NCBI GenBank assembly: GCA_025359665.1
Contig: JANYFU010000419.1
Coordinates: 1 to 41,425 of the forward strand
Direction: 5' to 3'
Source: Caulobacteraceae bacterium
GTDB taxonomy: Bacteria > Pseudomonadota > Alphaproteobacteria > Caulobacterales > Caulobacteraceae
DNA: 41,425 nt
The translations under genes were made by a program, and so were the position numbers. The stretch's first letter is position 1. Each line of letters opens with the position of its first letter. A model generated the notes under the pieces. It worked only from the letters and a program-made list of their open reading frames with translations, did no database searches and was not told the origin of the DNA. Positions 1-41,425 of the stretch are shown here, in pieces.

Positions 1-368
1 TTGCCGGGCGAGACGATCGGGCTGACCACCTTGCGCTGGGCGTCGTGCTTGGGCGGATCCATGGCGATGAACATCGGCAGGTCGAAGTCGGTGTCGCCGC
101 CGGCGATGCCCGTGCCGCTCGCCGAGGAGAACACCGCGGCGTTGGAATCGACCTCCAGGATGTCCTGATAGCGGGTGATTGACCAATAGGGGCCGAACCG
201 GCTGTGGGCGGTGAAGTGGACCGGGTCCTCATGCCGCAGACGCTCGAAGAACGGCCAGATGGTGTCGTCCCGGAACCGTTCGCCGAGGCTGACGTCGATC
301 TGGTCAAGAGGCGTCGACCAGGCTTCCGCCCGCGCCGCCGTCAGCAGGCTTGCATCACCGTATGCCAA
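1..368 (-). CDS. Cytochrome P450, N-terminal part (cut by window edge)
   Basis: Reading the minus strand from a TTG at 368, preceded by GGGAGG, gives 122 codons that run off the left edge without a stop. The peptide has the layout of a soluble bacterial P450 N-terminus: a DPVHFT stretch, then PYWSITRY, and then [10 protein letters not shown], whose H-x-x-x-R is the helix C motif that contacts a heme propionate. The heme Cys and ExxR motifs would lie beyond the window. The helix C wording resembles the CYP153 (alkane/fatty acid omega-hydroxylase) group, but this is recollection of family style and not proven. The TTG start is inferred from the Shine-Dalgarno; no ATG is available nearby. It diverges from the ACC deaminase gene. 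Confidence 0.8.
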
Positions 369-492
369 CCTCGCCTCCCTGTTGTCTTTGCCCGCCAAAC
401 GGGTTTGCGGCTATTTGAACCGCATGGGGGGCCGGCGGCAATGGGCTATGATCCAGGCCGCGCCACCCACCATCACAATGGAACCCGCCGCC

Positions 493-1503
493 ATGCTATC
501 GAAATTCGAGCGCTACCCGCTGACCTTCGGACCCACCCCTATCGAGAAGCTGTCGCGCCTGACCGCGCACCTTGGCGGCGATATCGAGATCTACGCCAAG
601 CGCGAGGACTGCAACTCCGGCCTGGCTTTCGGCGGCAACAAGCTGCGCAAGCTCGAATACATCGTCCCGGACGCCATCGCCAGCAACGCCGACACCCTGG
701 TTTCGATCGGCGGCGTACAATCCAACCACACCCGGATGGTCGCGGCGGTGGCCGCCAAGATAGGCATGAAGTGTCTGCTGATCCAGGAAAGCTGGGTGCC
801 GCACGAAGACGCGGTCTATGACCGGGTCGGCAACATCCTGCTGTCCCGGATCATGGGCGCCGAGACACGCCTGATCGACGAGGGTTTCGACATCGGCATT
901 CGCGACAGCTGGACCCGCGCACTCGCTGAGGTGACGGCCAGGGGAGGCCGGCCGTACGCCATCCCGGCCGGGGCTTCCGTCCACAAGTTCGGCGGCCTCG
1001 GATACGTCGGTTTCGCCGAAGAGGTACGAGCGCAGGAACGGGATATGGGGTTTTCGTTCGACTACATCATCGTCTGCACGGTCACCGGGTCGACCCATGC
1101 CGGAATGGTGGTGGGGTTCGCCGCCGACGGGCGCCAACGCAACGTCATCGGTATCGACGCGTCCTGCACGCCGGCACAGACCAGGGCGCAGGTGCTCGAT
1201 ATCGCCCGGAACACCTCCGAACTGATCGGCGGCAAGCCGATCGCCGCCGACGACATCGTACTGAACGAAGACTACGCCTATCCGGTCTACGGTGTGCCTT
1301 CCAAACAGACGGTGGAGGCCATTCGCCTGTCCGCGCGGCTGGAGGGCATGATCACCGATCCCGTCTACGAGGGAAAGTCCATGCAGGGCATGATCGACCT
1401 CGTGCAAAGAGGCTTCTTCCCCAAGGGATCGAGGGTGCTCTATGCCCACCTCGGCGGCGCGCCGGCCCTGAACGGCTACAGCTACACTTTCCGCAACGGG
1501 TGA
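493..1503 (+). CDS. acdS: 1-aminocyclopropane-1-carboxylate deaminase
   Basis: A 336-residue PLP enzyme of the tryptophan synthase beta fold, the usual family length (about 337). It cleaves ACC to 2-oxobutyrate and ammonia in the cytosol. The PLP lysine is K50 in FGGNKLRK, followed by the QSNHTR phosphate/substrate loop. The YEGKS segment gives the Tyr-Glu pair, and [11 protein letters not shown] near the C-terminus gives the Leu; this Glu/Leu pairing is what separates true ACC deaminases from D-cysteine desulfhydrases. The ATG at 493 gives the family-length protein; an in-frame ATG at 478 would add five residues. ACC deaminase is typical of plant- or algae-associated bacteria and has no known link to the photosynthesis genes further right. 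It is a single gene with no operon partner. Confidence 0.93.
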
Positions 1504-1521
1504 ACGCGTTGGCTTTCGGTT

Positions 1522-1594
1522 CGCGGGCGTCTCGCCCGGTCCGGCCAGGGAACCCAACTCAGAAGCAAAGCAAGAAGCGGGCGAGACACCCGCG
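1522..1594. repeat. Inverted repeat, REP-like intergenic element
   Basis: Arms at 1522-1538 (CGCGGGCGTCTCGCCCG) and 1578-1594 (CGGGCGAGACACCCGCG) are reverse complements at 16 of 17 positions, with a G-T wobble at the exception and a 39-base spacer. The element sits between the stop of acdS and the aldo/keto reductase remnant on the other strand. It may fold in RNA as a bidirectional terminator, although there is no T run. The text resembles short dispersed GC-rich repeats seen in many alphaproteobacterial genomes; copy number cannot be judged from this window. Confidence 0.6.
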
Positions 1595-1628
1595 CTCCGG
1601 ACGCGAGGCTCCTTAAACTATACACCAA

Positions 1629-1946
1629 TCACCCCCGCTCGCTGTCCAGGCTGGCCATTTGCGCGGCGGCGTAGCGGTCGCCAGCTGCGGCGTCCTTGGG
1701 CACGGCGGTTTCGATCGCGGCCAAATCTTCGACGGGAAGTTCGATCTCCAGCGCGCCTAGCGCCTCGTCCAAGCGGTCACGGCGGCGCGCGCCGACCAGA
1801 GGGATGATGTCCGCACCCAGCGCCGCGTCGATGGTGGCCAGGCTCTCGCCGCGATCGGAAGGGCCATACATGCCCGACGTGCCCATGCAGCCCAGTCCTG
1901 GGGCGGAAACGGTGGGACCGATCCGGCCGAGTTGTCGCTGTCGCAT
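1629..1946 (-). pseudogene. Aldo/keto reductase remnant with in-frame internal deletion
   Basis: From ATG 1946 (AAGGATC upstream) a 105-codon frame opens like a full AKR: RQRQLGRIGPTVSAPGLGCM, then GTSGMYGPSDRGESLATIDAALG, which is the family N-terminus with the first strand and helix. After ALGAD it jumps to IIPLVGARR, the late NADP-binding strand, and the family C-terminus with DLAAIE. Around 200 residues of barrel, including the catalytic Asp-Tyr-Lys-His set, are missing. The reading frame is kept across the join. Full AKRs are about 330 residues. It cannot be an active reductase; a shortened expressed peptide is possible but unlikely. Confidence 0.82.
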
Positions 1947-2077
1947 GATTTTGATCCTTAGGCGCGGATCTGGATCGGGACGGCGGGCGCATCGTCCCGT
2001 TTTCCTTGCTGCGTCTTTCACGGACTATCATCAAAATGTAAAAGCAACTCCGTGAGCATGGCGACAGGCACGAACCG

Positions 2078-3094
2078 ATGAAGCACATCGCGCGTCACGC
2101 GGTTGGCTTGGCTATCCTTCTCGGTTTTGGGGTCGCGGCGACGTGGCCGCCTGGACAGGTCCACGCGCTCCCGGCTTCCGACCGTTGCGCCATGTCGAAC
2201 GCCGACCAGCTTTGGATCGAGCAAGCGCTCGCCAACTGGCGCCTGGTCGAACGGCGACAGCTAAGGCTCGCCCCGTCGCCATTGCCGACCATTGTCGCCA
2301 TTGACGCCAAATGCGCGTTCACGGCCAAGCCCGGGACCGACGACCGCCTGGTCTGGGATGGCGCGGCGCACGGCGAAACCGTGACCCTGCCGGATGGAAA
2401 GACGGCGCCGGTGGGTGAAATGGCCTTCGCGGCGCCCAGTGACGGCGCGGGCCACGCCGGGTTTTTCGTCATGAGCCTGCCATCGGTCTGGCGGGCGGCG
2501 GGCGTGACCAGCAGCCTTGGCCTGGAGCGACTGATGGACGGCGTTCTGCTGCACGAGATGATGCACACGCGTCAGTTCTATTTCGTCAATCCAATGCTGG
2601 CCGGGCTGACCAGGCGCTACAACCTGCCGGACGACATCAGCGACGACTCCCTGCAGGACGCGTTCAAGTCCAACCCCGCGTATGTCGCGGCCTATGAAAA
2701 GGAACGCGATCTACTGTTCGCCGCCGCCGCCGCTCCGACGAACCGGGAGGCCAGATTGCTGGCGCGGCGGGCGCTGGCGGCCATGCGTGAGCGGCGCGCG
2801 ACATGGTTGGCCGGCGAAGCTGTGAAATGGGCGGCGCTCGATGACATCTTCCTCGACATGGAGGGGCTGGGACAGTGGACCAGCTATGCCTGGTTCGCCG
2901 GAAAGCTCGGGCCGCGGCTCGCCCCCGCTTTCGTTCTCCCTCAGGTACGGCGCGGGGGCGGCTATTGGACCCAGGACGAGGGATTGGCATTGTTTCTGGT
3001 CGTCGATCGACTCCTGCCGGGCTGGCGCCGGCTGGCCTTCGCGCCAAGGCCCGCTCTCGCCGAGTCCCTGCTGGCGAGGGCGGCGGCTGGGTGA
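2078..3094 (+). CDS. Secreted protein with HExxH zinc-protease-like motif
   Basis: A 338-residue protein that I cannot place in a named family. Residues 1-30 form a signal peptide (basic MKHIARH, hydrophobic core to about 22, HALPAS cleavage-like end), so export to the periplasm is likely. Two cysteines, C37 and C79, could form a disulfide. The sequence LLHEMMHTRQF places HEMMH at 159-163, the metzincin/gluzincin zinc signature, and an acidic DMEGLGQW segment about 100 residues later could supply a third ligand. The rest is Ala/Arg-rich helical sequence. It ends four bases from the convergent permease stop. A metallopeptidase or metal-dependent hydrolase is an inference from the motif only. 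Confidence 0.7.
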   Translation: MKHIARHAVGLAILLGFGVAATWPPGQVHALPASDRCAMSNADQLWIEQALANWRLVERRQLRLAPSPLPTIVAIDAKCAFTAKPGTDDRLVWDGAAHGETVTLPDGKTAPVGEMAFAAPSDGAGHAGFFVMSLPSVWRAAGVTSSLGLERLMDGVLLHEMMHTRQFYFVNPMLAGLTRRYNLPDDISDDSLQDAFKSNPAYVAAYEKERDLLFAAAAAPTNREARLLARRALAAMRERRATWLAGEAVKWAALDDIFLDMEGLGQWTSYAWFAGKLGPRLAPAFVLPQVRRGGGYWTQDEGLALFLVVDRLLPGWRRLAFAPRPALAESLLARAAAG

Positions 3095-3098
3095 TCGC

Positions 3099-4478
3099 CT
3101 ACGAGGCGGTGTCCCGCCCAAGCCGAAAGGCCGCATAGAGCATCAGCGCCACCGCCAGGCAGATCAGCCCGCAGATCACCTCGGCCTGACGGTCTGGGAT
3201 CAGCAGCATGGCCCCAAGCACCCCGGCCATGGCGACAACGGCGGCGTAGCTCAGCCACGGGAACAGCCACACCTTGACCTTCAGTCGATCCGGGTCCGTC
3301 CGCTCCAGCGCGCGGCGTAGGCGAATCTGGGCCAGGGCGGTGATCAGATAGATCAACAGCATGATCGACCCGACCGCATTGATCAGAAACGCGAATACCC
3401 GCTCGGGCGAGACCACCGAGGCGTAGACGGCCAGATAGCCGACCAGGCTGGAGAACAGGATGGCCCGGGTCGGCACCAGGCGCCGGTTCAGCTTGACCAG
3501 GGCCTTCGGCGCATCGCCCCGCGCCGACAGCGTGAACAGCACGCGCGAGGTCACATAGATCGACGAGTTGAGGCACGACAGCACCGCCGTCAGCACGATC
3601 AGCTTCATGCCGAACGCCGCCGCCGGGATGTGCATGGCTTCCAGCGCCACCGCGAACGGCGAATCGCCGGGGTGGATGGTGTTCCACGGCACGATCATCA
3701 CGATCAGGCTGATCGAACCGACATAGAACAGCAGAATCCGCAGGATCACCGAGCCGGTCATCCGCGCGATCGTGCGGGCGGGGTCGGGGCTTTCGGCGGC
3801 GGCGATGGTGGCGATCTCGGCTCCGCACAGGGCGAAGATCACGCTCACCACGCCGCTGAGCACCGACGCCGGCCCGAACGGCGCAAAGCCGCCGTGGACA
3901 TACAGATTGCCGACCTGCGTCATCGGGTCGTGACCGAGCACGAACACCAGGCCGACGACGATGAACACGATGATCGCCGCCACCTTCACCGAGGCGAACC
4001 AGAACTCGAACTCGCCATAGGAGCGGGTCGAAAGCATATTGACGGCGGTCAGAGCCGCCAGCAGGGCCCAGCCGGTCGCCCAGATCGGATAGCCGGGCAG
4101 CCATTCGTGAATGATCCGGGCGCCCGCCAGGGCCTCGATCGCGGCGATGATCGCCCAGTTGTACCAATAGAGCCAGCCGTTGGCGAACCCCGCCCAGTTG
4201 CCCAGGCCCTCCCGGGCGAACTCGGTGAAGGCGCCGATCTGGGGGTGGGCCACCGCCATTTCGCTGACCATACGCATGACGATCAGCATCACCAGGCCCG
4301 CCAGGCCGTAGGAGATGATGATGGCCGGGCCGGTGGTGGCGATCGAGGCGCTCGAGCCGACAAACAGCCCTGCCCCGATGATCCCGCCAATGGTGATCAT
4401 GGTCACGTGCCGCGCCGCCAGCGACTTGCCGAGTTGAGGCGCGCTCTGGGGCGCCGCCGTATCCTGAATGACGCTCAC
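3099..4478 (-). CDS. Amino-acid permease of the APC superfamily (GABA permease-like)
   Basis: A 459-residue inner-membrane transporter with about 12 hydrophobic helices. The first helix carries the AAT/APC signature GGIIGAGLFVGSS followed by GPA, and the segment after helix 2 reads SEMAVAHPQIGAFTEF, as in GabP/AnsP/ProY proteins. TM5-TM6 contain FALCGAEIATIAAAES, the conserved substrate-site helix. Substrate is probably a neutral amino acid or GABA imported with protons, and cannot be specified. The GTG at 4478 is preferred because GGGGAGAGA lies 7-15 bases upstream; an earlier GTG at 4496 would place that Shine-Dalgarno inside the gene. It is divergent from the TPR gene and convergent with the HExxH gene. 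Confidence 0.88.
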   Translation of the reverse strand: MSVIQDTAAPQSAPQLGKSLAARHVTMITIGGIIGAGLFVGSSASIATTGPAIIISYGLAGLVMLIVMRMVSEMAVAHPQIGAFTEFAREGLGNWAGFANGWLYWYNWAIIAAIEALAGARIIHEWLPGYPIWATGWALLAALTAVNMLSTRSYGEFEFWFASVKVAAIIVFIVVGLVFVLGHDPMTQVGNLYVHGGFAPFGPASVLSGVVSVIFALCGAEIATIAAAESPDPARTIARMTGSVILRILLFYVGSISLIVMIVPWNTIHPGDSPFAVALEAMHIPAAAFGMKLIVLTAVLSCLNSSIYVTSRVLFTLSARGDAPKALVKLNRRLVPTRAILFSSLVGYLAVYASVVSPERVFAFLINAVGSIMLLIYLITALAQIRLRRALERTDPDRLKVKVWLFPWLSYAAVVAMAGVLGAMLLIPDRQAEVICGLICLAVALMLYAAFRLGRDTAS

Positions 4479-4688
4479 GCGATGATCTCTCCCCACGAAC
4501 GCCGACCGCGATCAAAGGATGTAAAGGCTAGGAAACCGCTGGTCGATCCGCTTTTCCCACCGAGACCCTATTTAAGCGCAAGTTCGAAGAAGTTGTGCAT
4601 CATCGGGGGCATCCAGGTCGCCAAGACAACCCGATAGGCGATTGCCATTTCATGGCGCCGCCGTCAGTAAGCTGGCTATAGGGCGCGC

Positions 4689-6917
4689 ATGAGCGAGACG
4701 GAACATCAATCACCGGACGACCGGTTTGGGGATCAGCTGCGGCGGGCGCTCGCGGTTCGGAACGGTGGTGATCTGGGCCAGGCGGTAGCGGAGTTTCGCG
4801 ACCTTTGCGCGATCTACCCGGATAATATCGGCGCGCGGTGTGAACTGGCCTTCACCCTGCAGATGCACGGCTCGACCAACGAGGCCGAGGCGATTTGCCT
4901 TGCCGTCATCGACGAGGCCCCGCTGACGGAAGGGGCCTTGGCCTGTCTGGGCAATATCGAAAAACGGCGAGGCGACCTTGAAGCCGCCCTGGCCTGGTTC
5001 CGGCGCGCCGCGCTCGCATCACCGGATAATCACCCGATCCAGAACGAAGTCGCCTGGTGCCTGATCGGGCTTGAGCGTCTGGACGAGGCGGAAACCGTCT
5101 TTTTCAATATGCTGGCCGACGAGCCTCGATCGCGGGACGCGCTGATCGGTCTGGCGCAAACCAGCCGACGGGCAAACCGGCTATCCGCCGCGCTCTACTT
5201 CTTTCGCCAGGCGGCGCGGGAAGACCCCGCTGATTGGGTCGTCCCTTGCGAGATCGGTTTCACCCTGTTGGGTCTGGGCCACCCGGCTGACGCCGAGGCG
5301 GCGTTTCGGCTCGGACTCGAAGCCGGACCGGACCAGGCCCTGCCCTATCGAGGGCTTGCGGAGGTCGAGCAACTGCATGGCCGGCCCGCCGCCGCCGCTG
5401 AAATCCTGCTGCGGGCGAGGCAGCGCGGCTGCCTGGATCTAGACGGCCTGGTTCAACTCGCGGCCTGTCTCGCCGACGCCGGGGATTCGGCGCGGGCGGT
5501 CCCGCTGTTTGAAGAGGCCCTATCGCGACAACCGGGCAATTCCGGCATCTTGATCGCCCTGGGCCGCTCCCTGGCGCGAAGCGGCCTTAAGCAAGAAGCG
5601 ATGGATCTGGCTCGCCGCTTCGAGGCCAGCGGCTTGGCGGCGACACCAGGTCATCTGGTGCGCCTTGAGATCGCCAGGGCCTGCAATGATGTCAACTTCG
5701 CCCGGGAGGCGCTGGCCACCGCCGCCCTGTCGACGGACCAGAATTTCGAACTCTGGCTGGCTCGCGTCGCCACCCATGTGGCGATCGCCGATCCCGCCGG
5801 CGCGAGAGAGGCGCTGAATCGTCCTGTGGGCTCGGGCCGGGCGGCCGACGCGGGTCGACTGATACACCTGCAAGCCCAGCTCGCCGGTCTGGAATGGCGC
5901 ATCGAAGAGGCGATCGATGGCTTCAACAAGTCCCTTGAGATCACGCCCGCCAACCCTGATGCTCATTTCAATCTCTCGCGCCTGCATTATTTGCGGGTTA
6001 ACATTGAAGCGTCCACCCGGCATCTCGGGTCATTTCTGGGTCAGACCGCGACCGGCCGGCTCCAGCGCGGCCAGTCGACCCGCCTGTCTCAAAACCTCGT
6101 GGGTCAGTTGTTGAACGAACTCAGGGCCGACACCGCGGCGCTAGATCTACTGCGAAACACCGTCAGTCAAACGGGCCCAGGCCGTGTCGACAGCCTGCTG
6201 GGCATTGTGCGGCTGTTCCCAGAGTCAACGCCCGCGGCGCAACTGCTGTTGTTGGCCCTGCGGACTTCCGGGGCTTTGGAGGATGCCGAAACCGCCTCGG
6301 CCGACGGAAACGGCGGCGCTATCCCGCGCGCGATCTTCCAATACTGGCCGGATGACGATCCGCCCGAAGCCATGCGGCTGGGTTTCAAGGTCTGCCGCGA
6401 TCTGCACCCTGGTTGGCCCTATAACCGGTTCAATCGCCGCTCTGGCCTGGCCTGGATCCAGGAAAACTGCGCCGCGCCGGTGGGGGCCGCATGCGCTCAC
6501 GCCCTGGCCACCTCCCAGTTCGAGGCGTTGTTGCGTCTCGCCGTCCTGAATCGGGAGGGCGGCTATTTCATCGACTCCGCCGCGCGTTGCATGGCCCCCT
6601 TGGACACCGGGCCGGGCGCCGGCGCCAGATTGGTAGTTTTGCAGGAAGAATTCTCGGCCTTGTCGGGCGTCCTGCTGGCCTGCTCGCCGGGCGAGGCGGT
6701 GGTTGCGCGGGCCCTCGACCTGGCGGCGGCGGTGATGAACCGGGGCGATAGCGATATTCCCTGGCTGGCCACCGGTCCGGGGCTGCTCAGCCGCGCCTTC
6801 GTGCAGCAAATCGCCACGCAAAGTGGAGGCTGGAAGGACAGTTTGAACACCCGGTTCGTCGGCGACCGGGCAGCGTTCCGGGATGTTTTGGCGCTTGGCT
6901 ACGTGACGTCGCGTTAA
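4689..6917 (+). CDS. TPR protein with C-terminal sugar-transferase-like domain
   Basis: A 742-residue protein. Residues about 15-480 are tandem tetratricopeptide helices (recurring A-x-x-x-Y/F-x-x-A-L, for example AAEILLRARQRG and AIDGFNKSLEITPANPDAHFNLSRLHY). From about 544, AIPRAIFQYWPDD matches the opening of the DXD-sugar-binding (OCH1/Gly_transf_sug) domain, and LLRLAVLNREGGYFIDSA near 615-630 matches the helix plus strand that normally ends in LDxD. Here the second Asp is Ser-Ala, so the metal-binding DXD is not intact. There is no signal peptide. A glycosyltransferase or an inactive carbohydrate-recognition relative is possible. The downstream 190 bases are AT-rich, unlike the gene. 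Confidence 0.75.
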   Translation: MSETEHQSPDDRFGDQLRRALAVRNGGDLGQAVAEFRDLCAIYPDNIGARCELAFTLQMHGSTNEAEAICLAVIDEAPLTEGALACLGNIEKRRGDLEAALAWFRRAALASPDNHPIQNEVAWCLIGLERLDEAETVFFNMLADEPRSRDALIGLAQTSRRANRLSAALYFFRQAAREDPADWVVPCEIGFTLLGLGHPADAEAAFRLGLEAGPDQALPYRGLAEVEQLHGRPAAAAEILLRARQRGCLDLDGLVQLAACLADAGDSARAVPLFEEALSRQPGNSGILIALGRSLARSGLKQEAMDLARRFEASGLAATPGHLVRLEIARACNDVNFAREALATAALSTDQNFELWLARVATHVAIADPAGAREALNRPVGSGRAADAGRLIHLQAQLAGLEWRIEEAIDGFNKSLEITPANPDAHFNLSRLHYLRVNIEASTRHLGSFLGQTATGRLQRGQSTRLSQNLVGQLLNELRADTAALDLLRNTVSQTGPGRVDSLLGIVRLFPESTPAAQLLLLALRTSGALEDAETASADGNGGAIPRAIFQYWPDDDPPEAMRLGFKVCRDLHPGWPYNRFNRRSGLAWIQENCAAPVGAACAHALATSQFEALLRLAVLNREGGYFIDSAARCMAPLDTGPGAGARLVVLQEEFSALSGVLLACSPGEAVVARALDLAAAVMNRGDSDIPWLATGPGLLSRAFVQQIATQSGGWKDSLNTRFVGDRAAFRDVLALGYVTSR

Positions 6918-7110
6918 AGGTATTTAACATTGTTGTCGCCCAATCATGGCGAGTTGTTAACAATAGTTAATCCCGGGTCGATTGCGCTCTATACGTGTTA
7001 ACCACACTTGATCTTGGCATTTGTGCTGAGTAACTCATCTTCATGTCCATCGCTTCACCGAGTGGTAGAGTCGATCGTTCATCTAAACACAGCTTTTGGC
7101 GGGAAGTAAC
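6918..7110. other. AT-rich intergenic stretch upstream of the Hint gene
   Basis: This spacer has much lower GC than its neighbours. It holds a perfect 10-base palindrome TTGTTAACAA at 6954-6963 and further GTTAA repeats. A promoter for the following short Hint gene probably lies here, but I cannot assign -35/-10 boxes with confidence. Confidence 0.4.
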
Positions 7111-7611
7111 ATGACTAAAACCAGAGGCGAATTTAGATCAATTTTTATGGAATACAACGATTCGACCTCCAACCCTCGCTTATGCTATCTTGAAGGAACA
7201 TCCATCGCTATTTCGGCGGCCGTCTCCGTTAAAGTCGAAAGCCTCAAGATCGGCGATCTCGTGCTGACCGATGACGGCCGCGAGGCGCCGGTGCTGTGGG
7301 TAGGTCGCGAGGCCGTGGCCCGCATTTTTGCCGACGCGCTTGACGCCATGCCGATCCGGATCAAGGCCGGCGCGCTGGCTGGAAGTCTGCCTCTACATGA
7401 CCTGCTGGTTTCCGCTCGCCACACGGTGGTTATGGGCGGCGTACGGGTTCAGGCCGACGCCCTGGTGAACGGAACCTCGATCATTCGCGAGACGAAAGTC
7501 GCCGAAATATTCACTTACTATCATGTTGAACTTGAGGATCGTTCGTTGATCCTGGCCGAGGAAGTCGCCACGGAAGACCGGATCGGTGGACGGGTCTACG
7601 AAACCGCCTGA
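7111..7611 (+). CDS. Stand-alone Hint-domain protein
   Basis: A 166-residue protein made almost entirely of a Hint_2 (hedgehog/intein) fold. The conserved block A appears as RLCYLEGTSIAI with Cys25 at the cleavage position, followed by ESLKIGDLVLTDDGREAPVLWVGR, the block B region SARHTVVMGG with its His, and NGTSII...FTYYHVELEDRSLILAE. Every landmark aligns with the C-terminal domain of the neighbouring 491-aa protein (7826-9301), so the two are paralogues. Only about 24 residues precede the Cys, so there is little N-extein to release. The ATG at 7111 has GGGAAG seven bases upstream; a TTG at 7096 is less likely. The role is unknown, possibly self-cleavage or ligation linked to secretion. Confidence 0.82.
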   Translation: MTKTRGEFRSIFMEYNDSTSNPRLCYLEGTSIAISAAVSVKVESLKIGDLVLTDDGREAPVLWVGREAVARIFADALDAMPIRIKAGALAGSLPLHDLLVSARHTVVMGGVRVQADALVNGTSIIRETKVAEIFTYYHVELEDRSLILAEEVATEDRIGGRVYETA

Positions 7612-7825
7612 TCTACTATCGTGGATGTTAGTTGGGCCCAAATGTCAACAGTTGTGTATTTTAGCGTTTTCAGTCGAAACACGTAATTGTACGACTTGGC
7701 GGCTTCGCCGATCAAGTTTATGAGCGAAATCGCAGTCGCGGGATGAGTTTATACTGGCCCTTGGGTGAGTGAGGGCCAATCTTGGACAGTAAGTTCGAAT
7801 TTGAACTATCATCAAAGGTGAACAA

Positions 7826-9301
7826 ATGACAATTAACCGTCTTGCTCAACTGTCGTCCCACAGCGGCATGGTTTCGCACGTCACCTCCACCGGCGCCGTC
7901 CATGCAGCGCCCTTGACGCCGTCGGTTTTGACCGGTCTGCAGATCCTGCAGCAGTTCAACCTGGTCGACTTCACCAATTTCAGCACCAATTCCGATGTCG
8001 AAGGGCGCGCCGTGATCGGCGGCGACCTCACCTCGTCGAATTCATCCACCTTCTTCAATAACCAGCCAGGTGGCAGCGGCAACCAAAACGCGCCGGCGAG
8101 CACGTTTCAGGCCCTGACGGTCTACGGCAACGTCACCAACGCGATCAACATCAACATGAACAGTGGTGGAAGCGCCTATATCGGCGGTTCCGTCAACAGC
8201 GGCGCTCACTTCAACTTCAATGGTGGCGGGTCGCGGGTTGCGACGACGCCCACCCAGAGCATCGCTGATTTCAAGACCGCGGCTTTCTCGCTTGAGTCGC
8301 AGCTCGCCAACCTGTCGACATCGGGCACGGTGAACGCCAGTGACTTCAACAACGTCACCCTGACCGGCGGTGGCGGGTCGACGGCGGTGTTCTCGATCTC
8401 GGCCAGCGCCCTGCAGACCTGGCACGGGATGAGCCTAAACCTCAATGGCGCCACCTCGGTCATCATCAATGTCACCGGCGGCACGAACATCAACCTGACC
8501 AACGGGCTGAACCTCAACAACGGTTTCACCAGCCACCAGCATGACATCATCTGGAACTTCGAGACCGCCACTTCGGTTTCGGTAACCGGCTGGCAGGGCG
8601 CGATCCTGGCCGTAGACGCGACTGTCTCCAACACCAGCGCCGTCAACGGCGCGGTAATCGCCAACGCTTTTGTCGGCAGCGGCGAACTTCACCAGTATGT
8701 CTATGATGGCGTCGTGTGTTTCCTGGCCGGAACCCGCATCGCTACCCCGGATGGTGAGGCCAACATCGAGGACCTGGCCATCGGCGATTTCGTCATGACC
8801 CACGACGGACGATCCGCCCCGGTGCGCTGGGTCGGTCGCCAGACGGTCGAAATGGCTCGGGCCGTGGCGCTTCGCGTGCTGCCGATCCGCATCAAGGCCG
8901 GCGCGCTTTGCGACATGACCCCCGCGCGAGACCTGCTGGTCTCCACCTGCCACGCTCTGATGATCGATGGTCTTCTGATCCAGGCCGGCGCCCTGGTGAA
9001 CGGAACTTCGATCGTCAGGGAATACGATGTGCCGGAAACATTCACCTATTACCATGTCGAGCTTGACGGCCATTTCCTGATCCTGGCCGAAGGCGTCGCC
9101 GCCGAGACCTTCATCGACAATGTCGGCCGCATGGCGTTCGACAATTGGGACGAGCATGAAGCCATGTTCCCTGGTGGCCGCGCTCTCGAGGAAATTGATC
9201 TGCCGCGCGTTCAGTCTGCCCGCCAGCTTCCCAGCTTGCTCCGCCAGTATCTGGACGACCGCGCCGTCCAATTCGACGAACAGATGCTCGAAGCCGCCTG
9301 A
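7826..9301 (+). CDS. Choice-of-anchor A / Hint-domain protein
   Basis: A 491-residue protein of two parts. Residues about 35-290 match the choice-of-anchor A domain (ILQQFNLVDFTNFST, then DVEGRAVIGGDL), rich in Asn, Ser, Thr and Gly and predicted all-beta, as in surface or collagen-binding-like bacterial proteins. The Hint_2 domain starts at Cys298 (CFLAGTRIATPDG), with IGDFVMTHDGRSAPVRWVGR, TCHALMI and FTYYHVELDGHFLILAEGV, and a 60-residue acidic tail. Hint domains perform an N-S acyl shift at the Cys, so the N-terminal part may be released or esterified. No Sec signal is evident, hence a type I or other export route is inferred. It is followed by a strong terminator. Confidence 0.85.
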   Translation: MTINRLAQLSSHSGMVSHVTSTGAVHAAPLTPSVLTGLQILQQFNLVDFTNFSTNSDVEGRAVIGGDLTSSNSSTFFNNQPGGSGNQNAPASTFQALTVYGNVTNAININMNSGGSAYIGGSVNSGAHFNFNGGGSRVATTPTQSIADFKTAAFSLESQLANLSTSGTVNASDFNNVTLTGGGGSTAVFSISASALQTWHGMSLNLNGATSVIINVTGGTNINLTNGLNLNNGFTSHQHDIIWNFETATSVSVTGWQGAILAVDATVSNTSAVNGAVIANAFVGSGELHQYVYDGVVCFLAGTRIATPDGEANIEDLAIGDFVMTHDGRSAPVRWVGRQTVEMARAVALRVLPIRIKAGALCDMTPARDLLVSTCHALMIDGLLIQAGALVNGTSIVREYDVPETFTYYHVELDGHFLILAEGVAAETFIDNVGRMAFDNWDEHEAMFPGGRALEEIDLPRVQSARQLPSLLRQYLDDRAVQFDEQMLEAA

Positions 9302-9327
9302 CCAACAGTCCTGGCCTGACATAGCCG

Positions 9328-9366
9328 AAAGGCCCGAGGCTTGTGCGCCTCGGGCCTTTTTGTTTT
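9328..9366 (+). terminator. Rho-independent terminator after the Hint gene
   Basis: The stem AAAGGCCCGAGGC pairs with GCCTCGGGCCTTT around a six-base loop and runs straight into a T-rich tract (TTTTTGTTTTT). It lies 27 bases after the stop of the choice-of-anchor gene and separates the accessory flank from the photosynthesis genes. Confidence 0.93.
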
Positions 9367-9491
9367 TCGAACCCACTCCCGGTTCGTGGTTGATCATCTA
9401 CCGAATACGCCACCAAGAACGATGATGCTGGCGAGGAGATCGTCCATGCGCCACCTCAACACTCGGTGGCCGAGCCCCAAACCGGGGGCGT

Positions 9492-10037
9492 TTACTTCGT
9501 ATTCTCTTGCAGGAACGCGATCACGTCCGCGCGCTTCTGGGGGTCCTTGACCCCCGTGTAGGTCATGTAGGTTCCGGGCACGGTCTTCTGGGGGTTTTCC
9601 AGATAGGTGTAGAGTTCCTGCTCGGTCCAGACGATGCCAGAGCCCTTGTTGGCGGCGGAGTATTTGAAGCCCGCCACCTCGCCCGCGCGCCGCCCAATGA
9701 CGCCGTGTAGCGAGGGGCCGACGTTGTTCACGCCGGCTTCCTTGGCGTGGCAGGTCGCGCACTGATTGAACGCCGCCTTGCCGTTCGACGGGTCACCATA
9801 GATCGCGTCACCGTTCGGGCCGACCTTGATGTCGAGCTTGATCTTCGTAGCGCCGGGCTGGGTGGCCGTGCCGTATGAAGCGGCGTCGGCGGTCGCGGGG
9901 GCTTCCGGGGCCGGCGCGGCGGGAGCCGAAGACGCGCTCTGGTCGGCGGCCGGCTCGCTGGGTTTGGAACATCCCGCCAAGACCGCAAGGGCGAGAACCA
10001 CGGCGCCGGCGCCGACAACAGCCTTGATATTCAACAT
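9492..10037 (-). CDS. Lipid-anchored class I cytochrome c, candidate reaction-centre donor
   Basis: A 181-residue protein. Residues 1-23 are a lipoprotein signal ending in LAGC, with Cys23 lipidated; residues 24-75 are an Ala/Pro-rich linker; the rest is a mono-heme class I cytochrome with CATCH at 93-97 and the methionine ligand M158 in PGTYMTY. It should sit on the periplasmic face of the membrane on a flexible tether. The ATG at 10035-10037 overlaps the hemE stop (ATGTTGA), so translation is coupled to hemE. As pufM is followed by no pufC, a tethered cytochrome is a natural carrier between the bc1 complex and the reaction centre. That role is inferred; a respiratory role is also possible. 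Confidence 0.9.
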   Translation of the reverse strand: MLNIKAVVGAGAVVLALAVLAGCSKPSEPAADQSASSAPAAPAPEAPATADAASYGTATQPGATKIKLDIKVGPNGDAIYGDPSNGKAAFNQCATCHAKEAGVNNVGPSLHGVIGRRAGEVAGFKYSAANKGSGIVWTEQELYTYLENPQKTVPGTYMTYTGVKDPQKRADVIAFLQENTK

Positions 10038-11065
10038 GTTCGCTCTCTCTTGATGATCTTCACCAGCGCGGCCAGGTTTTCAGGCGGGGTCTGCGGGGTG
10101 ATCCCGTGGCCCAGGTTGAAGATGTGCGGCGAGCCGCGGAACGTCTCGATCACCCGCCGCGCGCCGGCCTCCAGCGCGTCGCCGCCGCAGATCAGCAACT
10201 GGGGATCGAGGGCGCCCTGAAGTGGCATGCCCTCCGGCGCCTGCGCCCGCGCGAAAGCCGCCGGTGTCTGGGTGTCGACGCCCAGGGCTGTCACCCCAGT
10301 CTCATGAGCGTAGCGCCCGATCAGGGCGCCGGCGCCCCGGGGAAAGCCGATTACCGGTACGGTCACGCCCAGCGCCCGGACGCGTTTGATCAGCGCGGTG
10401 GTGGGTTTGATGATCATCCGCTCGAACAGCGGCTCGGGCAGGCCTTCGGACCAGCTTTCGAAAATCTGCAGGCAGTCGGCGCCGGCCGCGACCTGGGCCG
10501 CCAGATGCTGAGCCGTGGCCTCGACCAGCACGGCCAGCAGAGCGTCGACATCGTCCGGGCGCCGATAGGCCGCTAGGCGGCAGCGATCCTTATCGCCGCC
10601 CTCTCCCTGGATCATGTAGGTGGCGACGGTCCACGGGCCGCCGGCGAAACCAATCAAGGTGGTCGTGTCGGGAATCGCGGCGCGGATACGCGAGACGGTT
10701 TCATAGACCGGCGCCAGGTGCGCGACGACATGTTCGGGCGAACCGAAGGTCCAAGTGGCCTGTTCGAGCAGAGGCTCCAGGCGCGGCCCCTCGCCCTCGA
10801 CAAACCACACCTTGTGGCCCAGCGCGTCGGGGATCACCAGGATGTCGGAGAACAGGATCGCCGCGTCGAGGTCGAACCGGCGCAGCGGCTGCAGCACCGC
10901 CTCGGTCGCCAGATCGGGTGAATAACAGAACGCCATAAAGTCCTTGGCCTGGGTGCGCAGCTGGCGATACTCGGGCAGATAGCGGCCGGCTTGGCGCATG
11001 ATCCATACCGGCGGGGGATCGACCCTCTCGCCGTTCAGCACGCGAATCATGGCTTTGTCGGTCAT
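10031..11065 (-). CDS. hemE: Uroporphyrinogen decarboxylase
   Basis: A 344-residue cytosolic enzyme of full family length that decarboxylates the four acetate side chains of uroporphyrinogen III to give coproporphyrinogen III, on the shared path to heme and bacteriochlorophyll. The N-terminal signature PPVWIMRQAGRYLPEYR and the second signature GFAGGPWTVATYM are intact, as is FSDILVIPDALG with its catalytic Asp. The ATG at 11065 has GGGAG upstream; an in-frame start four codons earlier is weaker. It diverges from bchI across 174 bases and is coupled to the downstream cytochrome c gene. Its location ties tetrapyrrole supply to the photosynthesis cluster. Confidence 0.96.
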   Translation of the reverse strand: MTDKAMIRVLNGERVDPPPVWIMRQAGRYLPEYRQLRTQAKDFMAFCYSPDLATEAVLQPLRRFDLDAAILFSDILVIPDALGHKVWFVEGEGPRLEPLLEQATWTFGSPEHVVAHLAPVYETVSRIRAAIPDTTTLIGFAGGPWTVATYMIQGEGGDKDRCRLAAYRRPDDVDALLAVLVEATAQHLAAQVAAGADCLQIFESWSEGLPEPLFERMIIKPTTALIKRVRALGVTVPVIGFPRGAGALIGRYAHETGVTALGVDTQTPAAFARAQAPEGMPLQGALDPQLLICGGDALEAGARRVIETFRGSPHIFNLGHGITPQTPPENLAALVKIIKRERTC

Positions 11066-11239
11066 GCCGTCTCCCACTCCCGTTTGGCTCGCGCCTAACT
11101 CTTGTTCCTCGCGACGTTTGGCAAGGGTATCCTTGTCGTGGTCTCTGGAAAATGCCGGGTTGTCCAGGGTGGTCCCGGCCTTGACGCTGGTCTAGGGAAC
11201 GATCGATCTAACGATTTATTCGCACAACCAGGACACAGA

Positions 11240-12256
11240 ATGCCCGCTGCTTATCCGTTTTCGGCGATCGTCGGCCAGGACGAAATGAAGCTGGCCCTGC
11301 TGATCGCCGCGACCGATCCGGGCATCGGGGGGGTGATGGTGTTCGGCGACCGGGGCACGGGCAAATCCACCGCGGTCCGGGCGCTGGCCGCCCTGCTGCC
11401 GCCGCTGCGGGCAGTGATGGGCTGCCGCTATCATTGCGATCCGAAGGCCGACGCCGGCCGTTGCGCCGGCGACTGCGGGGCGCTGACCGGCGAGACCGAA
11501 ACCATCCCCACCCCGGTCGTCGATCTGCCGCTCGGGGCCACCGAGGACCGCGTGGTCGGGGCGCTGGACCTGGAGCGCGCCCTGACCCGGGGCGAAAAGC
11601 GTTTCGAGCCCGGCCTGCTGGCCCGCGCCCACCGGGGCTTTCTCTATATCGACGAGGTCAACCTGCTCGAGGACCATCTGGTCGATCTGCTGCTCGACGT
11701 GGCGGCGTCGGGCGAGAACGTCGTGGAGCGCGAGGGGCTCAGCGTGCGTCACCCGGCCCGGTTCGTGCTGATCGGCAGCGGCAACCCGGAGGAAGGCGAG
11801 CTGCGCCCCCAGCTGCTCGACCGCTTCGGCCTGTCGGTCGAGGTCAGGACACCAACCGAACTGGACGAACGGGTCGAGGTCGTGCGCCGCCGCGACGCCT
11901 TCGATCGCGACCCTCAGGCATTCGGGGCCAAGTGGGCCGGGGCCGACGCCGAGGTCGGCGACCGAATCGTCGCGGCGCGGGCGTTGCTTGGCGCCATCGA
12001 GGTTCCGACCAGCGTCCTGAAGGCGGGATCGCGGCTGTGCATGGCGATCGGCTCGGACGGCCTGCGCGGCGAGCTGACCGTGATGCGGGCGGCCCGGGCG
12101 CTCGCGGCCCTGGATGCCGCCGGGGTCGTCGCCGAGAGTCACGTTCGCCAGATCGCGCCGATGGCCCTGCGCCACCGCCTGCGCCGCAACCCCCTCGACG
12201 AGGCTGGTTCGACCGTGCGGATCGAGCGGGCGATGAGCGAACTCTTCGACGCATGA
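11240..12256 (+). CDS. bchI: Magnesium chelatase ATPase subunit I
   Basis: A 338-residue AAA+ ATPase that, with BchD and BchH, inserts Mg2+ into protoporphyrin IX. Walker A is GDRGTGKST, Walker B is LYIDEVNLLEDH, sensor 1 is IGSGNPEEGELRPQLLDRFGL, and the Cys-rich CRYHCDP insertion of the BchI/ChlI type is present. The start ATG at 11240 follows AGGACACAG. It opens the bchI-bchD-bchO-crtI-crtB run; its stop overlaps the bchD start (ATGA). BchH is not in this window. Confidence 0.97.
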   Translation: MPAAYPFSAIVGQDEMKLALLIAATDPGIGGVMVFGDRGTGKSTAVRALAALLPPLRAVMGCRYHCDPKADAGRCAGDCGALTGETETIPTPVVDLPLGATEDRVVGALDLERALTRGEKRFEPGLLARAHRGFLYIDEVNLLEDHLVDLLLDVAASGENVVEREGLSVRHPARFVLIGSGNPEEGELRPQLLDRFGLSVEVRTPTELDERVEVVRRRDAFDRDPQAFGAKWAGADAEVGDRIVAARALLGAIEVPTSVLKAGSRLCMAIGSDGLRGELTVMRAARALAALDAAGVVAESHVRQIAPMALRHRLRRNPLDEAGSTVRIERAMSELFDA

Positions 12257-14031
12257 CTGGTGCGGCTCCTTCCGTATGGGAGGACGCGACCTTGGCCGCC
12301 GCCCTGTTCGCCGTCGATCCGGCCGGCCTGGCCGGCGTCGCCGTGCGTGGCGGCCCCGGCGTGGCGCGGGATCTCTGGCTGGCGAAGGCCAGGGCGCTGC
12401 TGCCGCTGGGCGCGCCGTTTCGCCGGGCGCCGTTGCACATCGAGGACGACCGCCTGCTGGGCGGCCTCGACCTGGCCGCCAGTCTTGCCGCCGGTCGGCC
12501 GGTCGCCCAGCGCGGGGTGCTGGCGGAATGCGACGGCGGCGTGGTCGTCCTGCCGATGGCCGAACGGATCGAGGCCGGCGTCGCGGCCCGCCTCGCCACC
12601 GTCCTTGACCGGGGCGAGGTGGCGCTGGAACGAGACGGGCTGACCCTCCGCCTGCCCGCGCGGATCGGGGTGATCGCGCTCGACGAGGGGCTGGAGCCCG
12701 ACGAACGGCCGCCCGAGGCGCTGATCGAGCGTCTGGCGTTCCGCCTCGATCTGACCGGCCTGGGCGGCCGCGAGGCGCCTGGCGAAGACGGCCCGAACGC
12801 AGACACGGTCGCTGCGGCGCGGGCGCGGTTGGACGGGGTTGGCCCGGTCGATGATTCGATCATCGAGGGGCTGTGCGCGGCGGCAATCATGCTGGATGTG
12901 GCCTCGGCCCGCGGCCCGATTCTGGCCCTGCGCGCGGCCCGCGCCCACGCGGCGCTGAGCGGCCGGAGCGAGGTCCAGGCCGAGGACGCGGCCGTCGCGG
13001 CGCGCCTCGTGCTCGGCGCCAGGGCTCGCCGCGTTCCCGCCGAGGCCGAGCCGGAACCCGCCGAGGACGACCGCCGGTCGACGCCGGAAAACGCCGCCGA
13101 TCCGCCACCGAGCGCCGAGCCCCCGCCAGAAACCGACACCCCGTCCCAGACCGATATGGTGATCGAGGCCATCCAGGCGGCTCTGCCCGACGACCTGCTG
13201 GAGCGGGTCAAGCTGGAGGGCGCGCCCCGGTCCAGAAACTCCGGAACACGCGGGGCTGGCGCGGATACCAAATCGGCTCGGCGCGGGCGGCCGGTGGGCT
13301 CGCGCCAGGGCGCCTTTCGCTCGGGCGACCGGCTGAACCTGGTCGAGACCCTGCGCGCCGCAACACCCTGGCAGAAACTTCGCGGCGGCGGCGGCGACGC
13401 CCCAACTGGGGGTCGCATCCAGGTGCGCCGGGAGGATTTCCGGATTCGCCGGTTCGTCCAGCGCGCCGAATCGACCACCATCTTCGTCGTCGACGCGTCC
13501 GGATCGGCCGCGTTCCAGAGGCTGGCCGAGGCCAAGGGTGCGGTCGAGCTGCTGCTGGCCAAGGCCTATGTCTCCCGCACCCGCGTCGCCTTGATCGCCT
13601 TTCGAGGGGCGGAGGCCGACATCCTTTTGCCGCCTACCCGGTCCCTGACACGAGCCAAGCGCCGACTGGCCGATCTGCCCGGCGGCGGCGGTACGCCCCT
13701 GGCCTCCGGCATGGACGCGGCCCTGGCCCTGGCCCTGGCCGAGCGTGGCATGGACCGGACCCCGACGCTGGTGTTTTTGACCGATGGCCGGGCCAACATC
13801 GGCCGGGACGGCGCGCCCGGGCGGCGGGCGGCCGAGGACGACGCCATGGCGGCGGCAGGCCGGGTGCGCAACGCCGGCGTAGCGGCAGTCTATCTCGACA
13901 CATCGGCCCGCCCCCGCCTGGACGGCGACCGCTTCGCCCGCGCCATGGACGCGGTCTACGCCCCCTTGCCCTACGCCAACGCCGGCGCGATGTTCGACAT
14001 CGTCGACGACCTGCGCGGGGGCCGCCGCTGA
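12253..14031 (+). CDS. bchD: Magnesium chelatase subunit D
   Basis: A 592-residue partner of BchI. Residues 1-250 are a degenerate AAA+ module lacking a usable Walker A. An acidic/proline linker at about 260-310 (EPEPAEDD, PPPSAEPPP) follows. From about 400 there is a von Willebrand A domain with the MIDAS motif DASGS and later TPLASGMD and FLTDGRANIG. The linker and integrin-like domain bind BchI rings and the BchH-porphyrin complex. Its ATG overlaps the bchI stop and its TGA overlaps the bchO ATG, so the three are translationally coupled. The length fits the family. Confidence 0.97.
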   Translation: MTGAAPSVWEDATLAAALFAVDPAGLAGVAVRGGPGVARDLWLAKARALLPLGAPFRRAPLHIEDDRLLGGLDLAASLAAGRPVAQRGVLAECDGGVVVLPMAERIEAGVAARLATVLDRGEVALERDGLTLRLPARIGVIALDEGLEPDERPPEALIERLAFRLDLTGLGGREAPGEDGPNADTVAAARARLDGVGPVDDSIIEGLCAAAIMLDVASARGPILALRAARAHAALSGRSEVQAEDAAVAARLVLGARARRVPAEAEPEPAEDDRRSTPENAADPPPSAEPPPETDTPSQTDMVIEAIQAALPDDLLERVKLEGAPRSRNSGTRGAGADTKSARRGRPVGSRQGAFRSGDRLNLVETLRAATPWQKLRGGGGDAPTGGRIQVRREDFRIRRFVQRAESTTIFVVDASGSAAFQRLAEAKGAVELLLAKAYVSRTRVALIAFRGAEADILLPPTRSLTRAKRRLADLPGGGGTPLASGMDAALALALAERGMDRTPTLVFLTDGRANIGRDGAPGRRAAEDDAMAAAGRVRNAGVAAVYLDTSARPRLDGDRFARAMDAVYAPLPYANAGAMFDIVDDLRGGRR

Positions 14032-14909
14032 TGGCCAAGCCCGACTGGAACCGGGAGGGGCGCGACTGGCCCAATCGCGACGCCAGCCGCTTCGTCCTGG
14101 CCGGCGCCCTGCGCTGGCATGTCCAGGTGATGGGATCGGGGCCGACCATGTTGCTGCTTCACGGCGCCGGCGCGGCCACCCATTCCTGGCGCGACCTGGC
14201 CCCGATCCTGGCGCGGGACTACACTATCGTGGCCCCCGACCTGCCCGGCCATGGCTTCACTCAGACCCCCGCGTCGGCCGGCCTGTCGCTCCAGGGCATG
14301 GTCCGCGGCCTGAAGGCCCTGCTCGCCGTCCTGGCCCTGAAACCCGACCATATCGTCGGCCACTCGGCCGGCGCGGCGATCGCCATGCGCATGCGATTGG
14401 ATGATCCAGGGATAGCCCGCGGCGTCGTCAGCCTAAACGGCGCGCTGCAACCGTTCCCTGGCGCCGCTGGCCACATCTTCCCGGCCATGGCCAAGCTGCT
14501 GTTTCTCAATCCCCTGGCCATCCAGGCCTTCGCCTGGCGCGCCGCGCGCCCTGGAGCCGTGGAGCGGTTGATCGAAAGCACCGGTTCGCGCATCGATGCG
14601 TCCGGTTTGAGCCAATATGTTCACTTGCTGCGCACCACCGGCCATATCGACGGCGCGCTGGGCATGATGGCGCGGTGGGATCTGCATCTGCTGCAGGCCG
14701 ATCTGCCCCGGTTCGCCGCGCCCCTGACCCTGGTGGCCGCCGAAAACGACCGCGCCGTGCCACCCAAGGTCGCCCGCGACACCAAGGCTTTGATTCCACA
14801 TGCTAATCTGATGATCCTCCCCGATTTGGGCCACCTGGCTCACGAGGAAGCGCCTGAACGCATCGCCGACATCATTCGCCAGGCCGCTCCCTTGTCTAGC
14901 CGTGAATAA
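14031..14909 (+). CDS. bchO: BchO, alpha/beta hydrolase of the Mg-chelatase operon
   Basis: A 292-residue alpha/beta hydrolase of the BchO family, regularly found behind bchID and thought to act with Mg chelatase, although its reaction is not established. It shows the oxyanion segment LLLHGAGAATHSWRDL, the nucleophile elbow GHSAGA with its Ser, the acid near AAENDRAVP and the catalytic His in LPDLGHLAHEE. The start overlaps the bchD stop as TGATG. A probable repressor site and crtI follow at once. Confidence 0.95.
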   Translation: MAKPDWNREGRDWPNRDASRFVLAGALRWHVQVMGSGPTMLLLHGAGAATHSWRDLAPILARDYTIVAPDLPGHGFTQTPASAGLSLQGMVRGLKALLAVLALKPDHIVGHSAGAAIAMRMRLDDPGIARGVVSLNGALQPFPGAAGHIFPAMAKLLFLNPLAIQAFAWRAARPGAVERLIESTGSRIDASGLSQYVHLLRTTGHIDGALGMMARWDLHLLQADLPRFAAPLTLVAAENDRAVPPKVARDTKALIPHANLMILPDLGHLAHEEAPERIADIIRQAAPLSSRE

Positions 14910-14919
14910 CCGGGATAAG

Positions 14920-14937
14920 TGTCACTCTATGTTGACA
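14920..14937. promoter_or_regulatory. PpsR/CrtJ-type operator at crtI
   Basis: TGTCACTCTATGTTGACA is a perfect TGT-N12-ACA, and in fact TGTCA-N8-TGACA, the known target of the redox/light repressor PpsR/CrtJ. It overlaps the most likely crtI start codon (ATG 14929-14931). A partner 8 bases upstream (14894-14911) is only weakly recognisable. Confidence 0.75.
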
Positions 14938-16461
14938 CTCGATCGCCCGCCCGTCCTTGACACTCCGCCGGTCGACCGCCGATCCCACGCGGTCGTCATC
15001 GGCAGCGGTTTCGGCGGCCTGGCCGCCGCCGTGCGCCTCGGCGCCCGGGGCTATCGGGTGACGGTGCTGGAGCGGCTGGAGGCGCCCGGCGGGCGGGCCA
15101 GCGTGCATCGCCAGGACGGTTTCACCTTCGACGCCGGGCCGACGATCATCACCGCGCCCTATCTGTTCGAGGACCTTTGGCGCCTGTGCGGGCGCGACAT
15201 GGCCGACGACATCGACCTGCGGAGCATCGATCCCTATTACCGGCTGGTGTTTGACGACGGCGAGGTGATCGACTGCCACGCCGATCCCGCCGCGATGAAG
15301 GCCGAGATCGCGCGCATCGCCCCGGGCGACCTGGCCGGCTACGACCGGTTCATGGCCCGCAGCCGGGAGATGTGTAAGATCGGCTTCGAGAAGCTCGGCC
15401 ATGTGCCGTTCATGTCGCTCTGGGATCTGGCCAAGAACGCCCCCGACCTGCTCAGCCTCGGCGGGCACCTCAGCGTCTACGAACTGGTCTCGAGTTTTAT
15501 CAAACACCCTAAGCTTCGGATCGCGCTGAGCTTTCATCCGTTATTCGTGGGTGGCAATCCATTCGACACCACCGCCGTCTATTGCATGATCACCTATTTC
15601 GAACGCCGCTGGGGGGTGCATTTCGCCATGGGCGGCACCGGGGCGCTGGTGACCGGGCTGGTCGGGCTGATCGAGGGCCAGGGCGGGAGCTTGCGCTGCG
15701 GCGCCCATGTTTCGGAAATCCTGGTCAAGGACGGCGCGGCTTGCGGCGTGAAGCTGGACTCAGGTGAGACCGTGGCCGCCGATATCGTCGTCTCCAACGC
15801 CGACTCCGCGTACACTTACGGCCAACTGCTGCCCGGCGTTAAGCGGCGACGCTGGACGGACCGGCGGCTGGCGGCCTCGAAATATTCGATGAGTCTGTTC
15901 GTCTGGTATTTCGGCACGCGCCGCCGCTACGAAAACGTCGAGCACCACACCATCGTGCTGGGCGCGCGCTACCAGGGGCTGCTGAAGGAAATCTTCGCCG
16001 CGAAGTCCCTGCCCGCGGACATGAGCCTGTATCTGCATCGGCCGACGGCCACCGACCCGTCCCTCGCGCCGCCGGGGTGCGACGCCTTCTATGTACTCTC
16101 ACCCGTGCCGCACCTGGACGCTGGCGTGGATTGGGCGGTCGAGGGCGAACACTACCGCCGCGCGGTGGAACAGCGGCTCTCGGAAACCGTCCTGCCTGGC
16201 CTGGAGTCGGAAGTCGTCACTTCGCGGGTGACGACGCCCCAGGATTTCCAGGATCGCTATTGCTCGGTGAAGGGCGCGGCGTTCGGCCTGGCCCCGACCC
16301 TGATCCAGAGCGCCTGGTTTCGGCCCAACAACAGGAGCGAAGAAGTGAGGGGACTGTATCTGGTCGGGGCGGGCACGCAGCCCGGCGCCGGACTTCCCGG
16401 GGTGCTGTCCTCGGCGCGCATTCTTGATGGCCTGGTCCCCGCACCCGGTTACCATGTCTAG
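14929..16461 (+). CDS. crtI: Phytoene desaturase
   Basis: A 510-residue FAD-dependent desaturase converting phytoene to neurosporene or lycopene at the membrane. The N-terminal dinucleotide fold is VVIGSGFGGLAAAVRLGARG, followed by APGGRAS and the FDAGPTIIT segment; the C-terminal FAD signature GLYLVGAGTQPGAGLPGVL is complete. The ATG at 14929 gives family length, but its Shine-Dalgarno is weak and it lies inside the PpsR-type site; a GTG at 14902 would add nine residues and overlap bchO. Leaderless translation is possible. The stop overlaps the crtB start by eight bases. Confidence 0.95.
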   Translation: MLTLDRPPVLDTPPVDRRSHAVVIGSGFGGLAAAVRLGARGYRVTVLERLEAPGGRASVHRQDGFTFDAGPTIITAPYLFEDLWRLCGRDMADDIDLRSIDPYYRLVFDDGEVIDCHADPAAMKAEIARIAPGDLAGYDRFMARSREMCKIGFEKLGHVPFMSLWDLAKNAPDLLSLGGHLSVYELVSSFIKHPKLRIALSFHPLFVGGNPFDTTAVYCMITYFERRWGVHFAMGGTGALVTGLVGLIEGQGGSLRCGAHVSEILVKDGAACGVKLDSGETVAADIVVSNADSAYTYGQLLPGVKRRRWTDRRLAASKYSMSLFVWYFGTRRRYENVEHHTIVLGARYQGLLKEIFAAKSLPADMSLYLHRPTATDPSLAPPGCDAFYVLSPVPHLDAGVDWAVEGEHYRRAVEQRLSETVLPGLESEVVTSRVTTPQDFQDRYCSVKGAAFGLAPTLIQSAWFRPNNRSEEVRGLYLVGAGTQPGAGLPGVLSSARILDGLVPAPGYHV

Positions 16462-17506
16462 ACCAACCTTTTCCCGCCCCGCCGATCGCGCCGCCTGCCG
16501 GGAGATGATCCGAGGGGGCTCGCGGTCGTTCTACACCGCCTCGCTGTTCCTGCCCGACGAGGTGCGGGAGGCAGCCTATGCGCTCTATGGCTTCTGCCGG
16601 CTCTCGGACGACGCGGTGGACGTGGAAGGCGGCGACGCCGACGCGGTGACGCGGCTTCGTGAACGCCTGGATCGCATCTACGCGGGTGATCCAGCTCCCG
16701 AGCCCGTGGACCGGGCCCTGACCGACGCGACGCAGCAGTTCGCCATACCCAAGGCCTTGATGGAGGCGCTGCTCGAAGGCCTGGAGTGGGACGCCGAGGG
16801 CCGGGTCTATGAAACGCTGAGCGAAGTCCACGCCTATGGCGCGCGGGTGGCGGGCGCGGTGGGGGGGATGATGGCGGCGCTGATGGGCGCGCGCACCCCC
16901 GATCTGATCGCCCGCGCCTGCGATCTGGGCGTGGCGATGCAGCTGACCAATATCGCCCGGGACGTCGGCGAAGACGCCCGCATCGGCCGGCTCTACCTGC
17001 CGCGGACGTGGTTGCGCGAGGTCGGGATCGATCCCGAAGCCTTCATCGCCAATCCGGTGTTCGGCCCGGAAATCGCCAGTGTCGTGGCGCGACTGCTGCG
17101 GTGCGCGGACGACCTCTATCGACGCGCCGATGGCGGGATCTCGCGGCTCGATCCGGCGTTTCGGCCCGCGATCTTCGCGGCCCGGCACCTTTACGCGGAA
17201 ATCGGGGCCCTGCTGGAACGACGCGGCCTCGACTCGGTCAGCCGGCGCACCTCGGTGTCGGCGGGGCGAAAGATCTGGCTGCTGACGCGGGCCGTGAACT
17301 CGGCGGCGCGGTCGCCGGCCACCGACATCACCACCCCTGCCCTACCGGAAACCCAGTTCCTGGTCGACGCCGTGGTGCGCGAGAGCACCCGGCTGCCTCC
17401 GGCGCGCGATGGCGAACAGCGAGGTCTGAGGCGCGACCTTATCTGGACCATCGATCTGTTCACGACCCTGGAGGATCGCCGGCGGGTGCTGAGGTCAGCT
17501 TCCTAA
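16454..17506 (+). CDS. crtB: 15-cis-phytoene synthase
   Basis: A 350-residue head-to-head prenyl synthase joining two geranylgeranyl diphosphates. The SRSFYTASLFLP opening is typical. The first Asp-rich motif is DDAVD at 52-56 and the second is in LTNIARDVGEDA with GRLYLP after it. The ATG at 16454 overlaps the end of crtI. The C-terminal 60 residues are a little longer than in short CrtB proteins but within range. A small ORF with its own Shine-Dalgarno follows at 17530. Confidence 0.96.
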   Translation: MSRPTFSRPADRAACREMIRGGSRSFYTASLFLPDEVREAAYALYGFCRLSDDAVDVEGGDADAVTRLRERLDRIYAGDPAPEPVDRALTDATQQFAIPKALMEALLEGLEWDAEGRVYETLSEVHAYGARVAGAVGGMMAALMGARTPDLIARACDLGVAMQLTNIARDVGEDARIGRLYLPRTWLREVGIDPEAFIANPVFGPEIASVVARLLRCADDLYRRADGGISRLDPAFRPAIFAARHLYAEIGALLERRGLDSVSRRTSVSAGRKIWLLTRAVNSAARSPATDITTPALPETQFLVDAVVRESTRLPPARDGEQRGLRRDLIWTIDLFTTLEDRRRVLRSAS

Positions 17507-17529
17507 GTCTGGACGCGAGAGGGACCAAC

Positions 17530-17700
17530 GTGAAACCCAGCGCGATGGTTATCCTGGAGTTCGTGATCACCGGCGGCGCCGCCGTGGTCTGGGCGGCCTG
17601 GGAATACTGGAAGATCCGGCCCGGCAAGGTGGATGAACCAAACGGCGGCGCACCCGACAGCCGGGCCTCACCAGAAGATACGCGGCATCCTGACCGGTAG
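17530..17700 (+). CDS. Small single-span membrane protein of unknown function
   Basis: A 56-residue protein starting at GTG 17530 with GAGAGGGA five bases before. Residues 6-26 (MVILEFVITGGAAVVWAAWEY) form one transmembrane helix, followed by WKIRPGK and a hydrophilic tail. It is 23 bases behind crtB in the same direction and its 3' end overlaps the convergent crtC end by 33 bases. In Rhodobacter the slot after crtB holds tspO, which has five helices, so this is a different protein. I do not recognise the family. Confidence 0.65.
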   Translation: MKPSAMVILEFVITGGAAVVWAAWEYWKIRPGKVDEPNGGAPDSRASPEDTRHPDR

Positions 17701-18726
17701 CATCGCCTTGACGATCGGTGAGCGCAGCCGGTTGAGCGACAGGCTTTCGTGAACGATCCGGGCCTGCTCGCCGCCATATCGGCCAAGCAGGGACGATCGC
17801 GAATAGAAAGGCGTGTCCTCAAGGGTCTGGCGAAGGCGCGGCGCGTCTTCGGTCCCACCCCGCACCTGCCGTGCTATGCCCCATGAAGTCGCGGCCAGAC
17901 GGGTCCGAGGCGGCGGCTCGATCGACCTCAGATTGCCCTCGGGACCGATTCGCAGGGCCAGATGGGCGAGGTCGCCGTCGCGGCGCTGGACGTCGTAGAA
18001 CATCAGGGTGTCGGCGGGCAGATGGGCGCGCGACCAGTCCCAGGCCTTAAAGCCGTCTTCCAAAGGCTCCGCGCCGGCGTTGGTGTCGAAATAGCCGTCG
18101 CCGGTCCACGACAAAGCGGGGTTTTCCAGGTCCACCTCAACCCGGGCGCGCGGCGCTATCGGCCGCCAGCGGTGGCGCCCTTCGGTGTCCAGCGAGAAGA
18201 CCTGGTCATTGATAGCCTGTGGGTGCAGTCGCATGACGCCTCGCAGACGGGACGGCCTGGGGCTGGTGACTTCGTCGAACCGGATGGTCAGGACATCGCC
18301 CTCCCACACGAGATTGCTGGGACCGATCGAAAGCCTGTTCTCGTCTCGGCTCACGGACGCCCGTCGCCGCTCGGTCATCGCCCAACGCCGCCCGCCGCCG
18401 CCATACAGGGCGATGTTCACCGCGCAATGGTCGAGGGGGTCCTTTCGGCCCGACCAGGCGTAGTAGGGCGAGAAAACGCTGCCGATGAAAGCAATCAGCG
18501 CCAGGCCGTGGCGACCGTCGTCGCTCAGGGCGTCGACATACCACCAGATATAGCCACCCGGCGGTACGGGCGCATCGAAGCCCGGTCCCGAAGGATTTGC
18601 CGGGCCGCCAACCGGCCCGATAGGGCCGCCATCGGAACCCCCGCTCCCGGATGGGCGCCCCCGCCCGCCAGATACAGCCCGGACACCCGGGTTTTCGCGC
18701 CCGGCCTCTGAAACGCCGAGGCCCAA
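17668..18726 (-). CDS. crtC: Hydroxyneurosporene synthase (carotenoid 1,2-hydratase)
   Basis: CrtC adds water to the 1,2 double bond of acyclic carotenoids on the way to spheroidene or spirilloxanthin. The hallmark segment PPGGYIWWYVDALSDDGRHG and then FIGSVFSPYYAW is present, and the body runs to MPRIFW at the stop. The N-terminus is a problem: between the only in-frame canonical start (TTG 18726) and the conserved core there is no ATG, GTG or TTG, and that TTG gives a 202-base overlap with the 3' end of crtD. Coordinates of the start are therefore provisional. It is downstream of crtD in one operon and convergent with the small membrane protein gene. Confidence 0.88.
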   Translation of the reverse strand: MGLGVSEAGRENPGVRAVSGGRGRPSGSGGSDGGPIGPVGGPANPSGPGFDAPVPPGGYIWWYVDALSDDGRHGLALIAFIGSVFSPYYAWSGRKDPLDHCAVNIALYGGGGRRWAMTERRRASVSRDENRLSIGPSNLVWEGDVLTIRFDEVTSPRPSRLRGVMRLHPQAINDQVFSLDTEGRHRWRPIAPRARVEVDLENPALSWTGDGYFDTNAGAEPLEDGFKAWDWSRAHLPADTLMFYDVQRRDGDLAHLALRIGPEGNLRSIEPPPRTRLAATSWGIARQVRGGTEDAPRLRQTLEDTPFYSRSSLLGRYGGEQARIVHESLSLNRLRSPIVKAMLPVRMPRIFW

Positions 18727-20102
18727 CCGTGAGTCGCCGCGCCGTAGAGCGCTCCCCCCGTGGCCGGGAACATCGCGTTGAACCGTTCCGGCGTCGTGAT
18801 CTCGCTGATCATCGTTTGGGGATCGACCTCCAGCCCGCAGCGCGTCAATCGGTCGAACACCCGGGTTTGGCATGCCGATACCTCCGCCTCATCAAAGCCT
18901 CGCCGATCCCCATTGGCCGGCGCGTTGACAATAAACAACATCCGCTCCGCGCCGATTGGGGCGGCCGCGGGCGGGTCCCTGTCCTGAGCGCAGACATAGA
19001 CCGTGGGATCCAAAGGCAGGCGGCCGCGGCCCAGGATATCCTCGAACTCGGTCCGGTAGTCGCCTGAAAAAAACACATTGTGCCGGGTCAGCGGGAAGCC
19101 CCGAGTGGTCGCCATGACCGACCAGGTGACCGCCGACAGCGAGCGATCCATGGGCGGGCGCGGCGAGACGGCGGCGGCCGCGGCGGTCCCGAATGTCCCT
19201 GAGGCAAGCGCCTGAGAGTCGGCGTTGACCACCACCGTATCGGCGGCCAATCGATCGCCGCCCTCCAATATGACCGCCGTGGCGCGGCCACCATCGACCT
19301 CGATGCGCGAGGCGGGAGCCGAATATCGAAAACTCACGCCCAGCGACACGGCCTGGGCTTCGAGCGCTTCGGCCAGGCGCTGCATGCCGCCATCGATCGT
19401 CCAGACACCTTCGCGCTCGACATGCGCAATCAGCATCAGGGTCGCCGGGGCGGCGAACGGGGAAGAGCCGCAATAGGTGGCGTAGCGACCATAGAGCTGG
19501 CGCAGTCGCGGATCCTGGAAATGGTCGGACAGAGCGCTCCACAGGGTTTCGAATGGGCGAAGGCCCATCAGGGCGCCGCTCCGCCCTAACCCGACACGGC
19601 GCGCCAGACCTAACAGCCCCTCCTGTTGAACGTCCAGGAAAGTGTCGCGCAGGGTTTGGTAGGTGCGGCTCGACTCGGCGCAGAATGCGCGAAAGCCGGC
19701 CGCGTCGTCCGGGCCGGCAAAGGCCTCGATGGCGTCCGCTGAACGGTCGATGTCGGCGTGAAGATCCAGCCTCTCGGTCGCGCTCCAGGCATGCCGGGCG
19801 AGCACCTCGGCGGGCCGCAAATTGAGATGGTCGTTCAGCGATGCGCCGGCCGCCTCGAAGATCTGATCGAACACCCAGCGCATGGTGAACACCGTCGGTC
19901 CGGAATCGACGAGGCCGCCGCCGACAGCGACTTCACGCAGCTTGCCCCCCGCGCGGGAAGCCTGTTCGACAACCGTAACGTCCAGGCCGGACCGGGCCAG
20001 CTCGATGGCGCAGACCAATCCACCGACACCCGCGCCGATCACCACAACCTGATTTCGCCGCACAACACCCGTCCGCGATCTCGTTGATTTAGACACTAGC
20101 AT
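18525..20102 (-). CDS. crtD: Hydroxyneurosporene desaturase (methoxyneurosporene dehydrogenase)
   Basis: A 525-residue FAD protein homologous to CrtI that introduces the 3,4 double bond into hydroxylated carotenoids. The FAD fold is VVVIGAGVGGLVCAIELARSG, followed by ASRAGGKLRE and SGPTVFTMRWVFD, and the C-terminal signature is GLYLAGGGAHPGAGVPMAAL. The ATG at 20102 lies in a palindrome next to a PpsR-type site; a GTG two codons later is an alternative. The last 16 codons (MRPYRRVAIS...) extend beyond the usual end and overlap crtC in another frame. Diverges from crtE. Confidence 0.95.
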   Translation of the reverse strand: MLVSKSTRSRTGVVRRNQVVVIGAGVGGLVCAIELARSGLDVTVVEQASRAGGKLREVAVGGGLVDSGPTVFTMRWVFDQIFEAAGASLNDHLNLRPAEVLARHAWSATERLDLHADIDRSADAIEAFAGPDDAAGFRAFCAESSRTYQTLRDTFLDVQQEGLLGLARRVGLGRSGALMGLRPFETLWSALSDHFQDPRLRQLYGRYATYCGSSPFAAPATLMLIAHVEREGVWTIDGGMQRLAEALEAQAVSLGVSFRYSAPASRIEVDGGRATAVILEGGDRLAADTVVVNADSQALASGTFGTAAAAAVSPRPPMDRSLSAVTWSVMATTRGFPLTRHNVFFSGDYRTEFEDILGRGRLPLDPTVYVCAQDRDPPAAAPIGAERMLFIVNAPANGDRRGFDEAEVSACQTRVFDRLTRCGLEVDPQTMISEITTPERFNAMFPATGGALYGAATHGWASAFQRPGAKTRVSGLYLAGGGAHPGAGVPMAALSGRLAARQILRDRASMRPYRRVAISGGMSTP

Positions 20103-20121
20103 GTGTCTAATCTACATGACA
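20078..20121. promoter_or_regulatory. Tandem PpsR/CrtJ-type operator between crtD and crtE
   Basis: TGTCTAATCTACATGACA at 20104-20121 is a full TGT-N12-ACA site. Exactly eight bases upstream, 20078-20095 ends in ACA after N12 but begins with ATC rather than TGT, giving a weaker partner. A perfect 7-base inverted repeat TAGACAC/GTGTCTA (20090-20109) bridges the two. The site covers the crtD start and lies 50 bases before crtE, so it could control both directions. Confidence 0.72.
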
Positions 20122-20170
20122 CTCTGGTTGGCGGCCACAAAGAAGGCCACGCATTTTGGAGGGCAAGTCC

Positions 20171-21034
20171 ATGGCGAACAGAGTCGAAACCGCCCTCGAG
20201 GACGCCGTGGCGCGGGCCGAGTCCGGAGCGGCCCCACCGCTTCTTTCGGCCGCTGTCCGGCACGCCGTGTTCTCCGGCGGAGCGCGCGTTCGACCCCTGC
20301 TGTGCCTGGCCATAGCCCAGGCCTGCGGCGATGACGACCCGGCCCTGGCCGACGCCGCCGCCACGGCGATCGAGCTGTTGCATTGCGCCTCCCTGGTTCA
20401 CGATGATCTGCCTTGTTTCGACAATGCGGCCACCCGCCGCGGTCGGCCCTCGGTGCATGCTCTCTATGGCGCGCCCTTGGCCGTGCTGGCCGGCGACGCC
20501 CTGATCGTCATGGCCTTCGACAGCCTGGCCCGAGCCGCTGGCGCCTCTCCCACACGTCTGCCGCGGTTGTTGACGACCATCACCACCGGGGTGGGCATGC
20601 CCGGCGGCATTGTCGCGGGCCAGGCCTGGGAGAGCGAGCCCTCGCCCCTGGTCGAGGCGTATCACGGCGCCAAGACCGGCGCCCTGTTCGTCGCGGCGAC
20701 CATGTCGGGAGCCATCACGGCCGGAGCCGATCCGCACCCCTGGCGCGCGCTAGGCGAGAAACTCGGCGCGGCCTACCAGGTGGCCGACGACCTGGCCGAC
20801 GCTGTTCTGACCGAGGCCGACCTGGGCAAGCCCACCGGCCAGGACCAGGCCCATGGCAGGCCGAGCCTGGTAACCGAACTGGGCCTGGAAGGCGCGTTCC
20901 AGCGGCTGCAATGCCTGGTCGGCGAGGCGGTGGAATCAATCCCGCCATGCCAGGGCGCCGAACCGCTGCGCGAACTGGTCAGGATGCAGGCCACGCGCCT
21001 GGCGCCCAAGCACCTGGCGCGAAGCGCCGCCTGA
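20171..21034 (+). CDS. crtE: Geranylgeranyl diphosphate synthase
   Basis: A 287-residue trans-prenyltransferase supplying GGPP for carotenoids and the bacteriochlorophyll tail. The first Asp-rich motif is HDDLPCFD, followed by RRGRPSVH, and the second is VADDLADAV; GGARVRPLL is the conserved basic patch. The Phe-Asp-Asn after DDLPC replaces the more common MDDD, a mild change. The ATG at 20171 has GGAGGG eight bases upstream, so the longer TTG frame is rejected. Six bases separate it from crtF. Confidence 0.95.
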   Translation: MANRVETALEDAVARAESGAAPPLLSAAVRHAVFSGGARVRPLLCLAIAQACGDDDPALADAAATAIELLHCASLVHDDLPCFDNAATRRGRPSVHALYGAPLAVLAGDALIVMAFDSLARAAGASPTRLPRLLTTITTGVGMPGGIVAGQAWESEPSPLVEAYHGAKTGALFVAATMSGAITAGADPHPWRALGEKLGAAYQVADDLADAVLTEADLGKPTGQDQAHGRPSLVTELGLEGAFQRLQCLVGEAVESIPPCQGAEPLRELVRMQATRLAPKHLARSAA

Positions 21035-21039
21035 TCTTC

Positions 21040-22158
21040 ATGTCAGAACCGCGGTGGCGCGATCGCTGGGTCGCGTTTCGCAACCGATGGCTGAGCGATC
21101 CGCGTTTTCAACGCTGGGCCGCCGACTTTCCCCTGACCCAAGCCATCGTCCGCCGACGGACGCGGGGCCTGTTCGATCTGGTCTCGGGCTTCGTCTACTC
21201 CCAGACCCTTGCCGCCTGTATCCGCCTTCGACTGCTTGAACACCTCTCTCCAGGGCCGTTATCAACGGTCGACCTGGCTGAAAAGACCGGCCTTTCGTTG
21301 GACGCGGCCGAACGGCTCCTGGGCGTCTGCGCCGCGCTTGAGCTTGTCGAGCGCGCTGGAGCCGCCCGCTGGGCGCTTGGCGTCCAGGGCGCCGCCCTGA
21401 CGGGGAACGCGGGCCTGGCCCAGATGATCGCCCACCACGAACATCTCTATGCCGACCTAGCGGACACCGTCGGACTGCTCCGCCGGGAGGCTGCGCGGGG
21501 CGAACTGGCCGCCTATTGGCCGTACGCTACCGCCGCCGAACCCCGGGACGAGGCCGGGGACGATGTCCAAGACTATTCCGCCCTGATGGCGGCCACCCAG
21601 CCGACGGTGGCCGCGGACCTGCTGGACGCCTATCCGATCAATCGTCATCGGCGAGTCATGGATGTCGGCGGCGGACTGGGCGCGTTCCTGAGCGCGGCGG
21701 CGGCCCGCGCCCCGAAGCTGGAACTCGTGCTGTTCGACCTGCCGGCCGTCACCGAGGAGGCCCGGAAAAATCTGGATCGGGCGGGCCTGCTGGCGCGAAC
21801 GCGGATCGTCGACGGCGACTTCCTTAACGACCCGCTGCCGCCAGGCGCGGACCTGATCACCCTGATCCGCATCCTGCACGATCATGACGACGCCGGCGTC
21901 TCGCGTCTGCTGCGCGCGGCTCGGGTCGCCCTGCCGGACGACGGGGTGCTTGTGGTGGCCGAACCGATGTCCGGGTCGCCCAAGGCGGACCGCGTCGGCG
22001 ACGTCTATTTCGCCTTCTATCTGCTGGCCATGGGGCGCGGGCGGGCCCGCACGCCAGTCGAGATTTCCGAGCTTCTGAAGGGCGCCGGCTTTCGCAGAGT
22101 CAGGCAGTTGCCTACCCGAACGCCTTTCCTGCTTCGCGCCATCCTCGCCCAACCTTGA
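21040..22158 (+). CDS. crtF: Demethylspheroidene/hydroxyneurosporene O-methyltransferase
   Basis: A 372-residue SAM-dependent methyltransferase that methylates the 1-hydroxyl of acyclic carotenoids. An N-terminal winged-helix dimerisation domain (LDAAERLLGVCAALELVER) is followed by the SAM site VMDVGGGLGAFLSAAA, VLFDLPAV and the catalytic His segment LIRILHDHDD. The start ATG lies six bases after the crtE stop, and bchC begins 13 bases after its end, so crtE-crtF-bchC are one unit. With CrtC and CrtD it makes methoxylated carotenoids likely. Confidence 0.95.
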   Translation: MSEPRWRDRWVAFRNRWLSDPRFQRWAADFPLTQAIVRRRTRGLFDLVSGFVYSQTLAACIRLRLLEHLSPGPLSTVDLAEKTGLSLDAAERLLGVCAALELVERAGAARWALGVQGAALTGNAGLAQMIAHHEHLYADLADTVGLLRREAARGELAAYWPYATAAEPRDEAGDDVQDYSALMAATQPTVAADLLDAYPINRHRRVMDVGGGLGAFLSAAAARAPKLELVLFDLPAVTEEARKNLDRAGLLARTRIVDGDFLNDPLPPGADLITLIRILHDHDDAGVSRLLRAARVALPDDGVLVVAEPMSGSPKADRVGDVYFAFYLLAMGRGRARTPVEISELLKGAGFRRVRQLPTRTPFLLRAILAQP

Positions 22159-22171
22159 TCCAAGAGGCCTC

Positions 22172-23110
22172 ATGGACACTCTCGCCGTCGTCATAGAAGA
22201 GCCCGAACGCCTATCGGTGCGTCGGCTTGAACTCAAGGAGCCCACCGCCGACGATCTGGTCGTGGAGGTTCAGTGGAGCGGCATCAGCACCGGCACCGAA
22301 CGCCTGCTTTGGACCGGCCGCATGCCGCCTTTTCCCGGCATGGGCTATCCGTTGGTGCCCGGCTATGAGTCGGTTGGTAGGGTCATCGACGCGGGCACAA
22401 ACGCCAAGGCGCGAATCGGCGAGACTGTGTTCGTGCCTGGCTCCGCGGGGTTCAAGGACGTCCGGGGTTTGTTCGGCGGATCGGCCCGGCGCCTGGTCGT
22501 GGCCGGCGCGCGGGCGCCGACGATCTCAGCTTCCCTAGGCGACCAGGGCGTGCTGATCGCTCTTGCCGCCACCGCTCGCCATGCCCTCGCCGCGGGTGAC
22601 GCAACGCCGGCCGACCTGATCGTCGGCCATGGCGTGCTGGGCCGGTTGCTGGCGCGGATCGCCGTGGCCGCCGGCGGTCCCCCACCCACCGTTTGGGAGA
22701 CCAATCCGGTTCGCCAGGGCGGCGCCGAGGGCTACACGGTAATCCATCCAGACACCGATGAACGCCGCGACTATCGGGCCATCTATGACGTCAGCGGCGA
22801 TCCCAAACTGCTCAATCCTCTGATCGGCCGGCTGGCGCGCGGCGGCGAGGTGGTGCTGGCCGGCTTCTACGATCAACCCCTGACGTTTGATTTTCCCCCA
22901 GCCTTCATGCGGGAAGCGCGCCTGCGAGTCGCCGCCGAGTGGTCGCCGCCCGACCTAGCGGCGACCACTGTGCTGATCGAGTCGGAAGCATTGTCGCTGG
23001 ACGGCCTGATCACCCACCGCGTGGGCGTCCGCGAGGCGGACAAGGCCTATCGCACCGCGTTCGGCGACGCGACCTGCCTGAAGATGGTGCTGGATTGGAG
23101 CGGAAACTGA
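22172..23110 (+). CDS. bchC: Bacteriochlorophyllide a dehydrogenase
   Basis: A 312-residue medium-chain dehydrogenase-type protein that oxidises the 3-hydroxyethyl group to acetyl in the last ring-A step of bacteriochlorophyllide a. The N-terminus reads VVEVQWSGISTGTERLLWTGRMP, then GYPLVPGYESVGRV, as in the BchC family. The nucleotide segment ADLIVGHGVLGRLLARI replaces a classical GxGxxG with GHGVLG. AAGAGG precedes the ATG. It ends the crtEF-bchC unit; the tandem operator for bchX follows. Confidence 0.96.
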   Translation: MDTLAVVIEEPERLSVRRLELKEPTADDLVVEVQWSGISTGTERLLWTGRMPPFPGMGYPLVPGYESVGRVIDAGTNAKARIGETVFVPGSAGFKDVRGLFGGSARRLVVAGARAPTISASLGDQGVLIALAATARHALAAGDATPADLIVGHGVLGRLLARIAVAAGGPPPTVWETNPVRQGGAEGYTVIHPDTDERRDYRAIYDVSGDPKLLNPLIGRLARGGEVVLAGFYDQPLTFDFPPAFMREARLRVAAEWSPPDLAATTVLIESEALSLDGLITHRVGVREADKAYRTAFGDATCLKMVLDWSGN

Positions 23111-23150
23111 CGAAGCGCGAAGTCGCGCGCACCGGTGAATCCCAACCATG

Positions 23151-23194
23151 CGTACATTGTGATTGACAACTGAAACCGTCAATTTAGTTTGACA
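23151..23194. promoter_or_regulatory. Tandem PpsR/CrtJ-like operator upstream of bchX
   Basis: Two 18-base sites, CGTACATTGTGATTGACA (23151-23168) and CGTCAATTTAGTTTGACA (23177-23194), both fit xGT-N12-ACA and are exactly eight bases apart, the spacing at which CrtJ binds cooperatively. Each has C for the first T. TTGACA within each may also serve as a -35 element, so repressor and polymerase would compete. They lie about 110 bases upstream of bchX and would govern bchXYZ-puf. Confidence 0.65.
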
Positions 23195-23306
23195 CTCATG
23201 TTGTCGATAGCGTTGCATCAGAGCCGGCGCCGAGGGGGAAAATGATCGTTCTCCCGGACCAATTCGGAGGTCCATGGCGCCGAGTGGTAGATTTTAGGGG
23301 GTGCCT

Positions 23307-24299
23307 GTGGCTGTGACTTTAATCGAGAGTCCCGCGCTTCTTCGTCGCGAAGCGGCCATCGAGCCCGACCCCGTGCACACCGGGCCGGTGACCAAGGAGA
23401 CCCAGGTCATCGCGATCTATGGCAAGGGCGGCAGCGGCAAGAGCTTCGCCCTCTCGAACCTCAGCTACATGATGGCCCAGCAGGGCAAGCGGGTTCTGCT
23501 GATCGGCTGTGACCCGAAGTCCGACACCACCTCGCTTCTGTTCGGCGGCAAGTCGTGCCCGACGATAATCGAAACCTCCGCCAAGAAGAAGTTGGCCGGC
23601 GAAGAGGTGAAGATCGAGGACGTCTGCTTCACCCGCGACGGCGTGTTCGCCATGGAACTGGGCGGGCCCGAGGTCGGGCGTGGATGCGGCGGCCGGGGTA
23701 TCATCCACGGCTTTGAACTGCTTGAGAAGCTCGGATTCCATGACTGGGGCTTCGACTATGTGCTGCTGGACTTCCTCGGCGACGTGGTCTGCGGCGGCTT
23801 CGGTCTCCCGATCGCCCGGGACATGTGCCAGAAGGTGATCGTGGTCGGGTCCAACGACCTGCAATCGCTCTATGTAGCCAACAATGTCTGTTCGGCGGTG
23901 GAGTATTTCCGCAAACTTGGCGGCAATGTCGGCGTGGCCGGCATGCTGATCAACAAGGATGACGGCACAGGCGAAGCCCAGGCGTTTGCCGAGGCTGTCG
24001 GGATCCCGGTTCTTGCGGCCATCCCGGCCGACGAGGACATTCGGCGCAAATCAGCCAATTATCAGATCATCGGGAAACCCGGCGACCGCTGGGCGCCCCT
24101 GTTCGAAGATCTGGCTCAGAACGTCGCGGAAGCTCTACCAGTCCGGCCCAAACCTCTTACTCAAGACGGCCTGCTAGGCTTGTTCGCGCCAGACCAGACG
24201 GGCGGCGACTTTGTGCTGCGGCCGGCGACCCAGGCCGACATGCGCGGTGGCGTGTTCGCCGAAAAAGCGTCTCTCGAAGTCATCTACGACACGGTTTGA
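23307..24299 (+). CDS. bchX: Chlorophyllide a reductase iron protein
   Basis: A 330-residue NifH-like ATPase passing electrons to BchYZ for reduction of ring B of chlorophyllide a. The P-loop reads YGKGGSGKSF where most BchX proteins have Ile at the sixth place; the lysine and serine are kept. Switch regions (GCDPKSDTTSLLF, LDFLGDVVCGGFG) and the two [4Fe-4S] cysteines in GRGCGGRG and VVCGG are present. The GTG at 23307 has AGGGG at six bases; GTG codons at 23301 and 23313 are alternatives. A 9-residue QSLYVANNV stretch and the rest are near-canonical. Confidence 0.96.
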   Translation: MAVTLIESPALLRREAAIEPDPVHTGPVTKETQVIAIYGKGGSGKSFALSNLSYMMAQQGKRVLLIGCDPKSDTTSLLFGGKSCPTIIETSAKKKLAGEEVKIEDVCFTRDGVFAMELGGPEVGRGCGGRGIIHGFELLEKLGFHDWGFDYVLLDFLGDVVCGGFGLPIARDMCQKVIVVGSNDLQSLYVANNVCSAVEYFRKLGGNVGVAGMLINKDDGTGEAQAFAEAVGIPVLAAIPADEDIRRKSANYQIIGKPGDRWAPLFEDLAQNVAEALPVRPKPLTQDGLLGLFAPDQTGGDFVLRPATQADMRGGVFAEKASLEVIYDTV

Positions 24300-24322
24300 G
24301 GGAGGAAATGAGGAAATATCTC

Positions 24323-25870
24323 ATGTCCGACCCCACCGAAGCCGCCCAGGCCGGTTCGAACCTCGCCACTTTGGAAAAGCCCGCGAGTGTGCAGCCGATC
24401 GAGGGCGCTGGCTGTCACGCTGGCGCCGATGAGATGAAGAAGGCCGCCACCAGCGCCGGCAAATCGGAAATCCTGGAGCGCTATGCCGTCGACTACCCCA
24501 AGGGGCCACACGATCAGCCACAAAGCATGTGCCCGGCGTTCGGGTCCCTGCGCGTGGGTCTGCGGATGCGGCGCACCGCGACGATCCTGTCGGGGTCGGC
24601 CTGCTGCGTCTATGGCCTGACCTTCACTTCGCATTTCTATGGCGCCCGCCGCACGGTGGGCTATGTGCCGTTCAACTCCGAGACCCTGGTCACCGGCAAG
24701 CTGTTCGAGGACATCCGCGAGGCGGTGTTCCAGATCGCCGACCCGGCGCTCTACGACACAGTGATTGTCACCAATCTGTGCGTGCCCACAGCCTCGGGCG
24801 TGCCGCTCCAGCTGTTGCCGAAAGAAATTAACGGCGTGCGGATCATCGGCATCGACGTGCCGGGATTTGGCGTTCCCACCCATGCCGAGGCCAAGGACGT
24901 GCTGGCCGGGGCGATGTTGAAATATGCGCGTGGCGAGGCGGAACAGGGTCCTGTCGCCGCGCCGCGCGAACAGTCCGACAAGCCGACCATCACCCTGCTG
25001 GGCGAAATGTTCCCGGCCGATCCCGTTGGCATCGGCATGATGCTGGCGCCGTTGGGCCTCGCGGCCGGTCCGGTCGTGCCGACCCGGGAATGGCGCGAAC
25101 TCTATGCGGCGCTGGATTGCGCGGCGGTGGCCGCCATCCACCCGTTCTACACCGCTTCGGTGCGGGAGTTCACGGCGGCGGGGCGCAAGGTGGTCGGGTC
25201 CGCGCCGGTCGGGCGGGATGGGACGGCCGCATGGCTCGACGCCATCGGCGCGGCCTGCGGCGTGGCGCAATCTCGGATCGACGCTTCCAAGAACAAGTTC
25301 CTGCCGGCGATTCAGGATGCTCTGGCCGCCGCGCCGATCAAGGGCCGGATCACCGTCAGCGGCTATGAAGGTTCGGAACTGCTGGTGGCCCGGCTGCTGA
25401 TCGAGAGCGGCGCGGACGTTCCGTACGTGGGCTCGGCCTGCCCGCGCACCGTCTGGTCCGATCCGGACCGTGAATGGCTGGAAGCTCGCGGGGTGCGGGT
25501 GCAATTCCGCGCGTCCCTGGAGCATGACATCGCCGCGGTCGAGGAGTTCGGCCCCGACCTCGCCATCGGCACCACGCCGGTGGTGCAGCACGCCAAGCAG
25601 AAGTCGATACCCGCGCTCTATTTCACCAATCTGATCTCGGCCCGCCCTCTGATGGGTCCGGCCGGCGCCGGGTCCCTGGCGCAGGTGATCAACGGGGCCC
25701 TGGCCAACAAAGGCCGGTTCGAGGCGATGAGCGCCTTCTTCGATGGGGTCGGCGTCGGCCACGCTACCGGCGTATGGGAAGATACCCCCGTCGATAGGCC
25801 CGAGTTCAAGGCCCGCTACGTCAAGACCGCGGCGGCTCTGCGCGCCCAGGAAGAGGCCGTGGGCACGTGA
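24323..25870 (+). CDS. bchY: Chlorophyllide a reductase subunit Y
   Basis: A 515-residue NifD-like subunit that with BchZ holds a [4Fe-4S] cluster and the chlorophyllide site. Conserved cysteines occur in [17 protein letters not shown] and [11 protein letters not shown], then [21 protein letters not shown] 24323 is chosen because AGGA lies eight bases upstream; an ATG at 24308 sits only two bases behind GGAGG. The stop overlaps the bchZ GTG. Directly behind bchX (23-base gap), in one operon. Confidence 0.95.
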
Positions 25871-27309
25871 CCCTGATCCTCGATCACGACAGGGCCGGCG
25901 GCTATTGGGGCGCGGTCTATGCGTTCACCGCCATCAAGGGCCTGCAGGTGATCATCGATGGCCCGGTGGGCTGTGAGAACCTGCCAGTCACCTCGGTGCT
26001 GCACTATACCGATGGCCTGCCGCCACACGAACTGCCCATCGTGGTCACGGGGCTGGGCGAGGAGGAACTCGGCCAGACCGGCACCGAGGGCGCCATGAAG
26101 CGCGCCTGGCGCACCCTGGACCGTGACCTGCCCGCCGTGGTGGTGACCGGCTCGATCGCCGAGATGATCGGCGGCGGCGTGACACCCGAGGGCACCAACA
26201 TCGCCAGGTTCCTCCCTCGGACGATCGATGAAGACCAGTGGCAGAGCGCCAACCGCGCCCTGACATGGCTGTGGACCCAGTTCGGTCCGAAGAAATCGAT
26301 CAAGGCCCGGCCTCGCAAGGATGGCGAAGCGCCGAAGGTCAACATCATCGGGCCGATCTACGGCATGTTCAACATGAACTCCGACCTGGCCGAGATTCGC
26401 CGCCTAATCGAAGGTATCGGCGCCCAGGTCAATATGGTCTTCCCGATGGGCAGCCATCTTGCCGATGTGCGCAAGTTGGCCGACGCCGAGGTCAATGTCT
26501 GTCTGTATCGCGAGTTCGGCCGCCAACTGTGTGAGGCGCTGGAGCGGCCCTATCTGCAGGCGCCGATCGGGCTGGATTCGACCACCAAGTTTCTGCGCAT
26601 GCTCGGCGAGATGCTTGGGCTCGACCCCGAACCGTTCATCGAGCGCGAGAAACACACCACCATCAAGCCAATCTGGGATCTGTGGCGGTCGGTGACCCAG
26701 GATTTCTTCGGCACCGCCAGCTTCGCCATCGTCGCCAACGAGACTTACGCCCGGGGCGTGCGCAACTTCCTTGAGACCGAAATGGGCATGCCTTGCGCGT
26801 TCTCGTTCTCGCGCACCGCGGGCGTAAAGCCCGACAACGCCGCGGTCCAGAAGGCCCTGCGCGAGACACCGCCGCTTATGATGTTCGGCAGCGTCAATGA
26901 GCGGATGTATATGGTCGAGGCAGGCACGCGGGCCACTTGGATCCCGGCTTCGTTCCCCGGCGCCATCATCCGCCGGCACACTGGCACGCCGTTCATGGGC
27001 TATTCGGGCGCCACCTACCTGATTCAGGAAGTCTGCAACGCGCTGTTCCACATCCTGCCACTGGGTTCGCAGATGGACCGGGTGGAGGCGACGCCGGTGC
27101 GGCGCCACGTCGAACTGGCCTGGGATGACGCGGCCAAGGCCGCGCTTGATCGCCTGGTCGAGGCCCAGCCGATTCTGGTGCGGATCTCGGCGGCCAAGCG
27201 CCTGAGAGACGCGGCCGAGCGCGGCGCGCGGCTGGCTGGCGAGACCATGGTTTCCATCGACCGCGTGGGCCTCGCCCACGCGGGGCTGATGGAGGGACAG
27301 GCGGCATGA
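25867..27309 (+). CDS. bchZ: Chlorophyllide a reductase subunit Z
   Basis: A 480-residue NifK-like subunit. It opens [20 protein letters not shown] and carries the cluster cysteine in [11 protein letters not shown], then [13 protein letters not shown] and the [12 protein letters not shown] segment. The C-terminal tail ([17 protein letters not shown]) contains the residues implicated in substrate binding, and the last 60 residues are helical. GTG start overlaps the bchY stop (GTGA), and its own stop overlaps the ATG of a 42-codon ORF. Confidence 0.96.
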
Positions 27310-27434
27310 TCGCCGGTTCATTCGATGGGCGGGCGGAGTCCAGCCGGCTCACGAGAAATGTCGCGGTGATAACCTTCGCGGCAGGCATCGCTGTTCACGC
27401 GAATCCGGCGGTCGGCCAAGCAACAGCGGGATAG
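27306..27434 (+). CDS. 42-residue ORF in the pufQ position
   Basis: An ATGA junction couples this frame to the end of bchZ; it ends at TAG 27432-27434, 11 bases before pufB. It encodes 42 residues: a polar start ([17 protein letters not shown]), a hydrophobic stretch [13 protein letters not shown] and a short tail. In Rhodobacter this slot holds PufQ (about 74 residues, one membrane helix). The sequence does not look like PufQ and the hydrophobic part is short, so it could be an unrelated peptide, a decayed PufQ or a coupling device for pufB. The coding status is uncertain. Confidence 0.45.
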
Positions 27435-27445
27435 GAGGAAGAGTT

Positions 27446-27676
27446 ATGGCGGAAAGAGATGCGAGTACAGGCAGCTTGTCGGGCCTGACCGAGGCCGAAG
27501 CAAAAGAGTTTCATCGGATCTTCCTGGGGAGCCTTGTTCTCTTCGTGGCGATCGCGGTGACCGCGCACATCCTGGTGTGGGCGTGGCGTCCGTGGCTTCC
27601 CGGTGAACACGGCTATACCGAACTGACCACCGGCGTGAAGATGGCCAGCCAACTGGCCCTCGCGCACTTCGCATAA
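27446..27676 (+). CDS. pufB: Light-harvesting 1 beta chain with C-terminal extension
   Basis: A 76-residue LH1 beta polypeptide: [14 protein letters not shown] at the cytoplasmic face, one transmembrane helix, axial His41 for B875-type bacteriochlorophyll in [14 protein letters not shown]. Most LH1 beta chains stop near the WRPWLP segment; here about 24 residues ([11 protein letters not shown]...) follow, ending in a weakly hydrophobic [20 protein letters not shown] precedes the ATG. It is 12 bases before pufA. Confidence 0.95.
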
Positions 27677-27688
27677 GGGAGAGAAACA

Positions 27689-27901
27689 ATGTGGAGAATC
27701 TGGCTACTTTTTGATCCGCGCCGCGTCCTTGTCGCGCTGTTCACCTTTCTGTTCGGCCTCGCCGTGCTCATTCACTTCATCGTGCTCAGCACCCCGCGGT
27801 TCAACTGGATCGAAGGTCCAACCGCGAAGAAGCCGGCGCCGGCGGCGGCCGCGCAAATGCCCAATCTCGATCCGGCCAGGGCGCCGGTCAAAGCCGCCTG
27901 A
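27689..27901 (+). CDS. pufA: Light-harvesting 1 alpha chain
   Basis: A 70-residue LH1 alpha polypeptide with [18 protein letters not shown] at the cytoplasmic side, axial His29 in LIHFIVLST and the Trp40 of RFNW that hydrogen-bonds the pigment. The common LSTDRFNW here is LSTPRFNW. An Ala/Pro/Lys-rich tail ([14 protein letters not shown]) ends the chain. It is followed by a strong RNA hairpin. Confidence 0.95.
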
Positions 27902-27905
27902 AGGA

Positions 27906-27942
27906 AGCGGGCGTGTATCGACAAAGTTCGATACCGCCCGCT
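27906..27942 (+). promoter_or_regulatory. puf intercistronic RNA hairpin
   Basis: AGCGGGCG-T-GTATCGA pairs with TCGATAC-CGCCCGCT around a short loop, with one bulged base. It lies between pufA and pufL. In Rhodobacter a hairpin here protects the pufBA segment from 3' decay, giving more LH1 than reaction-centre mRNA. No T tract follows, so partial stabilisation is more likely than termination. Confidence 0.8.
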
Positions 27943-28003
27943 GTCCGACAATACTGAAGATCGTTTCAATTCCTTCGACGGATAACGGGCGGAGATATCG
28001 ACC

Positions 28004-28828
28004 ATGGCCCTGCTGAGTTTCGAGAGAAAATATCGTGTCAGAGGAGGTACGCTGATCGGCGGCGATCTCTTCGACTTCTGGGTCGGACCGTTCTACGTCG
28101 GATTCTTCGGCGTCACGGCAGTGTTCTTCGCCACGCTGGGAACCGCTTTGATCGTCTACGGCGCCGCGATCGGCCCAACCTGGGACATCTGGCGGATCAG
28201 CATTGATCCACCGGACGTCAGCTATGGCTTGCGGGTCGCGCCGATCAACGAAGGCGGGCTCTGGCAGATGGTCACCGCCTGCGCTCTGGGTTCCTTTATT
28301 TCCTGGGCGTTACGGGAAGTCGAAATAGCCCGGAAGCTAGGTATCGGCCTTCACGTGCCCTTCGCGTTCGGCATGGCCATATTCGCTTATTTCACGCTTG
28401 AGGTGATCCGGCCGATCCTGATGGGAGCCTGGGGCAACGCCTTCCCGTACGGCATCTTCAGCCATCTCGAGTGGGTGTCGAACACTGGCTATAAATACGT
28501 CAACTTCCACTACAACCCGGCCCACATGGTCGCCGTGTCGCTGTTTTTCACCACCACCTTCGCCCTGTCGCTGCATGGATCACTGATCCTTTCGGCGGCC
28601 AATCCGGGTGGTGGTGGCGAGGTAAAGACACCCGAACATGAAGACACTTTTTTCCGCGACGTGATGGGTTACTCGGTCGGCACACTCGGTATTCACCGGT
28701 TGGGTCTGTTCCTGGCCTTGGCGGCGGGCTTCTTTAGCGCCGTCTGTATTGTCATCAGTGGTCCGGTCTGGTCACAAGGTTGGCCGGAATGGTGGAACTG
28801 GTGGCGTAATCTTCCGATCTGGGGTTAG
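28004..28828 (+). CDS. pufL: Photosynthetic reaction centre L subunit
   Basis: A 274-residue five-helix membrane protein binding the special pair, quinones and iron. With a one-residue offset from Rhodobacter numbering, His154 and His174 ligate bacteriochlorophylls, His191 and His231 ligate the iron, and Glu213-Asp214 in EHEDTFF are the QB proton relay acids. The segment [24 protein letters not shown] is canonical. CGGAG precedes the ATG. It is 15 bases before pufM. Confidence 0.97.
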
Positions 28829-28843
28829 GGGAAGTACGAAATC

Positions 28844-29767
28844 ATGGCCGCTTATCAAAATATCTTCACACAGGTTCAGGTCCGCGGCCCCGCCGAAATG
28901 GGTGTCGCCGTCGCCGGCGACATCCGGCGGGACGGCAAGCCCTGGTTCTTCCGCCTGCTGGGAACCTTCGGCAACGCCCAGATCGGCCCCATTCATCTGG
29001 GTATGACCGGCATCGCCTCTTTGCTGTTCGGCTTCATCGCCTTCGAGATCATCGGGCTCAATATGCTGGCTTCGGTGAAATGGAACGTTGTGGAGTTCAT
29101 CCGCCAGCTACCCTGGCTGTCGCTGCAGCCACCGCCGCCCGAATACGGTATTCAGCTGTTCCCGCCGCTGGCGCAGGGGGGCTGGTGGCTGATGGCGGGC
29201 TTCTTCCTGACCGTCTCGCTGCTGCTCTGGTGGGCGCGCACCTACGCCAGGGCCAAGGCGCTGGGCCTTGGCACCCACGTGGCCTGGGGCTTCGCCTCGG
29301 CGATCTGGCTGTATCTGGTGCTGGGCTTCATCCGCCCGCTGTTGATGGGCAGCTGGAGCGAAGCGGTGCCGTTCGGTATCTTCCCGCACCTGGACTGGGT
29401 CGGGGCCTTTTCGATCCGCTACGGTAATCTGTTCTATAATCCCTTCCACTGCTTCTCGATCGCGTTCCTCTATGGCTCTACCCTGCTGTTCGCCATGCAT
29501 GGTGCGACCATCCTGGCCGTCAGCCGCTACGGCGGCGACCGCGAGCTCGAACAGATCACCGACCGGGGCACCGCTTCCGAGCGGGCCGCCCTGTTCTGGC
29601 GCTGGACCATGGGCTTCAACGCCAGCATGGAATCCATCCACCGCTGGGCCTGGTGGTTCGCGGTCCTGACCCCCCTCTCGGGCGGCATCGGCATCCTAAT
29701 CACCGGCACTGTGGTCGATGACTGGCACAGCTGGGCCGTCGCCCACCACTACGCCTTTACCGAGTAG
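28844..29767 (+). CDS. pufM: Photosynthetic reaction centre M subunit
   Basis: A 307-residue partner of PufL. Residue numbers coincide with Rhodobacter: His182 and His202 for bacteriochlorophylls, Tyr210 near the primary electron path, and His219, Glu234 and His266 for the iron. [26 protein letters not shown] is canonical. No pufC follows: the reaction centre lacks a bound tetraheme cytochrome and needs a separate donor. A terminator comes 53 bases after the stop. Confidence 0.97.
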
Positions 29768-29820
29768 GGGGGCCGAGCCTTCGCGGGAGCCGCGCCGCAT
29801 CCCGTCAATCTCAGAACATC

Positions 29821-29852
29821 AGGCCCGGGGCTTCACCGCTCCGGGCCTTTTT
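29821..29852 (+). terminator. Rho-independent terminator after pufM
   Basis: AGGCCCGGGGC and GCTCCGGGCCT pair (one G-T wobble) around CTTCACC-type loop bases, and the stem runs into TTTTT. It ends the bchXYZ-pufBALM transcript. Confidence 0.9.
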
Positions 29853-29955
29853 CATGGGTGCTGGATGATACGAGTAGCGGCTGAGTTGCGCCGCTAAGCT
29901 GGAGCCCTAACGCCCTTCAGAGGATCTCGGCCTACAGTTCGAAAAACGCCGATGG

Positions 29956-31344
29956 TCAGGCCGTGGCTTCGACGCGGCGGCGCAGCAAGGGAGCCATCGC
30001 GGCCAAGGTCACAAGCAGAAGAGCCATTTCCAGGCAATAGACCAGATCGTAACCGGCCGCGGGTCCCAATTCATTGTCCTTCAAACCACCAGCCACCAGA
30101 TCGCGAATAATACCGCCAAGAGCGATCGCCACCCCAGCGGCGGTGGCCTGTACCGCGCCCCAGGCGCCGAGCGCCAGGCCGGTCTGATCCCGCGCCGCGA
30201 GATTCATGGTGGCCGTAAGGGTGCCATGGCTGAACAGACCGCCACCGAACCCGATCAGCAATGTGCCGGCGCCGAACAGCAGGGGGTTGTGCAGCGGCGC
30301 GGCCAGGATCACCGCCATGAAGGCGGGCACGCCGACCATGGCGCCGGAACTGGCCATGCGGAACGGATCGGCGCCGCGGCTGAGAATCCGCGACGCCAAG
30401 CCAAAGCCCAGCACCGCCCCTACCGCCAGGGTGGCGGTCAATTTGGTGGTGTCGCCAACCGACAGATGCAGCACCTGGCCGCCATAGGGTTCCAGCAACA
30501 CGTCCTCCATGCTGAACGCCATGGTGCCCACGCCAACCGCGACCAGACGGCGAATGGCGTTGCCGCCGTGGATGAAACTGGCCCAGGATTGGCTGAACTC
30601 TGGCTTTGGAGCGTCGTCTAGCGCCCGTCTCGTGTGCCGCCCCTCCTGCTTCCAGACAGCGGTGGCGTTAAGGATCATGGTCAACAACGCGGCGCCCTGA
30701 ATCACCTGGATCAGCCGCCCGTTAGTGAAATCGGCAAGCAGCGCGCCGAAGACCAAGGCGCTGACGATCATGCCAAGCGCCAGGCTGACGTACATCAGGC
30801 CTACCACCTTGGGCCGGGACTCACTGGGCGCCAGGTCGGTGGCCAGGGCGAGGCCAACGGTCTGGATGGTGTGGAGACCCGCTCCCACCAGCAGAAACGA
30901 AACCCCGGCGCTGACCAGTCCGATCCATTTGGGCGCGTGGGCGGCATGATTGCTTCCCGCAAGCACGAGGATCGCGAAGGGCATGATGGCCAATCCGCCG
31001 AACTGGGCGAGGGTGCCGTTCCATATGAACGGCACCCGCCGCCAGCCAAGCGCCGATGTGTGGGTGTCGGAACGAAATCCTATTATGGCGCGGAACGGCG
31101 CGAACAGCAGCGGCAGCGAGATCATCACCGCCACCAGCGACGCCGGCACACCGAGTTCGACGATCATCACCCGGTTCAAGGTGCCCACCAGCAGGACCAG
31201 GGCCATGCCGACTGAAACCTGGAACAGGGACAGCCGCAACAGTCGCGAAAGCGGCAACTCTGGCGTCGCGGCGTCCGCGAACGGCAGAAAGCGCGGCCCC
31301 AGGCTCGCCAGCCTCCTCATCATCGCCGAACTGAGACGATTCAT
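29956..31344 (-). CDS. pucC: PucC-type light-harvesting assembly factor (BCD family)
   Basis: A 462-residue membrane protein of the PucC/LhaA/Bch2 branch of the major facilitator superfamily, about 12 helices. It begins PLSRLLRLSLFQVSVGMALVLLVGTLNRVMIVELGVPA, then GFRSDTHTSALGWRRVPFIW, which is the family signature, and EDVLLEPYGGQVLHLSVGDTT in the middle. These proteins help insert bacteriochlorophyll into antenna chains. Being third in pucB-pucA-pucC, its job is likely LH2 assembly. ATG 31344 is the family start; the upstream open frame is not coding. The Shine-Dalgarno is weak. Confidence 0.94.
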   Translation of the reverse strand: MNRLSSAMMRRLASLGPRFLPFADAATPELPLSRLLRLSLFQVSVGMALVLLVGTLNRVMIVELGVPASLVAVMISLPLLFAPFRAIIGFRSDTHTSALGWRRVPFIWNGTLAQFGGLAIMPFAILVLAGSNHAAHAPKWIGLVSAGVSFLLVGAGLHTIQTVGLALATDLAPSESRPKVVGLMYVSLALGMIVSALVFGALLADFTNGRLIQVIQGAALLTMILNATAVWKQEGRHTRRALDDAPKPEFSQSWASFIHGGNAIRRLVAVGVGTMAFSMEDVLLEPYGGQVLHLSVGDTTKLTATLAVGAVLGFGLASRILSRGADPFRMASSGAMVGVPAFMAVILAAPLHNPLLFGAGTLLIGFGGGLFSHGTLTATMNLAARDQTGLALGAWGAVQATAAGVAIALGGIIRDLVAGGLKDNELGPAAGYDLVYCLEMALLLVTLAAMAPLLRRRVEATA

Positions 31345-31392
31345 GATGTCACCGCACCCGATATTCCGGCGCGACGGCGCCGGACAAGAATA

Positions 31393-31420
31393 AGGGCCGG
31401 GATCAAGCGACCCCGGCCCT
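31393..31420 (-). promoter_or_regulatory. Hairpin between pucA and pucC
   Basis: AGGGCCGGG pairs with CCCGGCCCT around a ten-base loop; on the transcribed strand it is followed by TTATTCTT. A stem here is expected to make most transcripts stop or stabilise after pucBA, letting a minority read into pucC. Confidence 0.75.
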
Positions 31421-31448
31421 ATGTCAAACCCAAGAGGGGTGTCGCAAT

Positions 31449-31685
31449 TTAGCTCGCGGCCGGAGTCACCGGAGCGGTGGCCATGGGCGCGGCCATCGGA
31501 GCGGGAGCGGGCGCCACGGTGCTGACAGCGGCGGGCTTGGCGTTGCCTTCCCAATAGGCCGAGAACCAGGTCGTGTGGCTCAGGATGGAATAATGGACCA
31601 GCAACGCCGTCACCGCGACGGAGCCGAGGAACAGGGGCAGGCCAACGGTCGGCTTAACAACCAACCAGATTTCTTTCTGATTCAT
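31449..31685 (-). CDS. pucA: Light-harvesting 2 alpha chain
   Basis: A 78-residue LH2 alpha chain. [17 protein letters not shown] is the typical opening; Met1 would ligate B800. Axial His31 lies in [13 protein letters not shown]. Tyr44 and Trp45 in FSAYWEG are the pair that hydrogen-bonds B850, whereas B800-820 complexes carry Phe-Leu. The tail after NAKPAA is about 25 residues of Ala, Pro and Met, longer than usual. It is 12 bases behind pucB. Confidence 0.95.
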
Positions 31686-31697
31686 GACTGGTTTTCC

Positions 31698-31853
31698 CTA
31701 TTTGAGCCAAGGCGTCAGGACGAACGCCAGGGCGTGGGCGGCCAGCGCGATACAGAAGAACACGCGCGCGCCATCGATCACATGCGTGTGCAGTTCTTCG
31801 GACTCGGCCCGGGTCAACCCGGTCGGCCAAACTCTATCAGCATCATTCGCCAC
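31698..31853 (-). CDS. pucB: Light-harvesting 2 beta chain
   Basis: A 51-residue LH2 beta chain: [25 protein letters not shown], then axial His40 in AAHALAF and the end TPWLK. Arg30 in DGARVF corresponds to the Arg that contacts B800. The start is GTG 31853 with GAGAGGAGA eight bases upstream; the longer ATG frame to 32009 crosses the promoter region and is rejected. It leads the pucBAC operon. Confidence 0.95.
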
Positions 31854-32245
31854 GGTACCGTCTCCTCTCAGGACCTCGGAGCGGTCTGTGCCGTATCCGA
31901 GCGTCGTTAAGTTAAGACTGCTCTGCCCAGTGGGGTTCCCCAGGCCACAGTCACCAAGTCGCGTCCTGTTCAGTTGCGGTGAACCGCGCCATCCCCAGGG
32001 CACTGTCACCCTAGCCTTACGCTTTAGGGTGTCAAGCTAGAATTACAACGGTTTTACGCTGGATGACCCTATCCGTGGGCGGCGCTGGGCGCTGAACTTG
32101 CGAAGGGCTGACCAGGGACAATATCGGGGTCCGTGACGCGCGCAAAAATCAAGCCGAACGGGAATCGAAAACAGGATTGGCGCGAATTTCGAGGCGAATC
32201 AGACACCGCCACAACGATGGCGCCACGGCGAGCTAAGCGAACCCC
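31854..32245. promoter_or_regulatory. puc control region with tandem PpsR/CrtJ sites
   Basis: This 392-base gap separates pucB from the RNase H-like gene. It holds TGTCAAGCTAGAATTACA (32030-32047), a full TGT-N12-ACA, and eight bases away TGTCACCCTAGCCTTACG (32004-32021), which lacks only the last A. A 7-base inverted repeat CACCCTA/TAGGGTG spans the pair. The sites are 150-190 bases upstream of pucB. Nothing else recognisable lies in 32048-32245; no tRNA or small ORF with a convincing start. Confidence 0.72.
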
Positions 32246-32746
32246 ATGACCACACCGATCCGCCTATGGACCTGTTCCACACATCACGCCGCCTTCCGCT
32301 GTGGCGGTTGGGCGAGCGTGCGCTCGCTCGATGGACAGCTGACCGGCACGGCCGGGGGCGAGCGAAACACTACCGCGGCGCGGATGGCGCTGGCCGGACT
32401 GGCAGCCGGCCTGGCAGACTTGCCGCCCATCAAGGCCGGTCAGCCGCCCCAGACAATCGCCATGGAGACCAATAGTCCGGCCCTCGCCGCCTTTTCGACC
32501 ACCTTGGCGACGCTGTCCGCGACCAGCGAGAAACCACCGGAGGCGGACCTCGACCTGTGGGCTCGAATCATCACCGGCGCAAAGGGGCGCCGTTTAGCCA
32601 TGACCCTGGTTTCGATGAAGCCCGAGACCGGGACCGCCTTCGTGGCCGCCTGGGCGGACCTGGCGATGGACCGAGGCAAGACCCGGGGTGCGTTCGCCAT
32701 GGCCATTCCCAGAATCAACCTGGCCAGAATGCCTGGGGTGAGATGA
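32246..32746 (+). CDS. RNase H-like protein lacking catalytic acids
   Basis: A 166-residue protein that can be aligned by eye with bacterial RNase HI over its first 80 residues: LWTCSTHHAAFRCGGWASV for the TDGS-GG strand, then GGERNTTAARMALAGLAAGL for the TTNNRMEL helix and METNSPAL for TDSQYV. At three of the four catalytic places the acid is gone: Cys10 for Asp, Ala48 for Glu, Asn76 for Asp; only Asp138 could match the fourth. An RNA/DNA-hybrid nuclease is therefore unlikely; a binding role is possible. It is monocistronic, next to the puc control region. Confidence 0.6.
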   Translation: MTTPIRLWTCSTHHAAFRCGGWASVRSLDGQLTGTAGGERNTTAARMALAGLAAGLADLPPIKAGQPPQTIAMETNSPALAAFSTTLATLSATSEKPPEADLDLWARIITGAKGRRLAMTLVSMKPETGTAFVAAWADLAMDRGKTRGAFAMAIPRINLARMPGVR

Positions 32747-32780
32747 GGGGTCCGGCGTCCACGCGACCCTCTCGACATCC

Positions 32781-32811
32781 CGATATGTCTGGTATAACAG
32801 ACTAAATATCG
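32781..32811. promoter_or_regulatory. Nested palindrome upstream of the membrane protein/HTH pair
   Basis: CGATAT-GTCTG-gtataa-CAGAC-taa-ATATCG: two perfect inverted repeats, one inside the other, 13 bases before the ATG at 32824. The central GTATAA looks like a -10 element, so a bound repressor would block the promoter. The HTH protein encoded at 33255 is the obvious candidate for autoregulation. Confidence 0.62.
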
Positions 32812-32823
32812 GGTTTATACGTC

Positions 32824-33252
32824 ATGGAGTCGGCTTTGAGTTACAACACCAAGGTTTCTCTGGCCACCGTCGTCGGTCTCGCCATGGTCTATGGGGCGTA
32901 TTTTCTGTGGGCCTGGAGGCCCGGGCACAGCGCGCCGGAGATATTCACCCACATCGTCGGCGCGGCGATCCTGCTTGTCGTGGTGATGATCGCGCTCGCC
33001 ACCGCCGTCGCGGTTCGAGAGGTCGTCATTGTGAAATCCGGTGGTCACGTCGACGAACGGGACCAAACCAATGAACTGCGCAGCGCCCGCAACGGCTACT
33101 ATGCTCTGATCAGTCTGATCTGGCCCGCGCCCTTCGTTGTCCTAGCCGGCGCTTCACCGGTGCTGCTCGCCAATCTGGCCCTGGCCGTGCTGGTCCTGGC
33201 CGAGATGGTCCATTTCGGATCGCGGGTGGTCTACGATCTGCGCGGCGCCTGA
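32824..33252 (+). CDS. Four-helix membrane protein paired with an HTH regulator
   Basis: A 142-residue integral membrane protein with helices near 12-30, 42-64, 92-110 and 112-128. Similar small proteins (DUF2178-like) often precede Cro/CI-type regulators of the YozG kind. A hydrophilic loop (KSGGHVDERDQTNELRSARNGYY) joins helices 2 and 3; the DERD-x4-R pattern is typical. The start is either ATG 32824, which has no Shine-Dalgarno, or TTG 32836 with GGAG six bases upstream. Two bases separate it from the HTH gene, so it is probably a sensor or effector partner. No enzymatic role is evident. Confidence 0.72.
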   Translation: MESALSYNTKVSLATVVGLAMVYGAYFLWAWRPGHSAPEIFTHIVGAAILLVVVMIALATAVAVREVVIVKSGGHVDERDQTNELRSARNGYYALISLIWPAPFVVLAGASPVLLANLALAVLVLAEMVHFGSRVVYDLRGA

Positions 33253-33254
33253 TC

Positions 33255-33467
33255 GTGGCTTCGACCCAGGTCACCAACCGCCTGCGGGTGTTCAGATTCA
33301 ATAACGGTGAAATGACCCAACAGGCGCTGGCCGACCGCGTCGGCCTGACCCGCCAGACCATCGTCGCCATCGAAAAAGGCCACTACGCTCCGTCGCTGGA
33401 GGCCGCATTCCGAATCGCCCGGGCGTTCGGGGCGGGGATTGAGGACGTATTTGGATATTCAGATTAA
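33255..33467 (+). CDS. Small Cro/CI-type HTH regulator
   Basis: A 70-residue DNA-binding protein consisting of one helix-turn-helix: MTQQALADRVGLTRQTIVAIEKGHYAPSLEAAFRIARAFGAGIEDVFGY, the compact XRE form with the ending IEDVF seen in YozG-like regulators. The start is GTG 33255, two bases after the membrane protein stop. It probably represses its own operon at the palindrome 32781-32811. Convergent with cbbR. Confidence 0.85.
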   Translation: MASTQVTNRLRVFRFNNGEMTQQALADRVGLTRQTIVAIEKGHYAPSLEAAFRIARAFGAGIEDVFGYSD

Positions 33468-33488
33468 GCGACGGCGGGCGGCGGCTAT

Positions 33489-34409
33489 TCAATGTTCCGG
33501 CAGCCGCGGCAAGTGCGCCGCGCCTTCGGCCAAGGTGAACTCGCGAAACGCCTTCATCGCCGGCAGCAGCGCTTTTTCGGCGTGATAGGCGACATACCAG
33601 GTACGCATGATTGGCAGGCCTTTGACGTCGAGCACCGCCAAGCGACCAGTCTCCACCTCGAAGGCGACGGTATGGGCCGAGATTACCGCCAGGCCCAGTC
33701 CCGCCATAACCCCCTGTTTGATGGTCTCGTTGCTGCCGATTTCGATGCTGAAATGGGTGTCGCGCTTGACCGGTCCGTGGAAGAATTCTTCGAATACCAC
33801 CCGGGTGCCGGAACCCTCCTCGCGCATCAGGAAGCGCTCTTCGGCGATCGCTGATTTCTCGATGCCGACCTGGCCGACCAGCGGATGGTCGGGGGGCCCG
33901 ATCATGATCATCGGGTGCTCGCCGAACGGCTCGGACACCAGATTGAGCCAGTCGGGCGGCCGGCCCATGATCGCCACGTCGATCTTCAGCCGCTTGAGGG
34001 CGTCGATGGTCTCGACGCGGTTGCCCACCGACAGGGTGATGTCGACCTTGGGAAATCGGCTGGCGAATTCAGCGATCAGGCGCGGCGCATAGTATTTCGC
34101 CGTCGAGGTGATGCCCACCACCAGCGATCCCGACACCACCCCCTTCAGCGCCGAAAGCTCGCCCTGCGCGAGTTGGACCGCCGCGTCGATCTGGTTGGCC
34201 AGATCCAGCACCACCGCTCCGGCCCGGCTGGCCTGAAGGCCCTTGGAGGTGCGGTCGAACAGCTCGAAGCCGCAGATCGCCTCCAGCTCCTTCAGGCGGG
34301 TGGTCATGGCCGAGGGCGTGATACCCACGGCGCTTGCCGCCCCGTTCAGGACGCCATGGCGCGCGATGGCGCGAACGGCTTCAAGCTGCTTCAGGGTCAA
34401 GCCACGCAT
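33489..34409 (-). CDS. cbbR: LysR-type regulator of the cbb operon
   Basis: A 306-residue LysR activator, divergent from the Calvin-cycle genes, which fits CbbR. The N-terminal winged HTH is LTLKQLEAVRAIARHG...AAASAVGITPSAMTTRLKELE, followed by FDRTSKGLQASRAG; the C-terminal effector domain carries VGITSTAKYYAPRL and EEGSGTR. CbbR activates cbb transcription in response to metabolites such as RuBP or NADPH. The start codon overlaps the palindrome at 34409, so binding would repress cbbR itself. Confidence 0.93.
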   Translation of the reverse strand: MRGLTLKQLEAVRAIARHGVLNGAASAVGITPSAMTTRLKELEAICGFELFDRTSKGLQASRAGAVVLDLANQIDAAVQLAQGELSALKGVVSGSLVVGITSTAKYYAPRLIAEFASRFPKVDITLSVGNRVETIDALKRLKIDVAIMGRPPDWLNLVSEPFGEHPMIMIGPPDHPLVGQVGIEKSAIAEERFLMREEGSGTRVVFEEFFHGPVKRDTHFSIEIGSNETIKQGVMAGLGLAVISAHTVAFEVETGRLAVLDVKGLPIMRTWYVAYHAEKALLPAMKAFREFTLAEGAAHLPRLPEH

Positions 34410-34423
34410 TAGATTTAATCTAA
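34409..34423. promoter_or_regulatory. Probable CbbR (LysR-type) binding palindrome
   Basis: TTAGAT-TTA-ATCTAA is a perfect inverted repeat and contains the LysR consensus T-N11-A. It lies at the cbbR start codon and 125 bases ahead of cbbF. A second AT-rich element (AATTTCAAATTTTC, about 34437-34450) may be the activation half-site. Confidence 0.7.
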
Positions 34424-34547
34424 TCCATCTCCCGATAATTTCAAATTTTCATTGAGGATGAAAACCGCCAAGACCTTGCTCGTCAACCGGGTTTCCCCGA
34501 TGAGTTGGCACGCGACGCCAAACATGGCCCGCGGTTGGAGGCAAACG

Positions 34548-35600
34548 ATGGGCCAAGGCGGAACACTGGACGGTCTGCTCGACGCGGAAGCGCGGGCCTC
34601 GGGTCCTGTCGGTCAGGCCCTGGCCGAGGCCTTCGTTTGTATGGCCGGGGCCGCCAAAGCTCTGTCGGTGCTGATCGCCACACCACCGGTTGGAGGCCGG
34701 CTTGGCGCGAAGGCCGGGACCGCCAACAGCGACGGCGACCAGCAGAAGAAACTCGACATCGTCGCCGAGGACCTGTTCTCGGACTCCCTGCGCAAGGCCG
34801 GGATCGGGGCCTATCTGTCCGAAGAGGTCGAGGAAGCGACGGTGTTTCATCCGGCCGGCCTGCTGGCGGTGGCTATCGATCCACTCGACGGCTCGTCCAA
34901 TATCGACGTCAACGCCCCGATCGGCACCATCTTCTCGATACTGCCGATGGTTGCCGAAGCGGTCGCCGATCCGGCATCGGCGTTCCGTCAACCGGGCCGC
35001 AAGCAGCTGGCGGCGGGTTTTTTCATATATGGACCCCAGACCTCGCTGGTGGTGACATTTGGCAAGGGGGTCCACCTCCTGGTCCTCAGCCCAGAACTCA
35101 ACGATTTCGTGCTGGTCGAATCGGGAATCACTATTCCGCCGGACATGCCCGAATACGCGATCAACGCCTCTAACTATCGCCACTGGCACGAGCCGGTGCA
35201 GACCTACATCGACGATTGCGTGCGCGGAGAGGAGGGACCCCGCGGGCGCAACTTCAACATGCGCTGGATCGGTTCCATGGTCGCGGACGCCTATCGCATC
35301 TTCATGCGCGGCGGCATCTTCCTGTATCCGGGCGACAAGCGTCCCGGCTATGAACAGGGCCGGCTGCGCCTCATGTACGAGGCCAATCCAGTCGCCTTCC
35401 TGGCTGAACAGGCTGGCGGCGCCGCCACCGACGGCATCGATAACATACTGGACCGCAAGCCCCATTCGCCTCACCAGCGGGTGCCGTTCGTGATGGGCTC
35501 GGCCGACAAGGTCGAGCGCGTGCGTGAATACTATCTCGATCTCAATCCACCGACGCGGGACGCGCCCCTGTTCGGTCGGCGCGGCCTGCTGCGCGGCTGA
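34548..35600 (+). CDS. cbbF: Class I fructose-1,6-bisphosphatase
   Basis: A 350-residue phosphatase that removes the 1-phosphate from fructose 1,6-bisphosphate (and possibly sedoheptulose bisphosphate) in the Calvin cycle. The metal-binding core AIDPLDGSSNIDVN is intact, with QKKLDIVAED and LSEEVEE before it and RWIGSMVADAYRI and GGIFLYPGDKRPGYEQGRLRLMYEANP after. The frame is open back to 34452, but only ATG 34548 has a good Shine-Dalgarno (TGGAGG, seven bases) and it gives family length. First gene of cbbFPTALS. Confidence 0.94.
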   Translation: MGQGGTLDGLLDAEARASGPVGQALAEAFVCMAGAAKALSVLIATPPVGGRLGAKAGTANSDGDQQKKLDIVAEDLFSDSLRKAGIGAYLSEEVEEATVFHPAGLLAVAIDPLDGSSNIDVNAPIGTIFSILPMVAEAVADPASAFRQPGRKQLAAGFFIYGPQTSLVVTFGKGVHLLVLSPELNDFVLVESGITIPPDMPEYAINASNYRHWHEPVQTYIDDCVRGEEGPRGRNFNMRWIGSMVADAYRIFMRGGIFLYPGDKRPGYEQGRLRLMYEANPVAFLAEQAGGAATDGIDNILDRKPHSPHQRVPFVMGSADKVERVREYYLDLNPPTRDAPLFGRRGLLRG

Positions 35601-35619
35601 TCGGGAAAGATAACACGCC

Positions 35620-36498
35620 ATGTCGCACAAGCATCCGATCATCGCGATCACCGGTTCATCGGGAGCCGGGACCACCTCGGTCAAGCGGACCTTCGAGCAG
35701 ATCTTTCAACGCGAGCATATCAAGGCCGTCTATATCGAAGGTGACGCTTTTCACCGCTATGGCCGCGTGGAGATGGCGGCGAACATGACCGCCGCCGCCG
35801 CCGCCGGCAACACCCACTACAGCCACTTCGGCGACTACGCGAACCTGCTGCCGGAGCTCGAGGCGGTGTTCAAAGAGTATGGCGAGACCGGCGGCGGCAA
35901 GACCCGCCACTATATTCACGACCAGCAGGAGGCCGAGAAATACGGCGTCGCGCCCGGCAATTTCACCGATTGGGATGCTTTCGAAGACAGTTCCGACCTG
36001 CTCTTCTACGAAGGCCTTCACGGCGCCATCGTCACTGACGAGGTCGATATGGCCAAGCATGTCGATCTTAAGATCGGCGTGGTGCCGGTAATCAATCTGG
36101 AATGGATCCAGAAACTGCATCGCGACAAGTCGGCCCGCGGCTATACCGACAAGGCCGTGACCGACACCATTCTTCGGCGCATGCCTGACTACATCAATTT
36201 CATCTGCCCCCAATTCAGCGAGACCGACGTCAATTTCCAGCGCGTGCCGACGGTCGACACCTCAAACCCGTTCATCGCTCGCTGGATTCCGACCCCGGAC
36301 GAATCGATCGTAGTGATCCGGTTCAAGAAGCCCCACGGGTTCGACTTTCCCTATCTGCTGTCGATGATCGACGGTAGCTTCATGAGCCGGGCCAACTCCA
36401 TCTGCATCCCCGGCGGCAAACTGGATCTGGCCATGCAGCTGATCCTGACGCCGATGATCCTCAAACTGGTCGAGCGCCGTCGGCGCAGCCACCGCTGA
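35620..36498 (+). CDS. cbbP: Phosphoribulokinase
   Basis: A 292-residue class I (bacterial) phosphoribulokinase making ribulose 1,5-bisphosphate from Ru5P and ATP. The P-loop is [12 protein letters not shown], followed by the substrate segment EGDAFHRY and [23 protein letters not shown] holds the catalytic Asp/Glu region. These octameric enzymes are activated by NADH. It lies between cbbF (19-base gap) and cbbT (14-base gap). Confidence 0.97.
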
Positions 36499-36512
36499 CC
36501 GAAAAGACACCC

Positions 36513-38534
36513 ATGTCCGATATCACCACCCCGAACACCGCCGCCAAAGTCACCCACGACCAGATGGCCAACGCCATCCGCTTCCTTGCCGTCGATGCGG
36601 TCGAGCAGGCCAAGAGCGGTCACCCCGGTATGCCTATGGGCATGGCAGACGTGGCCACCGTGCTATTCACCAGATTCATCAAATATGATCCCAGGGCCCC
36701 GTCCTGGCCGGACCGCGACCGGTTCGTGCTGTCGGCCGGCCACGGATCGATGCTGATCTACGCGCTGCTGCATCTGACCGGCTATCCAGAGATGACCATC
36801 GACCAGATCAAGCGGTTCCGTCAGCTGGGATCCAAGACGCCCGGGCACCCCGAATACGGCCACACCCAGGGCGTCGAAACCACCACTGGTCCTCTTGGCC
36901 AGGGCCTCGCCACGTCGGTCGGCATGGCCATCGCCGAGCGAATGATGGCGGCTCGCTTCGGAGCCGACCTGGTCGATCATCATACCTATGTGATCTGCGG
37001 CGACGGCTGCCTGATGGAAGGCGTTAGCCACGAAGCCATTGATCTGGCCGGCAATCTGAAGCTCGGCCGCCTGATCGTGCTTTGGGACGACAACAAGATC
37101 ACCATCGACGGCGCCACCTCGCTTTCCACCGCCACCGATCAGGTCAAGCGCTTCGCCGCCGCCGGCTGGCATGTCCAGGCCATCGACGGTCACGACCCGG
37201 CCGCCATCACCCGGGCGATCCGCAGGGCGAAAGCCGATCCCCGTCCCTCCATGATCGCCTGTAGCACCGTTATCGGCTTCGGCGCACCGACCAAGGCGGG
37301 CACGGAGGGCGCCCACGGCGCTCCGCTTGGCCCGACGGAATCGGCCGGCGCCCGCGCGGCCCTGAACTGGCCCTACGCGCCGTTCGAAGTCCCGACCGAT
37401 ATTCTGGCATCCTGGCGCAAAGCCGGCCGGTCTTCGGTCCGCGCTCACGGCGCGTGGAAAAAGCGGCTGGCCGCATCACCGGATCGCGAGCGCTTCAACG
37501 CCGCGCTGTCCGGAGATCTGCCGACCCGGGTCGCGGCCGATCTGATGGCCTACGCCGCCGAGCTGGTGGAGACAAAGCCCAATATCGCCACCCGTAAGGC
37601 CTCGGAAAACACCTTGGGCGTGATCAATGCCGCCACCGACCTGACCATCGGTGGCTCGGCCGACCTGACACACTCAAACTACACCATCACCAAGGGTATG
37701 ACCTCGGTCACGGCCGAGGATTTCTCCGCGCGCTATGTCCGCTACGGCATTCGCGAGCACGGCATGGCCGCCGCGATGAATGGCCTCGCCCTGCACGGCG
37801 GCCTCATTCCCTATGGTGGCACCTTCCTCGTGTTCGCCGACTATGCCCGGGGCGCGATCCGCCTTTCGGCCCTGATGAAGCAACGGGTGATCTATGTCTT
37901 CACCCACGATTCCATCGGCGTCGGCGAAGATGGCCCCACCCACCAGCCGGTGGAAACCATGGCCAGCCTACGCGTCATGCCGGGCCTGATCACCTATCGC
38001 CCCGCCGACGCGGTGGAGACCGCCGAATGCTATGCGGTGGCCCTAGCCGAGCGCCACGCCCCGTCGGCCCTGGCCCTATCGCGTCAGAACCTGCCCACCC
38101 TTCGCCTGACGGCCGACGGCGTGAACCGGTCTGCATTGGGCGCCTATGTGTTGCGCGACACCAAGGGGCCGCGCCAGGCGACCCTGCTGGCCACCGGCTC
38201 GGAGGTCCATCTGGCCGTCGCGGCGAGCGAAGCCCTGGCCGTCGAGGGCGTCGAGGTGGCGGTCGTCTCGATGCCGTCCTGGGAGCTGTTCGAGCGCCAG
38301 GACGCCGAATATCGGGCCGAGGTGCTCGGCGCCGCGCCGCGCGTCGCCATCGAGGCGGCCCTGGGCTTCGGTTGGGATCGCTGGATCGGGCCGAACGGCG
38401 CCTTCGTCGGCATGAGCGGCTTTGGCGAATCGGCGCCGGCCGGCGATCTCTACAAGCACTTCGGCATAACCGCCGAGGCCATCGCCGCCGCCGCCCGCAA
38501 ACTCGTGGCCGCCCCTGTCGCCAACGCCGCCTAA
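36513..38534 (+). CDS. cbbT: Transketolase
   Basis: A 673-residue thiamine-diphosphate enzyme of full length. It shows [13 protein letters not shown], the TPP motif [13 protein letters not shown] ending in DDNKITIDG, the dimer signature [14 protein letters not shown] and [18 protein letters not shown]. It moves two-carbon units in the regenerative phase. Being inside cbbFPTALS, it is the Calvin-cycle copy; another may exist elsewhere. Confidence 0.96.
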
Positions 38535-38557
38535 CTCTGCCGAAAAGGAGCAACCGG

Positions 38558-41136
<2,579 letters not shown>

Positions 41137-41150
41137 CCGGAGAGATCACC

Positions 41151-41425
41151 ATGAAAGTCACCCAAGGCACCTTTTCCTTCCTTCCCGACCTGACCGACGC
41201 CCAGATCACCGCCCAGGTGCAGTATTGCCTGGACCAGGGCTGGGCGCCCGGCATCGAATATACCGACGACCCTCACCCCCGGAACACCTATTGGGAGCTG
41301 TGGGGCATGCCGATGTTCGACCTGGCGGACGCCGCGGGCGTGGTCATGGAGCTGAACGCCTGCCGCAAGGCGCACGGTAATCTCTACATCCGCATCAACG
41401 CCTTCGATTCCACCCACGGCTGGGA
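41151..41425 (+). CDS. cbbS: RuBisCO small subunit (cut by window end)
   Basis: The first 91 codons of a red-type small subunit: [53 protein letters not shown] and [15 protein letters not shown]. The C-terminal beta-hairpin characteristic of red-type small subunits would lie beyond the edge. AGAGATCACC precedes the ATG. A cbbX activase gene is expected next in this arrangement but is not visible. Confidence 0.97.

Follow-up and report, generated by a model that had tools for sequence, protein, structure and literature searches.

We report that the plus-strand open reading frame (ORF) at positions 32246..32746 of a 41,425 nucleotide stretch of DNA from a Caulobacteraceae bacterium (hereafter the window) encodes a protein of 166 amino acids that is predicted to have an RNase HI fold and that lacks the catalytic acids of RNase HI. 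Among the genomes sampled, the family to which it belongs is found in Caulobacteraceae and nowhere else. The family is kept by selection, and the protein therefore probably binds something instead of cutting. The reading that we favour, with moderate confidence, is that it derives from RNase HI, is not catalytic, and contacts a partner via its last helix and a C-terminal tail.

Predicted RNase HI fold and loss of the active site

The ORF starts at ATG 32246 and its stop codon ends at 32746. This ATG is the likely start since only three codons lie between it and an in-frame TAA upstream, and none of these is ATG, GTG or TTG, and the GC content by codon position (60/62/80%) together with the presence of homologues (31-56% identity) indicates that the ORF is coding. 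When aligned with four genuine RNase HI rows, Cys10 (codon 32273..32275), Ala48 (32387..32389) and Asn76 (32471..32473) of the window protein fall at the positions of Asp10, Glu48 and Asp70, and Ala134 is found at that of Asp134, i.e. the window protein has none of these four catalytic acids. The preliminary description of this DNA, which identified an RNase H fold stripped of its catalytic acids, was therefore right as to coordinates, ORF and the three replaced residues. Its further claim, that selection has kept the scaffold after loss of the nuclease site, is borne out by the predicted fold, the trees and the dN/dS values (from pairs of relatives) given below.

Searches with the window protein alone gave no Pfam match (no PF00075 at E≤1) and, against the PDB sequences, three chance-level matches, none of which is an RNase H. 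The NCBIfam RNase HI model NF001236 matched with E 4e-4 and 19.8 bits (cut-off 160), and the protein thus scores below the cut-offs of both PF00075 and NF001236. Among six family members scanned, L106 (2e-15) and L111 (1e-15) match PF00075 above the cut-off, L114 (3e-5) and L109 (2e-4) score just under it, and L018 and L017 have no PF00075 match. The AlphaFold model of the window protein, based on an alignment of 78 rows, has a pLDDT of 94.6 and a pTM of 0.89, and its predicted secondary structure elements follow the RNase H order b1-b2-b3-aA-b4-aB-aD-b5-aE. The best solved structures identified with Foldseek were the RNases HI of Chlorobium (1.3e-9) and E. coli (1.5e-9), and the VIA comparison of the model with E. 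coli RNase HI gave Z 16.6 and an rmsd of 2.8 Å over 140 residues; structure prediction and fold search thus both return the RNase HI fold. For L106, which has the complete acid triad, the model (30 rows) has a pLDDT of 94.7 and the comparison with Chlorobium RNase H1 gave Z 20.5 and rmsd 1.7 over 140 residues. The matches from the viral structure library were RNases H encoded by phages, retroviruses and giant viruses, and their scores were weaker or similar. Given the PF00075 matches of L106 and L111 and the fold match to E. coli RNase HI, the homology to RNase HI is not due to chance.

Compared to bacterial RNase HI (PF00075, NF001236), the fold and the order of the elements are the same, as are W8, GGW, the GG preceding the first helix, R46, L49, D103 and W105 (W8, GGW, G37, G38, L49, L56 and A137 are common to the family and RNase HI), but D10, E48, D70, D134, H124 and the hybrid contacts are lost and the family has an extra C-terminal element. 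Residues 151-166 of the window model are barely covered by the fold matches, the exception being 4ibn (Z 15.4, model residues 1-166). A 78-member family profile, used at lower stringency, matches 367 of 385 genomes of the class. Among the matches listed, those outside the family mostly end at approximately position 110-123 of 158, as expected since genuine RNase HI lacks the tail; several run to 130-142 and one (G707) to 156 through a stop.

To follow the loss of residues, 129 loci were aligned, of which four are genuine RNase HI and 125 (window included) belong to the family, the latter drawn from 110 of the 143 carrier genomes and the named record L019. This gave 111 distinct family sequences, and 80 members in a non-redundant set (below 80% identity). 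D10 is kept in 4, E48 in 8 and D70 in 24 of the 111 sequences, and only L106, L108, L111 and L112 have all three acids intact. Positions 10, 48 and 70 each have at least 10 residue types across the family. The RNA/DNA contacts, which include Asn44, Asn45, Gln72 and His124, have been lost as well: N44, N45, Q72 and H124 are present in 0 of the 80 members, N16 and D134 are kept in two members each, and N100 in 10 (65 have an acid at this position). L106, L108, L111 and L112 also lack N44, N45, Q72, H124 and D134. Moreover, in the window model no helix is predicted between residues 92 and 102, the site of the basic handle in E. coli RNase HI.

When trees were rooted on RNase HI, the members with an intact triad constituted one of the deepest lineages irrespective of whether the acid columns were masked or not. 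The unmasked tree (92 rows below 85% identity, to which three sequences close to L106 were added) was computed with a quick method and the masked tree (67 rows below 75% identity and of at least 140 aa, the very long rows L127 and L124 having been left out beforehand) with a careful one. At least two changes of the intact state and at least eight of D70 are needed on the masked tree. In both trees the acid-less L061 (genome G333; A, A and E at the acid positions) branches off before all other family members, and the family minus L061 has a support of 99/75 in the masked tree with weak forks just inside; hence the earliest branching order is uncertain. The position of L061 may mean that the site was lost more than once, or it may be a long-branch effect. 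Intact-acid orthologues had been named in the preliminary description as a sign of a sequencing or alignment error, and such orthologues do exist (4 of 111), but they form one deep lineage and most members by far are acid-less, so that sequencing error can be discarded as the explanation.

For 22 close pairs of family members (72-95% identity), 21 of which are without the full triad, dN/dS varies between 0.08 and 0.38 with a median of 0.17. These values indicate purifying selection and show that the relatives have been conserved as proteins after the site was lost; no pair includes the window protein, its nearest relatives being too far.

Distribution of the family and the photosynthesis genes

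With the window protein as query, relatives were detected in 143 of 390 Caulobacteraceae genomes and in eight of 22 genera, and the three relatives with a name are records of Caulobacteraceae, Caulobacter and Phenylobacterium. Of 150 genomes sampled from the order, 16 matched: the window's own genome, 12 of the same family and three of another family, and the matches in these three are genuine RNase HI as judged by sequence. A profile of the C-terminal element alone (39 rows, the window protein among them, which it matches with E 4.7e-19) was found in 19 of 249 genomes of the order, all Caulobacteraceae. In the loci read, stop codons inside some matches turned out to be the genes' own ends. 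The genome from which the window derives also encodes a separate RNase HI (165.6 bits) and an RNase HII, and an ordinary RNase HI is present alongside the family gene in 15 of 16 chosen carriers; the only carrier with no RNase HI match, G379, has a genome that is 76% complete. In the four triad-bearing carriers the family copy appears as a second, weaker match in the RNase HI search. One genome, G437, has two full-length family copies (L094 and L104) on different contigs. Using tblastn with the window protein at E 0.01, no match was obtained among phages or among plasmids. As to a viral-contig origin, three stretches fit a pattern and none was confirmed.

The gene had been placed between light-harvesting antenna genes, named there as LH2/puc, and Calvin-cycle genes in the preliminary description. 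On the antenna side this stands, with the antenna alpha and beta genes (LHC matches) on the minus strand. On the other side, a small membrane-protein ORF (32824-33252, plus strand) and an HTH_3 ORF (33255-33467, plus strand) separate the gene from a cbbR-like gene, and it is not, therefore, an immediate neighbour of the Calvin-cycle genes. By eye, the ORFs beyond the HTH_3 ORF look like cbbR, fructose bisphosphatase, phosphoribulokinase and others of the Calvin cycle. The membrane-protein-like ORF has no confident Pfam match and the HTH_3 ORF starts 2 bases after it; the pair, next to the cbbR-like gene, resembles a regulator unit of two genes. As read by eye, GTG 31853 is a more likely start of the antenna beta gene (31701-31853, minus strand) than position 32009, where the ORF begins, which leaves approximately 390 bases before the RNase H-like gene.

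The region 27479-41136 includes a second antenna beta match, reaction-centre L and M, the antenna pair and the Calvin-cycle cluster, which ends in a RuBisCO large-subunit-like ORF (by eye), and the source of the contig is possibly a photoautotroph within Caulobacteraceae. The PpsR/CrtJ site pattern TGT-N12-ACA occurs three times in the window: at the start of a crtI-like ORF (14920-14937), between crtD- and crtE-like ORFs (20104-20121) and upstream of antenna beta (32030-32047; gene names by eye), a count at chance level (expected mean 2.8).

A reaction centre is present in 30 of the 390 Caulobacteraceae genomes. The gene was found in seven of these 30 and in 136 of the other 360 (Fisher p 0.17, odds ratio 0.5), such that a reaction centre is lacking in 136 of the 143 carriers, and in the six other genomes with both, the gene and the reaction centre are on different contigs. 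Within the genus of the window genome (16 genomes) the gene is present in 6 of 8 phototrophs versus 2 of 8 others (p 0.13); this weak, non-significant trend was not relied on because the genomes compared differ in size and completeness. To study the neighbourhood, ORFs from 23 contexts of relatives (8.5-17.5 kb) and from the window were compared all against all; since L017 and L050, as well as L018 and L062, are on the same contigs, the number of distinct contexts is 21. The window antenna proteins gave chance-level matches only (E 0.26 or worse) in the 23 contexts, and no conserved neighbour was detected across the set, the largest non-family cluster being present in nine contexts at scattered distances. 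L019 and L065 have several neighbours in common, as close relatives would. Twelve upstream ORFs were judged by eye to be ligase, LacI-, OmpR-, HAD-, Lrp-, MocR-like and others. A link to photosynthesis is thus not supported, either as co-occurrence of orthologues with photosynthesis clusters, a check named in the preliminary description, or as the regulation of nearby transcripts suggested there, and we caution that function should not be read from the photosynthesis neighbourhood of one genome.

The last helix, the C-terminal element and possible functions

Residues fixed in the family (at least 90% of 80) are G34, A36, R40, F132, A135, W136, G148, F150, I154, P155, N158 and L159, with F132, W136, I154, P155 and N158 in 79 of 80 each; A135 and L159 are shared with part of the four genuine RNase HI rows. 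The family signature is therefore Phe132/Trp136 on the last helix plus a basic C-terminal GxF...IP[KR]xNLx[KR], and the window protein carries F132, W136 and IP[KR]xN158. Its last helix (residues 129-147, 32630..32686, plus strand; from DSSP of the model and conservation) has the family-specific Phe132, Trp136, Asp138 and Asp142 as well as conserved basic residues at 143 and 145, and F132 and W136, four residues apart, adjoin the tail. Its C-terminal element (residues 148-166, 32687..32743, plus strand; defined from the model, the tail profile and conservation) contains GxF and IPRxNL, is basic, and is modelled as a strand (150-153) and a short helix (156-159). Between 65 and 79 of the 80 members have a basic residue at each of positions 26, 40, 46, 115, 143, 145, 156 and 161 (79 at 40 and 156, 78 at 161), 53 have one at position 6 and 52 at position 18; position 138 is acidic in 74 and position 142 in 76.

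We infer that the family descends from a divergent RNase HI copy in Caulobacteraceae. Its predicted fold is still that of RNase H, the two-metal site is gone together with the residues that grip the hybrid, and F132, W136, GxF150 and I154-P155-[KR]-x-N158-L-x-[KR]161 form the constant element. Such a protein would not cut nucleic acids and would function by binding. Its working surface appears to have moved to the last helix and the basic tail, and the partner would be common to these bacteria, either a protein of the DNA/RNA machinery or a nucleic acid gripped in a manner unlike that of RNase H. Given the conserved basic residues, nucleic-acid binding by another face is possible. The tail may instead be conserved for packing or folding, which is a fair alternative to binding: the model is highly confident in the tail, and its basic residues could simply be paired with the family-specific acids at 138 and 142. 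A more specific and more tentative version of partner binding is that of a neofunctionalised Caulobacteraceae RNase HI in which the catalytic face has been abandoned, the last helix and the IP[KR]xNLx[KR] tail serve as a new binding face of a small adaptor docking on a conserved part of the DNA/RNA machinery, and the triad-bearing members record early steps.

It is rather unlikely that the old cleft still holds RNA/DNA hybrids or R-loops and leaves them uncut, so that the protein would shield these from RNase HI or compete with it. The RNase HI fold, the net charge (+7 for the window protein; family median +4), the basic residues at positions 40 and 46 (79 and 69 of 80) and Thr at 42 (43 of 80) and 43 (40 of 80) are in keeping with hybrid binding, but an RNase H-style grip is disfavoured because, along with the acids, the contact residues N44, N45 and Q72 are lost and N16 and N100 are seldom kept, and no helix is modelled at the site of the basic handle. 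Even less probable is a nuclease, or another metal enzyme, with an active site rebuilt from non-standard acids. Candidates for these would be Glu at position 10 (24 of 80) and the acids at 39 (68), 101 (65), 103 (71), 138 (74) and 142 (76 of 80); against this, positions 10, 48 and 70 vary, the four ordinary RNase HI rows share the acids at 39 and 103, and those at 138 and 142 belong to the last helix, beyond the position of D134.

That the protein locally regulates the puc or Calvin-cycle transcripts next to it, as suggested by its place next to the antenna-gene promoter region and by the trend in its own genus, is very improbable considering the many carriers that lack a reaction centre, the chance-level antenna matches and the scattered neighbours described above. 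We give as little weight to a decaying duplicate without function: the active site is eroded and the presence is patchy (143 of 390), but dN/dS is below 0.4 in 22 of 22 pairs (relatives, the window copy not among them) and the tail is strictly conserved across deep divergence.

We also considered docking on the SSB tail as in E. coli RNase HI, for which K3, R29, R31, K33 and K60 are reported as contacts (PMC6618814). The equivalent positions are basic in 1, 3, 0, 11 and 0 of 80 members, respectively. As K60 is missing from two of the genuine RNase HI rows (four in all) as well, these counts fail to support such docking but do not speak against it.

RNases H without activity are of a known kind, with precedents in a B. 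subtilis RNase HI (NP_390082, YpdQ) and in Prp8, a splicing factor containing an RNase H-like domain. NP_390082 is reported to lack both RNase H and other nuclease activity (PMC1950709), and the Prp8 domain is described as having an RNase H fold and an incomplete active site (PMC3985635). Both are likened to our family by description only: Prp8 for its RNase H fold with an incomplete site, and NP_390082 as a protein of RNase HI type that persists in a genome with active RNases H. The Caulobacteraceae family is RNase HI-derived and occurs together with an ordinary RNase HI in most carriers examined, and with an RNase HII as well in the window genome. The group of the B. subtilis protein is linked to an absent basic handle (PMC1950709), and the text consulted names no role for it. 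A literature search of open-licence full texts identified no paper on the tail-bearing family, its breadth or its graded loss of the site among the matches listed. The graded series, with members having three acids, one or none, represents a nuclease turning into a probable non-enzyme under selection. Finally, as Caulobacter and Phenylobacterium are among the named records of the family, gene deletion and pull-down are feasible in it.
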